From assembly GCF_000423345.1 (NCBI RefSeq), contig NZ_KE384008.1, forward strand, positions 252,857-316,856: a DNA stretch of 64,000 bases, written 5' to 3'. The notes beneath the pieces were generated by a model. That model had not been told where the DNA came from. It saw nothing but the letters and a program-made list of their open reading frames with translations, and made no database searches. Made by a program: the position numbers and the translations under genes. Source of the DNA: Marinimicrobium agarilyticum DSM 16975. Its GTDB lineage: Bacteria > Pseudomonadota > Gammaproteobacteria > Pseudomonadales > Cellvibrionaceae. Positions 1 through 64,000 of this stretch are shown piece after piece (positions within the stretch are counted from its first letter, which is position 1; each line of letters starts with the position of its first letter).

Positions 1-2
1 TG

Positions 3-554
3 GTACACGGCGCTCAGGAGATGATCGCCCACAGCGAGTTTGGCAACACGGCTCTGGCCACCATCAAGCTGCCGCCGCTCAAACCCGGGACGCTGTTGCT
101 CGAAGGGTTGTTCGTCCTGCACTGCCCGGCGCCCCGAGCCCTGCAACTGGATCGCTATCTGCCCCAGTCGGTACTGAGGGTTTTGCTCGACCCGAAAGGC
201 AAGGACCTGAGTGCGGCCCTGGAAGCGGGCAAGCTGGATTCACTGCTGAAAAAAGTTCCCCGTCCGAGCGCCCAAGACGTGGTCCGCCACGCCCGCCCGC
301 AACTGTCGGAGATGATCGACCAGGCCGAAGCGCTGGCCGCACCGCAACAGGAAAAATTGGTCGCGGCGGCGAAGAACAGCGTTCGGCAGAGTCTGGAGGC
401 GGAGTTGTCCCGTTTGAAATCCCTGGCCGAGGTCAATCCGAATGTGCGCCAAGGTGAGATCGATGCGCTGCAACGCCAGCTGTCGGATTCGGAGAAGTAT
501 TTGGATCGTGCGCAACTGCGTCTGGACGCGGTGCGTGTCATTATGACGGTGTAG
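3..554 (+). CDS. rapA: RNA polymerase-associated ATPase RapA (HepA), C-terminal fragment
   Basis: The reading frame is open from the window edge and ends at 554, so only the last ~183 residues are present. RapA is a Swi2/Snf2-type ATPase that rides on RNA polymerase and helps recycle it. The visible part matches the family's C-terminal domain: LLEGLFVLHCPAPRALQLDR near the start, followed by RLLLD-like and helical segments and the closing VNPNVRQGEI...LRLDAVRVI. The helicase motifs would lie upstream of the window. The first ATG at 21 is internal to the gene, not its start. The identification rests on recalled family sequence and is fairly secure. Confidence 0.85.
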   Translation, partial: VHGAQEMIAHSEFGNTALATIKLPPLKPGTLLLEGLFVLHCPAPRALQLDRYLPQSVLRVLLDPKGKDLSAALEAGKLDSLLKKVPRPSAQDVVRHARPQLSEMIDQAEALAAPQQEKLVAAAKNSVRQSLEAELSRLKSLAEVNPNVRQGEIDALQRQLSDSEKYLDRAQLRLDAVRVIMTV

Positions 555-580
555 CGCTTAGGCGTGAGTGAGAGACGTTT

Positions 581-862
581 ATGTATATTTTTTCCGCCAA
601 TGGCACGGCACGCGCAGATCGAGACGATATCAAGAAGGGCGATAAGAAGCCGTTCATCGTTTACATTGATTTTCTGGATCTGTTTGGCGCGGAGCAGTTG
701 TGCAAAATTTATTTGATGCGCGCAGGCTTTACCGATATTGAGATCGAGAAGCGTAAGTTTGTCGAGGAAAAGCTGAGAAACGACCCCCGCGTTGTCGAGG
801 CCGACAAAGCCATGAAAGCCGCCATTGAAGGCGGCTACATGATTCAGATGTTTGATGAGTAG
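581..862 (+). CDS. conserved hypothetical protein, 93 aa
   Basis: A short acidic/basic mixed protein starting with an ATG preceded by GAGAGA, 27 bp after the rapA stop and possibly cotranscribed with it. It has no signal peptide or membrane segment. It contains FIVYIDFLDLFGAEQLCKIY, then a charged helix (IEIEKRKFVEEKLRNDPRVV) and a C-terminal GGYMIQMFDE. I do not recognise a named domain. Codon use looks like that of its neighbours, which supports a real gene. Function unknown. Confidence 0.7.
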   Translation: MYIFSANGTARADRDDIKKGDKKPFIVYIDFLDLFGAEQLCKIYLMRAGFTDIEIEKRKFVEEKLRNDPRVVEADKAMKAAIEGGYMIQMFDE

Positions 863-883
863 CGTTTTGGAGTTTTGAGTCTG

Positions 884-917
884 AGTCCGGTATCCCCCGC
901 TCGCACCTCAGTGCCAC
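884..917 (+). repeat. remnant of the long-hairpin repeat family (E0)
   Basis: The stretch GAGTCCGGTATCCCCC, then GCACCTCAGTGCCAC, reproduces the outer-left part of a hairpin arm (compare GGGTATCCCCC at 56810) joined directly to the conserved outer-right flank (compare CCTCAGTGCCACA at 34921). The core and the second arm are missing. It faces the complete copy at 1068-1179. It looks like a collapsed copy; the similarity is short, so this is tentative. Confidence 0.45.
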
Positions 918-943
918 TACTACCCAAAAAGCTGCGTAGGAGT

Positions 944-973
944 GTAGGGTAGGTAAGCGAAGCGCCACCTACC
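944..973 (+). repeat. GTAG-headed REP-like hairpin A
   Basis: A 30-nt unit starts with GTAG, followed by an imperfect stem (GGTAGGT / ACCTACC) around AAGCGAAGCGCC. A second copy lies inverted at 1014-1043 and a third at 3499-3528. A 5' GTAG tetranucleotide plus a short hairpin is the hallmark of REP elements mobilised by RAYT (TnpA-REP) enzymes. No RAYT gene is in the window. Confidence 0.7.
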
Positions 974-1013
974 AAACCTCGTCACGCCAAAAGTCCCAGC
1001 CGCAACCATTATT

Positions 1014-1043
1014 GGTGGGTGCGCTTCGCTTACCACACCCTAC
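1014..1043 (-). repeat. GTAG-headed REP-like hairpin B
   Basis: Read on the minus strand this is GTAGGGTGTGGTAAGCGAAG followed by CGCACCCACC, differing from unit A at 944-973 at only a few positions. A and B face each other across 40 nt, a BIME-like arrangement, and both sit between the E0 remnant and hairpin E1. Confidence 0.7.
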
Positions 1044-1067
1044 GCATTACTTGCAGTTTGCCTCGGA

Positions 1068-1179
1068 GGAGCTCACGGGCCCATACCCATCGTAGACTCT
1101 CTGAGGCATGGATGCCGATGAGAAGCCTCCAGGGATGGGTTCACGGCGGGTCTACGATGGGTATGGGCCCGTGAGCTCC
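1068..1179 (-). repeat. long-hairpin repeat E1 (30-bp arms, 52-nt core)
   Basis: Arms 1068-1097 and 1150-1179 are perfect 30-bp reverse complements (outer end GGAGCTCACG, inner end CGTAGAC). The 52-nt core 1098-1149 on the minus strand begins CCGCCGTGAACCCATCC and contains GGCATCCATGCC. It matches the core of E2 (3398-3449) at 50 of 52 positions, while the arms are unrelated in their middle part. It lies downstream of deaD in the gap between the 93-aa orphan gene and the convergent deaD stop. Confidence 0.92.
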
Positions 1180-1224
1180 GGTCTAGCCGCACACGGGACC
1201 ACAACAGTTGAGAGCGTTCTACAG

Positions 1225-3045
1225 CTAAACGCCAGTCTTCCCACGATAGCCTTTGTTCTTCTGATCCTTCGTCCGAACCTTCGCCTTGGGCTTCTTCGCC
1301 TTCGCATCAAACTTCTTCGGAGCACCGCGCTTCGCATCCGGCTTCGGGCCACGACGCTTGAAATCCCCACTCGGTGCCGGACCGGCCGTGCGCGGACCAT
1401 TGTCCTCACTGATGTTCAGCGGACGATTGCGCACATGCAAACCCTTCAACACCCGCATCACCTCAGGGGGCATGCCCTTGGGCAAATCGACCGTTGAAAA
1501 CTCATCAAACAACTTGATGTGACCAATAAACTGACTCTCAATGCCCGCCTCATTGGCAATCGCACCCACGATATCCCCTGGGCGAACCTCATGGCTGCGG
1601 CCCACCTCAATGCGGTAGCGCTGCAGATCGCTCTCCGGCACGCGTGGTTTGCTCTCTCTCGAGGCGTTCGCCTCACGCTCAAGCTTGTTCTTACCCTTGG
1701 TCGAGGGCTTCTTGATCTCGGCAAACTTCACCTGAAGCGGACGTTCTTTCTGCACCAGGTACGCCAGCGCCGAGGCGATTTCCTCAGGAGCACGGTCGGT
1801 CTGGTGGCTGAAGTCCGCCAGCAGCTCATTGTAAAAGCTCAGATCCACGCTCTGATCAAATACCTGTTGTAAGGTCTGCTTGAACTGATCGATGCGGTGC
1901 GCGGTCACGGCTTCGCCGCTGGGCAGCTCCATGTGCTTGATGGGCTGGCGGGTCGCCTTTTCGATGACGTAAAGCAGGCGCTTTTCCCGCGGGGCGACAA
2001 ACAGGATCGCCTTGCCGGTGCGGCCAGCACGACCGGTACGACCGATGCGGTGCACGTAGGCTTCACTGTCGTAGGGAATGTCGTAGTTCAATACGTGGCT
2101 CACGCGCTCCACGTCGATACCGCGAGCGGCGACGTCAGTGGCGACGACGATGTCGAGTTTGCCGTTTTTCAGGCGCTCAATCGTGCGTTCGCGCAACTGC
2201 TGGTTCATGTCGCCATTGAGCGCCGAGGCGGAGTAGCCGCGCGCTTCGAGTTTTTCCGCCAGTTCAACTGTGGCGTTTTTGGTGCGGGCGAAAATGATCA
2301 TGCCGTCGAACGGCTCGATTTCCAGAATGCGGGTCAGGGCGTCCAGCTTGTTGGTGCCGCTGACCATCCAGTAAACCTGTTCGATGTTGTCACCGGTGGA
2401 GGTCTGACTGTCGATTTTGATTTGTTGGGGGTCGCGCAGGTAAGTGTTGGCCACCTTGCGGATCTGAGCGGGCATGGTGGCGGAGAACAGGGCGGTCTGA
2501 CGTTCGGCCGGGGTGTGCTCCAGAATCCACTGGACATCGTCAATAAAGCCCATGCGCAACATCTCATCGGCTTCGTCGAGCACCAGGCTTTGCAGTTTGG
2601 ACAGGTCCAGGGTGCCGCGGCGCAGGTGGTCCATGACGCGACCGGGTGTTCCCACCACAACTTGGGCACCGCGCTTCAACTGACGCAGTTGGCCGCCCAT
2701 GTCGCCACCGCCGTAGATGGGCAGAACCTGGAAGTTGGGAATGCCGCTGGCGTAGCGCTGGAAGGCTTCGGCCACCTGGATGGCGAGCTCACGAGTCGGG
2801 GCCAGCACGAGAATTTGCGGTTCACGCTGCTTGGCGTCGAACTTGGACAGCAGGGGCAGGGCGAAGGCGGCGGTTTTGCCGGTACCGGTCTGGGCGGTGC
2901 CCAGGATGTCTTTGCCAGCCAGCAGCGGGGGGATGGCGGCGGCCTGAATGGGCGAGGGTTGCTCGTAGCCGACGCTCTGAATGGCTTTCAGTACGGCGTC
3001 GGAGAGGCCCAGGTCGGTAAACAGGACGGGGGTTTGTTCGGTCAT
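1225..3045 (-). CDS. deaD: ATP-dependent DEAD-box RNA helicase DeaD/CsdA
   Basis: The product unwinds RNA duplexes in ribosome assembly and mRNA decay, especially in the cold. The 606-aa protein shows the Q motif region GYEQPSPIQAAAIPPLL, Walker A AQTGTGKT, LDEADEML, FSATMP, ARGIDVERV and HRIGRTGRAGRTG. A C-terminal DbpA-type RNA-binding domain follows (IGHIKLFDEFSTVDLPKGMP). The end is a basic Lys/Arg-rich tail, as in DeaD rather than RhlB or SrmB. The open frame extends 78 codons further upstream, but the ATG at 3045 is preceded by TGAGG and starts the conserved MTEQTPVLFTDLGL. It has a long upstream gap on the minus strand, as is common for cold-shock helicases; I see no clear promoter there. 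Confidence 0.93.
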   Translation of the reverse strand: MTEQTPVLFTDLGLSDAVLKAIQSVGYEQPSPIQAAAIPPLLAGKDILGTAQTGTGKTAAFALPLLSKFDAKQREPQILVLAPTRELAIQVAEAFQRYASGIPNFQVLPIYGGGDMGGQLRQLKRGAQVVVGTPGRVMDHLRRGTLDLSKLQSLVLDEADEMLRMGFIDDVQWILEHTPAERQTALFSATMPAQIRKVANTYLRDPQQIKIDSQTSTGDNIEQVYWMVSGTNKLDALTRILEIEPFDGMIIFARTKNATVELAEKLEARGYSASALNGDMNQQLRERTIERLKNGKLDIVVATDVAARGIDVERVSHVLNYDIPYDSEAYVHRIGRTGRAGRTGKAILFVAPREKRLLYVIEKATRQPIKHMELPSGEAVTAHRIDQFKQTLQQVFDQSVDLSFYNELLADFSHQTDRAPEEIASALAYLVQKERPLQVKFAEIKKPSTKGKNKLEREANASRESKPRVPESDLQRYRIEVGRSHEVRPGDIVGAIANEAGIESQFIGHIKLFDEFSTVDLPKGMPPEVMRVLKGLHVRNRPLNISEDNGPRTAGPAPSGDFKRRGPKPDAKRGAPKKFDAKAKKPKAKVRTKDQKNKGYRGKTGV

Positions 3046-3367
3046 AGATTGCCTCAATATGCAATAGGCGCGCGGCAGCCGGGTAGGGCAGCGGGAAGAT
3101 GGGCGCGGTGGTGTTGGGGTGTTGTCGGGTGAACAGGGGGTGCGATCTCGGCGGTTCCGGGGCCTTATCGCGGCACGTTTTGGGCGGTTCGCATGTTGCG
3201 TTCGCCTGGGCTGGGTGTCAGCCGGACAAGTCCATGTCGGTTTCAGTGCTGCCCTGTAACACCATTTCCCCAAACGCATAGAGGGCTTTACTGAAGAGGC
3301 GCGGAGTATAGGCGGATTTTTAGTCAGTTGCCAGTACTATTTCTTGGGCCTATGGTGTTCTTAGCCC

Positions 3368-3479
3368 GGTTCGGAAGTCGGTGCATTGTCCCAAGACCCG
3401 CCGTGAACCCATCCATGGGGGCTTCTCATCGGCATCCATGCCTCAGAGAGTCTTGGGACAATGCACCGACTTCCGGACC
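3368..3479 (+). repeat. long-hairpin repeat E2 (30-bp arms, 52-nt core)
   Basis: Arms 3368-3397 and 3450-3479 pair over 30 bp with one mismatch (T3371/G3476); the inner 26 bp are perfect. The core 3398-3449 begins CCGCCGTGAACCCATCCATG and includes the small stem-loop GGCATCCATGCC. It is the same core as E1 in opposite orientation, with different arms. Its right flank leads within 20 nt into REP-like unit C. Confidence 0.92.
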
Positions 3480-3498
3480 TCCCTTATCAACAGTATCC

Positions 3499-3528
3499 GT
3501 AGGGCGCGGTAAGCGAAGCGCACCCGCC
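3499..3528 (+). repeat. GTAG-headed REP-like hairpin C
   Basis: GTAGGGCGCGGTAAGCGAAG followed by CGCACCCGCC. It is the same 30-nt unit as at 944-973 and 1014-1043, with stem changes that keep pairing. It lies just upstream of the HIT gene and next to hairpin E2. Confidence 0.7.
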
Positions 3529-3588
3529 AAAAACACCACCAATGTTATCCTTACCCCAACAAACCCATCGTTAAGAAGGAGACGTCCC

Positions 3589-4008
3589 ATGGCAAGTGTA
3601 TTTACCAAAGTGATTTCCGGCGAATTTCCCGGCCACTTTGTCTGGAAAGATGACAAAGCCGTGGTGTTTATGACCATTCAGCCCATCCGCGAAGGGCATG
3701 TGCTGGTGGTGCCGCGTGAGGAGGTGGACCACTGGGACGACCTGTCCCCCGAGTTGCTGAGTCACTTGATCCAGGTTTCCCGGAAAGTGACCAAGGGCTT
3801 GAAAGAAGCCTATCCGGCCAAGCGCGTGGGGATGATGATCGCCGGGTTGGAAGTGCCCCATACGCATATTCACCTGGTGCCGCTCGATTCCATGGGGGAT
3901 TTGAGTTTTGAGCATGCCAGCAGTGCCGACGCCGATGATCTGGCGACGGCGGCAGCGGCTATTCGAAAAGTGCTGGTTGCGCAGGGGCATTCCGAGGCCG
4001 AGGTGTAA
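3589..4008 (+). CDS. HIT-family nucleotide hydrolase
   Basis: A 139-aa cytoplasmic protein of the histidine-triad superfamily, which hydrolyses or transfers nucleotides from mono- or dinucleoside substrates. The diagnostic triad HTHIHLVP (His-x-His-x-His) lies near residue 95, after an N-terminal VISGEFPGHFVWKDD segment and GHVLVVPREEVDHWDDL. The start chosen has AGAAGGAG eight bases upstream; the open frame extends further but into the repeat region. Substrate cannot be told from sequence. Confidence 0.88.
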   Translation: MASVFTKVISGEFPGHFVWKDDKAVVFMTIQPIREGHVLVVPREEVDHWDDLSPELLSHLIQVSRKVTKGLKEAYPAKRVGMMIAGLEVPHTHIHLVPLDSMGDLSFEHASSADADDLATAAAAIRKVLVAQGHSEAEV

Positions 4009-4038
4009 CGGAGCTCCCGCCTCGGGGGTGTCGGTGTG

Positions 4039-4542
4039 TCAGGGCGCGCCGTAGGGGACTTCCGGCAGGTAGGGCTCTACCAGTTCCATGGCTTCATTGT
4101 AGACCCGCTCGACATTGGGCTTGAGGCCCACTTCCATACGTCGGGACAGCATGGTGATCGGGAACAGGCACTGCCGGGTGCCCTCAATGCAGAGGGCGCG
4201 GCTGCGGCCGAGTTTGTCTTCATAGACCTTCCACTCCAGTTCGTCAACCTCGTTGGCCATGACGTTGCCCAGCACGGCTCCCAGCGCCTGAAGTTTCAGT
4301 TGGTCGCTCCGGTCGATCAGGTCCCGGTCGATAATTCGCTGGAGTGTGTCGAGGTCGCTTTTGTTTTCGCGAATGGGCGTACCGAATTTGATCCGGGTGA
4401 TTTTTTCGATACTTTCGATCTGTTGTGCCATATGGTTGCGGTCCATCCAGGCGAAATCGCTCACAGTGGCTTCTTGAGCCTGTGCGAACGAAGCGAAGAG
4501 TGACACTAGCAGACCAAGGCTCAGCAGCGCTTTAGGATTCAT
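4039..4542 (-). CDS. DUF3806-type exported protein
   Basis: A 167-aa protein with a clear signal peptide (MNPKALLSLGLLVSLFASFAQA, cleavage near residue 22) followed by a mostly helical domain rich in charged residues (IESIEKITRIKFGTPIRENK, LGAVLGNVMANEVDELEWKV). This resembles the uncharacterised DUF3806 family; the link is from memory. Its ATG overlaps the 3' end of the upstream flavoprotein gene by 11 bp, so the two are probably translationally coupled. Role unknown; probably periplasmic. Confidence 0.75.
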   Translation of the reverse strand: MNPKALLSLGLLVSLFASFAQAQEATVSDFAWMDRNHMAQQIESIEKITRIKFGTPIRENKSDLDTLQRIIDRDLIDRSDQLKLQALGAVLGNVMANEVDELEWKVYEDKLGRSRALCIEGTRQCLFPITMLSRRMEVGLKPNVERVYNEAMELVEPYLPEVPYGAP

Positions 4543-6106
4543 GGCTTACCTCTTGTTCGGTGGACTTCTGGGTTGCGTTGGATGTCTGGTCGGGCGTTGG
4601 CTCGCCGTTGTCTATTAGAGTAATGGGTTCGGGGTAGAGTTCATCCAAGGGTTGAGACAGGCCCGAGTGCAATACCATGTGCACGTGCTGGCGCCGTAGC
4701 AGGCGGGGTTCGGGTACACCGCAGGCATGGGCGATCAGGCCCACGCTGTAGGTCATATTGCGGTGGTAGTGGGCGACGCGCTCGGCCTTGTCGGTCGGGT
4801 CCAGGCCTCTCTGCAGTTTGGGATCGTGGGTGGTGACGCCCGTGGGGCAGGTATTCCGGTGACACTGCATGGCCTGGATGCAACCCAGGGAAAACATGAA
4901 GCCCCGGGCGCTGTTGATAAAGTCGGCGCCGCAGGCAATGGCCCAGGCGACCATGGAGGGGTTGATCAGCTTGCCCGAGGCGATGACTTTGATACGGCCT
5001 TTCAGGCCGGCCTCCTGCAACAGGTCACAGAGCCAGGGCAGGCTTTCTTTCAGTGGCAGGCCGACATAGTCCATCAGTGGTTGGGGTGCGGCGCCGGTGC
5101 CGCCGTCGGCGCTATCCAGCGTGATGAAATCCGGGGCGCGATCGATCCCGCGCACCCGAATGGCAGCCACCATGTCCCGCAGCCACTGCTTCTCGCCGAG
5201 GACGGTTTTAAAACCCACGGGCTTGCCGGTCACCTGGCGGATGTGGTCCACCATATCCAGCAGATCGTCCACCGAGCGAATGTCCGGGTGACCGTTAGGG
5301 CTGATGGACGGATGGCCTTCCGGAATACCGCGGATCGCGGCAATTTCCGCTGAGACTTTTTCGCCCGGCAAAATACCGCCCTTGCCCGGTTTGGCGCCCT
5401 GGCTCAGTTTGATCTCAAACATTTTGACCGTTTCCTTCGCCGCCAGCGCCGCGAGCCGCTCATCGGAGAGCCTGCCATTTTGATCGCGCGCACCGTATTT
5501 GGCGGTTCCCAATTGAAAAACGAGGTCGCAGCCGCCCTCTTCATGGTAGGGAGAGAGGCCACCCTCGCCGGTGTTCAACCAGCAGCCGGCTTTGGCGGCG
5601 CCGCGGGAGAGGGCGCGCACGGCGGGGCGCGAGAGCGCACCGTAGCTCATGCCTGATATGTGAAAGAATTCGCTGGTAGAGTAGGGCTGGCGGCAGTAGG
5701 GGCCGATGGTCACGGCCGAGGGCAGGGCGGCGTCCTGCTCCAGGGTGGGAAAGGCTGAATTCAGGAACAACACCGTACCCGAGGGGGTCAGGTCCCGGGT
5801 GGAGCCGAAACCGAGGTTCAGGTCCAGATTCTTCGCCGCGCGGTAGACCCAGGCGCGCTCGGTGCGGTTGAACGGCATTTCCTCCCGGTCCATGGCGAAA
5901 AAGTACTGCCGGAAAAACTCGCCCAGGTGCTCAAACCAGTAGCGGAAGCGCCCGATCACGGGGTAATTCCGCCGAATCGTATGCCGGCGCTGGGTAACGT
6001 CCGCCACGTACATGCCGGCGATGACCAGCAGGCCGACCCCTATGAGGGTCACAAAGATCAAGACCATGATGGTCAGCAACTTAAGGGCAAAAGCGTCGTC
6101 AAACAT
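4532..6106 (-). CDS. FMN-binding glutamate synthase-family protein, membrane-anchored
   Basis: A 524-aa protein with one or two N-terminal membrane segments (LLTIMVLIFVTLIGVGLLVI, residues ~9-30) and a glutamate-synthase alpha-subunit-like TIM barrel. Visible motifs are HISGMSYGALSRPAVRALSR, NTGEGGLSPYHEEG, LSQGAKPGKGGILPG, DSADGGTGAAP and the cysteine-containing CHRNTCPTGVTTHDP (possible Fe-S ligands). It lacks the GATase and FAD subunits of true GltB/GltD, so the actual reaction is unknown. Stand-alone proteins of this type are common in proteobacteria and annotated by homology only. It is followed by the DUF3806 gene. Confidence 0.85.
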   Translation of the reverse strand: MFDDAFALKLLTIMVLIFVTLIGVGLLVIAGMYVADVTQRRHTIRRNYPVIGRFRYWFEHLGEFFRQYFFAMDREEMPFNRTERAWVYRAAKNLDLNLGFGSTRDLTPSGTVLFLNSAFPTLEQDAALPSAVTIGPYCRQPYSTSEFFHISGMSYGALSRPAVRALSRGAAKAGCWLNTGEGGLSPYHEEGGCDLVFQLGTAKYGARDQNGRLSDERLAALAAKETVKMFEIKLSQGAKPGKGGILPGEKVSAEIAAIRGIPEGHPSISPNGHPDIRSVDDLLDMVDHIRQVTGKPVGFKTVLGEKQWLRDMVAAIRVRGIDRAPDFITLDSADGGTGAAPQPLMDYVGLPLKESLPWLCDLLQEAGLKGRIKVIASGKLINPSMVAWAIACGADFINSARGFMFSLGCIQAMQCHRNTCPTGVTTHDPKLQRGLDPTDKAERVAHYHRNMTYSVGLIAHACGVPEPRLLRRQHVHMVLHSGLSQPLDELYPEPITLIDNGEPTPDQTSNATQKSTEQEVSHES

Positions 6107-6216
6107 AGGGGCGCGGGCTCCGGCGGTGGTTTGGGATTGGCGCTGTCACAAACAGGGCGCTATGATAAGGCTTTTACCGGCCCCAGGCCATGCGACGCGC
6201 GAAAAGAGGATTCTTC

Positions 6217-6969
6217 ATGAAAGCCATAAAAATTATCGCCAGCATTGTAGTGGCGCTGTTGGTCGTCATTGCCATTGTCGTATTCATCGGTTTTAAAAAC
6301 CTGAATACCCTGGTGGAAGCGGCGATTGAATCGGTGGGGCCCACCGTCACCAAAACCGACGTTCAGGTCGATAGTGTCAATATTGAACTGACCGAAGGGC
6401 GTGGCGCCATCCATGGTCTGACGGTCGCCAACCCCGAGGGTTACTCGGACCGCCCGATATTCCTTGTGGACGAGGCGGTGTTGCAGATCTTACCCAGCTC
6501 GATTACCGATGACGTGGTGGTCATTCGCGAAATTACCGTCGACGGAGCGCGGCTTAACGCCGAGCATAAAGGGCTGACGGATATCAACGTCAAGACACTG
6601 CTCGACCAGATGAGCCCCGACTCACCCGAGCAGCCACCCAAGTCCACCACCGCCAGTCCCGATGTGCGCTTTATGGTGGAAAAGCTCAATTTCACCAATG
6701 CGACCTTGGACCTGCGTTCCGAGGAGCTCGGTCAGCGCGAACTGTCCATGGGCGATGTGCGGCTGACGGATCTGGGGGACCGGGAGACCGGCCTGACACC
6801 GGCCCAATTGACCCGCGCCATTCTCGACCCGCTGCTAAAAAGGGCTCGCGCTCGCGTGGAGGAGGAAATCAAGTCGGAGGCCGAGGGAGCGCTCAAAGAC
6901 GAGCTTGAAGAGCGTCTGTCCGATGAGGACAAGGAAACGGTCGACAAGGTCCGCTCATTGTTCGATTGA
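6217..6969 (+). CDS. AsmA-like/DUF748-type membrane-anchored protein
   Basis: A 250-aa protein with an N-terminal membrane anchor (IIASIVVALLVVIAIVVFIG). Beta-rich segments typical of AsmA-like proteins follow (VEAAIESVGPTVTKTDVQVD, LTEGRGAIHGLTVANPEGY, IREITVDGARLNAEHKG). The C-terminus is a highly charged helical stretch (RARARVEEEIKSEAEGALKD). I take the ATG at 6217, preceded by AAGAGGA, over the upstream ATG at 6190. AsmA-like proteins act in envelope lipid or outer-membrane homeostasis; the role of this short one is unknown. Confidence 0.72.
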   Translation: MKAIKIIASIVVALLVVIAIVVFIGFKNLNTLVEAAIESVGPTVTKTDVQVDSVNIELTEGRGAIHGLTVANPEGYSDRPIFLVDEAVLQILPSSITDDVVVIREITVDGARLNAEHKGLTDINVKTLLDQMSPDSPEQPPKSTTASPDVRFMVEKLNFTNATLDLRSEELGQRELSMGDVRLTDLGDRETGLTPAQLTRAILDPLLKRARARVEEEIKSEAEGALKDELEERLSDEDKETVDKVRSLFD

Positions 6970-7067
6970 ACACGCCGTTGATCAAGGCGCCCGGAGTGGG
7001 CGCCTTACCGATTTCCCGACTCACTCACCGAATAGCAGGCCTAAAGCCCAAAGGCTTCCGCTTCCTG

Positions 7068-7083
7068 TTGTAACCGGTTACAA
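7068..7083. promoter_or_regulatory. perfect palindromic operator, LacI/GalR type
   Basis: TTGTAACCGGTTACAA is a perfect 16-bp palindrome with the central CG and TG...CA ends seen in LacI-family operators. It sits 35 bp before the ATG of the GH26 gene, where repressor binding would block transcription. The cognate regulator is not in the window. Confidence 0.65.
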
Positions 7084-7118
7084 TAAGCCGCTAATACAGA
7101 TAACGATGAAGGTGTTTT

Positions 7119-8321
7119 ATGACCACGTTTTTTCACGCCCTGGGCGGCCGGGTTCTGATGCCGGCTTTACTGCTCCTCCTCGCTGCATGTCACTCCGCAT
7201 CGGTCGATCGCCCGGCGGCCGCTGAGCCCGCCAACCCCGATGCCACGCCCGCAACGCAGGCGCTGCTGAGCAATATGCACGAGCTCAAAGGCGAAGGCTT
7301 TATGTTTGGCCACCAGGACACCATGGCGTACGGCGTCCAGTGGCAGAACCAGCCCGACCAGTCTGACATCAAGCGGGTGACGGGCGCCTACCCGGCGCTT
7401 TATGGTTGGGATATTGGTCACCTGGAGCGGGGCGATGCCAGCAACCTCGATAGCGTCAATTTTCAATCAATGCGCCAATGGATGCTGGATGCCTTTGAGC
7501 GGGGAGGGGTAGTCACGGTCTCCTGGCATATGACTCACCCGGGCACGGGCGTAGGCTCCTGGAACACTGACACCGGCGCTGAATCGTTGCTACCCGGCGG
7601 CGAAGACCACGGGGCCCTGAAGGCCTCTCTGGACCGTTTTGTCGAGTTCGCCCGTTCTCTGGAAGTCACTTTGCCCGACGGAGAGCGCGGCTTGATGCCC
7701 CTGATCTTCCGGCCCTGGCACGAACACAATGGGGACTGGTTCTGGTGGGGCAAAGGCGCCACGTCCGAGCAGGACTACATCGCCCTCTGGCAATTTACCG
7801 TGAATTACCTGACAAAAACTCAGGGCCTGGACAATCTGCTCTTCGCCTTCTCTCCGGACCGCAGTCGTCTGGAACTGAGTAATTTCGAGTCCGCTTACCT
7901 ATACGGATATCCCGGGGATGACTACGTCGACATCATGGGTATCGACAACTACTGGGACCTGGGCCACCCGAGCAACGAGGCCTCAAAAAAACAGAACCTT
8001 GAGCAGTTCGTCGCGAGTCTGACCGGGTTGGCGAAACTTGCTGCAACACACGAAAAATTGCCGGCCATGACCGAAGGCGGGCAGGATACGCTGTTCGAAG
8101 CCGACTTCTTCACGGGGCGGTTGCTCAGTGGATTGCTCGCCAATGAGTGGACGCGGCAAATTGCCTATGTGCAACTCTGGCGCAATGCCAACCGCGAGCG
8201 AGAGCAAAAGGACCATTTCTACGTCCCATACCCGGGGCATCCAACGGAAGAGAATTTCATGGAGTTTTACCGGCACCCGGCGACGTTGTTTGAAGGTGAC
8301 TTGCCCGCCATGTACCGCTAG
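7119..8321 (+). CDS. GH26 beta-mannanase-type lipoprotein
   Basis: A secreted glycoside hydrolase of family 26, expected to cut beta-1,4-mannan or related glucan. The 400-aa protein has a lipoprotein signal (ALLLLLAAC, lipobox Cys at residue 24), so it is likely attached to the outer membrane. The family signatures FRPWHEHNGDWFWWG (acid/base Glu202) and PAMTEGG (nucleophile Glu319) are both intact. The spacing fits Cellvibrio Man26 enzymes (recalled). There is no carbohydrate-binding module. The gene stands alone behind a LacI-type palindrome at 7068. Exact polysaccharide cannot be read from sequence. Confidence 0.9.
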   Translation: MTTFFHALGGRVLMPALLLLLAACHSASVDRPAAAEPANPDATPATQALLSNMHELKGEGFMFGHQDTMAYGVQWQNQPDQSDIKRVTGAYPALYGWDIGHLERGDASNLDSVNFQSMRQWMLDAFERGGVVTVSWHMTHPGTGVGSWNTDTGAESLLPGGEDHGALKASLDRFVEFARSLEVTLPDGERGLMPLIFRPWHEHNGDWFWWGKGATSEQDYIALWQFTVNYLTKTQGLDNLLFAFSPDRSRLELSNFESAYLYGYPGDDYVDIMGIDNYWDLGHPSNEASKKQNLEQFVASLTGLAKLAATHEKLPAMTEGGQDTLFEADFFTGRLLSGLLANEWTRQIAYVQLWRNANREREQKDHFYVPYPGHPTEENFMEFYRHPATLFEGDLPAMYR

Positions 8322-8619
8322 AGGCACCGCAGGTGAGAGGGTGTCCGCTGGGCTGCCGTCTGATGGCTGATTGACCGGCCCGGAGGGGAGACCCGCTGCC
8401 ACTTAAAAAAAGGGCGGCGGGGGACCGGCATCAGGAGCGCCGAGATGGGCACTCATAGGGGTTAATCCCGTCACTGCACAGCCCGCGGCGGACACCTGTT
8501 GTAAGTATAGCAACTGGGGCGGGGTTCGATAGCGGTGGGATAGTCTATTGCGGAGCAAAAACAGTGACGCATATGGCCTCACTGACATATGGCTGCTATG
8601 CTCTGGTCAACGATAGCCT

Positions 8620-10173
8620 GTGAATGCTTGCGCCTCTATGACCCCGGTTCGGATAGCACTGATATACCTTTCACTCGCCTCCCTTTGGATTTTGCTCTCG
8701 GACCGACTGCTGTTCGGATGGGTTGCCGCTGATTCCACCAGCTTTCTGTTCTGGCAGACGGCCAAGGGCTGGTTGTTTGTGGGCGCCTCCAGCGTAATCA
8801 TTTATTTTTTGGCGGAGCGCTTGAACCGGGCACTGGCCCGGCAGCTGGAGATGAAGCGGCGCCATCTGAATGTCCTCCGTCGCAAAGCCTACACCGACTA
8901 CCTGACCGGATTGCCCAACCGGCGCTTCGGGCTGCGCACTGCGCGCCGTATGATTCGGCGGGCGGAGGAGCGCGGCAGCGGTTTCGGCATGATTCTGCTG
9001 GATGTGGATGACTTCAAGCGTATCAACGACAACCTGGATCAGAACGCGGGGGATGACCTCATCGTCGCGGTCGCACTGCGACTGCAGCGCCAGTTGCAAA
9101 CCGGTGAGCATCTGATTCGACAGGGCGGGGATGAGTTCATGTTGTTGTGTGCCGGCATAGAGGGCCGCCACCGCATTGGCCAAAGAGTCTCGGCGTTTCT
9201 GGATTCTCTGGCCGAACCTTTTGAGCTGCAGGGCATGGAACTGAATATCAGTGCCAGCGCCGGCATCGCCTGCTATCCGGAGGATGGCGGTCAGCTTTCG
9301 GAGTTGACCCGCAACGCGGATCTTGCACTTCATCAAAGCAAACGCTACAAAAACTGTTTCAATTTTTATCAACCGGCCTTCGCTGAAACCCTCCTGCACC
9401 GCTTCGATTTGCAACAACGCTTGAGTGACGCTCTGGAGAGTGAAGCGCTGACCGTTTATTTTCAACCGATTTACGACACGGTGCTTCGCCGCTGCACCGG
9501 CGCGGAAGCGTTGGTGCGTTGGCCGACGGAGGACGGATTTATCCCGCCCTCGGAGTTTATTCCCGTCGCTGAGCAAACCGGGCAGATTCGGGCCGTTGGT
9601 ATTTTTGTGCTCAATCGGGCCTTTACCCACACCGTGGCGTTGATGAAAACGCTTGATGTGTCGTTGACCATCTCCGTCAACGTCTCTCCCAAGCATTTTG
9701 TGGAAGGGCGCATTGTCCGCGATGTGGAGCAGGCGCTGGCCTCGACGGGGATCGACCCGCGCTGCGTCATTCTCGAAATTACCGAAGGCGTACTCCTGAA
9801 TAACGTGCATGATGTTTCGGAGTGGCTTCATCGGTTGATTGCATTGGGTGTTTCCATCTCAATGGACGATTTTGGGCAGGGTTACTCCTCCCTGAGTTAT
9901 TTGCGCGACCATCCATTTCGTTATTTGAAAATCGACCGCAGCTTTATTCAGACGATGGAGCGCTCTCCCAAAGATCGAGCGCTGGTAGAGGCCAGCTTCA
10001 GGATGGCTCGAGCCCTGGAACTGAAAGTGGTGGCGGAAGGCGTGGAAACTGAGGGCCAGCAAACCGCTCTGCGGGACATCGGGGTGGATTATCTGCAGGG
10101 CTTTCTGCTGTCCCGCCCACTGCCCGCCGATGACTACCAGGCGCTGCTGCAAACGGAGTACCGCAAAGCGTGA
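8620..10173 (+). CDS. GGDEF-EAL protein (diguanylate cyclase/phosphodiesterase)
   Basis: A 517-aa inner-membrane signalling protein controlling cyclic di-GMP. Two N-terminal hydrophobic segments (IALIYLSLASLWILLSDRLL; WLFVGASSVIIYFLAERL) precede a cyclase domain with intact GGDEF (residues 169-173) and an EAL domain starting near residue 280 (EAL 296-298). The phosphodiesterase residues look complete: NVSPKHF, EITEG, DDFGQGYSSL, LKIDRSF, EGVET. Both activities are therefore possible. There is no periplasmic sensor domain of any size. Start is GTG 8620; ATG 8638 is an alternative, and neither has a clear ribosome site. The stop overlaps the next GTG start. Confidence 0.9.
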   Translation: MNACASMTPVRIALIYLSLASLWILLSDRLLFGWVAADSTSFLFWQTAKGWLFVGASSVIIYFLAERLNRALARQLEMKRRHLNVLRRKAYTDYLTGLPNRRFGLRTARRMIRRAEERGSGFGMILLDVDDFKRINDNLDQNAGDDLIVAVALRLQRQLQTGEHLIRQGGDEFMLLCAGIEGRHRIGQRVSAFLDSLAEPFELQGMELNISASAGIACYPEDGGQLSELTRNADLALHQSKRYKNCFNFYQPAFAETLLHRFDLQQRLSDALESEALTVYFQPIYDTVLRRCTGAEALVRWPTEDGFIPPSEFIPVAEQTGQIRAVGIFVLNRAFTHTVALMKTLDVSLTISVNVSPKHFVEGRIVRDVEQALASTGIDPRCVILEITEGVLLNNVHDVSEWLHRLIALGVSISMDDFGQGYSSLSYLRDHPFRYLKIDRSFIQTMERSPKDRALVEASFRMARALELKVVAEGVETEGQQTALRDIGVDYLQGFLLSRPLPADDYQALLQTEYRKA

Positions 10174-11729
10174 AAGTATGGTTTCTCTCGCTTGGTGCCG
10201 GAGCATTGTTGTTGGTTGCCGTCGCGATCGCAGGCACAGAGGCCGGGTGGTGGTTCAGTTCTCCGCCTGATGACCCCGTACTGGCTGAACAGCCCGACCC
10301 CAGCGGCTATCAATGGCGTGAACGAGCCTGTGACTTTGAGGCCGACTGGCGCACCGACGTGCTCTGCGGAGATTTACTGACGCCCCTGTATGTCACGCCC
10401 GAAGGTCCGCGACGCTTTCGGCTGCCGGTCGCCGTGCTCAAATCCGATGCGCGCCAGCGGCGCGAGGACCCCATTATCTATTTGCCGGGGGGGCCGGGTG
10501 GCTCGGCGGAACTGACCGAAGAGGGGATCGAGTTCTGGCAATCCTGGCAGCTGTACACGCAAAGTCAGCGCGACCTGATACTGATCGACCGACGCGGCGT
10601 GGGCAAAAGCGATCCCGCCCTTACATGTCCGGAGTACGACCGCTACAGCGAAGCCATTCTCTCCGAGGCCATCTCCGAACAACAGGAAAATCGTGAAGCG
10701 GGGGACATTCTCCAGCGTTGTTTCGAACAACTCGAAGCGTCCGGCACTTTTCGCTCCGATCAGTTCGGCACGATTGTCAGCGCCCGTGACCTCGCGGCCC
10801 TGATGGGTTTCCTTCCCTACGAGAAATACAACCTGGTGGGCGTTTCCTACGGCACCCGCCTGGCGCTGGCCACCGCTGATCTCGATACCGTGCGGCAAGC
10901 GGGCTGGGTTCGCAGCCTGGTGCTGGATTCGGTCTACCCGCCGGACCAGGGCGGCCTGATCAGTTGGCCCGGCGTGGTGACCCACAGCGTCGAGCGCTTT
11001 CTCGCCTGGTGTGAAGGCCGGGCAGGGTGCGCCGAATCCGTTGCCGACCTGGACGCGTTGCTGGCCGAAGCTCTCGAGTCACTGGCCCAAGAGCCCATGT
11101 ATCTGAGTATTCCCTCCTGGTCCCGGGATGAAAGTCGATCCGTCGCAGTGGATGACCGGCGACTGTTTACCGCCATGTTCGGGGCCATCTATGACCGCTA
11201 CCGCTGGCCCGACATTGTCGAAGGATTAAGAGGGGCGGTTGAACGGGATGCGGAAAAACTCAAGCCCTTAATTGAAGTGTTTATCAATCAGGCGCTGGAC
11301 GGGAGCTTCTCCTACCTGACCTTTATGGCGGTGGATTGCCTGGATCACACACTGGGTACGGAAGCGGAATACGTTGCGCAGCTGGCGCAGTACCCACAGT
11401 ACCGCCAGTACCTCGGCCGTTGGGACTCCCACGTCTGTCGCTGGCTGGGCACGGCGGAAAAGCCGCTACCGACCTTGGAGCCCTTGCCAATTCCAACCCT
11501 GATCATGGCCGGTGAACAGGACCCGGTCACCCCCGCCCAGTGGGCGCGGGACCTCGCCCAATCCTGGCCCTCGGCGCAGCTCTACGTGGCTGACAATATC
11601 GGTCACTCCGTTCTCTGGTCAGACACCTGCGCCGAGTCCAGCCTGGGCGCCTTTCTGGATAATCCGAAAGCGCAGTGGACCCCGATGGCACCGCGCGGGC
11701 CGAAGGGAAAGCGGGAACCCTGTGAGTAG
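10170..11729 (+). CDS. S33-family alpha/beta-hydrolase, TAP-like peptidase
   Basis: A 519-aa exported hydrolase with an N-terminal hydrophobic signal or anchor (LGAGALLLVAVAIAG). It has an alpha/beta-hydrolase core with oxyanion region YLPGGPGGSAE, nucleophile Ser226 in VGVSYG, and the TAP-type C-terminal domain supplying Asp451 (GEQDPVTP) and His479 (NIGHSVL). This layout matches tripeptidyl/prolyl aminopeptidase-like proteins. It starts with GTG overlapping the GGDEF-EAL stop by 4 bp, so the two are coupled. Substrate is inferred only at family level. Confidence 0.85.
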   Translation: MKVWFLSLGAGALLLVAVAIAGTEAGWWFSSPPDDPVLAEQPDPSGYQWRERACDFEADWRTDVLCGDLLTPLYVTPEGPRRFRLPVAVLKSDARQRREDPIIYLPGGPGGSAELTEEGIEFWQSWQLYTQSQRDLILIDRRGVGKSDPALTCPEYDRYSEAILSEAISEQQENREAGDILQRCFEQLEASGTFRSDQFGTIVSARDLAALMGFLPYEKYNLVGVSYGTRLALATADLDTVRQAGWVRSLVLDSVYPPDQGGLISWPGVVTHSVERFLAWCEGRAGCAESVADLDALLAEALESLAQEPMYLSIPSWSRDESRSVAVDDRRLFTAMFGAIYDRYRWPDIVEGLRGAVERDAEKLKPLIEVFINQALDGSFSYLTFMAVDCLDHTLGTEAEYVAQLAQYPQYRQYLGRWDSHVCRWLGTAEKPLPTLEPLPIPTLIMAGEQDPVTPAQWARDLAQSWPSAQLYVADNIGHSVLWSDTCAESSLGAFLDNPKAQWTPMAPRGPKGKREPCE

Positions 11730-11759
11730 TGATGGTGGTGGGAGTAAAAACACGGACAT

Positions 11760-11785
11760 AAAAAAACCACCCGGTTGGGTGGTTT
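11760..11785 (-). terminator. hairpin terminator, probably the displaced original tRNA-Asn terminator
   Basis: AAACCACCC/GGGTGGTTT stem with a GGTT loop; on the minus strand it is followed by a run of seven Ts. It lies just beyond the truncated tRNA-Asn copy at 11808. Before the island inserted it would have terminated that tRNA. It may now also end the S33 gene from the other side. Confidence 0.75.
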
Positions 11786-11807
11786 CTTCGGTCTAGCACG
11801 TGGCTAG

Positions 11808-11858
11808 TAATTTGGCTCCGCCTGCTGGGCTCGAACCAGCGACCCAATGATTAACAGT
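11808..11858. repeat. attachment-site repeat, left (partial tRNA-Asn 3' end)
   Basis: 51 bp identical to 16436-16486. It consists of the 3' part of tRNA-Asn (CCA end, T-arm, variable region and anticodon arm) plus five flanking bases; the tRNA 5' part is absent. This is the footprint of integration by a tyrosine recombinase into a tRNA 3' end. Confidence 0.93.
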
Positions 11859-12276
11859 TAATAGCAAAAATCTATCAGATCAATGATTTACGGTTGTTTT
11901 GTCTAATGATCTGACTTCTGAAGCCCTCTGGTCAAGCCGGGGTTTCCCTCTATTAGAGGATTTTTGAGCAGAAAATAAGTCGGAAAAAGGGAGGTAATAG
12001 GTTGTAAATAGGTAAATTTGTAATTTTTATCAAAAATAGCAATTAGCTGTAATTTGTTGATTTTTCATGGTTTTCGCTATTTTTGGCGTTTTTCGTGGTT
12101 TTTGCCTTATTGACGTTTATTAATCATATTTGATAAAAACCGCGCCCGGTGCCACACTTAAGTGAACCTACGGTTTACAATTAGCTCTAATAATAAAACT
12201 GGCCAAAGTAAACATTGAGGTGTCTCCGCCGATAAGCTTGGTGGGGAATGGCCGAATACCTAATCTGGAGATAGGC
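11859..12276. other. AT-rich intergenic region upstream of the hicBA-like pair
   Basis: 418 bp without a supportable gene, rich in T-runs (repeated tttttgg/tttttcg words). A possible promoter is TTGACG at 12110-12115 with GATAAA at 12132-12137, reading toward the toxin-antitoxin pair; this is a weak call. Confidence 0.4.
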
Positions 12277-12618
12277 ATGAAAGCTCAAAAGTTGATCGTT
12301 CGCTGTTTGGTAAGTAAGCGGAAGGGCGAGACGCTGTGGGTTGCCCAAAGTGTCGAGTTTGGATTAGCAGCCCAAGGTGATAGTCCTGAAGAGGCGCAAC
12401 AGAAGCTGTTTGCGCAGGTTGATGACTATATTAAGGAGGCCCTTAGGGAGCCTGAATATAGAGATCAGCTGCTGAGCCGAAAGGCTCCGATTGGCTTCCG
12501 CCTTGAGTACGCTATGTATACTTTCTTCGTGAAGTGCAAGCCAATAGGGCAACTGATTTCTAGCTTCACTCGCCCGAGTGAGCATCGCGTGGACACACAC
12601 GAGGTGCGTTGCGCGTAA
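12277..12618 (+). CDS. HicB/DUF1902-like antitoxin candidate
   Basis: A 113-aa protein whose N-terminal half has the HicB-type pattern ETLWVAQSVEFGLAAQGDSP followed by EEAQQKLFAQVDDYIKEAL. It ends LLSRKAPIGFRLEYAMYTFF and lacks an obvious ribbon-helix-helix or HTH domain at the C-terminus. The start at 12277 follows GGAGAT. Its stop overlaps the ATG of the downstream HicA-like gene (TAATG), as in toxin-antitoxin operons. It would neutralise the HicA-like partner; this is inferred from family and order. Confidence 0.62.
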   Translation: MKAQKLIVRCLVSKRKGETLWVAQSVEFGLAAQGDSPEEAQQKLFAQVDDYIKEALREPEYRDQLLSRKAPIGFRLEYAMYTFFVKCKPIGQLISSFTRPSEHRVDTHEVRCA

Positions 12619-12974
12619 TGTCTGGCAAGGCTCCGCTGAAAGTTAAGGATGTTGAGCGGGGCCTGGCGGCCCTAGGTTTCGAGAAGCTTCCCACCACAGC
12701 TACTTCTCACGCCAAGTGGCAGAGGAAAGGTTTTATTGGGCGTAAGAACAAACCTCACAAGTGGGTCGTCACCGTCGACGCCCATCTCTCGCCGTTCCAT
12801 ATCAAGCTCATTAAATCGATGGCAAAACAGGCTGGTCTATCCGAGAAGCAGCTTAGAGAAATCTGTACAAAGGATGGACAGAAGAAGGCCAGGAATGGAC
12901 AGCTATCATGGCTCAAAAACCTGTACGGAAAGGTGCCTGATGACGGTACCCCATTAAACGCTGATGCCCAATAG
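12618..12974 (+). CDS. HicA-like toxin candidate
   Basis: A 118-aa basic protein resembling the HicA double-stranded-RNA-binding-type mRNA interferase. It shows LKVKDVERGLAALGFEKL, a SHAKW segment where HicA carries its catalytic GSHxxY/F, VVTVDAHLSPFHIKLIKSMA and KQAGLSEKQLREIC. The catalytic-type His is kept in T-S-H. It is longer than typical HicA (about 60-80 aa) because of insertions and a C-terminal extension. Here it follows the antitoxin, the reverse of the usual hicAB order. Good as a family guess, not proven active. Confidence 0.6.
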   Translation: MSGKAPLKVKDVERGLAALGFEKLPTTATSHAKWQRKGFIGRKNKPHKWVVTVDAHLSPFHIKLIKSMAKQAGLSEKQLREICTKDGQKKARNGQLSWLKNLYGKVPDDGTPLNADAQ

Positions 12975-13205
12975 CCGGCTTATTTTCCGGTTGAGCCTGA
13001 TTTGAGAGTGTTTCTTGTAGCAATATAAGGTTATCTGGCTTGTTCGTGCCTAACTCTATCTGGGGCAGGCTAGCAAACATCTTTCTACTAAAACCTTTGC
13101 TCGAAATCGACTACGATGCTGACTTATGCCAACAGCCGTATCCGCTGCACCGTGGGTGCCCTATGTCGACGCCGCCTCGCTCGCAGACATGCGTCGTTGG
13201 AGTTA

Positions 13206-14216
13206 TTAGTCAAATGGCATGGAAAGTGACTGCCCTTTCTTAGGGGCTGCCATGTCCAGTCTAACCATGAACTCGTCCCAAGATGTGCTTGTCTTCATAA
13301 GCATGATAACGCCGTGTAAGTGTTGAGCTAGCGCTGGATGCCCAACGTCGTCAGTAAGCCATTGGTGGTGCCTAGCTTTCCTGCGACCTTTTTTGTCCTT
13401 GGGATTCTTTTGTTCCAGCTCTTCTCGAATCCCCGGAGCTAACCGATCATAGACAATGTCATTGGTATATTTGGCGACTACCTGTGGTTTGTTTACTTTG
13501 ACGCCTCTCCAGTGCCATCCTCTAAGCCTAAATATCTGTTTATAGAACTCGTCGGGAAACCTCTTGGCCCAGGCTGCGAGTTCCCTTGCAAGGTAGGTGT
13601 CTAGGATTTTTTGCAGCGCACGCCGGTCCCTTACATCTTGATACCCAGTCGCCTCGTCGACTAAAGCGATGATACCGACGTTGGCTAAACCCCGTATCAG
13701 TACATCCGCCGCTTTGACGATATGAGCGAATTGTAAGGGGATTTTTTTGCCGCTTTCCAAAAGATCATCCCGAAACTTCAAGTAGACCTCGGCCACGTTG
13801 GGCAATGCTGCTGCATCGTAGCCCACCGCTTTCCCACCTTTTTGGCTTCTATAGAAAATTGGTTTAGTCGATTCAATCAGGTCTTCGGATATGTAAGGTC
13901 TAAGTGCAGCTGCGCTTAGGAAAAAAGGAAGCTGCTCGCCCGAGCTCAAAACCCCTGTGCCCGCTTTGGGGGAGCGGGACCTGCCTAAAGCTCGAAGAAA
14001 GGTCGCCTGGCTAATAACACGTGTGCCATCGGGCAGCACTGCGCAGTCAATCGTCTTATTGCCTAAGTTAAAATCCCCTTCAAAAATAGCCTCTGGGGAG
14101 TCTTTTTCCCACCTTGCGGCAGCGGCGCGTTTAGCAATTTCAGAGCGCTCTCGACTAGTGAGGGCTTTAGCTCTTGCGTGTCCGCCTGCAGCCCTAGAGT
14201 TATGTTCGTCGGTCAT
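13206..14216 (-). CDS. P63C domain-containing protein
   Basis: A 336-aa protein. The N-terminus is basic and Ala-rich (GGHARAKALTSRERSEIAKR). The C-terminal part matches the P63C domain: FPDEFYKQIFRLRGWHWRG, VVAKYTNDIVYDRLAPG, GRRKARHHQWLTDDVGHPAL. P63C proteins occur in phages and genomic islands and their function is unknown. The gene reads leftward from a cluster of repeated operator-like sites at 14229-14286, which suggests tight regulation. No other identifiable catalytic motif. Confidence 0.82.
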   Translation of the reverse strand: MTDEHNSRAAGGHARAKALTSRERSEIAKRAAAARWEKDSPEAIFEGDFNLGNKTIDCAVLPDGTRVISQATFLRALGRSRSPKAGTGVLSSGEQLPFFLSAAALRPYISEDLIESTKPIFYRSQKGGKAVGYDAAALPNVAEVYLKFRDDLLESGKKIPLQFAHIVKAADVLIRGLANVGIIALVDEATGYQDVRDRRALQKILDTYLARELAAWAKRFPDEFYKQIFRLRGWHWRGVKVNKPQVVAKYTNDIVYDRLAPGIREELEQKNPKDKKGRRKARHHQWLTDDVGHPALAQHLHGVIMLMKTSTSWDEFMVRLDMAAPKKGQSLSMPFD

Positions 14217-14228
14217 TGGAGTTCACCA

Positions 14229-14286
14229 TATGCTTGCATTTCTATTTTGCAAGCATATGCTTGCAAATTAAAAAATGCAAGCATTG
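14229..14286. promoter_or_regulatory. cluster of four ATGCTTGCA sites with a 22-bp palindrome
   Basis: ATGCTTGCA occurs near 14230 and 14256 on the plus strand, and its complement near 14249 and 14275. The middle two join into a perfect 22-bp palindrome (14246-14267) centred on CATATG. It begins 13 bp upstream of the P63C start, in its promoter. The binding protein is unknown; iterons are an alternative reading. Confidence 0.7.
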
Positions 14287-14402
14287 TAAAAAATTGATTT
14301 GGGCAAGGAGACAAACTCCTAAGGCGCTAAATTAGTCTTTCAAACCGAATTCTATCGTGGAAGGAATCCTTTACCTGCCGCTAATTGGACTGATGCTGAC
14401 GA

Positions 14403-15074
14403 TCAGAAGCGGGGATACCGGGTAGCCTGGACACGCTTTGGTAAGCGCTTGTAGTGGCGGTTCAGGATTGCCCTACTGCTGTGGCCTAGCTGCTCGCCGT
14501 CGCTGTCAGAGCCGGCTTTGGCGCGGATGTCGCGAAACTGGAACTTCTCGGTAATGATGTCCAACGTCATGGCCTTGTTTTGCAGGCGCGTCCACGCAGT
14601 TGTGAAGGCGGCGTCCCGCAGGCGCTATCCCCGGTTGTCAGATATCACGTAGACAGAATCGATGCCAACTTTGTTCTGTGTGTTCAGAGCCCTGTTGATC
14701 GCCTCCTTCAGGTCTGGGCTCCATTCAATCAGTAGCCGCTTTCCGGTTTTACTCTGCTGGATGCCGATGCCCTCGGCGCTGAGCTGGGAATGTTTTAGGC
14801 TCAGCAGATCCACGCGTCGCTGACCGGCGATGTAGCGCGCTCTGGGTACCTCTGGATCTTCTGGGCGGGTGTAGCCCCACCGCACGGCGTATCTGAGCAC
14901 ATGGGTAATCAGTGCCAGCTCGAGGTTGGCCTGGTAGGGCGTTGACTGACCCACCAGATCGTGACACCGGGCAATGTGTGCCGGTCGGATATCAGAGGGG
15001 CTCATTTGCCCAAAGGCCTTGTCGAGGCGATCGAGCTGCTTCTCCTGTGCCTTTTGGGTGTTCCGGGCCTTCTT
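14403..15074 (-). pseudogene. tyrosine recombinase (integrase) relic, amber-interrupted and 5'-truncated
   Basis: Phage-type integrase sequence runs through this frame. It has a core-binding segment (QKAQEKQLDRLDKAFGQM), box I Arg in AGQRRVDLLSLKHSQL, the beta-strand Lys in QQSKTGKRLLIEW, and, after a TAG at 14625-14627, the box II region FQFRDIRAKAGSD...QLGHSS and RHYKRL. TAG stands where family members usually have Gln. The usual His of box II is Arg (RDIR). Upstream of 15075 the frame meets another TAG and the N-terminal arm-binding domain is missing. It is therefore not functional as a normal gene. It probably derives from the enzyme that inserted the island. Confidence 0.85.
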
Positions 15075-15307
15075 CTAGGGGACCGAGTCGCGGTGTCGGT
15101 CGGTTATCGCTTACATCAGGTCAGACGGGGAATCTTCCTTTAGGTTGTCAGTCTGCACCGGGCGCGGAATACGCCAGCTCATACTCTTCGATGGGGAAGT
15201 ACAGCGTCCTGATTCTGGAAGTGATGCATTGTTGAGCAAGCTTGACTCCATGAAGGCAAGTAATGGTTGAGGTTGCTTGTGCGGTGGCTTCTTTCTCAGT
15301 GATGGGA

Positions 15308-15976
15308 TTAATTAGACATCCAATGGCTAATGTAGCTCCAGCTATTCATCACTGCTAGTGCGGATGCGGCTAAAAAGAGAAGCCAAGGAACAAGCCATTC
15401 CGCGTATGAGTGGGATGCGTCTAGTGTTTTTTTTCGAATCGAGTTGGCGAACAGGATGCATAATAGAGCGCAAGGCTTTTTATAATTCCCAATCAGCGCT
15501 TCGCGCTGTTCATCTGTTAGTGGCATTCTATCACCTGACAACTTCACCACCTCGGCGGGAGCCTTCCGTATTTGGCGTTCCATTGTCACCGGTTTTAGAG
15601 TTTTTATCGACTCGAGGTGAGGAACCAAAAAAACCGTGACTTTGGTACGGTTTGGTTGCGTGATAGTAACCTCTTCACTATAGAAATCGTTTTTATATAG
15701 TTTGACCACTTGCATTGAGTGCCCCGAAAAGCCCCTTTTCTTAAGCGACTCCTCGTATGTCTCCGGACTACGCTGCCAATACCTATAAGCGAACCAAAAC
15801 AGGCAGATGGTGCCGATTATGACAATCGCGCCTGGGTTCTTTAAGGACACGTAGAAAATTGAGGTGGGTGCTCTGTCACCGCTGGCGGGCTCTGTTCCAG
15901 CGGCGTTGAGCACAATGAATGCCATAGAGGTCATTACGAGATTGCGACGTGTTGAGTTCGGGTCATCGTACTGCAC
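15308..15976 (-). CDS. uncharacterised membrane protein of genomic-island type, 222 aa
   Basis: The N-terminus DPNSTRRNLVMTSMAFIVLN leads into one weak and one strong membrane segment (AIVIIGTICLFWFAYRYW). A soluble central part of about 100 residues follows (VTITQPNRTKVTVFLVPHLE; KAPAEVVKLSG). Two C-terminal hydrophobic segments close the protein (CALLCILFA; WLVPWLLFLAASALAVMNSW). I recall similar N-termini (RNLxxLSxxFIxxxxAGG...FRYW) in uncharacterised island proteins but no function. It has no enzymatic motif. It is intact in an otherwise decayed island. Confidence 0.65.
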   Translation of the reverse strand: MQYDDPNSTRRNLVMTSMAFIVLNAAGTEPASGDRAPTSIFYVSLKNPGAIVIIGTICLFWFAYRYWQRSPETYEESLKKRGFSGHSMQVVKLYKNDFYSEEVTITQPNRTKVTVFLVPHLESIKTLKPVTMERQIRKAPAEVVKLSGDRMPLTDEQREALIGNYKKPCALLCILFANSIRKKTLDASHSYAEWLVPWLLFLAASALAVMNSWSYISHWMSN

Positions 15977-15988
15977 AAACCTACTCCT

Positions 15989-16360
15989 TTAGTAGCGGCT
16001 TGGTTCTATATAGGTGAATTTTGCGCCTTGATCAGCGCATATGGCTTGGGCGTTCCTTGGGCTCGCATCGAGCCATATGGTTGCCTGAGACGGGTCAATA
16101 AATACAGGGAACTGGTAATGAATATGTGCATGTGCTCCTTGAGCGCATCCCTCCTGGGGGCCACTAGTTCCGGTGCCTCGTCTGGATACCAGAAGGCGCC
16201 CATGTAAGGAGCGCCACCCTCGCGGTGGTGAAACCATACCTTAACCTTCCCCCTTGAAGTCTTCATCCATTCGTAGAGCCCGGTGCAGGGCACTCTTTGG
16301 TGTAACTTACTGTTTAGACGTACAGTATTTGCGGAGTTGGGTGTGATTGCAAGGGGTGTG
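15989..16360 (-). pseudogene. SRAP (YedK/HMCES-like) relic, truncated and frameshifted
   Basis: One frame reads RVPCTGLYEWMKTSRGKVKV, then GAPYMGAFWYPDE, matching the conserved RCLVPxxGFYEW and LAGLW-type strands of SOS-response-associated peptidases. After about 16125 a different frame continues with AHIHYQFPVFIDPSQATIWL, the family's MPVILDP-like segment. The N-terminal MCGR with catalytic Cys2 is missing. The ancestral protein would crosslink to abasic sites in single-stranded DNA. The two frames overlap, so a single indel explains the split. Confidence 0.65.
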
Positions 16361-16394
16361 TTATTGGACAGCTATTAGGCAAAACGAAAGAAAA

Positions 16395-16424
16395 AAGGGG
16401 TTAGACCGCTAGGTCTAACCCCTT
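16395..16424 (-). terminator. rho-independent terminator of tRNA-Asn
   Basis: A perfect 13-bp stem (AAGGGGTTAGACC / GGTCTAACCCCTT) with a GCTA loop; on the minus strand it is followed by a T-run. It lies just past the tRNA 3' end and was brought by the island. Confidence 0.85.
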
Positions 16425-16435
16425 GATTTCGTACT

Positions 16436-16486
16436 TAATTTGGCTCCGCCTGCTGGGCTCGAACCAGCGACCCAATGATTAACAGT
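16436..16486. repeat. attachment-site repeat, right (inside tRNA-Asn)
   Basis: 51 bp identical to 11808-11858. It covers the 3' part of the intact tRNA-Asn, so integration kept the tRNA functional. Confidence 0.93.
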
Positions 16487-16516
16487 CATTTGCTCTACCA
16501 ACTGAGCTAAGGCGGA
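16441..16516 (-). tRNA. tRNA-Asn (anticodon GTT)
   Basis: The minus-strand sequence folds as a standard 76-nt tRNA with encoded CCA: acceptor TCCGCCT/AGGCGGA, D-arm AGCTCAGTTGGTAGAGC, anticodon loop CTGTTAATC giving GTT, and T-loop GGTTCGAGCCC. It is the integration site of the island to its left. Confidence 0.97.
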
Positions 16517-16546
16517 GTAGCGCCTTCCTGTCTGGAAGTGGTGCGT

Positions 16547-16575
16547 ATCCTATAGTCCGATTTTGTCGTGGTCAA
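16547..16575 (-). promoter_or_regulatory. sigma-70 promoter of tRNA-Asn
   Basis: On the minus strand TTGACC (16575-16570), a 17-bp spacer and TAGGAT (16552-16547) precede a GC-rich discriminator, about 30 bp before the tRNA 5' end. This is typical of stable-RNA promoters. Confidence 0.6.
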
Positions 16576-16746
16576 CCCTTTTTTAGGAAAAAGTCCCGGT
16601 TCTGGTGGGTCTTTATGCAAATTGTGCAATCCTTACCCAGTTATTGCTAAATCCCGGGCGTTTTCAACGGGTTAGCGGATACCCCCGGTGGGATGTCAGG
16701 AGTTTGGTGGGCTGCTTCGAAGGCCGTCTTGCCCTATACTGAGGGC

Positions 16747-17370
16747 ATGTCTGAAGAGTCTTCCTACTGGCCCGAAGAGGCCGAACGTAACCCGCTGCTC
16801 GGGCCGGTGCAGTCGCTCCTGGAGCGCGCCGGCGAAACCCCGCAAAGCGAATTCACCCTGATCCAGGGCCTGAAGGCCCGTGGCCTGGTACCGCGGGATT
16901 ACAGCTTTCACCCGCTAACGCTGTTTCGCGTGCACTTCCAGGTATTCAATGCGCTCTATCGGTTGCAGCCGATCATGGCCGAGCAGGGCTGGGCGCTGGT
17001 GATTTCTCCCCTGGCGACCTACCGTCGTCCGTTCCGAGAAGGCGAGAGCGCCCGGGCGTTGGCCGAGCAGGGTGACAGCGCGCTGCGTGACTTCTACCTG
17101 GACTGGAGCCAGTACGATGCGGCAACCGAGGACACCGTGATTGAGCTGCTCGCTGGTTTCTGGCGGAAGATGGAGCGGGGCACGGCGCCGGATGCCCAGG
17201 AGCGGGCCCGGGCGCTGGCGGAGTTGGACCTGGAAGACCCGGTCGCGCCGGAGCAGATCAAACGCCGTTATCGGCGACTCGCCATGGACCATCATCCGGA
17301 CCGTGGCGGTTCCCAGGCTCGCCTGCAGCGGATCAACGCCGCTATGGCTATTCTCGAGCGCGGTCAATAG
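16747..17370 (+). CDS. DnaJ-related protein with C-terminal J domain
   Basis: A 207-aa protein. The N-terminal part (NPLLGPVQSLLERAGETPQS, LIQGLKARGLVP) fits the DNAJ-related N-terminal family. The C-terminus is a short J domain with the HPD motif in MDHHPDRGG. It would stimulate Hsp70 (DnaK) ATPase; the client is unknown. I use ATG 16747, preceded by GAGGG, rather than the upstream ATG at 16693. The methyltransferase-like gene starts 3 bp after its stop. Confidence 0.85.
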   Translation: MSEESSYWPEEAERNPLLGPVQSLLERAGETPQSEFTLIQGLKARGLVPRDYSFHPLTLFRVHFQVFNALYRLQPIMAEQGWALVISPLATYRRPFREGESARALAEQGDSALRDFYLDWSQYDAATEDTVIELLAGFWRKMERGTAPDAQERARALAELDLEDPVAPEQIKRRYRRLAMDHHPDRGGSQARLQRINAAMAILERGQ

Positions 17371-17372
17371 CG

Positions 17373-18119
17373 GTGGCGCTACGCTGGTTGCGACAGGAAG
17401 AGGGGGTCCGGTATGAGATCCGCAGTGCCGGGAGCGCGCTTCGCCTGTACAGCAACGGCGTTTTTCACAGTCAGTACAACCCGGCCCAGCCGGTCACCGG
17501 CGGGGTCTGGGATCTGCTGCTGTTGCCCGCCTTTGCGCTGCCGGCCGGACGACCGGCGCGGGTGCTGGTGTTGGGCGTTGGTGGCGGCGCGGTGATCCGT
17601 CAGCTCAACCGGTTTTTATCGCCGGATCTGGTGGTGGGCGTGGAGCTGAACCCGGTGCATCTGGAGGTGGCTCAATCCCACTTCGGGACCGCGGCTTCCA
17701 ATGTCTGCTTGTTGGAGGCGGATGCCCGGGAGTGGTTGGCGGCATACCGCGGGCCGGCTTTCGATCTGGTGATCGATGACCTGTTTGGGCATGTAGAGGG
17801 CGAAGCGGCGCGGGCCATCGCGGCGGACTCTGCCTGGTGTGGGCAGTTGATGCGGGTGCTCTCGCCCGGCGGTGCCCTGGTGATGAATTTTGAAAGCGAA
17901 AAACAGCTGCGTCGAGCGGCCACCTGGCGCGATCCGCTGTTGCGCCGGCGCTGGGCCGAGGGGCAGGTGCTGACGACGCCCCATTATGAGAACGCCATCG
18001 GTGCTTTTTTCCGACAGGCGCCGGACTGGAGCCGTTTTGAACAACGGCTGAAAACCCATCCGGAGCTGGACGCCAGCCGATCCCACTGTCGGCTTCGGTA
18101 CCGACGAAAACCGTTATAG
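17373..18119 (+). CDS. spermidine synthase-like methyltransferase-fold protein
   Basis: A 248-aa protein with a Rossmann nucleotide-binding motif VLVLGVGGGAVIRQL, acidic loop GVELNPVHLEVA, LLEADAREWLA and DLVIDDLFGH. This is the pattern of the polyamine-synthase/SAM-dependent family. It lacks the full N-terminal domain of SpeE, so true spermidine synthase activity is doubtful. It starts with GTG right after the DnaJ-related gene and overlaps the convergent methyltransferase gene by 6 bp at its end. Confidence 0.75.
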   Translation: MALRWLRQEEGVRYEIRSAGSALRLYSNGVFHSQYNPAQPVTGGVWDLLLLPAFALPAGRPARVLVLGVGGGAVIRQLNRFLSPDLVVGVELNPVHLEVAQSHFGTAASNVCLLEADAREWLAAYRGPAFDLVIDDLFGHVEGEAARAIAADSAWCGQLMRVLSPGGALVMNFESEKQLRRAATWRDPLLRRRWAEGQVLTTPHYENAIGAFFRQAPDWSRFEQRLKTHPELDASRSHCRLRYRRKPL

Positions 18120-19157
18120 CTCGAGGCGCACCACTTTGAACCCGTCACGATCGATCAGGGTTTCGATTCGTCGGAAAAGTTCTTTCGCCTTGCGTTCCAG
18201 TGGAATGAACTGATTCACCACAAACAGGGCGACACCTTCCCGGTTCAGGTGTTGATAAGCGCTTTGCAGGAACCGCTCCGTGAGATCGCCACTGGTGCTG
18301 AACCCCTGGTGGAAGGGCGGGTTGCACAGCACAGCATCAAAGTGTTCTTCGATATGCCGGGCACAGTCATCGGCGATAACCTCGGCATTTACCGCATTGC
18401 GCTCGGCGTTGAGCTGCGCCATGGCAATGGCGGCGGCGTTGTTGTCGGTCATCACCCGGCGGTTGAGCGGCAGGGTTTTGGTCATCAAACCCAGATAACC
18501 GTAACCGCAACCCAGGTCGAGCAGCGTCTCCGGCTGGCGTTCTTGCAAAATGGGGTGCGCCTGTTGCCACAGTAATTCGCTGCCGCGATCAATTTTCTGC
18601 CAGCCGTAAAGACCGGGTTTGCTGTGGAGCGTCAGCCCTTGATGGTCGGCAGTGGGGCGCGCGTCGGCGTAGTTGTTGTCGGGCAGGGCTGCGCCGAGCG
18701 TTGCACCGCGTTGGAATCGGGCGGTGTAAAGCTCTCCCTGCTTCCGTGCTTTGTTTGAAGCCCCGAGGTAACGGGCGGCTTTGTCACAGTACGTCTTGAT
18801 GCCCTCGGACTTGTGGCCGCAGAGTACCAGTTCACCGCCGGGTTTCAGGTGGCGGCCAGCGAGGTTGATCAGGTGGTGAACCAGAGACTTTTCCTTGGAC
18901 ACACGGCAATACACCCGGTCGAAGGGGCCCTGATCCAGAGTCTGCTCGTCAAAGTCATTGAACAGGGCTGTAAAGCCGGCCACTCGGGCAGTCTCGGTCG
19001 CGTCCCACCGATTGCTGACGATCGTCAGTGTTTCCGGCGCACCACTGGGCAATCGGGCGTTGCTGTTTTCATCCAGGCACCAGAGCCGCTTCAGGTGAGG
19101 CTCTTGGTCCATGGCTTCGACTAGCCACTCAGTCGCCGGGTCGGCTCGTTCAGACAC
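18114..19157 (-). CDS. rRNA guanine-N2 methyltransferase, RsmC/RlmG family
   Basis: A 347-aa SAM-dependent methyltransferase with the two-domain layout of RsmC and RlmG. There is a degenerate N-terminal domain (FDRVYCRVSKEKSLVHHLIN). The catalytic domain has LLDLGCGYGYLGLM for SAM binding and the NPPF motif (CNPPFHQGFSTSGD) that contacts the target guanine. Which residue it modifies (16S G1207 or 23S G1835) I cannot decide. Its ATG overlaps the 3' end of rsuA by 8 bp, placing two rRNA modification genes in one transcript. Confidence 0.82.
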   Translation of the reverse strand: MSERADPATEWLVEAMDQEPHLKRLWCLDENSNARLPSGAPETLTIVSNRWDATETARVAGFTALFNDFDEQTLDQGPFDRVYCRVSKEKSLVHHLINLAGRHLKPGGELVLCGHKSEGIKTYCDKAARYLGASNKARKQGELYTARFQRGATLGAALPDNNYADARPTADHQGLTLHSKPGLYGWQKIDRGSELLWQQAHPILQERQPETLLDLGCGYGYLGLMTKTLPLNRRVMTDNNAAAIAMAQLNAERNAVNAEVIADDCARHIEEHFDAVLCNPPFHQGFSTSGDLTERFLQSAYQHLNREGVALFVVNQFIPLERKAKELFRRIETLIDRDGFKVVRLEL

Positions 19158-19839
19158 AGTTGATTTCGTCCTCGGTCAGTGAGCGGAATTGTCCCTCGGG
19201 AAGCTCCGGATCCAGTCGGATGGAACCGATTGAAGCCCGGTGCAGGGCCGTGACGCGGTTGCCCAGCGCGGCGAACATGCGCTTTACCTGATGGTAGCGT
19301 CCCTCCACGAGCGTGATACTCGCTTGATGTGAACCTTCAATCACCAATGTCGCCGGTTGTGTCGGCTTGGGGTCGTCTTTCAATACGATCCCGTCGTGAA
19401 ACGCGTCAATTGCCGAGGGCTCAATCGGATCGGCCGTTGTCACTTGATAGACTTTGGCGCAGGCGCGGCGCGGCGAGGTGATGCGATGGTTCCACTGGCC
19501 GTCGTCGGTCAGTAACAGCAGCCCGGTGGTGTCCTTGTCGAGCCGGCCGACAATCTGCTGTCCCGTCGCGAGGGTGCTGGGGAGTAGGTCCAGGACCGTG
19601 CGCTGGCTGGAATCTTCGGTGGCACAGACCACGCCGGCGGGTTTGTGGAGCATCAGATAGCGTGCGCGGGGCAGGGCCAGGGGGTGGCCGTCAAGAGTTA
19701 CGGTTTCCTCACCGCAGAGAATGAGCCCGGCGTTTCGCACGGGCTCGCCGTCGACGGCAATACGCCGCTGGTGCAGCACCTGCTTTACGGACTTGCGCGA
19801 CAGGCCGCTGCACTGACTGACGTATTTATCGAGTCGCAT
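19150..19839 (-). CDS. rsuA: 16S rRNA pseudouridine synthase RsuA
   Basis: A 229-aa protein with an N-terminal S4 RNA-binding domain (MRLDKYVSQCSGLSRKSVKQ) and the RsuA/RluB-type catalytic motif GRLDKDTTGLLLLT with its Asp. The C-terminal EGRYHQVKRMFAALGNRV is also family-typical. It converts U516 of 16S rRNA to pseudouridine in E. coli. ATG 19839 is chosen over the in-frame TTG two codons upstream. The gene lies 16 bp after folD. Confidence 0.85.
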   Translation of the reverse strand: MRLDKYVSQCSGLSRKSVKQVLHQRRIAVDGEPVRNAGLILCGEETVTLDGHPLALPRARYLMLHKPAGVVCATEDSSQRTVLDLLPSTLATGQQIVGRLDKDTTGLLLLTDDGQWNHRITSPRRACAKVYQVTTADPIEPSAIDAFHDGIVLKDDPKPTQPATLVIEGSHQASITLVEGRYHQVKRMFAALGNRVTALHRASIGSIRLDPELPEGQFRSLTEDEINCV

Positions 19840-19855
19840 TGTCAAGGGATGGACG

Positions 19856-20707
19856 TTACCCGCCGATGCTGTTCTCGCCGGAGTCGACCGACTGATAGAT
19901 CAGCGTGTTGATGGTCATGGGGCCGACGCCACCGGGTACCGGGGTGTAGGCGCTGACCCTGCCGGTCAGCGGTGCCAGCTCGATGTCGCCCACCTTGTGT
20001 TCGGGGTGGTAGCCAGCGTCGACGACCACGGCGCCATCCTTGATCCACTCGGCCTTGATGAACTCGGGCCGGCCTACAGCACCCACGACAATGTCCGCTT
20101 GGCCGATGATCTCCGCCAGGTTCTTGGTGCGGGAGTGGCAAATGGTGACCGTCGCGTTGGCATTCAGCAGCATCATGGCCATGGGCTTGCCCAAGATCGG
20201 GCTGCGGCCGACGACCACGGCGTGTTTGCCTTCCAGGGGAATATCGTAGGCTTCGAGCAGGCGCATGATGCCTTTGGGCGTGGCGCAGCCGTACGCTTTC
20301 TCTCCCATGCTCATGCGACCGAAGCCCAGGCAGGTGACGCCGTCCACGTCCTTGGCCAGGCTGATGGCGTCGAAACAGGCGCGCTCGTCCACCTGCTCCG
20401 GTACCGGGTGCTGCAGGAGGATGCCGTGGACGTTGGGGTCGTTGTTCAGTTCGTCAATCTTGGCGAGCAGTTCATCGGTGGTGGTGCTCGAGGGCATCTC
20501 GACCCGAAGGGACTCCATGCCGATCCGCTCGCAGGCGTTGCCTTTCATTTTGACGTAGGTGGCCGAGGCCGGGTCATCGCCCACCAGGATGGTGGCGAGA
20601 ATCGGGGCACGGCCGCCATTGCGCGCTTTCAGATCCGAAACGCGCTCGGACAGTTCCTGTTCGGTTTTCTTGGCGAGGGCTTTACCATCGAGTAGCTGTG
20701 CAGGCAT
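19856..20707 (-). CDS. folD: bifunctional methylene-THF dehydrogenase/cyclohydrolase FolD
   Basis: A 283-aa enzyme interconverting 5,10-methylene- and 10-formyl-tetrahydrofolate with NADP. Conserved pieces are the active-site [14 protein letters not shown] (Lys near 53), [21 protein letters not shown], the NADP-binding [17 protein letters not shown] and the closing [11 protein letters not shown]. Length is normal for the family. It heads the folD-rsuA-rsmC-like run. Confidence 0.96.
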
Positions 20708-20825
20708 GGACCGAATTCCTCATGCAGACTGAAATGGGGCGCTATTGTCCCACAGTGCTTGCTTCAGGCAAAGATGAACCTGAGAGAGCGTGAGTGTTTG
20801 ATGTGTGGGGTGAAACGCGGGGGAG

Positions 20826-20902
20826 TGGGGTGGCTGACGGGGATCGAACCCGCGACCACTGGAATCACAATCCAGGGCTCTACCAACTGAGCTACAGCCA
20901 CC
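20826..20902 (-). tRNA. tRNA-His (anticodon GTG)
   Basis: The minus strand gives acceptor GTGGCTG/CAGCCAC with the extra G-1 opposite discriminator C, an anticodon loop with GTG, and encoded CCA. It is last in the Pro-Arg-His cluster. Confidence 0.97.
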
Positions 20903-21034
20903 ATTGCAGTGCGTTTTTCAGGGCGCGTACTCTACCGGAGTTGGTGGAGTGAATCCAGCCCTTTTTACTCGCGTGACGAGCGGGGGTTCTGCTCGAGCTT
21001 CTCACCAAGCGATGATCTCGACAGGAGACCAAAA

Positions 21035-21111
21035 TGGCGCGCCCGGCAGGACTTGAACCTGCGGCCACCCGCTTAGAAGGCGGGTGCTCTATCCAGCTGA
21101 GCTACGGGCGC
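21035..21111 (-). tRNA. tRNA-Arg (anticodon TCT)
   Basis: 77-nt minus-strand tRNA with acceptor GCGCCCG/CGGGCGC, anticodon TCT in CTTCTAAG, T-loop GGTTCAAGTCC and encoded CCA. Middle gene of the cluster. Confidence 0.97.
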
Positions 21112-21136
21112 ATGGCTGGGAAGTCTCGCAGGCGAG

Positions 21137-21213
21137 TGGTCGGAGTGGAGGGATTCGAACCCCCGACATTCTGCTCCCAAAGCAGACGCGCTACCAGGCT
21201 GCGCTACACTCCG
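21137..21213 (-). tRNA. tRNA-Pro (anticodon TGG)
   Basis: 77-nt minus-strand tRNA with acceptor CGGAGTG/CACTCCG, anticodon TGG in CTTTGGGA, T-loop GGTTCGAATCC and encoded CCA. First gene after the shared promoter. Confidence 0.97.
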
Positions 21214-21247
21214 CCGTTTAACGAACGCCGTCATTCGCGAGGTGCGC

Positions 21248-21276
21248 ATAATACCCATGGCACCGGCCTCCGTCAA
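21248..21276 (-). promoter_or_regulatory. promoter of the tRNA Pro-Arg-His operon
   Basis: On the minus strand TTGACG (21276-21271), a 17-bp spacer, TATTAT (21253-21248), then a GCGCACC discriminator typical of stringently controlled stable-RNA promoters. It sits 35 bp upstream of tRNA-Pro. Confidence 0.75.
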
Positions 21277-21362
21277 CGGGAAATTGGGCTCGAATTCCAC
21301 GGGTACTTGTGTCCAACCCGGTGGCTCGTCAGAATAGCTGCTCTGTAGAAAGAGGAGTCAGC

Positions 21363-21881
21363 ATGCAAGAAACACCAAAGCACCAGGGTGATGATCTGGG
21401 CACGTCCATGAAACTGGGTATGCGCCGGTTGGCCTCGGGCGTGTCGGTTTTGTCCACGCGTACCGACAACGGCGATCGGTTTGCCATGACCGTGTCCTCG
21501 GTAACCTCGGTCTCGGATAACCCCGCCTCGCTGCTGGTGTGCGTGAACAAGCAGGTCGCCCTGGAAGGGCATCTCTCTACACTGGGCACGCCCTTTGCGA
21601 TCAATATTCTGGCCTCTGAGCAGCGGGACATCTCGAACCTGTGCGCCGGTTTTATGGGCGACGAGCCCCGTTTCAGTCTGGGCGACTGGCGGCAGGGGCG
21701 TGACTCGGTGCCTTACCTGGCCGACGCCCAGGCCACGTTCTTCTGTGAGTCGGATCAGGTGACGACCTACGGGACCCACCATATTGTGATCGCCCGTATC
21801 GTGGAAGTGGTCCTGGGGGAGTTGAGGGTCGATCCTCTGGTTTACGTCGATGGCGGTTATGCATCGATACGTCGGGACTGA
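21363..21881 (+). CDS. flavin reductase-like FMN-binding protein
   Basis: A 172-aa protein of the flavin reductase family: MRRLASGVSVLSTRTDNGDR, FAMTVSSVTSVSDNPASLLV, and the C-terminal YGTHHIVIARIVEV around a conserved His. Members reduce FMN/FAD with NAD(P)H, often for a partner monooxygenase, none of which is nearby. Start 21363 follows AGAGGAG. Monocistronic by position. Confidence 0.85.
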   Translation: MQETPKHQGDDLGTSMKLGMRRLASGVSVLSTRTDNGDRFAMTVSSVTSVSDNPASLLVCVNKQVALEGHLSTLGTPFAINILASEQRDISNLCAGFMGDEPRFSLGDWRQGRDSVPYLADAQATFFCESDQVTTYGTHHIVIARIVEVVLGELRVDPLVYVDGGYASIRRD

Positions 21882-22383
21882 CGACAGATTTGACCTGAAA
21901 CGGGGCAGTGAATTGTGGTGGGAGGCGCCACCTTCCGGGGCGATTTTTCTGCCAAACGCGCTTTAACAGCGCTCTATTTTACTCTTGCAATGTGAAAGTT
22001 TTGTGGCTACGGGAGTTTTGCGGTTAAGGTTCACTAACTGTTTTATGCACATTGCCGGTGCGAAGACTGTCAAGCCCCTCGACACTCTTCTTCGAAAAGC
22101 CTTTTATCTGTGTTGACAATCGTAACTTATTGATAAATATAGAAAAAAATAGCTAGGTTAAAATTTGGACAATCTGTGCAGTGGTCAGAGTTGATGCGGC
22201 CTTGGGGGAGTTTCCCAAAAAGTATCCACTAAGTTATCCACAGAAAATGTGGACAATGGAATTGTGAATTTTTTGTGTCTGAGAAGGCCCTGATAAGCGT
22301 CCGGGGCGAAGGTCATCACTTCGTCGTCCCGGGGAGGCTACACTTAGGCATTGAACCAAGAAACGCAGGACGGATGTAATTCT
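21882..22383. other. AT-rich intergenic region upstream of gpsA
   Basis: 502 bp without a gene, AT-rich in 22080-22180. It holds a TTGACA at 22113 with TAAATA/AATATA downstream (possible gpsA promoter) and several DnaA-box-like words near its ends, described separately. Confidence 0.6.
22043..22257. promoter_or_regulatory. DnaA-box cluster flanking an AT-rich tract
   Basis: TTATGCACA at 22043-22051 and TTATCCACA at 22234-22242 match the consensus TTATNCACA exactly. TTGTCCACA on the minus strand at 22249-22257 is a near match. They bracket an AT-rich stretch. It could be a DnaA titration or regulatory site; origin function is not supported by the neighbouring genes. Confidence 0.5.
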
Positions 22384-23403
22384 ATGACAGAAGCTTTGAC
22401 GGTGACTGTTCTTGGCGGTGGCAGCTTTGGAACGGCGATCGCCAACATCGTGGCCGATAACGGCCATCGAACCTATTTGTGGATGCGGGACCCCGCCAGC
22501 GCCGCCGAGACGCAGAGCAGCCGCGAGAATCGGCGCTACCTCCCGGGCCACCGTCTGGCCGATGGGCTGGAAGTCACCGCGGACCTGGAGCGGGCGGTGA
22601 GCCAGAGTGATCTGGTGTTCGTCTCCATTCCCAGCCATTCCTTTCGCGCCGTAACCCGTCGGATTGCCCCCATGCTCAGGGCTGACGCCATGGTGGTCAG
22701 CACGGCCAAAGGCATTGAGCCCGAAGGCTTTACCCTCATGAGCCAGATTCTGGAGCAGGAGTTGCCCGACCATGCGATTGGTGTGCTCAGTGGTCCCAAC
22801 TTTGCCAAAGAGGTGGTGGCCAAGCAGCAGACCGGCACGGTGGTGGCCAGCGAGAACGAGGCGCTGATCAAGTGCGTGCAGGGGTGTCTGCGCTCGGAGA
22901 CCTTTCGTGTCTACGCCAACCCGGACCGTTATGGGGTCGAGCTCGGTGGCGCCCTGAAGAATATTTACGCCATTATCTGCGGTATGGCGTCTGCGCTCGG
23001 GGCAGGTCACAATACCCAGGCGATGCTGCTGACCCGCAGCCTGGCCGAAATGGGCCGTTTTGCCGCCGCCATGGGAGCCAACCCCATGACGTTTCTGGGG
23101 CTGTCTGGGGTCGGTGACCTGATTTTGACCTGTACCTCTGACCTGAGTCGCAACTATCGGGTTGGTTATGCCCTGGGCCAGGGCAAACCGCTCGAGGAAA
23201 TTATTGACGGGTTGGGCCAGGTGGCGGAAGGGGTTAACACCTTGCGTCAGGTTAAGCAGAAAGCGGATGAGCTCGGTGTCTATATGCCTTTGGTCACCGG
23301 GCTGTTTGCGGTATTGTTCGAGGGGGAGGCAATTGCCGACGTCGCTCGCAAGCTGATGCTGGGCGAGCAAAACCACGATGTGGAATACATGGGAGAGGAC
23401 TGA
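22384..23403 (+). CDS. gpsA: NAD(P)-dependent glycerol-3-phosphate dehydrogenase GpsA
   Basis: Makes sn-glycerol 3-phosphate from dihydroxyacetone phosphate for phospholipid synthesis. The 339-aa cytoplasmic enzyme has the nucleotide-binding [37 protein letters not shown], catalytic-Lys region [14 protein letters not shown] and [12 protein letters not shown]...SRNYRVG. ATG 22384 starts the family core; the in-frame TTG further up is unlikely. It heads a run of closely spaced genes to 27049. Confidence 0.96.
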
Positions 23404-23810
23404 TGGATACCGAATCTGTAAAAACCAATATCACCTCCGGCGAACACTGGCTTCGCCTGGTGTACATGTTGTTGTTTGCGGTCCTGCTGTATGTGGCCGG
23501 CTTTGTGATGGGTTTTATCATTGTATTGCAGTTTCTGTTCGCGCTGTTGAGTGGCAGCGCCAACAAGAACCTGCGCCAGTTTGGCGAATCCCTCGCGCTG
23601 TATATTTACCGGGTGCTCCAGTTTCTGACGTACAGCCGGGAGGACAAGCCGTTCCCTTTCAGCGACTGGCCGGAACCCGAAGAGCAGGTGGTGGCGACTA
23701 AAACCCGCCCGACACCCCGTCGCAAGACCACGCCAAAAGCCAAAACGGCCACGAAAGCGCCCGACGAAAAACCTGGGGCGACTGACAAGGATGATACTCA
23801 ACCGTCGTAA
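23403..23810 (+). CDS. DUF4389 membrane protein
   Basis: A 135-aa protein with one long or two close membrane segments (LVYMLLFAVLLYVAGFVMGF...VLQFLFALL), a conserved LYIYRVLQFLTYSREDKPFP segment, and a basic Pro/Lys/Thr-rich tail. This is the DUF4389 pattern; function unknown. Its ATG overlaps the gpsA stop by one base, a position it keeps in related gammaproteobacteria as far as I recall. Confidence 0.8.
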   Translation: MDTESVKTNITSGEHWLRLVYMLLFAVLLYVAGFVMGFIIVLQFLFALLSGSANKNLRQFGESLALYIYRVLQFLTYSREDKPFPFSDWPEPEEQVVATKTRPTPRRKTTPKAKTATKAPDEKPGATDKDDTQPS

Positions 23811-23819
23811 GGTGGTGTT

Positions 23820-24287
23820 ATGAAAACCCTGTACATCATGCGTCACGGCCAGGCGCAGGCCCGTGCCGCGACTGACGCCGAGCGGGCATTGACTGATCGA
23901 GGTGAGGCCGAGGTCCGCCAGATGGTTGCTTCATTGGCCGGTGAAATGGTGGGGCTGGAGCAAGTGTGGGCCAGCCCTTACCGGCGTGCGCGCCAGACCG
24001 CGGTTATCGCCAGCGAGGTGCTGGGGCGCGGCGCCGAGCCTACGCTCACTGAACTGCTGGTGCCGGAGGGCCGTGTTGAGCCCCTGTGTGAACAGATCCA
24101 GAATTGCCAGGAGTCTTCGCTGCTGCTGGTCAGTCACATGCCGTTGGTTGGTGAGTTGCTTCATTACCTGACCGGTGCCGAGCCCGGGCGCTATAGCATG
24201 GGAACGGCCTCGGTTGCCTGTGTCACCCTCGATGTGGTCGCGGCCGGCTTGGGCCAGCTGCAGTGGTTGCATCACCGGGAGGAGTAA
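23820..24287 (+). CDS. sixA: phosphohistidine phosphatase SixA
   Basis: A 155-aa single-domain histidine phosphatase: MKTLYIMRHGQAQARAA (RHG catalytic His at residue 9), SPYRRARQTA, and the second His in LLLVSHMPLVGELL. SixA removes phosphate from histidines of phosphorelay and nitrogen-PTS proteins. A ribosome site AAGGTGG precedes it, 9 bp after the DUF4389 gene. Confidence 0.9.
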   Translation: MKTLYIMRHGQAQARAATDAERALTDRGEAEVRQMVASLAGEMVGLEQVWASPYRRARQTAVIASEVLGRGAEPTLTELLVPEGRVEPLCEQIQNCQESSLLLVSHMPLVGELLHYLTGAEPGRYSMGTASVACVTLDVVAAGLGQLQWLHHREE

Positions 24288-25187
24288 GTGTTGACGGTGC
24301 TCCGTTGGTCCCTCTGGCTGGTCTCTTTGCTGATCGCTTTCCCGGTGGTGGCCGCTCAGGAGCCAACGCTCGTCCGCTACCCCGAGGCCGCTGAGGTGCG
24401 ACAACAGCGAAACCACTATTTTGTTGACCTACTCCGCCTTGTTCTTGCGAAAACCGAGCCCGAGTTTGGCCCCTATCAATTGCAGCCGGTCGGCCTGAAT
24501 GTGCCGCAGGGGCGCTTGATGCGAATGCTCTCTACCGGCGAGTCGGTCGATGTGCTGTGGAGTATGACCAGCCGTAGCCGCGAAACCCATTTGAGGCCGG
24601 TGCGAATCCCTTTGGGGCGGGGCCTGATTGGCTACCGCCTGTTGGTTATTCGGGCGGAAGACCGCGCGGCCTTTGCCGAGATAACATCGATTGAGCAGCT
24701 GTCCGAAAAGGTGGCGGGGCAGGGCCCGTCTTGGCCGGATACGGACATCCTCCGCCACAACGGTTTGAGTGTGACCACCAGTGGCTACGACTCTCTGTTC
24801 ATGATGTTGCGCCACGGCCGTATCGATTACATTCCCCGAGCGTTGAACGAGCCCTGGGCAGAGGTGGCCGCGCGCCCGGAGCTTGATCTGGTGGTCGAGC
24901 CAACGCTGATGCTGCATTATCCGGCAGCCAATTATTTTTTTGTCGAGCGCGATAACAGGGTCTTGGCCGAGCGTCTGAGGCGCGGCCTGGAGCTGGCGCT
25001 GGCGGACGGCAGTCTTGAAAAACTGTTCTTCAACCACCCCGACCACAAGGTGATGTTTTCCAAAAGCCAGTATCAGCAACGGCGAGTTTTTCGCCTGGAA
25101 AACCCCTTGTTACCCGACACGGTTCCACTAAAGCGTGAGGCCCTGTGGTGGAAGCCCGAGGTGAAGAGTGAAGCGAGGGCAGAATGA
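24288..25187 (+). CDS. periplasmic substrate-binding-like protein
   Basis: A 299-aa exported protein (signal LRWSLWLVSLLIAFPVVAAQ) with an amino-acid-binding-type fold by pattern (SBP_bac_3-like: RLMRMLSTGESVDVLWSMTS, YDSLFMMLRHGRIDYIPRAL, LADGSLEKLFFNH). No transporter genes are near, so it is more likely a sensor-type or orphan binding protein. The GTG start follows directly on the sixA stop. Ligand unknown. Confidence 0.72.
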   Translation: MLTVLRWSLWLVSLLIAFPVVAAQEPTLVRYPEAAEVRQQRNHYFVDLLRLVLAKTEPEFGPYQLQPVGLNVPQGRLMRMLSTGESVDVLWSMTSRSRETHLRPVRIPLGRGLIGYRLLVIRAEDRAAFAEITSIEQLSEKVAGQGPSWPDTDILRHNGLSVTTSGYDSLFMMLRHGRIDYIPRALNEPWAEVAARPELDLVVEPTLMLHYPAANYFFVERDNRVLAERLRRGLELALADGSLEKLFFNHPDHKVMFSKSQYQQRRVFRLENPLLPDTVPLKREALWWKPEVKSEARAE

Positions 25188-26053
25188 AACGGGAACAACG
25201 GTTTGAGCTTGACGGTTTGTCGCTGAACGCTCAGGTGTGGGGAGAGGCGGGGGCTCGGCCAGTTCTGGCGCTGCACGGTTGGTTGGACAACAGCGCCAGT
25301 TTTGACGCGCTGGCCCAACAGCTTGGCGAGGTCCAACTGGTGGCGTTGGACTTGGCGGGGCACGGACGTAGTGACCACCGCCTCGGTGTCGGTCCCTATA
25401 GCATTTGGGACGATGTGGGTGATGTGTTTGCTGTGGCGGACCAGCTTGGCTGGTCGTCATTCAACTTGTTGGGCCATTCCCGTGGTGGCATTATCGGGAT
25501 GCTCGCCGCAGGAACCTTTCCCGAGCGAATACAGGCGCTCGGGTTGGTGGAGGCCTTGTGGCCGGAGGTTCATCAAGTCAGCGATGCTCCGCGCCAACTG
25601 GCCCGTGCGATTCTGGAAACCCGCGCTTTGAGTCAGAAAAAGTTGACGGTATACGGCGATCTGGAGCGCGCCATACGGGCGCGGGAAAAGGGCATGTTCC
25701 CGCTCAGTCATGGCGCGGCCCGGCTGTTGACCGAGCGCGGTCTAAAGCCGGTGGCGGAAGGCTACTCCTGGAGCAGTGACCCGCGCCTGTTGCTGCCCTC
25801 CGCGGTGAAGTTTACCGAGGCGCACCTGGAAGCCTTTCTGGCCCGGTCCACCGCGCCCATGTGTCTGATTCTGGGGCGGTCCGGCATTCCGAAATTATTT
25901 GAACACTATCAAGACGCCCTGCAGCGGTTTCCCGAGCGGTTGCAGTGGCTGGAAATGCCGGGCGGCCATCATTTGCACATGGAGGAACAGGCTCCGCTCG
26001 TGGCCACCTGCTTGCAACGGTTTTTTGCCGGTGAAACTCTGACAGTGGGATAA
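25184..26053 (+). CDS. alpha/beta-hydrolase
   Basis: A 289-aa cytoplasmic hydrolase with LALHGWLDNSASFDAL (oxyanion), LDLAGHGRSDHR, nucleophile in LLGHSRGGIIGML and a C-terminal GGHHLHMEE with the catalytic His. It overlaps the upstream gene by 4 bp (ATGA). Substrate cannot be deduced; related proteins are annotated as serine hydrolases or esterases. Confidence 0.85.
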   Translation: MKREQRFELDGLSLNAQVWGEAGARPVLALHGWLDNSASFDALAQQLGEVQLVALDLAGHGRSDHRLGVGPYSIWDDVGDVFAVADQLGWSSFNLLGHSRGGIIGMLAAGTFPERIQALGLVEALWPEVHQVSDAPRQLARAILETRALSQKKLTVYGDLERAIRAREKGMFPLSHGAARLLTERGLKPVAEGYSWSSDPRLLLPSAVKFTEAHLEAFLARSTAPMCLILGRSGIPKLFEHYQDALQRFPERLQWLEMPGGHHLHMEEQAPLVATCLQRFFAGETLTVG

Positions 26054-26056
26054 CCG

Positions 26057-27049
26057 ATGGTGCTGGAGAAATTTTTGAAAACACGCATGATTCGAGTTCA
26101 CCGAACGTTGCCGCGCTTCTTGTTCGCTGCCGTGTTCAAAGCTTTTATGTTGCTTTGGTTTGTGCCGCTATCGTGGGCGCAGGGGCCGGTTCAGCCCCCG
26201 AGCTTTCTGGGGTTGAAGGACTTCCCTCAGGCGCGGGTGGTGTTTCGTGAATATCACCCCGACAGCACCTATGTCCTGGCGCTCTCGACGTATAAAAAAG
26301 TAGGTGGCATCACCTCGGCCGACCGGGAGCAGCGGGTTGCAGGCGATGTCAGCCGCCGGACATTGGAGCTGGCGGAAAACTACAGTGCGCTTGAGGGCTT
26401 TGAATTTTATCGCAAACAACTGAGTGAATTCGCACTGCGCGAATTGTTTGCCTGTCGGGAACGCGAGTGCGGGGGCAGCATCAACTGGGCCAACAACCAC
26501 TTCAACGTGATTCAACTCTATGGTCTGGATCAGCACCAATATTACGGTGTCTACGAAGTGGTTGAAGATGGCCGGGTCTATTATGCGAGTCTGTATGCCG
26601 TGCGTCGCGGCAATCGCCGCGTTTACGTGCAATTGGATCTGGTGCGCACGCCCGAAGACAGCCATGAGACATTGGCGATGAATCCGGCCACCTTCCATCA
26701 CAATCTGCAGGAATCGCATTTTTTTGTGATGCCCGGCCTAGACGTCACAGGCAGTGATGGCAACTGGGAGGTGACAGTGTCCGGTGGTGCGATTGAAGCG
26801 CTCGCGGCCTTGTTGCGCCAGGAGCCCCAATGGCATATCGCTCTGGTGGGGCACGACTATGGGGTGGGAACGCTTGCAGAGCAGAAAGCCCATTCCCTGA
26901 AATATGCGGGCAAAGTTCTCGACGCTCTCAAGGACAAAGGCATCAGTGAGGAGCGTGTTTCCATCTATGGTTTGGGAAGCCTGGCGCCCGCCGGTCGGGG
27001 CGAGCGCAGTGCTAGGGTGGAGGTCGTGCGTTTACCCCGGGGTGGTTAG
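26057..27049 (+). CDS. DUF4892/OmpA-like C-terminal exported protein
   Basis: A 330-aa protein with a signal region near residues 20-40 ([14 protein letters not shown]). The middle domain resembles DUF4892 ([37 protein letters not shown]). The C-terminus is OmpA/MotB-like ([40 protein letters not shown]), suggesting peptidoglycan binding. It is the last gene of the gpsA run and overlaps convergent folE by 4 bp. Confidence 0.75.
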
Positions 27050-27585
27050 CGCAGAAGCGAGAGAAATTCGGTGCGGGTGGCCTGATTGCTGCGGAAGGTG
27101 CCGAGCATGGCCGAGGTTTTCATCAGAGAGTTCTGCTTTTCGACCCCGCGCATCATCATGCACATGTGCTGCGCCTCGATAATCACCCCAACACCCGATG
27201 CGCCGGTGATGTTCTGGATGGATTCGGCAATCTGCAGGGTCAGCTGCTCCTGGATTTGAAGCCGGCGCGCGTACATATCGACAATGCGCGCAACCTTGGA
27301 CAATCCGAGCACATGGCCAGTGGGAATGTAGGCGACATGTGCCTTGCCGATAAACGGCAGCAGGTGGTGCTCACACAGGGAGTAGAGCTCGATGTCCTTG
27401 ACCATGATCATTTCACTGGATTCGGACGGGAAGAGGGCGCCGTTGACGACGTCTTCAAGGCGTTGCTCATAGCCTTTGGTGAGAAACTGGAAGGCCTTGG
27501 CCGCCCGCTTAGGGGTGTCAACCAGTCCCGGACGTGTCAGATCTTCGCCGATGCCTTCGATGATCCGGGCAAAATGTTCTTTCAT
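27046..27585 (-). CDS. folE: GTP cyclohydrolase I FolE
   Basis: A 179-aa type IA enzyme opening GTP to dihydroneopterin triphosphate for folate and related pterins. Visible: [20 protein letters not shown] (zinc Cys and His), [20 protein letters not shown], and [15 protein letters not shown] with the third zinc Cys. Start preceded by GAGGAAAACACA. Normal length. Confidence 0.95.
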
Positions 27586-27815
27586 TGTGTTTTCCTCAAC
27601 CCTGTAGGGGCCTGCAAGCTTTTTAAGAGGGCGGTAACCCTACGTCAAGCGGCCAGTTTGGTAAAGCCTTTTTTACGGTTGCGCGGCGGCCCCGGATCAC
27701 GCCTCAGAGCCACTCGGTGCAAGGTCTGCAAAAAGACTGGGCTGACCGGGGGAACACAAGGGGCGACCATAACCGTTACAATAGACTTTTTCGACCGACG
27801 TATAGGAACAACCGC

Positions 27816-28733
27816 GTGCAACCGACCCAGGATTCGCCCGAGTGGGCGCCATTGACTACTGTTCGTGATTTTATCCGCTGGGGCGCCAGTCGGTTCTCCG
27901 CCGAGGGGCTTTATTTTGGCCACGGCACCGACAACGCCTGGGATGAGGCCGTCCAACTGGTGCTTCACGCGCTCCATCTGCCCGTTCAGAACAGCCGGCA
28001 GGAATGGCTCGATGCAACGCTGACTGAGCCGGAGAGGGAGGCGGTTGCGGCGCTGCTGCAACGGCGCATTGACCAGCGTGTGCCCGCCGCCTACCTGACC
28101 GGCGAAGCCTGGTTCTGTGGTTTGCGCTTTCACGTGGACGAACGAGTACTGGTGCCGCGCTCCCCGATCGCCGAACTGGTTGAAGCGGGGTTTGAGCCCT
28201 GGTTGGAACAGGAGCCCGAGCGGGTGCTCGATCTCTGTACCGGTAGTGGTTGCATCGGTATTGCCTGCGCTTATGCGTTTCCCGAAGCCCATATCCACCT
28301 CAGCGATATCTCTCCCGAGGCCCTTGGCGTCGCCCAGCGCAATATCCACGAACACCACCTTCAGGAACGCGTGACCGCCATTGAGTCCGATCTGTTCTCC
28401 GGGTTGTCGGGCCATCGCTATGATCTGATCGTGAGTAACCCGCCCTACGTGGATGCCAATGATCTGGCGAGCATGCCCGCCGAGTACCATGCGGAGCCTG
28501 GGTTGGCGCTTGAGTCCGGAGACGATGGGTTGGACTTCACCCGTAGACTGTTGGCCGAGGCCGGAGAATACCTGACGGACCACGGGGTTCTGGTGGTCGA
28601 GGTGGGCAACTCTCAAGCGGCTCTTGAACAGGCGTTTCCCCAGTTGCCATTCACTTGGATTGAATTCGAGCATGGTGGGCATGGGGTATTTGTATTGACC
28701 GCCGAGGCGCTCGCCGCCTTTTCTGAGGTATAA
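27816..28733 (+). CDS. prmB: 50S ribosomal protein L3 N5-glutamine methyltransferase PrmB
   Basis: A 305-aa SAM-dependent enzyme methylating a glutamine of ribosomal protein L3. Motifs are [17 protein letters not shown] and [11 protein letters not shown] (NPPY at 208-211), with the PrmB-type N-terminus [20 protein letters not shown]. PrmC is similar but has a different N-terminal domain. The frame is open upstream, but GTG 27816 with AGGAA ahead fits the family length. Followed by aroC after 45 bp, the usual order in pseudomonads. Confidence 0.88.
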
Positions 28734-28778
28734 TCCGCGCTAAATACGCACTGGCAATAGAGAATTTCGGAACCGACT

Positions 28779-29876
28779 ATGTCCGGCAACAGTTTTGGCA
28801 AGCTTTTTACCCTGACCACCTTTGGCGAAAGCCACGGCCCGGCGCTGGGCGCCGTTGTCGACGGCTGCCCGCCCGGCCTGGCGCTCTCGGAAGCGGACCT
28901 TCAGCTCGATCTGGACCGGCGCAAGCCGGGTACCTCCCGCTACACGACCCAGCGCCGCGAGGCCGATCAGGTGCGGATCCTCTCCGGTGTGTTCGAAGGC
29001 AAAACCACGGGTACGCCGATCGGTTTGCTGATCGAAAACACCGACCAGCGCTCCAAGGATTACTCCAAAATCAAAGACCAGTTCCGCCCGGCGCACGCGG
29101 ATTACACTTACCACCACAAATACGGTGTTCGCGATTACCGCGGCGGCGGCCGCTCGTCCGCCCGCGAAACCGCCATGCGGGTGGCGGCGGGCGCCATTGC
29201 CAAGAAGTACCTGCGCGAGCGCTTCGGTATTGAAGTCCGCGGTTACCTCTCCCAACTGGGCCCTATTGAGATTGAAAAAGTCGATTGGGATCAAATTGCC
29301 GAGAACCCCTTCTTCTGCCCGGACGTAGACAAGGTGCCCGAAATGGAGTCCTACATGCAGGCCCTGACCAAAGAGGGCAACTCCGTGGGGGCGAAAATTA
29401 CCGTTGTGGCTACCGGGGTGAAACCGGGGCTGGGCGAGCCGGTGTTTGACCGATTGGATGCGGATATCGCCCACGGCCTGATGAGCATCAATGCGGTAAA
29501 AGGGGTGGAAATCGGGGCCGGCTTTGCCTCGGTGGCCCAGAAGGGGACCGAACACCGGGACGAAATGACTCCCGAAGGTTTTCTGTCCAACCATGCTGGT
29601 GGGGTGCTTGGCGGTATTTCCTCCGGGCAGGATATCGTGGCTCACCTGGCCCTCAAACCCACGTCCAGCCTGCGGGTGCCGGGGCGCGGCATTGATGTCC
29701 ACGGTCAGCCCACCGAAGTGGTGACCACCGGGCGCCACGACCCCTGCGTAGGCATTCGTGCCACCCCGATTGCCGAAGCGATGCTGGCGCTGGTATTGAT
29801 GGATCACTGTCTGCGCCACCGCGCCCAGAATGCCGATGTGCGTACGGATACACCGGTCATACCCGCGACCCCGTAA
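28779..29876 (+). CDS. aroC: chorismate synthase AroC
   Basis: A 365-aa enzyme making chorismate from EPSP, using reduced FMN, at the end of the shikimate pathway that feeds the trp genes later in this window. Signature stretches: [37 protein letters not shown] (with D before it), [20 protein letters not shown] and [16 protein letters not shown] perfect TATAAT at 28729 overlaps the prmB end, a possible own promoter without a clear -35. Confidence 0.96.
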
Positions 29877-29983
29877 ACGCTTTTCCCGTGGCTCGATAGT
29901 GTGGCATGCTGGGCCGCCCGGTCCGGCTTGCAGCACTGGTCACCTCTGCCGGGCCTTGTTGTGATTTTTCGGGAGCGCCTGTC

Positions 29984-30757
29984 ATGCAAGACCTCAAGTT
30001 ATCCCTGGTCCAGACCTTTATCACTCCCGACGATCCCGAACTCAACCTCTCGGCCTACGAGCCGTTGTTGCGACGGGCTCAGGGCAGTGACCTGGTGGTG
30101 TTGCCGGAGGTCTTTACCACGGGCTTCAGTGCCTCGGCGCGCAATCACGCCGAAGTGGTGGATGGCCGCGCCTATCAATGGATGGCCCGGTGGGCGCGGG
30201 AACTCGATGCGGTAGTGACCGGTTCGATCGTCGTCCGCGAGAATGATCAGTACAGCAATCGACTGGTCTGGATGAGGCCCTCGGGCGAGTATGCGCAGTA
30301 CGACAAGCGCCACCTGTTTCGGATGGCGGGCGAGCACAAACGCTATGCCGGTGGCAGTGAGCGTCTGATCGTCGAGCTGAAAGGCTGGCGAATCCTTCCG
30401 ATGATCTGCTACGACCTGCGCTTTCCGGTGTGGAGCCGCAACCGCAACGACTACGATATGGCCCTGTACGTGGCCAACTGGCCCGCGGTGCGCTCGCTTC
30501 ATTGGCGTCGGCTTCTGCAGGCGCGCGCCATTGAAAACCTGAGTTACGTGGTGGGTGTGAATCGTATCGGAGAGGATGAAAAGTCACAGGAATATTCCGG
30601 TGACAGTGGCATCTATGGGCCGGCGGGAGAAACCATTCTTGACCTGGAAGAGCGCAATGGCTGCTTCACGGGAACGCTGAGTTCCGAACGGCTGGTGAAC
30701 TACCGCGAATCCTTCCCTGCCTATCTGGACGCGGATCGCTTTACCTTGGACCCCTGA
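29984..30757 (+). CDS. omega-amidase-like carbon-nitrogen hydrolase (YafV type)
   Basis: A 257-aa nitrilase-superfamily protein with the catalytic triad context LPEVFTTGFSASA (Glu), YDKRHLFRMAGEH (Lys) and MICYDLRFPVWSRN (Cys). The DLRFPVWSRN motif is typical of the YafV/Nit2 omega-amidases that hydrolyse alpha-ketoglutaramate. ATG 29984 starts the conserved MQDLKLSLVQTF; the earlier in-frame ATG 29906 adds an unlikely leader. Confidence 0.85.
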   Translation: MQDLKLSLVQTFITPDDPELNLSAYEPLLRRAQGSDLVVLPEVFTTGFSASARNHAEVVDGRAYQWMARWARELDAVVTGSIVVRENDQYSNRLVWMRPSGEYAQYDKRHLFRMAGEHKRYAGGSERLIVELKGWRILPMICYDLRFPVWSRNRNDYDMALYVANWPAVRSLHWRRLLQARAIENLSYVVGVNRIGEDEKSQEYSGDSGIYGPAGETILDLEERNGCFTGTLSSERLVNYRESFPAYLDADRFTLDP

Positions 30758-30762
30758 CGACA

Positions 30763-30791
30763 ATCGGCCCGCTGCCTGGCAGCGGGCCGAT
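30763..30791. terminator. hairpin between convergent genes
   Basis: ATCGGCCCGCTG / CAGCGGGCCGAT, a perfect 12-bp stem with a CCTGG loop, right after the amidase stop. It has no long T-run, so terminator function is inferred from position. Confidence 0.55.
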
Positions 30792-30823
30792 ATCGGAAAG
30801 TGCTTTGGTCGTCTTTGGCCCGC

Positions 30824-31573
30824 TTAGAAGTGCAGCTTGACCGCCGCGTAGGGACCCTTCACTTCCACGTCTGCTGTGACGTCTTCATTGATCTCCAGGT
30901 TCATCTGGCGATAGCCCAGCTCGATACCCAGGTCCAACACCGACTCGACGAAGTTGTAGCTGATGTTGGCGCTCAGGTCGCTCAAGCTGTCGTCGTCATA
31001 ATTGATGGCATTACCCTGTACACCCACGGAGAAACCGGTCAAGGGCAGGTCGAATTGTGCCTTGCCGTACACCATGGGAAGGGTTTCATCCAGAGTGACA
31101 TTCTGCTCTACCAGTGTGGCGCCGGCGGCTTCGCTGGCGGCATAGACGTGGCCGTCAAACTGGCGCATGGTCAGGCCGACATCCAGGCTCACCCAGTTGT
31201 CGAGCAGCTCGTAATACAGGGTGTAATCGATGTGTGTCAGGTCAACATCGGATTCGACGTCACCGGGTACGAACGTTTGACCGTCAAGGGTAAACGTCTC
31301 GTCAACGAACGCAGACTGTTGGCTGCTGAGATCGGTGTACTGTATGCGACCGTTGGGAATCAGGGGGATCGGGTGTTCGAAAGCGACATAGAAGTAATTG
31401 TTGTCACTCTCGCTCAAACCCAGTTTGTTGACATCAATATCGTTGTCGGTATCACCCAGTTGCCCGGAGTAGTCGCTTTGCCACTGACCGGCGCCGGCGT
31501 AGACACCCAGAACGTCCGCGGAGGCGAAAGGGGCGGCCATGACCAGGCCGCTCGCGAGTAATACTTTTTTCAT
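30824..31573 (-). CDS. TIGR04219-type outer-membrane beta-barrel protein
   Basis: A 249-aa protein with signal peptide (MKKVLLASGLVMAAPFASA) and alternating beta-strand pattern. It starts DVLGVYAGAGQWQSDYSG and ends in the aromatic-terminated barrel strand EVKGPYAAVKLHF. These ends match the TIGR04219 outer-membrane family as I recall it. Role unknown. Confidence 0.78.
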   Translation of the reverse strand: MKKVLLASGLVMAAPFASADVLGVYAGAGQWQSDYSGQLGDTDNDIDVNKLGLSESDNNYFYVAFEHPIPLIPNGRIQYTDLSSQQSAFVDETFTLDGQTFVPGDVESDVDLTHIDYTLYYELLDNWVSLDVGLTMRQFDGHVYAASEAAGATLVEQNVTLDETLPMVYGKAQFDLPLTGFSVGVQGNAINYDDDSLSDLSANISYNFVESVLDLGIELGYRQMNLEINEDVTADVEVKGPYAAVKLHF

Positions 31574-31696
31574 AACATCTTCCCATCATTGGTTGGGTGA
31601 GTGGACTGTGTTGTATCTTAGCAGAGCTCTGCGTGAAAAGTGTGACGGAGTGTACGTTGTAAGGTTCCCGATCGATCGGCCAAAGTGTGATCCACG

Positions 31697-32563
31697 CTAT
31701 CCTTTGAGCAGTTGCAGGAACACGCGCGCCGCATTGTTCAGGCTGCGCTGGCGATGATGAATGGCCCCCAGGTTGCGGGTGATCATCGGTTGCTCGGTAT
31801 TGAGCACCTGGACCTGTCCGTCCCCCAATAATGTTTGCGGCAGTACCCCCCAGCCGAGACCGATTGAGACCATCATTTTCAGGGTGTCCAGATGGTTGGT
31901 CACCATGCCTACCGTCAGCGCCAGACCGCGCTCGTCAAACAGCGTCTGTATCAGTCGGGTGGTGTAGGTGTTCGCATCGGGCAAAATGGCCTGCCAGGGG
32001 CTCAGATCTTCCAGACTGACGGACTCGCGTTCGGCCAGCGGATGATTGTGGGCGACGGTGAAGTAGAGATGGTCGCGCCAGATCACTTCCTCGGTCATTC
32101 GCGGGTCGGCGTCCGGAGCCAGAGTGACAATACCCAGGTCAAAGCGGCCCTGAAGCACTTCCTCGTAGGCCTGTTCGGAGTCGAGAAAGTGCAAATCCAG
32201 CTTCACGTCGGGGTAGCGCTCGGTGAAGTGCCGGAGTGTCGGCGGCAGTCGGTGCAGACCGATATGGTGACTGGTAGCGATGCTCAGCCGCCCCCGGACT
32301 TCACCCCGTAGGTCAGTGATGGCCCGTTCGGCGTCGGCGACTTCCTGGAGGATACGCTTGGCGTTCGGCAGCAGCGACAGACCGGCGTGGGTGAGGCTGA
32401 TCTGACGGCCCACCCGGTCGAAGAGGAGGCTGTCGAGCTGGTGCTCAAGCGTCGCGATGCGCTTGCTGACCGCTGGCTGCGTCAGGTGCAGCCGCTGGCC
32501 GGCCGCGGAAAAAGAACCGGTTTCGGCGACGGCCAGAAAGGCCTGTAAGTGTTGAGTGTCCAT
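31697..32563 (-). CDS. LysR-type transcriptional regulator, divergent from leuC
   Basis: A 288-aa regulator with an N-terminal winged HTH (FLAVAETGSFSAAGQRLHLT, QPAVSKRIATLEHQL) and a LysR effector domain. It is divergent from leuCD with 136 bp between. A CATTCC-N5-GGAATG inverted repeat with T-N11-A spacing lies in that gap, so control of itself and the leucine genes is a reasonable inference. The effector is unknown. Confidence 0.88.
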   Translation of the reverse strand: MDTQHLQAFLAVAETGSFSAAGQRLHLTQPAVSKRIATLEHQLDSLLFDRVGRQISLTHAGLSLLPNAKRILQEVADAERAITDLRGEVRGRLSIATSHHIGLHRLPPTLRHFTERYPDVKLDLHFLDSEQAYEEVLQGRFDLGIVTLAPDADPRMTEEVIWRDHLYFTVAHNHPLAERESVSLEDLSPWQAILPDANTYTTRLIQTLFDERGLALTVGMVTNHLDTLKMMVSIGLGWGVLPQTLLGDGQVQVLNTEQPMITRNLGAIHHRQRSLNNAARVFLQLLKG

Positions 32564-32580
32564 AAGGGTGGAAGTTTATC

Positions 32581-32597
32581 CATTCCGTATTGGAATG
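32581..32597. promoter_or_regulatory. LysR-type binding site candidate
   Basis: CATTCC-N5-GGAATG is a perfect 6-bp inverted repeat with the T-N11-A layout, located 18 bp upstream of the LysR start and about 100 bp before leuC, inside an AT-rich intergenic stretch. Confidence 0.55.
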
Positions 32598-32698
32598 CAA
32601 TAGATAAAAATTATAAATTTGTTTTATTGGTTGGCCGCCCTTAAAATAGCCTCACTAAAGCAATTTGAACAGCAACTGTGATTTGGAATCGAGCGGTT

Positions 32699-34135
32699 AT
32701 GAGTGCGAGAACCCTTTACGACAAACTCTGGGACGCCCACCTCGTGCAGAAGCGCGACGACGGCTCCGCGTTGATCTATATCGATCGGCACATCATTCAC
32801 GAAGTGACCTCGCCCCAGGCGTTTGAGGGGTTGCGTCTGGCCGGTCGCAAACCTTGGCGCGCGGACTCCATCCTGGCCACGCCGGACCACAACGTGCCCA
32901 CGACCCTGAAAGAGCGGGCCTCCGGTGTTTCCGGTATTCAGGACCCGGTGTCGTTGATTCAGGTGAAAACCCTGGACGACAACTGCGACGAGTACGGGAT
33001 TACCGAGTACAAAATCAACGACCAGCGTCAGGGCATTGTTCACGTCATCGGGCCCGAGTCCGGTGCCAGTCTGCCGGGTATGACCATCGTCTGTGGCGAC
33101 TCCCATACCGCCACCAACGGTGCCCTCGGTGCCTTGGCCCACGGTATTGGGACCAGTGAAGTCGAGCATGTCATGGCGACCCAGTGCCTGGTGGCCAAGA
33201 AAATGAAGAACATGTTGATTCGTGTCGATGGTCAGCTCCGCCCGGACGTGACCTCGAAAGACGTGGTGTTGGCGATCATTGCCAAAATCGGCACCGCCGG
33301 CGGCACCGGCTACGCCGTGGAGTTTGGCGGCGACGTCTTCCGCAATATGAGCATGGAAGGGCGCATGACCGTGTGCAACATGGCCATCGAAGCGGGCGCC
33401 CGCGCCGGTATGGTGGCCGTGGACCAGACCACCATCGACTATGTTGAAGGTCGCCCCTATGCGCCCAAAGGTGAAAACTGGGAAAAGGCCGTGCAAGCCT
33501 GGCGCGATCTCAAAAGCGATGACGGTGCCCACTTTGACCGCGTTGTGGAGATGCGGGGCGAAGACATCAAGCCGCAAGTCAGTTGGGGAACCTCGCCCGA
33601 AATGGTCGTCTCCATTGACGACAACGTGCCGGACCCCGAGGCCGAACAGGACGCGGTCAAGCGCGAGAGCATGAAACGGGCGCTTCAGTATATGGGCTTG
33701 AGTGCCGGCCAGCCGATGCGCTCCATCCAGTTGGATCGGGTTTTCATCGGCTCCTGCACCAACTCCCGGATCGAAGACATCCGCGCCGCCGCTGCTGTGG
33801 TTCGGGGGCACCGCAAAGCCGACTCCGTCAAGGAGGCGATCGTGGTGCCGGGCTCCGGTTCGGTGAAAGCACAGGCCGAGAGGGAAGGGTTGGACAAGAT
33901 CTTTATCGAAGCGGGCATTGAATGGCGCGAACCGGGCTGCTCCATGTGCCTGGCCATGAACGCCGACAAACTCGGGGCAGGGGAGCACTGCGCTTCCACC
34001 TCCAACCGCAACTTTGAAGGGCGTCAAGGCTACGGCGGTCGCACCCACCTGGTGAGTCCGGCCATGGCGGCGGCAGCGGCCATCGCCGGCCACTTTGTCG
34101 ATGTACGTGAAATTACCGGAGGGCAAGCGGCATGA
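32699..34135 (+). CDS. leuC: 3-isopropylmalate dehydratase large subunit LeuC
   Basis: The 478-aa aconitase-family subunit isomerises 2- to 3-isopropylmalate in leucine synthesis. The 4Fe-4S cysteines are in [13 protein letters not shown] and GCSMCLAMN. Also seen are [20 protein letters not shown] and [15 protein letters not shown] 32699 starts [14 protein letters not shown]; an ATG seven codons upstream is less likely. leuD overlaps its stop by 4 bp. Confidence 0.96.
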
Positions 34136-34779
34136 AATCCTTTACCAAGATAACCGGCATCGCCGCGCCCATGGACCGGGCGAACGTCGATACCGATATG
34201 ATCATCCCCAAGCAGTTTTTGAAGTCGATCAAGCGGACCGGTTTCGGCAAAAACCTGTTTGACGAATTGCGTTACCTCGATGAAGGCCAACCGGACCAGG
34301 ACTGCAGCGGTCGCCCGCTGAACCCGGAGTTCCCGTTGAACTTCCCGCGCTACCGGAACGCCAAGGTTTTGCTTGCACGGGAAAACTTCGGCTGCGGCTC
34401 CAGCCGCGAACACGCCCCTTGGGCGCTGGATGACTACGGGTTCCGCTGCATCATCGCGCCGAGTTTTGCCGAGATTTTCTATAACAACTGCTTTAAAAAC
34501 GGGTTGTTGCCAATTGTTCTGGATGCCGACATTGTCGACCGTCTGTTCAAGGAAATGTACGCTCAGGAAGGCTACGAGTTGACGATCGATCTGGAAGCGC
34601 AAACCGTAAAAACACCAAGCGGTGAAACGTTTGAGTTCGAGATCGACGAATTTCGCAAGCATTGTCTGTTGAACGGTCTGGACGACATCGGCTTGACGCT
34701 GGAGCATGAAGACGCCATCAAGGCGTATGAAGCCCAACGCCGCCAGGAAGCACCCTGGTTGTTTGATGGGCTGCGTTAA
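34132..34779 (+). CDS. leuD: 3-isopropylmalate dehydratase small subunit LeuD
   Basis: A 215-aa subunit completing the LeuCD enzyme: [19 protein letters not shown], the swivel motif [16 protein letters not shown] and [17 protein letters not shown]. It is coupled to leuC by an ATGA overlap. leuB follows only after 410 bp that carry two long-hairpin repeats. Confidence 0.96.
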
Positions 34780-34809
34780 ACTTTTAGTTGGGCAGCGGCC
34801 GTAGCGTCC

Positions 34810-34922
34810 GGTCCGTGGAGGGCGTATACCCTTTCAAGACACGCCGTGAATACGTCCCTGTAGGCTCGAATCGCGTGTCCCGCGCTCCACGGTCTTGAAA
34901 GGGTATACGCCCTCCACGGACC
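34810..34922 (+). repeat. long-hairpin repeat E3 (31-bp arms, 51-nt core)
   Basis: Arms 34810-34840 and 34892-34922 are perfect 31-bp reverse complements (outer GGTCCGTGGAGG, inner TTTCAAGAC). Core 34841-34891 begins ACGCCGTGAATACGTCCCTG and carries a small stem GCGTG-TCC-CGCGC. Right flank CTCAGTGCCACA is shared with other copies. Confidence 0.93.
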
Positions 34923-34983
34923 TCAGTGCCACACATTGGGTACGTTGGGTGGACTAAAGCTTACCAGCTTCAGTTGGCACGGA

Positions 34984-35096
34984 GGCTCGGGAGGAGCAGG
35001 AGGGTTTGCAAGACCGTGGAGCGGGGGACCCGCGATTCGAGCCCCCAGGGATGGGTTTACGGCGTGTCTTGCAAACCCTCCTGCTCCTCCCGAGCC
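34984..35096 (-). repeat. long-hairpin repeat E4 (31-bp arms, 51-nt core)
   Basis: Arms 34984-35014 and 35066-35096 are perfect 31-bp reverse complements (outer GGCTCGGGAGG, inner TTGCAAGAC). The minus-strand core begins ACGCCGTAAACCCATCCCTG and has the small stem GCGGG-TCC-CCCGC. The core differs from E3 at a handful of positions; the arms differ mostly in the middle. Confidence 0.93.
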
Positions 35097-35189
35097 GGAC
35101 TACAACAAAGAACCAAAGCAGAAGATGGCGGTGTAGCTTACAAACACCACGATTTATAGACACACAAAATTATTCTGGAGAACAACGTT

Positions 35190-36269
35190 TTGGGAAAACA
35201 GATACTACTACTGCCCGGTGACGGCATCGGCCCCGAAATCGTCGCGGAAGCCAAAAAAGTCCTGAACCTGGTCAACGACCAATTCCAGCTCGGACTCAGC
35301 TTCGACGAAGACCTCATGGGCGGCTGCTCCATCGACAAACACGGCGTCCCCCTGGCCGACGAAGCCCTCGAAAAAGCCCGCCAGTCCGACGCCATACTGC
35401 TTGGCGCCGTCGGCGGCCCCCAGTGGGACAAGCTTGATCGCGCCATTCGCCCCGAAAAAGGCCTGCTCAAAATACGCTCCTCGCTGGAACTGTACGCCAA
35501 CCTGCGCCCGGCCATGCTCTACCCACAACTGGTCGAAGCCTCCAGCCTCAAGCCCGAAGTCGTCTCCGGACTGGACATCCTCATCGTGCGCGAACTGACC
35601 GGCGGCATCTACTTCGGCGAGCCCCGCGGCATCCGCACGCTGGAAAACGGCGAGCGCGAAGGCTTCAACACCTACAAATACAGCGAAAGCGAAATCGAAC
35701 GCATCGGCCGCACCGCCTTCGAAATGGCCCGCAAGCGGAACAAAAAAGTCTGCTCCGTGGACAAAGCCAACGTCCTCGAAGCCACCATGCTGTGGCGCGA
35801 AGTCATGGACCGCCTGGCACCGGAGTACCCGGACGTCGAGCTGTCCCACATGTACGTCGACAACGCCGCTATGCAACTGGTCCGGGCGCCCAAACAATTC
35901 GACGTCATCGTGACCGGCAACATGTTCGGCGACATCCTCTCCGACGCCGCCGCCATGCTCACCGGCTCCATCGGCATGCTCCCCTCGGCCTCGTTGGACA
36001 AGAACGGACGCGGCATGTACGAACCCTGCCACGGCTCCGCACCGGACATCGCCGGGCAGGGCATCGCCAACCCGCTGGCGACCATACTGTCCGCCGCCAT
36101 GATGTTGCGCTATTCTCTGTCAATGACAGACGCCGCCGACGCCATCGAAGCGTCCGTCGGCAAAGTGCTCGACCAGGGCCTGCGCACGGCAGACATCGTC
36201 ACCGAAGGCAGCCGCAAGGTCTCCACCCAGGAAATGGGCGACGCCGTGGTTGAGGCGCTGCGGGGTTAA
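35190..36269 (+). CDS. leuB: 3-isopropylmalate dehydrogenase LeuB
   Basis: A 359-aa NAD-dependent oxidative decarboxylase of leucine synthesis: [43 protein letters not shown], and [15 protein letters not shown] with GSIGMLPSA. Start is TTG 35190, eleven bases after TGGAGA; no better ATG exists near. The region 35190-36300 is unusually rich in C-ending codons compared with its neighbours. asd follows after 42 bp. Confidence 0.95.
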
Positions 36270-36311
36270 GAGCAAACAGAATTCACTCACTTAAAGAAAG
36301 AGAGACAGATT

Positions 36312-37421
36312 ATGAAAGTAGGTTTTATTGGATGGCGTGGCATGGTCGGCTCCGTACTCATGGAGCGCATGCAGGCAGAAAACGACTTCGCCGACATCGA
36401 ACCCGTCTTCTTCTCCACCTCCAATGCCGGCGGTAAAGCCCCCGCCGTGGCAGACGGCGTAGCGCCGCTCAAAGACGCCTTCGACATCGAAGAACTGCGC
36501 GTGCTCGACGCCATCGTCACCTGCCAAGGTGGGGACTACACCAGCGAAGTCTTCCCCAAACTGCGTGAAGGCGGCTGGACCGGCTACTGGATCGACGCCG
36601 CCTCCACCCTGCGCATGAAAGACGACGCCGCCCTCGTGCTCGACCCCGTCAACCTCGACGTGATCAAAGACAGCATCAGCAAAGGCGTGAAAAACTACAT
36701 CGGCGGCAACTGCACCGTCAGCCTCATGCTCATGGGGCTGGGCGGCCTGTTCCGTAACAACGCCGTCGAATGGGTCTCCGCTATGACCTACCAGGCCGCC
36801 AGTGGCGCCGGTGCCCAGAACATGCGCGAGCTGCTCAACCAGATGGGCGCGCTGCGCGACTCCGTCGCCGACGAGCTGGCCGACCCGCGTTCCGCTATCC
36901 TGGACATTGATCGCAAAGTCGCCGCCGCCATGCGCAGTGACGACTTCCCGACCGACCAGTTTGGCGCACCGCTGGCAGGCAGTCTGCTGCCCTTTATCGA
37001 CAAGCAGCTGGACAACCGCCAGAGCAAAGAAGAGTGGAAAGCGATCGCCGAGACCAACAAAATCCTGGGCCGCAGCAACAACCCGGTTCCGATTGACGGT
37101 GTCTGCGTGCGGGTCGGCTCCATGCGCTGCCACAGCCAGGCGCTGACCATCAAACTCAACAAAGACATTCCACTGGATGAGATCGAAGGCATGCTGGCGG
37201 ACTCCAATGAGTGGGCCAAGGTGGTTCCCAATGAGCGCGAAGCGACGTTGCGGGATCTGACCCCGACCGCTGTCACTGGAACCTTGACCGTACCGGTGGG
37301 CCGCCTGCGCAAGATGAATATCGGCTCCCAGTACCTGTCCGCGTTCACTGTGGGCGACCAGCTCCTGTGGGGGGCGGCAGAGCCTCTGCGTCGGGTTCTG
37401 CGGATCCTGAAAGAAGCCTGA
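36312..37421 (+). CDS. asd: aspartate-semialdehyde dehydrogenase Asd
   Basis: A 369-aa enzyme reducing aspartyl phosphate to the semialdehyde for Lys, Thr, Met and diaminopimelate. Features: [20 protein letters not shown] (NADP binding), [10 protein letters not shown] (catalytic Cys134), [17 protein letters not shown], and [16 protein letters not shown] with the catalytic His. Preceded by AAAGAGAGA and followed by a clear terminator. Confidence 0.96.
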
Positions 37422-37449
37422 TCATCCTTCGGATCAGGTTCGCTGATAG

Positions 37450-37481
37450 AGCCCGTCCGGTCGCCCCGGGCGGGCTTTTTT
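37450..37481 (+). terminator. rho-independent terminator after asd
   Basis: AGCCCGTCCGG / CCGGGCGGGCT stem (one G-T pair) with a TCGCC loop, followed by six Ts. Confidence 0.9.
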
Positions 37482-37772
37482 CACAAAAAGAGGGCAGGCA
37501 AGAGCACAATCGCTGGCGTCAAAACCCTTCTTTTTTGTGCGGCGGTGCAAATAATGTATAAAAACATGCCACAAAGCTGGTCACTTCTAAGACCTAAGTG
37601 TTGATAAAAAGCTACTTATAATGAATACTTACAGCCATTAGTGAAGAATTATTCTAGGTTTGTTTAACTCCTGCTAAGCCAAATCGGGTTCGCCGTGCCG
37701 CCAAAATCGACGGGATAGTCGATGACAGTCGTCGGGCACAAGGGGGCCAGGGAGATAATAAAGGATCATCCT
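37482..37772. other. fimV upstream region
   Basis: 291 bp without a gene, AT-rich. TATAAT at 37617-37622 is a perfect -10 hexamer about 150 bp before fimV, but I see no good -35. A second AT-rich word TATAAAAACAT lies near 37557. Confidence 0.45.
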
Positions 37773-40700
37773 ATGCATCTGCTTCGTAAGCTGATTTTTG
37801 TGATTGGGCTGGCCATGTTAATGGTGGCTCAACAGGGTTATGCCTTGGGGCTAGGGGAGTCCGAGTTGCACTCGGCGCTCAATCAGCCGCTACGTGCGGA
37901 TATCCGACTGACCAACCTGCGGGGACTCGGTGAGAACGAGATTATCGTTCGGCTGGCTTCGCTCGAAGACTTCGAGCGGGCCGGGCTGGATCGTATGCCG
38001 TTCTACAATCAGCTTAAATTTGAGCTGATGCTGGATCACCCCGACGGACCCATGGTTCGCGTCACCACTGACGATCCGGTCAAAGAGCCCTACCTCAACT
38101 TTCTGGTTGAAGCGCGCTGGGCCAGTGGTCGTCTGCTGCGTGAATACACCTTCCTATTGGATCTCCCCACCTTTGATGAAGAGCGTCAGGCACAGCCCGT
38201 GCAGGCCGCCACGTCGCAGAATCAGCGCTCCCGCGCGAGTACCCAGCCGCAACGGCGCGAAGAACCGTCACAGTCCCGTCGTGAGGCGCCCCAGACGCCC
38301 GCCTACGCGGGAGAGACCTATGAGGTTGGCAACAGCGATACGCTCTGGGAAATCGCTCTGCGAGTGCGTCCCGGGCGCGACCTGTCGGTCCACCAGACCA
38401 TGCTGGCTATCCAGCGTAAGAACCCCGACGCGTTCATCAACGGCAATATCAATCTGCTCAGGGAAGGCCAGGTACTGCGTCTTCCCGATCGTTCCGAAAT
38501 TCAGGGTCTGGATCAGCAGCGCGCGGTGCGGGAAGTTGCGGAACACAACCGCGAGTGGTCCGAGGGCAGCACAATGGGTGCCCAGTTGGACGCCGGTCAA
38601 CGCGAGCGCAGTGCCCGCAGTGGGCCATCCGAGGCCAGTGGTCAGGTTCGTCTGGCCGCGCCGGGAGGTTCCGGTGATGCCGGGCAGGGCGGTGGCAACA
38701 GCACCGACTCCGGGGCCGAGCTTGAGTCCGAGTTGGCGGCGGCAGAGGAAGAACTGGACAAAACCCGGCGTGAAAATCGTGAGCTGTCCAACCGGGTCGA
38801 GGAACTCGAATCCCAGATCGAGACCATGGAGAGCCTGATCGAAGCCAGCAACGAGCAATTGAGTGCTCTGCAGGCCGCAGCGGCCAATCGTTCCGAAGCT
38901 GCCCAGCAAGCCCAGGTGGCTCAGCAAGAGAGCTCCGCGGTCTCCTCCGCTTCGCAGTCCGAGAGTGCGGAAGTGGCTCAGGCCCAGGCCTCTCAAGCGC
39001 CTGAGCAGGTGAAACCCGAGCCCGCAGCGGCGCCCGAGCCCGATCGCGATGATCGCGCGACCCGGGTAGTGCGCTCCGTCCCCGAGGAAAAAACAATCAT
39101 CGATCACCTGATGGACAACCTCCTCTGGGTTGCCGCGGGTTTGCTGGCGATTCTGTTGGCCATTTACGGGTTTATCCGGTATCGCGCTTCGCAGGCCGAC
39201 CGGTCTGAAGAGGTATTTGAGGAAGACTTTGAGCCAGCCTACGAGGAAGAAGGTTTTGCCGCTGAGAGCGATTCCGAGCACTATGACGAGGAAGAGGCCG
39301 GTATCGATCTGTCTCAGGAGGAGGAATTTGAAGCTGGAGCCCAGCCGTGGGAAGAGGACGCGGACTCCGGCGTTGAAGCCGAGACCGGGGATGTGGTCGG
39401 TGAAGCGGACATCTATATTGCTTACGGCAAGCTCGACCAGGCGGAAGAGTTGTTGCTCAAAGGGCTGGAAAAAGAGCCCGGCTCACCGGCGATTCTGAGC
39501 AAGCTGCTTGAGGTGTATGCCGAAAATCGCGATGTGGCGGCGTTTGATCGCTTCTACGCTGACCTCCTGGGAACCGACGACCGCATGGCGATCCAGCGTG
39601 CCGGTGAACTGCGGGATACCATCCCGGGCGCAGGCGAGTTTGATATTACCGCGCTGGAAGAAGACGAGGCACCAAAGGCGGCCGAGTCCGGTTCCGACGA
39701 CTCTTATGACCTGAGTGCGGATGACGGTGACCTGGATTTCAGCTTTGATCTGGATGAGTCCAAGGACAAAGCCGAAGACAATGACGAGCTGAGCCTGGAG
39801 GATGATTTCAGTTTTGATCTGGACGATGAGCTGGACCTGGACGAAACGCCGGAAGAGTCCAAAGCCGTCACCTCTGAGGGGGATATTGAATCGTCCTCCA
39901 GCCGTTATGACCTGTCTTTCGAAGAGACGCCCGAGGAGAAAGAAGATGAGTTTGCACTCGACTTCGATCTGGAGGATGAAGACAGCACCGTGACCCTGGA
40001 AGAGCAGGCTCCCTCTCGCGAAAAAGACACCGACGAGGACGAGGACGCCTTCCCGGAGCTCGATCTGAAGCTCGGCGAGGATGAACTGGCATCAGAGAGC
40101 GATGATGAGAAAATCAGTGCTGATGATGACTGGAATTTCGATCTCGAAGCCGATGATTCCACGGGTGCCAACCTGGAAACGCTCGACGATGAACTCTCCC
40201 TCCTGGATGAGGAGGAAACGCACAGCAACAGCGACGTTCGCCTGGAGCCCTCTGACGATCTGAGCGCTGAAGCGTCCGATGACTGGGAAGACGAATTGAC
40301 GGTCCACGAGGCGGGACTGGATAACGACGCTACGTCAGAAGACGAGCAGGAGTCGGGCCAGGATGCGTTTGCGGAGCTGGATGAGGCGCTGGCCAAGGCG
40401 ACCGAAGAGCCCGGGGATACGCAGCCGACCGAACCGGAAACGGTCGCAGAGCCTGCCGGTGAGGCCGATCTGGATCTCGACGATGTTGACATGAATGATA
40501 TGGACCTCTCCTCCCTCGATGAGGAAATGAGTGGACTGGATGCGGATCTGGGTGAAGATGACAAACCCTCGGCACCCGCTCAGGAAGAGGAGCTGTCACT
40601 CGAATCCGAGGACCCGGAACAGGAATCGGTCTCGGCCGATGTGGACGAAGACCAGATGTTTGAGGAAGCGTTGTCGGGTCTGGAAACGGAAGAGACGCCC

Positions 40701-40940
40701 GAAGCTGAAGAGACGCTGTCCGAATCTACCGCCGAAGAAGGCTCTGGCGAAGACATGGATGCCGAGCTGGATTTCCTGGCCGATACCGATGAGGCGGCGA
40801 CCAAGCTGGATCTGGCGCGCGCGTACATCGATATGGGTGACGCCGACGGCGCCCGGGATATTCTTGAGGAAGTGCGTCAAGAGGGGAATGAGCAGCAGCA
40901 GCAGGAAGCGGCTGAGCTTCTGAGCCGCATCGAAAGCTAG
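37773..40940 (+). CDS. fimV: FimV-type peptidoglycan-binding hub protein
   Basis: A 1055-aa inner-membrane polarity protein of the FimV/HubP family, which organises type IV pili and polar signalling. It has a signal peptide (LIFVIGLAMLMVAQQGYALG). The N-terminal FimV domain is SELHSALNQPLRADIRLTNL. A LysM domain follows near residues 180-232 (YEVGNSDTLWEIALRVRPGR), then a coiled coil (~310-370), a Gln/Ala-rich linker and a membrane segment near 449-470 (LLWVAAGLLAILLAIYGFIR). A very acidic cytoplasmic region contains a TPR-like piece, and the protein ends in the conserved FimV C-terminal TPR (KLDLARAYIDMGDADGARDI). ATG 37773 begins the signal peptide; an earlier ATG at 37722 does not. Confidence 0.93.
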   Translation: MHLLRKLIFVIGLAMLMVAQQGYALGLGESELHSALNQPLRADIRLTNLRGLGENEIIVRLASLEDFERAGLDRMPFYNQLKFELMLDHPDGPMVRVTTDDPVKEPYLNFLVEARWASGRLLREYTFLLDLPTFDEERQAQPVQAATSQNQRSRASTQPQRREEPSQSRREAPQTPAYAGETYEVGNSDTLWEIALRVRPGRDLSVHQTMLAIQRKNPDAFINGNINLLREGQVLRLPDRSEIQGLDQQRAVREVAEHNREWSEGSTMGAQLDAGQRERSARSGPSEASGQVRLAAPGGSGDAGQGGGNSTDSGAELESELAAAEEELDKTRRENRELSNRVEELESQIETMESLIEASNEQLSALQAAAANRSEAAQQAQVAQQESSAVSSASQSESAEVAQAQASQAPEQVKPEPAAAPEPDRDDRATRVVRSVPEEKTIIDHLMDNLLWVAAGLLAILLAIYGFIRYRASQADRSEEVFEEDFEPAYEEEGFAAESDSEHYDEEEAGIDLSQEEEFEAGAQPWEEDADSGVEAETGDVVGEADIYIAYGKLDQAEELLLKGLEKEPGSPAILSKLLEVYAENRDVAAFDRFYADLLGTDDRMAIQRAGELRDTIPGAGEFDITALEEDEAPKAAESGSDDSYDLSADDGDLDFSFDLDESKDKAEDNDELSLEDDFSFDLDDELDLDETPEESKAVTSEGDIESSSSRYDLSFEETPEEKEDEFALDFDLEDEDSTVTLEEQAPSREKDTDEDEDAFPELDLKLGEDELASESDDEKISADDDWNFDLEADDSTGANLETLDDELSLLDEEETHSNSDVRLEPSDDLSAEASDDWEDELTVHEAGLDNDATSEDEQESGQDAFAELDEALAKATEEPGDTQPTEPETVAEPAGEADLDLDDVDMNDMDLSSLDEEMSGLDADLGEDDKPSAPAQEEELSLESEDPEQESVSADVDEDQMFEEALSGLETEETPEAEETLSESTAEEGSGEDMDAELDFLADTDEAATKLDLARAYIDMGDADGARDILEEVRQEGNEQQQQEAAELLSRIES

Positions 40941-40960
40941 TTTCGGCTTCAACACCCTCT

Positions 40961-40999
40961 CAAAGCCTTGCGCAGTTGCTGTGCAGGGCTTTGTTTTTT
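40961..40999 (+). terminator. rho-independent terminator after fimV
   Basis: A 15-bp stem (CAAAGCCTTGCGCAG / CTGTGCAGGGCTTTG, two G-T pairs) with a TTG loop and six Ts. Confidence 0.92.
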
Positions 41000-41054
41000 G
41001 TTGACCCAGCCTTTGTGGGCGACCACAAGTTACTGAGAGCAGCCGCAAGCCACT

Positions 41055-41954
41055 ATGACCGACACTCATGGCCGACAGGGCCGAGCCTACAGCCGCAATG
41101 CGGAGATCCGGGGGGATACGCCCTGGCCCGAAGGCATGAACCGGGTCGCGTTGGCGGTGGAGTACCTGGGCGGCCAATACCATGGTTTCCAGACGCAGCC
41201 GAATGGGGTGGCGACGGTGCAGCAGCATCTGGAGCAGGCCCTGAGTGCAGTGGCCAATGAACCGGTCACGCTGGTCTGCGCCGGTCGGACCGACGCGGGC
41301 GTTCATGCCACCGGTCAGATTGTCCACTTTGACACCCTGGCCGACCGGCCGGAAAAGGCCTGGGTGCTCGGCACCCGAGCAAACCTGCCGTTCGATATTG
41401 CGGTACGCTGGGCCAGAGCGGTGGAGCCCCGGTTCCATGCGCGCTTCAGTGCCGTCTCCCGGACCTATCGCTACCTGATTTCCGATCGCAAAACCTATTC
41501 GGCGCTGACCCATCAGCAGATCACCTGGTCCCGTAAGCCACTCGATGAAAATGCCATGCGGGAGGCGGGGCAGGCGCTGGTGGGAGAGCATGACTTCACC
41601 TCCTATCGTGCCAGTCAGTGCCAGGCGAAAAGTCCCGTGCGGCGCCTTGACTATCTTCACATCGCCCGGCGGGGCGATCTGATTGTGCTGGAGGTCAAGG
41701 CGAACGCCTTCTTGCATCACATGGTCCGCAATATGGTGGGCGTTCTTATGGCGATTGGCGCCGGTGAGGCCCCCGTCGGTTGGGCGCGGGATATCCTTGA
41801 AGCCCGCGACCGCCGGGCCGGCGGCGTGACCGCTCGACCCTTTGGCCTCTACCTGGTCAATGTCGAGTACCCGGAGCAGGTCGGTTTGCCGTCGATGGCA
41901 CCCGGGCCGCTGTTTGTGCCCGAGCCATTGGGTGGCCTTGAGCCGGGCGGTTGA
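41055..41954 (+). CDS. truA: tRNA pseudouridine(38-40) synthase TruA
   Basis: Modifies U38-U40 in the anticodon stem of many tRNAs. The protein has VEYLGGQYHGFQTQPNG, the catalytic-Asp motif AGRTDAGVHATGQIVHF, and the C-terminal FLHHMVRNMVGVL. From ATG 41055 it is 299 aa with a 27-residue hydrophilic leader. ATG 41136 (MNRVALAVEYLGG) would give the usual length. I keep the longer form but the start is uncertain. Gene order after fimV is the pseudomonad one. Confidence 0.92.
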   Translation: MTDTHGRQGRAYSRNAEIRGDTPWPEGMNRVALAVEYLGGQYHGFQTQPNGVATVQQHLEQALSAVANEPVTLVCAGRTDAGVHATGQIVHFDTLADRPEKAWVLGTRANLPFDIAVRWARAVEPRFHARFSAVSRTYRYLISDRKTYSALTHQQITWSRKPLDENAMREAGQALVGEHDFTSYRASQCQAKSPVRRLDYLHIARRGDLIVLEVKANAFLHHMVRNMVGVLMAIGAGEAPVGWARDILEARDRRAGGVTARPFGLYLVNVEYPEQVGLPSMAPGPLFVPEPLGGLEPGG

Positions 41955-42081
41955 TAGGGCCTCGGCCACTGCAGGGTGCTGAATCGGCAGCAATTTCCGT
42001 GGATTTCTGCTAGTATCTGCGCTCAGTTTTCGCAGCTTTGAATGCCTGCGCACTCAAAGAGAGCATCAGCGCCGGAGCGAT

Positions 42082-42720
42082 ATGAATCAGGACCTTCGCA
42101 TTAAAATTTGCGGGATTACCCGGCCAGAGGATGCCCGACTGGCGTTGCGGGCCGGGGCTCATGCGTTGGGGCTGGTGTTTTACCCGCCCAGTTCGCGCGC
42201 GGTGAAGGTTGAAGAGGCGAGCGCAGTCGCCGAGGCGGTCGGGCCGTTTGTGACGCTGGTGGGGCTGTTCGTCAATGCCACGGCGGAGGAAATCCAGTCG
42301 GTATTGTCGCAAGTGCCTTTGCAACTGCTGCAGTTCCACGGCGACGAGCCGGCCGAACACTGTGAACGGTACGGTCTACCGTACATCAAGGCGCTTCGAA
42401 TGCGCCCCGACATCAATGTCGCGGCGGTGATGGCTGAACACCCCAATGCGTCCGGATTCCTCTTGGACGCGTATCGTCAAGGGGTGCCCGGTGGAACCGG
42501 CGATACATTTGATTGGCAACGGGTTCCCAAGTCCTGCGGCCGTCCCGTCATTCTCGCCGGTGGGCTAACACCGGAGAATGTCGCCCAAGCGGTGGCGCAG
42601 ACGCGCCCTTACGCCGTGGATGTCAGCGGCGGTGTCGAGGCAGAGCCGGGCATCAAGGATGCCCAAAAACTCAATCAGTTTATTGCGAATGCCATTAACG
42701 GTGAACATGGTGACTTCTAA
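42082..42720 (+). CDS. trpF: phosphoribosylanthranilate isomerase TrpF
   Basis: A 212-aa TIM-barrel enzyme of tryptophan synthesis: [20 protein letters not shown] (catalytic Cys), [33 protein letters not shown], and [15 protein letters not shown] with the phosphate-binding DVSGGVE. It overlaps trpB by 14 bp. Confidence 0.96.
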
Positions 42721-43954
42721 GACTCAAGCGTTTTCCAAAAAGCGGTACTCCGAGACCGACTACAGCCAGTTTCCCAATGCCGAAGGGCATTTTGGGCCCT
42801 ACGGCGGTCGGTTTGTGTCGGAGACATTGATTTACGCGCTCGACGAGTTGCAGCGTATCTACAGTGACCTGAAGAACGACCCGGACTTCCAGGCGGAATT
42901 CGACAAGGATCTGGCCCACTACGTCGGCCGGCCCTCTCCTCTGTACCACGCCGAGCGCTGGAGTCGGGAAGTGGGCGGCGCACAGATTTACCTCAAGCGT
43001 GAGGACCTGAACCACACGGGCGCCCACAAGGTGAACAACACCATCGGCCAGGCCCTGTTGGCGAAATTCACCGGCAAACAGCGGGTGATCGCCGAGACCG
43101 GCGCGGGTCAGCATGGCGTGGCCTCCGCCACTGTTGCCGCTCGCCTGGGCCTCAAGTGCTGCGTTTACATGGGCGCGGAAGACGTTCAGCGTCAGTCACT
43201 CAACGTCTATCGGATGAAGCTGCTGGGTGCGGAAGTGATTCCCGTGACCTCCGGCTCCCGGACGTTGAAAGATGCCATGAACGAGGCGATGCGCGACTGG
43301 GCCACCAATGTCGATGATACCTTTTACATCATTGGGACTGTCGCCGGCCCTCACCCCTATCCGCAACTGGTACGGGACTTTCAGTCGGTGATCGGACGCG
43401 AAGCCCGGGCGCAGTGTCTGGAGCAGACCGGTCGCCTGCCGGATGCTCTGGTGGCTTGTGTCGGCGGTGGCTCCAATGCGATCGGCCTATTCCACCCCTT
43501 CCTCGCTGATGACGAAGTTGAAATGTATGGCGTTGAAGCCGGTGGCGACGGTGTTGAAACCGGGCGCCACGCCGCACCGCTCAGCGCCGGTATTCCCGGC
43601 GTGCTGCACGGTAACCGGACTTACCTGATGGAAGACGAGAACGGCCAGATCATCGAAACCCACTCGGTCTCCGCCGGACTCGATTATCCCGGCGTGGGTC
43701 CAGAGCATTCCTGGTTGAAAGATCAGGGCCGGGTGAACTACGTGGCCATCAATGATCAGGAAGCGCTGGCGGCCTTCCGCAAAACGACCCTGGTTGAAGG
43801 CATTATGCCGGCGCTGGAGTCCAGCCACGCGCTTGCCTACGCTGAAAAGCTGGCGGCGACCATGCGTCCGGACCAGAGCATTGTGGTCAACCTCTCCGGT
43901 CGCGGGGATAAAGACATTCTGACCGTCGCCAAGCTCGACGGAATCGAAGTATAA
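42707..43954 (+). CDS. trpB: tryptophan synthase beta chain TrpB
   Basis: A 415-aa PLP enzyme joining indole and serine. The PLP-lysine motif is [16 protein letters not shown]; also seen are [17 protein letters not shown], the phosphate-binding [15 protein letters not shown] and [14 protein letters not shown]-like [13 protein letters not shown]. The ATG at 42707 lies inside trpF, which implies translational coupling. trpA follows 24 bp after. Confidence 0.97.
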
Positions 43955-43978
43955 GCGCCGTATCGGGAAACTGAATTC

Positions 43979-44785
43979 ATGAGTCGTATTGCCAAACGCT
44001 TCAAATTATTGCGCGAGCAGGGCCGCAAAGCCCTGGTAACCTATATCGTCAACGGCGATCCCTACCCGGAAGCCACCCTGCCCACCATGCACGAATTGGT
44101 GCGTCAGGGAGCGGATATCATCGAATTGGGTGTGCCGTTCTCCGATCCCATGGCCGAAGGCCCCGTCATTCAGCGCGGGCACGAACGGGCACTGGAGCAC
44201 AAGATCAGTCTTCGCGGCACCCTGGAACTGGTCAAAGCCTTCCGGGAGACCGACAAAGATACGCCCGTGGTGCTGATGGGCTACGCCAATCCGATCGAGC
44301 GCATGGGCTACGAAACCATTGCCCGGATGACCTCCGAGGCCGGCGTGGACGGTCTCCTGACGGTCGATCTGCCGCCCGAGGAGGCGGTGCCCCTGAAGCG
44401 CGAACTGCAAGCGGTGGACGTGGACAATATCCTGCTGCTGGCGCCGACCACCAGCGTGGAGCGAGCCCGTCGCGTGGCAGGCCTGGCCAGTGGCTTTATC
44501 TATTACGTGTCCCTCAAGGGGGTGACGGGTGCCGGCCACCTGGATGTGGATGCTGTTAAAACCAAACTCGAGGAGTTTGGTCAGCTGACGGATCTGCCTC
44601 TGTGCATCGGTTTTGGCATCAAGGGTCCGGATACGGCCAAAAAGCTTTCGGTGCTCGCCGATGGCGTCGTGGTCGGCAGTGTCCTGGTGGATAAAATGGG
44701 AAGTTTGCACGATCAGAGCGCCGAGCAGATTGCGGGCGCGGTTGGTGCCATTGTGGGTGATATTCGCCGCGGCCTGGACGAGTAG
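43979..44785 (+). CDS. trpA: tryptophan synthase alpha chain TrpA
   Basis: A 268-aa subunit cleaving indole-3-glycerol phosphate. The catalytic Glu lies in IIELGVPFSDPMAEGPVIQR and the Asp in GVDGLLTVDLPPEEA; YYVSLKGVTGAGH and GFGIKGPDTAK bind phosphate. Forms a channel complex with TrpB. Confidence 0.97.
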   Translation: MSRIAKRFKLLREQGRKALVTYIVNGDPYPEATLPTMHELVRQGADIIELGVPFSDPMAEGPVIQRGHERALEHKISLRGTLELVKAFRETDKDTPVVLMGYANPIERMGYETIARMTSEAGVDGLLTVDLPPEEAVPLKRELQAVDVDNILLLAPTTSVERARRVAGLASGFIYYVSLKGVTGAGHLDVDAVKTKLEEFGQLTDLPLCIGFGIKGPDTAKKLSVLADGVVVGSVLVDKMGSLHDQSAEQIAGAVGAIVGDIRRGLDE

Positions 44786-44871
44786 AGCGGTTTGCACACG
44801 ACCACCGGTTCGGTGTGATGCCACCGACTATTTGAATTGAACCGTACAACGATTTCGCAGAGAGAATCGAC

Positions 44872-45732
44872 ATGAGCTGGTTAGAGAAAATTGTTCCTAG
44901 CATGGCGCGCTCCGAAGTCAAGCGCAGCAGCAAAGTGCCCGAAGGGCTCTGGAAAAAATGCCCCAAGTGTCAGGCGGTACTGTATCGCCCCGAGTTGGAG
45001 CGCAACCTGGACGTGTGTCCCAAGTGCGATCACCACATGCGCATCGGTGCCCGCACCCGCCTCAACCTGTTTCTGGATGAGGGCAACCGCCAGGAGCTGG
45101 CCACGGACGTCGAGCCGATTGACCGGCTGAAGTTTCGCGACGTTAAAAAGTATAAGGACCGCTTGAGCACGGCCCAGAAAAGCACCGGTGAAAAGGATGC
45201 GCTTGTGGCCATGAAAGGCGAGCTCAAAGGCATGCCGGTCGTGGCGGTGGCTTTTGAATTTGCCTTTCACGGCGGTTCCATGGGTTATGTGGTGGGCGAG
45301 CGGTTTGCCCGGGCAGCGAAACTGGCGCTGGAAGAAGACATTCCGATGGTCTGCTTCTCCGCCACCGGCGGTGCCCGCATGCAGGAGGCCTTGATCTCCC
45401 TGATGCAGATGGCCAAAACCAGCGCCGTTATCGAACGCCTGAAGATGCAGGGCACACCCTATATTTCCATCATGACCGACCCGGTGTACGGCGGCGTATC
45501 GGCCAGTCTCGCACTGCTGGGGGATATCAACGCGGCGGAACCCAATGCCCGGGCCGGCTTTGCCGGGCCCAATATCATTGAGCAGACCATTCGACAGAAA
45601 CTGCCCAAAGGGTTTCAGCGCAGTGAATTCCTGCTCGACAAAGGCGCGATTGACCTGATTATTCATCGGCGCGATATGCGCGATACGATCGCTCGCCTGT
45701 TGGCCAAATTGACCCGGCGCGAGGCCGTTTGA
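44872..45732 (+). CDS. accD: acetyl-CoA carboxylase carboxyltransferase subunit beta AccD
   Basis: A 286-aa subunit of the carboxyltransferase making malonyl-CoA. The N-terminal zinc ribbon has four Cys ([11 protein letters not shown] ... [12 protein letters not shown]). The crotonase-type core shows [37 protein letters not shown] and [13 protein letters not shown]. Its AccA partner is elsewhere. Confidence 0.97.
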
Positions 45733-45744
45733 TAGGTCTGAAAC

Positions 45745-47061
45745 ATGCGCTTTGAGCGTCTGGATGACTGGTTGCGGTGGCTGGAGAGTCACCATCCCAC
45801 CGAAATCGAGCTCGGCCTCACGCGCATTCGTGTGGTGGCCGAGCGACTGGATCTGCTGACTCCCTCTGCCCGCGTCATCAGCGTCGCCGGAACCAATGGC
45901 AAAGGCTCTTGTGTGGCTGCCTGCGGCGCCTTGCTCCAAGCCGCGGGATGCTCGGTCGGTACCTATACCTCTCCCCACCTGCTGCGCTACAACGAACGGG
46001 TTGTGATCGATGGCGCCTTCGCCTCCGATGACGAGCTCTGCCAGGCCTTTGCCCGTATTGATGAGGCCAGCCCCGACATCAGTCTGACCTACTTTGAATT
46101 TGGAACTCTGGCGGCCCTGGATATTTTCCAGCGTCGGCGAGTCGATGTGATGGTATTGGAAGTCGGCTTGGGCGGGCGCCTGGATGCGGTGAATATTCTG
46201 GACGCCGATGTCGCCATTGTTACCAGCGTTGATCTGGATCACCAGGCCTGGTTGGGCAATGACCGTGACAGCATCGGTCGCGAGAAGGCCGGTATCTACC
46301 GAGCGGGTCGCCCGGCGCTGTGTGCCGACCCGGCTCCCCCCGAGGGCCTGTTGGCGGCCGTGGCGGAACGGGGAGTGCAGCTGCAACGTTTGGGGACTGA
46401 CTTCGGCTTTTCCAGTGAGAGCGAAGGTTGGCGCTGGTGGGGCTCGGGTGCCGACGATAACGCTCAGTCGGTGACCCTCCCCGAGCCGACACTGCCCTGG
46501 CCGAGTCTGGCCGCGGCACTGCAGGCGGTGGCGCAACTGGGATTCGATGCCAGTGCTCTGGCGGTGTCGGTCGGGTTGTCGACCCTGACTTTGGCGGGAC
46601 GTTATCAGCGCTTCGATTGGCGCGGGCGGACGGTTATTATGGATGTGGCCCACAACCCCGCCGCCGCCCGACATCTTGCCTCGCGCCTGGCTCGAGAGAC
46701 ATTTCCCCGCACCTTGGCGCTGGCTGCCATTATGGCGGATAAAGATCGGGGCGCCACCCTGGCTCCGTTGGTGGCTCAGGTGCAGCATTGGTGGCTGGCC
46801 GCTCTGCCGGATGTCCCCAGAGCCGCCACGGTGGACCAGTTGACTCTAGACCTTAAGACGCTGGGGGCCGAAGCGGATGGCTGTGGTACATTGGAGCGGG
46901 CGATTGATTGGTTGCTGTCTCGATCGAGCCCCGGCGACCGCATTGTGGTAATGGGGTCCTTTTTTACCGTCGGCGCGGCCCTCTCGGCATGGGCCCATCG
47001 GGGCGAGCGCCTGGAACCGGCCGCGCCGGGTGCGGAAAATACGGAGTTGTTGGATGAATAG
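45745..47061 (+). CDS. folC: folylpolyglutamate/dihydrofolate synthase FolC
   Basis: A 438-aa Mur-ligase-like ATPase adding glutamate to folates: VISVAGTNGKGSCVAACGAL (P-loop), YTSPHLLRYNERV, LEVGLGGRLDAVNI, DHQAWLGNDRDSIGREKAGI and MDVAHNPAAARHLA. It starts 12 bp after accD. The SPOR gene begins inside its last codons. Confidence 0.95.
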   Translation: MRFERLDDWLRWLESHHPTEIELGLTRIRVVAERLDLLTPSARVISVAGTNGKGSCVAACGALLQAAGCSVGTYTSPHLLRYNERVVIDGAFASDDELCQAFARIDEASPDISLTYFEFGTLAALDIFQRRRVDVMVLEVGLGGRLDAVNILDADVAIVTSVDLDHQAWLGNDRDSIGREKAGIYRAGRPALCADPAPPEGLLAAVAERGVQLQRLGTDFGFSSESEGWRWWGSGADDNAQSVTLPEPTLPWPSLAAALQAVAQLGFDASALAVSVGLSTLTLAGRYQRFDWRGRTVIMDVAHNPAAARHLASRLARETFPRTLALAAIMADKDRGATLAPLVAQVQHWWLAALPDVPRAATVDQLTLDLKTLGAEADGCGTLERAIDWLLSRSSPGDRIVVMGSFFTVGAALSAWAHRGERLEPAAPGAENTELLDE

Positions 47062-47686
47062 CGGTTTGACACAGCGGTTGGTGGGTGCGGTGGTATTGGT
47101 GGCCATTGGGGTGATCTTCGTGCCGACGTTCCTCAGGGACCGGCAGGTGGAGCCTGTGAGCACCAAAACCCTGATTCCCGATCGGCCGCCCAGGGAAACA
47201 GTGACCTTCGATAATCCACAACCGCCCGAAAACATCGAGCCGGCACCGGAACCGGATGAGATGTTTATGCCAGAGACGTCCACCCCGCCGGCTGACGAGG
47301 CGGAGGAGCGGACTGACGCGCAGGCGTCTGTGAGCGCCCCTGAAGAGGCCCCGGCCCAAGAGCAGGAGAGTCGGGAGGAGCAGCAACGCCGGGAACCGCA
47401 AAGCCAGTCCGGGACGGAATCCGACAGCACAACTCAGGCGGCGGACGGTCAGGCCTGGGTCATCCAGGTGGCCAGCCTCCGCTCGGCGGACAGTGCCCGG
47501 GACCTGAGGGATAGACTCCAGAAACAGGGCTACCGGGCCTATATCCGTTCAGCCAGTACCAGTGCGGGCGAGGTCAGCCGGGTCTTCATCGGACCCAAAA
47601 TCAGCCGGGATGAGGCGGAAGAGACCAAGTCCGAGGTGGATAAGGCGTTGAAAGTGGATGCCCTGATCATGCGCTTTGAGCCTTAG
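47054..47686 (+). CDS. SPOR-domain protein (DedD-like)
   Basis: A 210-aa protein with an N-terminal membrane anchor (LVGAVVLVAIGVIFVPTF), a long Pro/Glu-rich linker and a C-terminal SPOR domain (AWVIQVASLRSADSARDLRD, RVFIGPKISRDEAEE) that binds denuded septal peptidoglycan. In E. coli, DedD occupies the same place between folC and cvpA. The start at 47054 overlaps folC by 8 bp. Confidence 0.9.
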   Translation: MNSGLTQRLVGAVVLVAIGVIFVPTFLRDRQVEPVSTKTLIPDRPPRETVTFDNPQPPENIEPAPEPDEMFMPETSTPPADEAEERTDAQASVSAPEEAPAQEQESREEQQRREPQSQSGTESDSTTQAADGQAWVIQVASLRSADSARDLRDRLQKQGYRAYIRSASTSAGEVSRVFIGPKISRDEAEETKSEVDKALKVDALIMRFEP

Positions 47687-47807
47687 GGTTGAGTGAACAG
47701 AGCGGGGTAAGGGGTATCTGATACCCGGTGCCTCTGCTAAAATGCGCGCGCCAAGGCCGGGTAACCGGCTCTAAACCGGGGACCTTCCTAATGAAACGGG
47801 CCAGCGA

Positions 47808-48305
47808 ATGAATTGGGCAGATTGGGCCATTCTGGGCATACTTCTGGTGTCCAGCCTCATCAGCATCAAACGCGGTTTCGTCAAAGAGGCCCTGTCTCTC
47901 GCCACCTGGGTGGTGGCCTTCATAATTGCCATGCTCTTCGGCGATCGCCTGGCGGTGTTACTCACGGACCTGATCCCCACCCCTTCCATTCGCGAAATGA
48001 CGGCCTTTGTGATTCTTTTTGCTGCGACGCTGATCGTCGGGGCCATGGTGAATTACCTGATCAGCGAACTGGTCAGGATGACGGGACTGTCCGGCACGGA
48101 CCGCCTGTTCGGAATGCTGTTTGGCCTGGCGCGCGGCCTGGTGGTGGTCATGGCGCTGCTGATTCTGTTGCCGTCCATCCTTCCCATGGAACAGGACGCC
48201 TGGTGGCAGGAGTCTGCATTGATTCCGCATTTTCTGGCGTTCGAGCACTGGGCCCGAGCGCTGGCGGCAGAGACGACCCGGTTCTTTTTTCAGTGGTTTG
48301 AGTAG
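47808..48305 (+). CDS. cvpA: CvpA family membrane protein
   Basis: A 165-aa protein with four predicted membrane segments (WAILGILLVSSLISIKRGFV; LATWVVAFIIAMLFG; MTAFVILFAATLIVGAMVNY; GLARGLVVVMALLIL). The family is needed for colicin V production and envelope resistance in enterics. It lies between the SPOR gene and purF as in most gammaproteobacteria. Confidence 0.92.
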   Translation: MNWADWAILGILLVSSLISIKRGFVKEALSLATWVVAFIIAMLFGDRLAVLLTDLIPTPSIREMTAFVILFAATLIVGAMVNYLISELVRMTGLSGTDRLFGMLFGLARGLVVVMALLILLPSILPMEQDAWWQESALIPHFLAFEHWARALAAETTRFFFQWFE

Positions 48306-48357
48306 TGGAGCACCGGTGACGGTGCGCTGTTTTTTGTGACGTAAAGGTGGTTATTCT

Positions 48358-49893
48358 ATGTGTGGCATTGTCGGTATTGTGGGTAAGAGCGATGTCAATC
48401 TTCAGCTCTACGACGCCCTCACCATACTGCAGCATCGCGGCCAGGACGCAGCGGGTATCATGACCTGTGACGGCGGTAAACTGGCTCAGCAGAAGGCCAA
48501 TGGCCTGGTGCGCGATGTGTTCCGCACACGCCACATGCAACGTCTGTTGGGTAACATCGGTATTGGTCATGTTCGTTATCCCACCGCCGGGAGTTCCGGT
48601 CCGGCGCTGGCGCAACCGTTTTACGTCAACTCGCCCTACGGCATCGCTTTGGCGCACAACGGTAACCTGACCAATGCGGATCGGCTCAGTGAAGAGCTGT
48701 TCAAGACCGACTTGCGTCACGTGAATACCGATTCGGACTCCGAAGTGCTGCTTAACGTGTTCGCTCACGAGTTGCAGTCCCAGGGCAAACTGCAGCCCAA
48801 CGAAGATGATATTTTTGCCGCTATCGCCGGTGTTCACCGACGGGTCAGTGGCGGTTACGCGGTGGTCTCCATGATCGCCCGCTACGGCATGATTGCCTTC
48901 CGGGACCCGAATGGCATTCGGCCTCTGGTGTATGGCAAGCGGGAAACCGATGCCGGGACCGAATACATGGTCGCCTCGGAAAGCGTGGCACTCGACGTGC
49001 TCGGCTTTGAGCTGATTGCCGATGTGGCGCCGGGCGAAGCGATTTACATCACCGCCGACGGGGAACTGCACCAACGCCAGTGTGCGGAAAACACCCGCCT
49101 GACCCCCTGCATTTTCGAGCATGTCTATTTTGCCCGCCCCGATTCCATCATGGACGGCATTTCCGTCTATAAGGCGCGATTGCGCCAGGGCGAGAAGCTG
49201 GCGGACAAAATCCTGCGCGAGCGGCCCAATCACGACATCGACGTGGTGGTGCCCATCCCCGATAGCAGCCGAGTGGCCGGACAGGCGCTGGCTTACAATC
49301 TGGGCGTGAAATTCCGCGAAGGGCTGGTGAAGAACCGCTATATCGGCCGGACTTTTATCATGCCGGGTCAGCAGCAACGCAAGAAATCCGTGCGTCAGAA
49401 GCTCAACACCATTGAGCTGGAGTTCAAGGGCAAGAATGTCCTGCTGGTGGATGATTCCATCGTCCGCGGCACTACCTGCCAGCAGATCATCGAGATGGCC
49501 CGGGACGCGGGGGCGGCGAAAGTCTATTTTGCCTCCGCAGCGCCCCCGGTGATTTACCCCAACGTCTACGGCATTGATATGCCCACGGTCAAAGAACTGA
49601 TTGCCCACGGTCGGACCCAGGAAGAAATCTGTCGCGAGATCGGCGCGGACTGGCTGATTTATCAGGATATCGAGGATCTGATCGCCGCCTCCGCGGAAGG
49701 TACCGGCAAGGTCACGGAGTTTGACTGTGCGGTATTCAACGGCGAATATGTGACTGGAGACGTTGACGACGCCTACCTGGAAAAGCTTGAGGCCGAGCGC
49801 AACGAAGGCGCCAAAAGCATGGCCAGTAAAAAGGCGAACAAGGCCGAGGGGACTTTGATCGGCCTGCACAATGACGTGGTGGAGAACTCCTGA
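48358..49893 (+). CDS. purF: amidophosphoribosyltransferase PurF
   Basis: A 511-aa enzyme for the first step of purine synthesis. The N-terminal glutaminase starts [14 protein letters not shown] (Cys2 becomes the nucleophile) with [13 protein letters not shown]. The phosphoribosyltransferase half has [20 protein letters not shown] and the PRPP loop [18 protein letters not shown]. There is no obvious propeptide. Confidence 0.97.
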
Positions 49894-49933
49894 AACTAAC
49901 CCTTTCAATGCGAAGACTTTCAACGAGAGCAGC

Positions 49934-51121
49934 ATGACGGATTCGGATGATTTTTTGAGTGAAGCGGGCTTGGATACCCTGGCCGTCAGGGCGGGCTGTC
50001 ATCGCACCCCGGAAGGGGAACACAGTGAAGCGATGTTTCTCACGTCAAGCTACGTTTTCGGCAGTGCGCAGGAGGCGGCAGATCGCTTTTCAGGGGAAGT
50101 GCCGGGCAACGTCTACTCGCGCTATACCAATCCGACTGTTCGCGCCTTCGAAGAGCGTATTGCGGCTCTCGAGAAAGCCGATAGCGCCGTGGCGACGGCC
50201 TCCGGCATGTCAGCGATTCTGAGCACCTGCATGGCGTTGTTACAGGTGGGGGATCACATTCTGTGTTCGCGCAGTGTGTTTGGCACCACGACCATGCTCT
50301 TCACCAAATATTTACAGAAGTTCGGCGTGGCCACCACCTTTGTGGACCCCACGGACCCGGCGGCCTGGGAGCAGGGGTTTCGGGCCAACACCAGGCTGGT
50401 GTTTGTGGAAACCCCCTCCAACCCGCTGTGCGATGTGGTGGACCTTCAAAAGCTGGCGGACCTGACTCACACTAAGGGCGCCCGGCTGGTCGTGGACAAC
50501 TGTTTCTGCACCCCGGCGCTGCAACGGCCGATTGAGTTTGGCGCGGACCTGATCATCCACTCCGCCACCAAATATATCGATGGCCAGGGCCGCTGTCTCG
50601 GCGGTGTCGTCGCCGGTGACCGGGAAACCATTGGCGATGTGCTCGCCTTTATCCGCAGCGCCGGGCCGACTCTCAGCGCCTTCAACGCCTGGGTGTTTCT
50701 CAAGGGATTGGAGACCTTGCGTCTGCGTATGGAAGCCCACTCGCGCAACGCTCAGGCACTGGCGGAATGGCTGGTTGAACGGCCGGAGGTAGAGCAGGTG
50801 TTTTATGCGGGGCTGCCCACCCATCCGGGGCACGAGTTGGCCCGCAAACAGCAGTCGGCGTTCGGCGGAGTGCTTTCATTTCAGGTCAAAGGCGATAAAG
50901 CGGCGGCCTGGAAAGTCATCGACAATACCCGGATTTTTTCCCTGACGGCCAACCTGGGGGATGCGAAAAGTACGATCGTCCATCCCGCCACTACCACCCA
51001 TGGTCGGCTGACCCCAGAGCAGCGGGCAGAGGCCGGCGTTGCCGATAACCTGATCCGCCTGGCGGTCGGCCTGGAAGACGTTGAAGACCTGAAAAGGGAT
51101 CTGGCGCGGGGCCTGTCCTGA
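49934..51121 (+). CDS. metZ: O-succinylhomoserine sulfhydrylase MetZ
   Basis: A 395-aa PLP enzyme of the Cys/Met metabolism family, making homocysteine directly from O-succinylhomoserine and sulfide. Seen: FLTSSYVFGSAQEAADRFSG, YSRYTNPTVRAFEERIAALE, ATASGMSAILSTCMALL and the PLP lysine in HSATKYIDGQGR. The position after purF is the pseudomonad metZ position, which supports metZ over metB or metC. ATG 49934 begins the family core; an upstream in-frame ATG lies inside purF. Confidence 0.9.
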   Translation: MTDSDDFLSEAGLDTLAVRAGCHRTPEGEHSEAMFLTSSYVFGSAQEAADRFSGEVPGNVYSRYTNPTVRAFEERIAALEKADSAVATASGMSAILSTCMALLQVGDHILCSRSVFGTTTMLFTKYLQKFGVATTFVDPTDPAAWEQGFRANTRLVFVETPSNPLCDVVDLQKLADLTHTKGARLVVDNCFCTPALQRPIEFGADLIIHSATKYIDGQGRCLGGVVAGDRETIGDVLAFIRSAGPTLSAFNAWVFLKGLETLRLRMEAHSRNAQALAEWLVERPEVEQVFYAGLPTHPGHELARKQQSAFGGVLSFQVKGDKAAAWKVIDNTRIFSLTANLGDAKSTIVHPATTTHGRLTPEQRAEAGVADNLIRLAVGLEDVEDLKRDLARGLS

Positions 51122-51147
51122 AGGATAGATAAGAGGACGGTTTCGGA

Positions 51148-52071
51148 ATGCGGGATTTTGTTCAGGCGATTGTCAACGAAATCAGTCAAGTACTGTTGGG
51201 CAAAGAAGACAAAATCAAGCTTGCGCTGGCTTGCCTGCTGTCCGACGGGCATTTGTTGATTGAAGACCTGCCGGGGATGGGCAAGACAACGCTTTCCCAT
51301 GCGCTGGCGCGAGTCATGGGCCTGTCCTATCAACGGGTCCAGTTCACCAGCGACATGCTGCCCGCTGACATCATCGGGGTGTCCGTGTTTGATCGGGACA
51401 AAGGTCGATTTTCCTTTCATCCCGGGCCGGTTTTTACCCAACTGCTCCTTGCGGATGAAATCAACCGGACAACGCCCAAGACCCAGAGCGCTTTACTCGA
51501 AGCCATGGAGGAGCGGCAGGTAACGGTAGAGGGGGAGACGCGAAAACTGGAGGAGCCGTTTTTCGTGATCGCCACCCAGAACCCGCTGTCGCAAATGGGA
51601 ACCTTTCCACTCCCCGAATCCCAATTGGACCGCTTCCTGATGCGTATCAGTCTGGGCTACCCCTCCGCGGACGCGGAGCGGGAAATGCTTCTGGGCGGTG
51701 ATCCCCGTCGGCAACTGGCTTCCCTGACTCCGCGCCTGAAACCCGCGCAACTTCCCAAGATCAAACAGGCGGCCGAGCAAGTCAAAACCTCGGACAGCCT
51801 TCTGGATTATCTGCAGCGGCTTATTCATCACACCCGACAGTCCCCCGATTTTCCGTCCGGGTTGTCTCCCCGTGGGGCTCTGGCGTTGTTGCGAGTCGCC
51901 AAGACCTGGGCGTTCATGCATGGGCGCAGCTACGTCATCGCTGAGGACCTGCAGACGCTGATTCCCTCCGTGGTGGGACACCGTATTGCCCCCAGCTCCG
52001 CCGGTTCAGAGAGCCATGAACATACCCTCATTACCGAGTTGCTCAACGCCGTCGATGTGGTTGGTGCTTGA
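51148..52071 (+). CDS. MoxR-family AAA ATPase
   Basis: A 307-aa chaperone-like ATPase with Walker A in EDLPGMGKTTL (Lys46), QFTSDMLPADIIGVSVFD, Walker B LLADEINRTTPKTQSALLEAM and sensor VIATQNPLSQMGTFPLPESQ. MoxR-DUF58-transglutaminase operons are widespread and thought to act in envelope protein maturation or stress. First gene of three. Confidence 0.93.
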   Translation: MRDFVQAIVNEISQVLLGKEDKIKLALACLLSDGHLLIEDLPGMGKTTLSHALARVMGLSYQRVQFTSDMLPADIIGVSVFDRDKGRFSFHPGPVFTQLLLADEINRTTPKTQSALLEAMEERQVTVEGETRKLEEPFFVIATQNPLSQMGTFPLPESQLDRFLMRISLGYPSADAEREMLLGGDPRRQLASLTPRLKPAQLPKIKQAAEQVKTSDSLLDYLQRLIHHTRQSPDFPSGLSPRGALALLRVAKTWAFMHGRSYVIAEDLQTLIPSVVGHRIAPSSAGSESHEHTLITELLNAVDVVGA

Positions 52072-52101
52072 GCCTTCCAGGCCACTCTCGATGATGACGC
52101 C

Positions 52102-53091
52102 ATGAGAGTTTCACCGATACTGAAAAGCTGGTTCTGGGCCTGGGTCTCCCGGCGTGCGCCCCGGGCGGCGTCAGTGCGGTTGCGGCATAAATCGATTTAT
52201 GTGTTGCCCACGGCCCAAGGGTGGGGCTTTTTGCTGGTGATTGCCCTGTTGTGGGTGCTCGGTACCAACTACGAAAATAACCTCATTCTGGGCGCGACCT
52301 TTCTGCTGCTGAGCCTGATGGTGGTATCGGTCGTCCATGCCTTCCGCAACCTGTCGGGGCTGACCCTGTCGGTGGTGCGGACTCACCCCGCTTTTGCCGG
52401 AGAGTTCGCGGAATTTGACGTGCTGCTGGAGGCCGCGCCCGGTTCGCGCCACGACGCCCTGCGGCTGGGGTGGGATCGTCTACTGATGATTGAGGCGGAT
52501 GTTCCCGCCGGGGCTCAGCGCAGTGTCGCGCTCTCTCACAAGGCACGTCGGCGCGGTTGGTTGGTGCCGGAACGGCTGCGCATTCAGAGCGTGTACCCCC
52601 TGGGCTTCTTTCGTGCCTGGTCCTGGGTACAACTGGACGGTGCCGCGTTGGTCTATCCGGCTCCCCGACCCACGGATCTGTCTCCGCAAAGTCGTATTTC
52701 TCACGATGAGGGCACCGAATTGTCTCGGGAGAATCAGGAAGAGTTTCAGGGCTTTCGCGTGTACCAGGCCGGCTCGCCACTGGCCCACGTGGCCTGGAAG
52801 CATTATGCGCGAGAGCAGGGCATGCATCTCAAGGATTACAGCGGCTACCAGAGCGAGCAGGTCTGGCTGGACTGGGATGCGCTCCCAGGACTTGATCAGG
52901 AAAGTCGCTTGAGTCGCTTGTGTTATTGGGCGGTGGCGTACGGCAAGACCTCGGCGCAGTTTGGTCTGCGACTGCCGGGGCAGACGGTCGCGCAGGGCGG
53001 GGGCACAGCGCATCAGAGGGCGGTGCTGAAGGCGCTGGCGGTGTATGGTTTGCCGGAGGCAACGGCTCAGGGGAGCGGTCGCAATGGCTGA
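52102..53091 (+). CDS. DUF58 domain protein
   Basis: A 329-aa membrane-associated protein with two N-terminal hydrophobic segments (GWGFLLVIALLWVLGTNY; NLILGATFLLLSLMVVSVVH) and the DUF58 region (EGTELSRENQEEFQGFRVYQ; PLAHVAWKHYAREQGMHLKD). This partners MoxR by gene order in many bacteria. Biochemical role unknown. The next gene overlaps it by 8 bp. Confidence 0.9.
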   Translation: MRVSPILKSWFWAWVSRRAPRAASVRLRHKSIYVLPTAQGWGFLLVIALLWVLGTNYENNLILGATFLLLSLMVVSVVHAFRNLSGLTLSVVRTHPAFAGEFAEFDVLLEAAPGSRHDALRLGWDRLLMIEADVPAGAQRSVALSHKARRRGWLVPERLRIQSVYPLGFFRAWSWVQLDGAALVYPAPRPTDLSPQSRISHDEGTELSRENQEEFQGFRVYQAGSPLAHVAWKHYAREQGMHLKDYSGYQSEQVWLDWDALPGLDQESRLSRLCYWAVAYGKTSAQFGLRLPGQTVAQGGGTAHQRAVLKALAVYGLPEATAQGSGRNG

Positions 53092-55111
53092 TCGCGAGCA
53101 GGTAAGTCGAGCGGCATTGGCCTGGTTGCTGGCGGCACAGGTCATCATTCTGTTGCCTCACTCGGTGCATGCACCTCTGTGGCTATGGGCGGTGTGGCTG
53201 TGGGTGGTGTTGTGGCGTTGGCAGATCTTTCGTGGCGCCTGGGGGTTTCCCTCGTTGGTGCTGCGGGTCGGCATGATGGCGGTGCTCGGTGGAGGGTTGC
53301 TGCTCAGTTACGGGGTCAAGTTCGATATGACCGCCATGGTGGGGTTGTTGCTCGCCGGGTTTGTGTTGAAGCTGTTGGAGCTCAAAGGGCGGCGGGATCT
53401 GCTGGTGACCATCTACTTGGGGTACTTCGTCGCCGCGACGCAGTTTCTGTTTCACTTGGGTCCGTTGGCGGGGCTCTACGGAAGCCTGTCCCTGATTGCC
53501 CTCACAGCGACGTTAGTGGCGGCCAACCAGTCGCTGTTGTCCCACCGTTTCTGGCCCAGCTTCAGACAGGCCAGCATCCTGCTGGCACAGGCGGTGCCGC
53601 TGATGTTGGTGCTGTTCCTGGCAGTACCGAGGACCGGCGCCCTCTGGTCCGTGCCCTCCGATGAGCGGGCTGCCATGACCGGCATCAGCAACAGTATGTC
53701 ACCAGGGGATATTGGGGCGCTGGCGCAGTCGAACGCGCTGGCCTTTCGGGTAACGTTCGATGAAGGGGCTGTTCCTCCGCCCGAGGACCGCTATTGGCGG
53801 GGGCTGGTCTTCTCCTATTTTGACGGGCGCCAGTGGCGCCCCAGCCGTCGTCAGGAAGCCCCAGAGCTGGCCAACTGGGATCGAGCCTCGACGGCGCAGT
53901 GGCGCAAGCTGCTCGACCCGGTTGGCTCGCCGGTGAGTTATTCGGTGATGCTCGAGCCGACCGGGCAGCGTTGGCTCTTTGCCCTCCCGGCGCCCACCGA
54001 CTGGGATGACGCCTTGGGAATCGGCCACGAAATGCGGTTGCTGCGACGTGAACCGGTGCAACAACGAATGGCCTATCAGGTCACCTCCCACACTGATTAT
54101 CGTTTCCAGGCGGGAGGATTGGCGAACTGGGAGCGCGAGCAAGAGCTGCAGCTACCGCAGGATTTCAACCCCCAGACCCGCGCTCGCGCCCGACAGTGGG
54201 CTCAGGAGGCGGGCTCCGAGCAGATGCTGATCAACCGGCTGCTGGCCCATTACCGCGCCCATTTTCGGTACACCCTAAGACCGCAAACACTGGGTCGGAA
54301 CACCGTGGACGACTTCCTCTGGCAAAGCCAGGAGGGCTTCTGTGAGCATTTTGCCAGCAGCTTTGTGTTTTTTATGCGGGCGGCCGGAATTCCGGCTCGG
54401 GTCGTGGTGGGGTATTTGGGGGCCACTCAAAATCCCGTGGAAGACTACTGGAGCGTTCGCCAGCGCGATGCTCACGCCTGGGCCGAAGTCTGGCTTCGAG
54501 GTCGCGGCTGGGTCCGGTTTGACCCCACGGCGGCGGTGGCGCCCGAGCGGGTTGAAGGGGGCCTGGATTCGAGCCTCTCCAGCACCGACGCCCAGATGCT
54601 GGAGCGGGGCTTCGGTGCCAACCTGGCTTTGGTTCAGCGCCTCCAGTTGCGCTGGGATGCCTTTAACTACCAATGGCACCGATGGGTGCTGGGTTACGAT
54701 CAGGACCAGCAGTCGCAATTCCTGGAAGACTGGCTTGGTGGGGATGAGCTCTGGCGTATCGCTCTGGCGGTCATGAGCGCGGGGGCAATGTTGGTTCTCG
54801 GGCTGCTGCTTTCGATTTTGTGGCGCCAGCGGCCACAATACGCTTATCCCGCCGATCGACAGTGGGCTCGGGTGGAGCGCAAGCTCAAGCGCGCTGGCTG
54901 GACGAGACAGCCGGGGGAAACCCCCCGTTCACTGGCCCATCGGCTGGGGCGGTCCTCGCCGTCGCTGGGCCGAACCCTGGCGCATATTGCGCAGTTGTAT
55001 GAGTTGGTGAGCTATGCCGACAATCGGTCCGCGCTCGCGGAGTTGAGGGCTGAGGCCAGCGGTTTTCGGCCACCGAAACGCTCCCTGTCCGGCGCCAATG
55101 AATACTTATAG
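53084..55111 (+). CDS. TgpA-type membrane transglutaminase-like protein
   Basis: A 675-aa protein with about five N-terminal membrane segments (DUF3488 region), a large periplasmic transglutaminase-like domain with Cys420 (EGFCEHFASSFVFFMRAAGI), His464 (DAHAWAEVWLRG) and Asp480 (RFDPTAAVAPERV), then another membrane segment near 570 and a DUF4129-like tail. It corresponds to P. aeruginosa TgpA in layout. Coupled to the DUF58 gene. Confidence 0.9.
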   Translation: MADREQVSRAALAWLLAAQVIILLPHSVHAPLWLWAVWLWVVLWRWQIFRGAWGFPSLVLRVGMMAVLGGGLLLSYGVKFDMTAMVGLLLAGFVLKLLELKGRRDLLVTIYLGYFVAATQFLFHLGPLAGLYGSLSLIALTATLVAANQSLLSHRFWPSFRQASILLAQAVPLMLVLFLAVPRTGALWSVPSDERAAMTGISNSMSPGDIGALAQSNALAFRVTFDEGAVPPPEDRYWRGLVFSYFDGRQWRPSRRQEAPELANWDRASTAQWRKLLDPVGSPVSYSVMLEPTGQRWLFALPAPTDWDDALGIGHEMRLLRREPVQQRMAYQVTSHTDYRFQAGGLANWEREQELQLPQDFNPQTRARARQWAQEAGSEQMLINRLLAHYRAHFRYTLRPQTLGRNTVDDFLWQSQEGFCEHFASSFVFFMRAAGIPARVVVGYLGATQNPVEDYWSVRQRDAHAWAEVWLRGRGWVRFDPTAAVAPERVEGGLDSSLSSTDAQMLERGFGANLALVQRLQLRWDAFNYQWHRWVLGYDQDQQSQFLEDWLGGDELWRIALAVMSAGAMLVLGLLLSILWRQRPQYAYPADRQWARVERKLKRAGWTRQPGETPRSLAHRLGRSSPSLGRTLAHIAQLYELVSYADNRSALAELRAEASGFRPPKRSLSGANEYL

Positions 55112-55192
55112 TGCGGCTGCTTTGTGTTCCGCTTTATTCTGGGGCAATCCTTTCAGATAGTGCATTATTATTGTGCGCATTGTTGGGCTTTC

Positions 55193-55207
55193 GCACAACG
55201 ATGGTGC
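55193..55207. promoter_or_regulatory. NtrC enhancer-like site
   Basis: GCACAACGATGGTGC matches the NtrC half-site pattern GCAC-CANNNTG-GTGC with one base off. It lies about 100 bp upstream of the presumed sigma-54 transcription start. A second GCAC-N7-GTGC word is at 55403-55417. Confidence 0.6.
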
Positions 55208-55270
55208 TTTATTGTGGGTTTCTCGGCGTTATCCATTCGTAAGTCATTGAAATATAAGAACAATAAAAAG

Positions 55271-55285
55271 GGCATGGTTCGTGCT
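55271..55285 (+). promoter_or_regulatory. sigma-54 promoter candidate for amtB
   Basis: GGCATGGTTCGTGCT fits GGCACG-N4-TTGCW: GG and GC doublets are exactly 10 bp apart, with two deviations (T for C, G for T). Transcription would start near 55296, giving a ~180-nt leader. Confidence 0.55.
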
Positions 55286-55477
55286 TTCAAAATCGCTCTG
55301 CACTCTTGTGCAACGCCTTCGTTTTCTTTTCCGGTAAAAGCCGGAAAGAGTGGGAGGTTTTGTGCATTTTCAGTGGGTTGCTCTCTGGTGGTGCCATTGT
55401 GCGCACCGACAAAGTGCAAGAGATCCTGACAATAGATGGCTTCTTTGAAAGCAATCAGAACAATTGAGGAAGAGCGT

Positions 55478-56776
55478 ATGAATAAGCGAACAGCGGCCTT
55501 GGGGCTGCTTCTGCTGGCGTTTGCCCCCGTTTCGGCCATGGCTCAGTCCGAGCTTAACGGTGCCAACACCGCCTGGATTTTAACCGCCACGGCCCTGGTT
55601 CTCTTCATGACGTTACCGGGCCTGTCCCTTTTTTATGGTGGCCTGGTTCGCTCCAAGAACATTCTTTCTATTCTGATGCAATGTTTTGCCGTCGCCTGTC
55701 TTGCCTCATTGATTTGGCTGGTATTGGGTTACAGCCTGAGTTTCGGCGAGGGCAACGCCTGGATTGGCGATACCAGCCGGGTTCTGTTTTCCGGTATGGG
55801 CGAGGATTCGCTGGCTGGCGACATTCCCGAAAGCCTGTTCAGTCTGTTCCAGATGACGTTTGCGGTGATTACTCCGGCGCTGATCATCGGTGCCTTCGCC
55901 GAGCGCATGAAGTTTTCGGCAGTATTGATTTTCTCCACGCTGTGGCTCTTTGGCGTCTACTTCCCGATCTGTCATTGGGTCTGGGGCGGCGGCTGGATGA
56001 GCGCCATGGGCGTGCTGGATTTCGCGGGCGGCATTGTGGTCCACATCACCGCCGGTGTGGCCGCTCTGGTGGCGGCCCTGGTGTTGGGGCCCCGGGACGG
56101 CTTTCCCAAAACGGCCATGCCTCCGCACAATATGACGATGACGGTCACCGGCGCCGGTATGCTCTGGGTGGGCTGGTTCGGTTTCAATGGTGGCAGCGCG
56201 CTGGCAGCCAATGGTGACGCGAGTATGGCGATGCTGGTCACCCATATCTCGGCAGCGGCCGGCTCTCTGGCGTGGATGACGATGGAGTGGGTCAAGTTCA
56301 GTCGCCCCAGTGTGTTGGGGATTGTCACGGGTATGGTGGCCGGTCTGGGTACGATCACGCCGGCCTCGGGCTTTGTCGGCCCTGGCGGGGCTTTGGTGAT
56401 TGGTCTGTCGGCCGGTGTGGTGTGCTTTTACGCCACTCAGGCGATGAAGCGGGTGTTCAAGGTGGATGATTCTCTGGATGTGTTTCCGGTGCACGGTGTC
56501 GGTGGCATCCTGGGCACCTTGTTGGCGGGTATTTTCGCGTCGACGGAGCTGGGTGTGTTCAGTGGTCAGGGTTTTGCCGATGGGGTGGAGTCGATCGGTC
56601 AGCAGTTTGGTATTCAGACGATTGGTGTGGTTGCGGCGATTGCGTATACCGCTGTGGTGACGTTTGTCCTTCTGAAAGTAACCGGCGTAGTGACTTCTGG
56701 TCTGCGTGTTTCTCGCGAAGAAGAGCTGATTGGTCTGGATATTACCCATCATGAAGAAGAGGGGTACAAGCTATAG
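55478..56776 (+). CDS. amtB: ammonium transporter AmtB
   Basis: A 432-aa ammonium channel with signal peptide (LGLLLLAFAPVSAMAQ) and eleven membrane segments. Family marks: GLSLFYGGLVRSKNILSILM, FAVITPALIIGAFAERMKFS, DFAGGIVVHITAGVAALVAA with a pore His, and FPVHGVGGILGTLLAGIFAS with the second. ATG 55478 follows GAGGAAGAG. Expression is probably nitrogen-controlled from the upstream sites. There is no glnK beside it. Confidence 0.95.
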   Translation: MNKRTAALGLLLLAFAPVSAMAQSELNGANTAWILTATALVLFMTLPGLSLFYGGLVRSKNILSILMQCFAVACLASLIWLVLGYSLSFGEGNAWIGDTSRVLFSGMGEDSLAGDIPESLFSLFQMTFAVITPALIIGAFAERMKFSAVLIFSTLWLFGVYFPICHWVWGGGWMSAMGVLDFAGGIVVHITAGVAALVAALVLGPRDGFPKTAMPPHNMTMTVTGAGMLWVGWFGFNGGSALAANGDASMAMLVTHISAAAGSLAWMTMEWVKFSRPSVLGIVTGMVAGLGTITPASGFVGPGGALVIGLSAGVVCFYATQAMKRVFKVDDSLDVFPVHGVGGILGTLLAGIFASTELGVFSGQGFADGVESIGQQFGIQTIGVVAAIAYTAVVTFVLLKVTGVVTSGLRVSREEELIGLDITHHEEEGYKL

Positions 56777-56804
56777 TTCTGCTTGCTTCGTAGGGGAGTG
56801 CTAC

Positions 56805-56904
56805 GGGAGGGTATCCCCCTCAGAGACACGCCGTAAACCCATCCATGGGGGCTCGATTACCTGCCGTCCAGGCAGGTAACGGTCTCTGAGGGGGATGCCC
56901 TCCC
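56805..56904 (+). repeat. long-hairpin repeat E5 (23-bp arms, 54-nt core)
   Basis: Arms 56805-56827 and 56882-56904 pair over 23 bp with one mismatch. Core 56828-56881 begins ACGCCGTAAACCCATCCATG and contains an inner 9-bp stem TTACCTGCC/GGCAGGTAA around GTCCA-type loop bases. Right flank has CTCCGCGCTGCCAACTGA. Confidence 0.92.
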
Positions 56905-57100
56905 TCCGCGCTGCCAACTGATGATCAGGCGGAGGTAAGACAGTAAACCCTTTAAAAGCGCGTCAAATGAGCCGTTTGCTGGTAGACGCAGGTATCGCAA
57001 AGGTCGCCTCAATTTGGCGAACAATCTTTGGGTGTTTCTGCTTAAAACTGGGGTACTTTTAGGCGCTATCTCTGGCCAGCTTTCAGTTGGCATCTGCGAA

Positions 57101-57200
57101 GGGAGTGTAGGTCTGTCCGGGACCGTTACCCGCCTGGACGGCGGGTAATCGAGCCCCCATGGATGGGTTTACGGCGTGTCCCGGACAGACCTACACTCCC
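57101..57200 (-). repeat. long-hairpin repeat E6 (23-bp arms, 54-nt core)
   Basis: Arms 57101-57123 and 57178-57200 are perfect 23-bp reverse complements. The minus-strand core is identical to that of E5 except for two bases that form one base pair of the inner stem (T-A in E5, C-G in E6). The arm middle is unrelated to E5. Confidence 0.93.
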
Positions 57201-57237
57201 GTAGCACTCCAATGCGAAGCTCAGGAGCAAAGAGGGC

Positions 57238-58038
57238 TCAGAGCACCCCCTGAAACGCAATCAGAGCGGCGGTTACTGCTACATTCAACGACTCGACGCC
57301 ATTTTTCATGGGAATCCGAAGCTGCTGGTTGCAGTATTGGTTGGATTCCTTGGAAACCCCCTCCGTCTCATTGCCCAACACATAGACACAATCGCTCGTC
57401 GGTTTGAAATCCCCCAAGGTTTGTGAGGCATGTGACGAGAGGCCGCAAACCGTCGCGCCACGCTCGCGCAGACCCGACAACGCTTGCGGCAAGGAGTGGC
57501 AGCGCACGATCGGCGCGCGGAACACCGTGCCGGCGCTCGCCTTGATCACCAGTGAATCAATCTGAGCGCCGCCTTTTTGAGGAATCAAAATACCATCGAC
57601 GTCACCGGCACAGGCCGAGCGGATGATCATGCCCAGATTCTGAGGGTTGGTGACTCTGTCGAGCGCAATCAAACGAAAAGGCGACGAGGGCGGTTTATCC
57701 AAAAAGGCGTCCAGTGTTTGATAGCCTCGGCACTGAAGGTCCGCTGCGACCCCTTGATCCTGCTTACTGTTTTTCGAAATCCGCGACAGCCCCTTGCGGT
57801 CGTGGTACAGCACCTCTGCTCCGTGCTCACCGGCAATTGCGATGATCTCGTCCAGAATGGACGCGGATTTGTTGCTGTCCGCCAGGTGCAGGCGGAACAG
57901 CTTGACCGCCGGGTCGCGCAAGGCTTCCAGCACCGGCTTACGGCCGTACACCGTTAAGAGCGAATCAAAAAATTGTTTTTTGGCCCGGTAGGCGTCGGAG
58001 TCGCCGGAGGGGGCGACGGTGTTTTTGGGTTTGGACAT
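57238..58038 (-). CDS. SpoU-family RNA methyltransferase (TrmH/RlmB-like)
   Basis: A 266-aa protein with an N-terminal substrate-binding domain (VYGRKPVLEALRDPAVKLFR) and the SPOUT catalytic domain: motif 1 DRVTNPQNLGMIIRSACAGD, motif 2 YVLGNETEGVSKES and motif 3 IPMKNGVESLNVAVTAALIA. It 2'-O-methylates a ribose in rRNA or tRNA; the exact target is not evident. Convergent with amtB across the hairpin pair. Confidence 0.88.
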   Translation of the reverse strand: MSKPKNTVAPSGDSDAYRAKKQFFDSLLTVYGRKPVLEALRDPAVKLFRLHLADSNKSASILDEIIAIAGEHGAEVLYHDRKGLSRISKNSKQDQGVAADLQCRGYQTLDAFLDKPPSSPFRLIALDRVTNPQNLGMIIRSACAGDVDGILIPQKGGAQIDSLVIKASAGTVFRAPIVRCHSLPQALSGLRERGATVCGLSSHASQTLGDFKPTSDCVYVLGNETEGVSKESNQYCNQQLRIPMKNGVESLNVAVTAALIAFQGVL

Positions 58039-58155
58039 AGTGAAACGCGTCGGGAGATGAGTGGAGGGCCGGATTATACCGGTTCAAACTTCATTGGGCG
58101 AAAGCGCGTCGCCCGACGTTCCTTGGAAAAGACGCCGGGCGGGTGGGGGGAGAAC

Positions 58156-58569
58156 TCAAACCCGTAGGTAGCAATCCTCGTCGTTGTCGATCAGCGCTTG
58201 CAGAATGTGGCGGCGGGTAATGATGCCCACCAGCTTGCCGTCGCTGACCACCGGATAGTTTTTCGGTTTCTGATGAAGCATGGTCTGCGCCATTTCGACG
58301 ATGCTGGTGCTCGGTGTTACCGTCAGCACCTCGGTGGTCATGACGGTGCGCACGCTTGGCGGCTCGTCGCAGAAAAAGGCACCGTTCAGCATTTCCTTGA
58401 TGCAGTCCTGCTCTGAGACAAAGCCCACGACGTACTCTCTGTCATCAATGACCGGTACACCGGTCATGCCGCTTTTCAACAGCCGCTCCACGACTTCGGC
58501 CGTATTGCTGTTGACCGAAATCGCGTGAGTGTTCCGCTGCATGTAGTCTCTCACCAGTATCGAATGCAT
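58156..58569 (-). CDS. tandem CBS-domain protein
   Basis: A 137-aa protein made of two CBS domains (VRDYMQRNTHAISVNSNTAE...GVPVIDDREYVVGFVSEQDC; VMTTEVLTVTPSTSIVEMAQ...YPVVSDGKLVGIITRRHIL). CBS pairs bind adenine nucleotides and act as energy sensors, usually on partner proteins. None is fused here. Monocistronic. Confidence 0.9.
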   Translation of the reverse strand: MHSILVRDYMQRNTHAISVNSNTAEVVERLLKSGMTGVPVIDDREYVVGFVSEQDCIKEMLNGAFFCDEPPSVRTVMTTEVLTVTPSTSIVEMAQTMLHQKPKNYPVVSDGKLVGIITRRHILQALIDNDEDCYLRV

Positions 58570-58647
58570 GGCTGACTCCTGATTGGCCTGGTCGCAAGAT
58601 CGTCCCTTTAAGCATAGCCGATAATGTCAGCGCTGGTGGGGTTTGGA

Positions 58648-59409
58648 TCAGTGGCCCTTGCAGATTTTCAGGTAGGCGCGCACGGCAGCGGCCAACCCCA
58701 TCTGCAGCGCATCCACGGTCAGGGCGTGCCCGATGGAGACTTCATCAATGCCGCGAATATGGAGAAACTGTTCCAGGTTGTCCAGGTTCAGGTCGTGGCC
58801 GGCATTGACGCCCAGGCCAATTTCCCGCGCGTGACTGGCCGCCAGGCGGTAACGATCGAGCAGGGCGTCCAGCTCTGAGTTGTGGGCCTTGTGGGCGGCG
58901 GCATAGGGCCCGGTATACAGCTCAATCCGGTCGGCGCCCACGGCACGGGCCAGGTCGATCTGCTCCAGATCCGGGTCCATGAATAGGCTGACCCGGCACC
59001 CGAGATCGTGCAGTTCGGCAATGATGGGTTTGAGAGCCTCCCCGCTACGGGTCAGATCAAAGCCGTGGTCCGAGGTCAGTTGGTCGTCGCTGTCCGGGAC
59101 GAGAGTGCACTGATCGGGCCGAGCCTGCTGTACGAGTGCCATAAAGCCCGGGTAGCGGCCCGTTGCTCCGGCATGGGGGTTTCCCTCTATGTTGAATTCG
59201 ATTCCGTCTTTGGTCTCGAGCAGCTCGCTCAGCGCCATTACATCCTCTGGCCGTATATGGCGCTGGTCCGGGCGGGGGTGCACGGTCAGGCCGTCGGCGC
59301 CCGCGTCCAGGCAGATCTGACCGTGGTGGACCACGTCGGGATAGTTCCCCTCGCGCGAGTTGCGGATCAGGGCGATCTTGTTCAGGTTGACGCTCAGCTG
59401 GGTGGTCAT
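58648..59409 (-). CDS. pdxJ: pyridoxine 5'-phosphate synthase PdxJ
   Basis: A 253-aa TIM-barrel enzyme closing the ring of vitamin B6: LSVNLNKIALIRNSREGNYP, GADGLTVHPRPDQRHI, FNIEGNPHAG, ELYTGPYAAAHKA and LGVNAGHDLNLDNL. It is normally next to recO; here it follows a cyclophilin gene with a 4-bp overlap, so the local arrangement differs from enterics. Confidence 0.95.
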   Translation of the reverse strand: MTTQLSVNLNKIALIRNSREGNYPDVVHHGQICLDAGADGLTVHPRPDQRHIRPEDVMALSELLETKDGIEFNIEGNPHAGATGRYPGFMALVQQARPDQCTLVPDSDDQLTSDHGFDLTRSGEALKPIIAELHDLGCRVSLFMDPDLEQIDLARAVGADRIELYTGPYAAAHKAHNSELDALLDRYRLAASHAREIGLGVNAGHDLNLDNLEQFLHIRGIDEVSIGHALTVDALQMGLAAAVRAYLKICKGH

Positions 59410-60005
59410 GGCGATGTCGGCTCCCGGGTGGCGTTGAGAATCCGCACGGGCGTGTTGGGCGCGTCGGGGTACTGTTTGTAGTTGCCCCTGGGCTCCTCGA
59501 CGATTTTGATCACGGTTTCGTGGCCTTCCACAACCCGACCGAAAACGGTATAGCCTGGTTGGTCCTCTTTCGCGTCCAGGCTCTGATTGTGGTTCAGGTT
59601 GATGTAAAACTGCGACGTCGCGCTGTCCGGGTCCCGATGCCGGGCCATGGCGACGGTCATCGGCTTGTTGCTCAAACCGTTGGCGGATTCATTGACGACC
59701 GGATCGCGGGGTTCCTTGCGCGTAAAGTCATAGGTCAGGCCGCCTCCCTGAACCACGAAGCCGGGAATGACCCGATGGAAAATTGTTCCGTTATAGAAAC
59801 CATCGTCGACGTACTTCAAAAAATTGTCGACTGTCTTGGGCGCTTGAGAGGGAAACAGCTCCAACACAATGGGCCCCACATCGGTCTCCAGGTGGACGCG
59901 CGGTTTATCGGCCTGCGCTGCGCCGCCTTCTTGTCCCCAGGAGGGCGAGGCGGCAAGCAGCGCGCTTAAGAGCAGGGTATAGCTGAGTTGAACAAAACGA
60001 CCCAT
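59406..60005 (-). CDS. exported cyclophilin-type peptidyl-prolyl isomerase
   Basis: A 199-aa protein with signal peptide (LSYTLLLSALLAASPSWG) and a cyclophilin core: VGPIVLELFPSQAPKTVDNF, YNGTIFHRVIPGFVVQGG, and SQFYINLNHN with GYTVFGRVVEG. It would assist periplasmic folding, as PpiA does. Start 60005 follows AGGGGGA; the alternative ATG is six codons upstream. Overlaps pdxJ by 4 bp. Confidence 0.92.
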   Translation of the reverse strand: MGRFVQLSYTLLLSALLAASPSWGQEGGAAQADKPRVHLETDVGPIVLELFPSQAPKTVDNFLKYVDDGFYNGTIFHRVIPGFVVQGGGLTYDFTRKEPRDPVVNESANGLSNKPMTVAMARHRDPDSATSQFYINLNHNQSLDAKEDQPGYTVFGRVVEGHETVIKIVEEPRGNYKQYPDAPNTPVRILNATREPTSP

Positions 60006-60013
60006 GGTTCCCC

Positions 60014-60709
60014 CTATCGCCATTCCGACTGACGTCGGCGCTTGCCGATGGCTTGTAGAATCAGTGACAACAGCACGCCGGCCACGAGAATGCCGCCACC
60101 AAACAACCAGTCCTGATAGCGACGGTCTCGTTTGAGACGTTCATTGTCGGCCTGCACGACGTCGTAGCGGGTCTGCAGCATCTGGTAATTTTCACTCAAC
60201 TCTTTGTGCTGCTGATGCAGACTTACAGCGTCCGATGAGACCGACTGCAGGCGCTCGTGCTCGTCCTGCAAGGCGGCGTAGCGTTCGCGCACGTCTTGCA
60301 GCTCACCTTCCAGCTGTGAGACCCGCTCTCTGGCCTCGGTCAGTTGATCTTCCAGGGACTGGTTCTCTTCGCTGACGTTTCCGGCGCGCTGTTGAAGACG
60401 TTCCAGTTTGAGGGCGGCCGTCGGTTCGGACAACAGAAACTGGCTGCGAATCCAGCCCTCTTCACCGTCCTGGGTGCGCACCAGGCTCCAGATCTCGCCG
60501 TCTTCACTTTCGGCCTCGCGCACCAACTCCAGCCGGGTGCCGCTGGAAAGCCCTCGGTGCACAATTCGGTACTGGTTGCCCATCCCGCTTCGCAGGGGGA
60601 CATAGAGTACATCCGAGACGTAGCGATCCTGAGCAAGAGCGGGGAGCGCCGGCACCGTCAGGACAAGCAAACAGAGGAGGGACAAAAGTTTTTTCACGCT
60701 TATACCCAT
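60014..60709 (-). CDS. TIGR04211-type SH3 domain protein
   Basis: A 231-aa protein with signal peptide (LLSLLCLLVLTVPALPALAQ), an SH3b domain (DVLYVPLRSGMGNQYRIVHR; GWIRSQFLL), a long coiled coil (residues ~100-190) and a C-terminal membrane anchor (WLFGGGILVAGVLLSLILQA) with a basic tail. This is the TIGR04211/YgiM layout. Function unknown. It probably shares a transcript with the cyclophilin gene 9 bp downstream. Confidence 0.88.
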   Translation of the reverse strand: MGISVKKLLSLLCLLVLTVPALPALAQDRYVSDVLYVPLRSGMGNQYRIVHRGLSSGTRLELVREAESEDGEIWSLVRTQDGEEGWIRSQFLLSEPTAALKLERLQQRAGNVSEENQSLEDQLTEARERVSQLEGELQDVRERYAALQDEHERLQSVSSDAVSLHQQHKELSENYQMLQTRYDVVQADNERLKRDRRYQDWLFGGGILVAGVLLSLILQAIGKRRRQSEWR

Positions 60710-60815
60710 GGTTTATTGGTGGGTGGTTCAAGTGACTGCGATTGTACGTCAATCAACCTCAGGGCCAAGTGTTCTGGCCCACAAAATTTGTAGCGGCCAT
60801 ACCGCCGCCGAGCGC

Positions 60816-61115
60816 TCAGGGCAGCACGCGCTTAAACGGCTTTACGACGACTTTTGCATACACACCGGCGGCGACGTAAGGGTCGGCATCAGCCCACTCC
60901 CGGGCGGCCTCCAGCGAGTCGAACTCGGCAACCACCAGGCTGCCGGTCATGCCCGCCGAGCCCGGGTCTTCACTGTCGGTGGCGGGGTGAGGCCCGGCCA
61001 GCAGTAACCGACCGGCGTCTTTCAATGCGTTCAGGCGAGCGATGTGGTCCGCGCGCGCGCCCTTGCGCTTTTCCAGGCTGTTGGAGACATCTTCACTCAT
61101 AATCGCATAAAACAT
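60816..61115 (-). CDS. yciI: YciI family protein
   Basis: A 99-aa ferredoxin-like-fold protein: [40 protein letters not shown] with the conserved His and Asp, and [20 protein letters not shown]. Function unknown. In E. coli yciI is near yciO and rnm, as it is here. Confidence 0.9.
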
Positions 61116-61141
61116 AATTGCTCCTTCTAAAAGCGGCTCTC

Positions 61142-61888
61142 TTATTGGCCGCCGTCGTTGATCACATCGTCCAGCCCCAGGTGGGTGAGCACGCGGATAC
61201 GGCGAAACAGGTAAAACAGCGCAAACATCATCACCAGCATCGCGGGTACGGCGATGACCGGGAAGCTCAGCGCCGTCATCTTGCCGAGTTCCTCGTTGAA
61301 GGCCACGGTGCCGGGGTCGCTGACCAAAATCACTTTTGCCAGAATATAGTTCAACATTGAGGACAGAAAAAAGGAAGCGGCGATCAGGTAGGAGGCATTC
61401 TGCAAGGTTCGTTCGAACGCACGTTCGTTGTTGTATTCCTCCAGGGCGGCCGCCACTTTATCCACTTTCAGAACCTTGTCGTTGTAGAGGAAGGTTTTTA
61501 CCAAAGGATAGCGGGTTTTCATCGAGAGAAGAGTCGCGAGCCCGATAATCGCCGGAATGGCGGCCTCCTTGATGGCAATATACTGCGGGTCCAGCTCAAG
61601 CAGACTGATACCGCCGGTGAGCAGAATGCTGAAAAAACCCAGGGCGGAAAACACGTTCATCTTTCGGCTGACCAGGAAGTCCCGCGCGCCGTAGGCGAGG
61701 GGAAAGGCCAAAGCCACTACGATGCCAAGCTTGATACCCAACTGATCCTCGCCGCTGAACTTGGTCAGGATCAGGGTGGGGATCACAATGTTAAGCAACA
61801 GGTTCGCCAGCAGGCTCTCCCGTTTGGGTTTGCCCGGTTGCTCGGTTTGGGCTTGGTTTTTCTCGGTGACGCTGTTGCTGTCGTTCAT
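61142..61888 (-). CDS. VC0807-like multi-spanning inner-membrane protein
   Basis: A 248-aa protein with six or so membrane segments ([111 protein letters not shown]). This pattern fits the VC0807 family of unknown function. Start 61888 has GAGGCCC ahead; a longer start at 61945 is possible. It stands where E. coli has yciB. Confidence 0.78.
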
Positions 61889-61979
61889 TCGGGCCTCGTT
61901 GGTGCCAATTCGGTGGTGGTTCATGGCTCTGGGGCATTCAGGCATGCCATAATGCCGTTTTTGCGGCGGGGAGCCTTAT

Positions 61980-62813
61980 TTGTTTGATTTACACAGCCAC
62001 AGTCACTGCTCAGACGGTATTTTAAGCCCTGAGGCGCTGATGTCGAGGGCCAAAGCGCAAGGGGTTCAAACTCTGGCATTGACGGACCACGATACCGTCG
62101 CTGGGGTCTCCCGGGCTCGGGCGGCCGCTCGTGCCGAAGGTCTGACACTGGTTTCCGGCATAGAGTTCTCCAGTCAGTGGGGTCGTGGTGGTGTTCATAT
62201 CGTCGGCCTGGACATCGATATTGACTCTGTCCCGCTGCAGACGGCCATTGAACGTCAGCAGACGGCCCGGGCTACCCGGGCCGAGGCCATCGCTGAGCGA
62301 CTGGAGCGCCTGGGCGTGCCGGGAGCGCTGGAGGGCGCCAGAGCCCTGGCGGGTGAGGCGCAGATCGGCCGGCCTCATTTTGCGCAATTTCTGGTGGACC
62401 GCGGCCTCGTCAAGGATCAAAATGCAGCCTTCAAGAAGTACCTGGGGGCGGGTAAATCCGCCGATGTCCGGTTTCAGTGGCCGGATATGCCCACCGTTGT
62501 GAACTGGATTCACGAGGCTGGCGGGGTGGCAGTGCTCGCGCACCCGAAAAAATACCCACTCACCCGCACCAAGATGTGCGCCCTGGTGGCGGACTTTGTC
62601 GAGGCGGGGGGCGATGCACTCGAGGTGATCAGCGGGCAACAGCCCTCCGGCACCGCCGAGGACCTGGCGCGTATTGCCACTCGCGAGGGCCTGGCCGCTT
62701 CCTGTGGCAGCGATTTCCACCGCCCGGATGCGCCCTGGCAGGAATTGGGTAACTTTGGGCCCCTACCGCCGGGATGCCAGCCGGTCTGGGAGCTGCCCGG
62801 CTTCACCGCCTGA
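61980..62813 (+). CDS. rnm: PHP-domain phosphoesterase, RNase AM (YciV/TrpH) type
   Basis: A 277-aa metal-dependent phosphoesterase of the PHP family: FDLHSHSHCSDGILSPEALM, LALTDHDTVAGVSRARAAA, GIEFSSQWGRGGVHIVGLDI, VAVLAHPKKYPLTRTK and SCGSDFHRPDAPW. In E. coli the orthologue trims 5' ends of rRNAs and degrades short oligonucleotides. Start is TTG with GGGGAG ahead. Followed by the yciO-type gene, as in E. coli. Confidence 0.88.
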   Translation: MFDLHSHSHCSDGILSPEALMSRAKAQGVQTLALTDHDTVAGVSRARAAARAEGLTLVSGIEFSSQWGRGGVHIVGLDIDIDSVPLQTAIERQQTARATRAEAIAERLERLGVPGALEGARALAGEAQIGRPHFAQFLVDRGLVKDQNAAFKKYLGAGKSADVRFQWPDMPTVVNWIHEAGGVAVLAHPKKYPLTRTKMCALVADFVEAGGDALEVISGQQPSGTAEDLARIATREGLAASCGSDFHRPDAPWQELGNFGPLPPGCQPVWELPGFTA

Positions 62814-62875
62814 GAGCGGCGAAGAGGGCGCTCCCATCAAAATAAACCCGATAGTACGACGAGAGCATAGGTGTT

Positions 62876-63502
62876 ATGGCGCAGTTTTTTCAGATTCATC
62901 CCGACAACCCGCAGGACCGCCTTATACGCCAGGCGGTGGACATTATCCGCAGCGGCGGCATCGTGGCTTATCCCACGGATTCGGCCTACGCCCTGGGTTG
63001 CCACATCGGGGATAAAATGGCCCTCGACCGTATACGGTTGATGCGCCGACTCGACAAGCATCACAACTTTACCTTGATGTGCCGGGACCTCTCCGAACTG
63101 GCCACCTTTGCCAAGGTGGATAACCAGGCCTTCCGGTTGTTGAAAAACCACACGCCGGGCCCTTTTACGTTTATTCTGCCCGGCACCTCGGAAGTGCCCC
63201 GGCGGCTGATGCACCCGAAACGTAAAACCATTGGTCTTCGGGTGCCGGACAATCGTATCGCCCTGGCATTAATGGAAGCACTGGGAGAGCCGCTGATGAG
63301 CAGCAGCCTGCTGATGCCCGAACACGACCTGCCCCTGAGTGACCCGCTGGACATCCGCGAACGGCTGGAACATCAGATTGAGTTGGTGATCGACGGCGGC
63401 AACTGTGGCCTCGAACCGACCACCGTGGTGGATTTGACCGGCCCCGTGCCGGAAGTGACCCGCCAGGGCAAGGGCGACGCTTCGGCGTTCATCCCCGACT
63501 AA
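62876..63502 (+). CDS. yciO: YciO/Sua5-YrdC family protein
   Basis: A 208-aa protein with the YrdC-type RNA/nucleotide-binding fold: SGGIVAYPTDSAYALGCHIG, DKHHNFTLMCRDLSELATFA, GPFTFILPGTSEVPRRLM and LRVPDNRIALALMEALGEPL. The paralogue TsaC makes threonylcarbamoyl-AMP for tRNA t6A; whether YciO does so is unclear. Sits between rnm and scpA. Confidence 0.88.
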   Translation: MAQFFQIHPDNPQDRLIRQAVDIIRSGGIVAYPTDSAYALGCHIGDKMALDRIRLMRRLDKHHNFTLMCRDLSELATFAKVDNQAFRLLKNHTPGPFTFILPGTSEVPRRLMHPKRKTIGLRVPDNRIALALMEALGEPLMSSSLLMPEHDLPLSDPLDIRERLEHQIELVIDGGNCGLEPTTVVDLTGPVPEVTRQGKGDASAFIPD

Positions 63503-63624
63503 CCCCGCCGCGGGGCGAGTAGGCCCCGGGGGGTTTAGTCGTTATAATGCCGGTCACTGGGCGGCCGGGCGAGAGCCCGTCGTGCTTTTCACCCATCCCG
63601 AGCGTAGTCGGGGCGAGAGAATTA

Positions 63625-64000
63625 ATGAGTTCATCCGCAGACAACACCGCCGAAACGGTACCCGCTGAACCCGAGAAGGACAGCGAGGCCGCCCGGCGCC
63701 CCAGCCAGGAGGAAATGCCCTTTGCCATCGTGCAGGGCAAGGCCTACACGGAACTGCCGAAGGATCTCTATATTCCGCCGGATGCGCTGGAGGTCTTCCT
63801 CGAGGCGTTCGAGGGGCCGCTCGACCTTCTGCTTTATCTGATCCGGCGCCAGAACCTTGATATTCTCGATATCGACGTGTCTGAGATCACCAGCCAGTAC
63901 ATGGCCTACGTGGAATTGATGGACGTCGCGCATTTTGAGCTGGCGGCAGAGTACCTGGTGATGGCTGCGATGCTGGCGGAAATCAAATCCCGGATGCTGT
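63625..64000 (+). CDS. scpA: segregation and condensation protein ScpA, N-terminal fragment
   Basis: The gene runs off the window; 125 codons are present. After a ~35-aa variable leader come FAIVQGKAYTELPKDLYIPP, FLEAFEGPLDLLLYLIRRQN, LDILDIDVSEITSQYMAYVE and AAEYLVMAAMLAEIKSRML, the ScpA kleisin N-domain that binds the SMC neck. The rnm-yciO-scpA order agrees with the usual arrangement. Confidence 0.95.
   Translation, partial: MSSSADNTAETVPAEPEKDSEAARRPSQEEMPFAIVQGKAYTELPKDLYIPPDALEVFLEAFEGPLDLLLYLIRRQNLDILDIDVSEITSQYMAYVELMDVAHFELAAEYLVMAAMLAEIKSRML

Follow-up and report, generated by a model that had tools for sequence, protein, structure and literature searches.

E5 and E6, two neighboring hairpin elements in the window (the whole stretch of 64,000 nucleotides of Marinimicrobium agarilyticum DNA that was analyzed), represent two copies, inverted relative to each other, of a palindromic repeat found in intergenic regions throughout the genome. 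We lean slightly toward the view that the repeat is a mobile-looking palindrome and that the strand where its hairpin loops read GGA contains a dual CsrA/RsmA-type site; transcription of the copies, their binding by CsrA and a regulatory effect are inferred. This would give an abundant intergenic repeat a candidate function, a predicted CsrA/RsmA site, together with a strand on which to exert it.

R1, a covariance model that was constructed from 43 copies and gives rough E-values, identified at least 144 copies in the 4.5-Mb genome and at least 61 in each of two other genomes of the genus; 30 of 58 relatives had matches, as did 36 of 229 genomes across the class. When 129 kb were scanned without bias for long hairpins, 20 of the 24 found were this repeat. 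The unit is about 150 nt long, and the 54-nt core of E5 and E6 forms the tip of an outer stem of approximately 29 bp. Rfam models at their gathering scores detected only tRNAs in the whole window, and no report on the core sequence was found in the literature. The core consensus was absent from plasmid records and occurred in phages at chance level only. Matches of E5, E6 and other copies to miRNA families were discounted as nonspecific, of the sort that a long palindrome gives. The copies in the window and their parts are as follows.

56795-56919, + strand: E5, whole element, in the TCC ("top") orientation, the - strand being the GGA strand (R1 82.6 bits; also in the hairpin scan)
56799-56827, + strand: E5 outer stem, left arm, hypervariable, pairing with 56882-56910
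56882-56910, + strand: E5 outer stem, right arm, pairing with the left arm
56828-56881, + strand: E5 54-nt core
56838-56849, - strand: E5 hairpin A, CCC-AUGGAU-GGG on the - strand, with an AYGGAY-like loop; CsrA-like CAUGGAUG
56857-56879, - strand: E5 hairpin B (the inner stem of the earlier note), loop UGGAC on the - strand, covarying pair T56862/A56874
57086-57210, - strand: E6, whole element, inverted partner of E5, the + strand being the GGA strand (R1 85.1 bits)
57124-57177, - strand: E6 54-nt core
57156-57167, + strand: E6 hairpin A, GGA of the + strand at 57161-57163
57126-57148, + strand: E6 hairpin B, GGA of the + strand at 57136-57138, changed pair 57131/57143
57178-57206, - strand: E6 outer-stem arm beside the core start
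57095-57123, - strand: E6 outer-stem arm beside the core end
34807-34930, + strand: E3, a further copy, with the TAC/GTA form of hairpin A (R1 126.7 bits)
34976-35099, - strand: E4, inverted partner of E3 (R1 128.7 bits)
3365-3487, + strand: copy of the CCGCCGT subtype, hairpin B reading GGCATGGATGCC on the GGA strand (R1 78.7 bits)
1060-1182, - strand: copy of the CCGCCGT subtype (R1 70.7 bits)

Covariation in the core and in the outer stem

The earlier note had proposed that the E5 and E6 cores differ only by a compensatory change. The two 54-nt cores are indeed identical except at core positions 35 and 47, T56862/A56874 in E5 and C/G at 57143/57131 in E6, and these positions pair with each other in the inner stem TTACC[T/C]GCC-GTCCA-GGC[A/G]GGTAA. 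An inner stem of this type is present in 26 copies from three related genomes, which represent 12 distinct hairpins. At four of the nine pairs of this stem, both partners have changed together (T-A/C-G, A-T/G-C/T-A, C-G/G-C and T-A/C-G), the only half-way state at these pairs is a single C.A, and the loop contains TCC in all 26 copies. Hairpin A covaries as well, CCC/GGG being replaced by TAC/GTA in 7 of 43 copies. In the structure of the 43 main-type copies, which have a 51-nt core, we counted 340 cells with double changes, far above the 89.5 +/- 8.2 obtained with shuffled controls, which leave phylogeny in, and the 51 to 67 obtained with slid controls. A larger alignment, in which the earlier note saw a possible refutation, supports the covariation and places its main signal in the outer stem. 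There, nearly every pair varies, many of them through all four Watson-Crick combinations, and 97% of the pairs of the repeat are Watson-Crick (228 elements). The covariation of the 54-nt core is small beside that of this flanking stem of about 29 bp, which the earlier note omits.

Two further points of that note need qualification. The T-G to G-C difference between E3 and E4 does involve a pair that changes, but it is a weak example: among the 43 copies the position is G-C in 31, A-U in 4, U-G in 3 and unpaired in 5, and on what appears to be the relevant strand (see below) the T.G becomes an A.C mismatch. Similarly, the TCC of the loop is kept, but the outside words ACGCCGTRAAC and GGCTCGA are constant only within their own subtype and not in sister subtypes (e.g., CCGCCGTGAA...GGCTTCTC).

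The folded strand and its GGA hairpins

If mutation were strand-symmetric, A.C and G.T mismatches should be equally frequent in the stem. Among the 228 elements, however, there were 65 A.C/C.A mismatches as compared with 8 G.T/T.G, and the bias persisted (30 A.C against 6 G.T, p=7e-5) when related copies were counted once and the outer pairs were dropped; C.C and G.G mismatches, corrected in the same way, numbered 4 and 0, which is too few to weigh. Because an A.C on the strand read in the earlier note is a G.T or G.U wobble on the complement, the target of selection, or of a process specific to one strand, is the complement. The working strand thus seems to be the complement, where the loop reads GGA. 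The proposal that the loop is the likely protein contact is plausible, since the loop is the fixed part of the hairpin, but it has to be transferred to this other strand. More generally, the bias between G.T and A.C mismatches in a variable stem can reveal the working strand of a palindromic repeat.

The core of the GGA strand reads GACCG...CCUGGACGG...CCCCAUGGAUGGG...CGGCGUGUC. As RNA, it is predicted to fold into a stem, a three-way junction and two hairpins, each with GGA in its loop, with z scores of -7.2 for E5 and -10.1 for E6. Wobbles make up about 1% of the pairs even on this strand, which is low for an RNA stem. Of 195 distinct cores, 185 contain two or more GGA-loop hairpins on the GGA strand and 15 do so on the opposite strand; among mononucleotide-shuffled cores the proportion is 19%. 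The CsrA/RsmA consensus is A/UCANGGANGU/A, and the TAC/GTA form of hairpin A, UACANGGAYGUA, fits it by sequence; CA(N)GGANG is present in 82 of the 151 distinct GGA hairpins. The motif has also been given as A(N)GGA (PMC4066749). Hairpin B departs from CANGGANG, with a UGGAC loop in E5 and E6 and a GGA triloop in the main subtype. The gene for CsrA (PF02599) is present in the genome itself and in 56 of the 58 relatives, all carriers of the repeat included. The PrrB_RsmZ model (RF00166) gave no match in 19 relatives, a weak control in that no control genome scored above the cut-off either. In several copies, modules of about 51 to 71 nt reside within hairpin A and extend the core to 102-123 nt (L012, L031, L035, L047, L183, L185 and L186); they add CsrA-like hairpins, some of them on the opposite strand (GCCACAGGGATGTGGC, CGGCAGGATGGCCG, GGCATGGATGCC).

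One could envision the following mode of action for a dual CsrA/RsmA-type site. On its GGA strand, each copy would form a long stem, its sequence particular to the locus, that ends in a three-way junction bearing two short GGA-loop hairpins. When the transcript of a neighboring gene reads through a copy in the GGA sense, that copy would bind one CsrA/RsmA dimer, one hairpin per subunit. The sequence of the stem would be free to change provided that it remained paired, and the loop would be held fixed as the protein contact; selection on the fold would thus explain why the loop letters are constant while the short stems change. The copies might in this way titrate CsrA or control the stability of mRNAs locally, and if CsrA does bind, amplification of the repeat would have altered Csr/Rsm titration in these bacteria.

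Several findings count against a dual CsrA site. E5 and E6 lack a match to the TwoAYGGAY model (RF01731; see below), hairpin B is off-motif, wobbles are rare, orientation with respect to genes is random, and neither a conserved promoter nor a conserved terminator was seen. In addition, the favored predicted structure of a transcript covering both E5 and E6 is a long E5:E6 duplex (-273 kcal/mol, z -16.9), in which the cores pair with each other and the loops are hidden. It is conceivable, judging from these predicted folds, that the pair could switch between the local hairpins and the long duplex.

Arrangement, turnover and alternative explanations

Neighboring copies within 500 bp of each other are arranged head-to-head (+-) in 42 of 44 cases, and a second set, from three genomes, contained 53 head-to-head (+-) units and no -+ unit. 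Gene positions were taken from a simple codon-usage script, which is adequate for this purpose but is not a curated annotation. Pairs are commoner between tandem genes than between convergent genes, and we therefore reject the idea that head-to-head pairing is a by-product of convergent genes, most pairs lying between tandem ones. Divergent intergenic regions are depleted of the repeat (8 units in 89 regions, versus 110 in 313 elsewhere; Fisher p=3.6e-7), and the orientation of single copies between tandem genes is random (23 versus 28, p=0.58). Because the pairs are head-to-head, a transcript entering from either side would carry exactly one GGA-sense copy, as far as the geometry tells. In a relative (G032, L103 1534-2636), several hairpin copies lie in direct tandem with a period of about 200 nt; elsewhere the arrangement is head-to-head. 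Other palindromic families (GCGTAGGGTRGGTAAGCG...CCACCTACC; CGGCGGATGCGCTTCGCTTATCCGCCCTACG) lie within the pairs or close to them, for example at G000:C4:418423-418576 and in L228, L232 and L233, and they are very abundant in one genome of the same genus (G002).

The covariation, which the earlier note took as the signature of selection on a folded nucleic acid, is real, but that is not its sole reading. Paralogous arms that differ at one pair showed 9 double changes versus 1 single change, and those that differ at two pairs showed 25 versus 9; in the outer stem of paralogs, double transversions (115) exceeded transitions (92). Had the changes passed through wobble intermediates, single changes should be more numerous and transitions preferred; the pattern fits recopying of arms in an extruded hairpin. 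Such hairpin-templated copying is a serious rival to selection on RNA. According to this explanation, which we regard as possible but doubtful, the repeat is a mobile palindrome of the MITE, BIME or YPAL kind that acts as DNA and needs no RNA function; its arms are recopied by template switching or hairpin-primed synthesis, and the strand bias arises from a transposase or recombinase that handles only the bottom strand. The scarcity of wobbles on either strand and the random orientation to genes agree with it, as does the turnover of the repeat. Copies present in one close relative are absent from another, and near-empty sites exist; seven of these were inspected for clean target-site duplications, and none was seen. 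At the site of E5 and E6, one relative has a pair with different arms and cores and another has only a decayed hairpin. Among 16 pairs of orthologs with nearly constant arms (at most 4 differences in 52 arm positions), 8 had cores at least four edits apart, and several of these core swaps amount to gain or loss of a module of about 51 nt in hairpin A.

Against a purely DNA-level palindrome, close orthologs (median flank identity 92%) also contain one-sided changes, 28 single and 35 double, which indicates that single changes persist for a while. Nor does arm copying explain why GGA/TCC is constant in two loops whose short stems covary, or why the repeat matches TwoAYGGAY, and a mobilizing enzyme was not found; several copy-rich genomes are without a match to Y1_Tnp. 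Selection on the fold and recopying of the arms may possibly both act.

A different proposal is that the long hairpins end transcripts or block 3′ exonucleases, that is, that the repeat is a transcription terminator or a 3′ stabilizer of mRNA. E5 starts 19 nt past amtB and E6 28 nt past a gene resembling rRNA methyltransferases, so that both directly follow gene stops; the repeat is commoner between convergent and tandem genes, and its folds are very stable. We nevertheless think this role improbable, given that it leaves the invariant loops and the strand bias unexplained and that some copies lie in divergent regions. An intrinsic terminator in particular was rejected, because no T-run follows the stems of E5 and E6 and both orientations of the repeat occur behind genes.

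The high copy number, the inverted doublets described above, the intergenic location and the palindromic sequence would also suit a REP/REPIN element mobilized by a RAYT (Y1) transposase. The unit of about 150 nt, however, far exceeds the length of a REP. The sole Y1_Tnp match in the genome is a broken transposase fragment (L051 5828-6013; G000:C8:178833-179096), and the copy-rich genomes G002, G007, G009, G015 and G026 have no match, which led us to reject this explanation as very improbable. The genome also contains two reverse transcriptases (RVT_1; L052 and L053) with open frames of 316 and 438 aa. Finally, two copies alone prove little, and the E5/E6 difference could in principle be a coincidence between related copies, but the 340 double-change cells (89.5 when shuffled, at most 67 when slid) and the independent paired changes in 12 distinct inner stems leave practically no room for chance or shared ancestry.

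Comparison with known RNA families and repeats

In its general form, the repeat resembles BIMEs and REPINs, which are likewise inverted palindromic doublets in intergenic DNA; it differs from them in having no RAYT, a larger unit and a conserved three-way-junction tip. YPAL/RU-2 of Yersinia is an intergenic, mobile element of about 168 bp with internal inverted repeats that has been reported to be co-expressed with upstream genes (PMC2229807, PMC2847712). As an intergenic mobile palindrome, our repeat is similar to it as far as the published description goes, but the few empty sites that were inspected are without target-site duplications. The GGA-loop hairpins, which would bind CsrA/RsmA dimers, recall the titrating small RNAs of the CsrB/RsmZ type. 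Those are single RNAs with many sites, whereas the repeat consists of dispersed two-site elements on long stems.

The closest likeness is to TwoAYGGAY RNA, a motif described from human gut, gamma-Proteobacteria and Clostridiales (Weinberg et al. 2010; PMC2864571) and proposed in 2014 to bind CsrA, its external stem being poorly conserved (Gardner & Eldai; PMC4333381). Copies from the same genus, which are sequences of this repeat, exceed the curated cut-off of RF01731 (43 bits) with 47.2 (G001) and 45.7 bits (G002). The matches in the genome itself coincide with R1 copies, on the strand opposite to R1, and the best of them reaches 41.5 bits (E 0.0029 in 60 kb); none was found in 14 control genomes. 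E5 and E6 had no match at E<=10 and, being below the detection of RF01731, are divergent relatives rather than formal members of TwoAYGGAY. Hairpin A of E5 and E6 has the loop AUGGAU, in agreement with AYGGAY, and hairpin B has UGGAC. Both the motif and the repeat have, on the same strand, an external stem that is poorly conserved in sequence and bears two GGA-loop hairpins at its end. The repeat is distinguished by its copy number (at least 144 per genome), its head-to-head pairs and its hypervariable, near-perfect stems; the passages on TwoAYGGAY in PMC2864571 do not describe it as a high-copy repeat. A genome of the same family (G006) has 12 TwoAYGGAY matches and no R1 match, and appears to hold a similar repeat from a more remote branch.

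The consensus of Ysr224 (RF02770, Yersinia sRNA 224) holds the same core on the TCC strand, ACGCCGUAAAUACAUCCAUGUAGGCUCGA followed by a second hairpin with a UCC loop, and is annotated on the strand opposite to TwoAYGGAY. The cut-off of 70 bits was not reached, E6 scoring 28.9 and the best relative 39 bits. Matches to Ysr224 on enterobacterial plasmids also lie in long locus-specific palindromes, one of which has a head-to-head partner. The latter lies on an Enterobacter chuandaensis plasmid (L266, 375-720), and with it the paired arrangement reaches Enterobacterales. A bolder and rather unlikely extension of the dual-site reading would make the repeat a distributed CsrA sponge on a mobile palindrome, with hundreds of dual sites, pairs that act as RNA switches exposing or hiding GGA, and arms kept perfect by copying from the hairpin template; a single pan-gammaproteobacterial family would then include Ysr224, TwoAYGGAY and probably YPAL as its strands or branches. 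The repeat links two Rfam families that have been catalogued separately and annotated on opposite strands.
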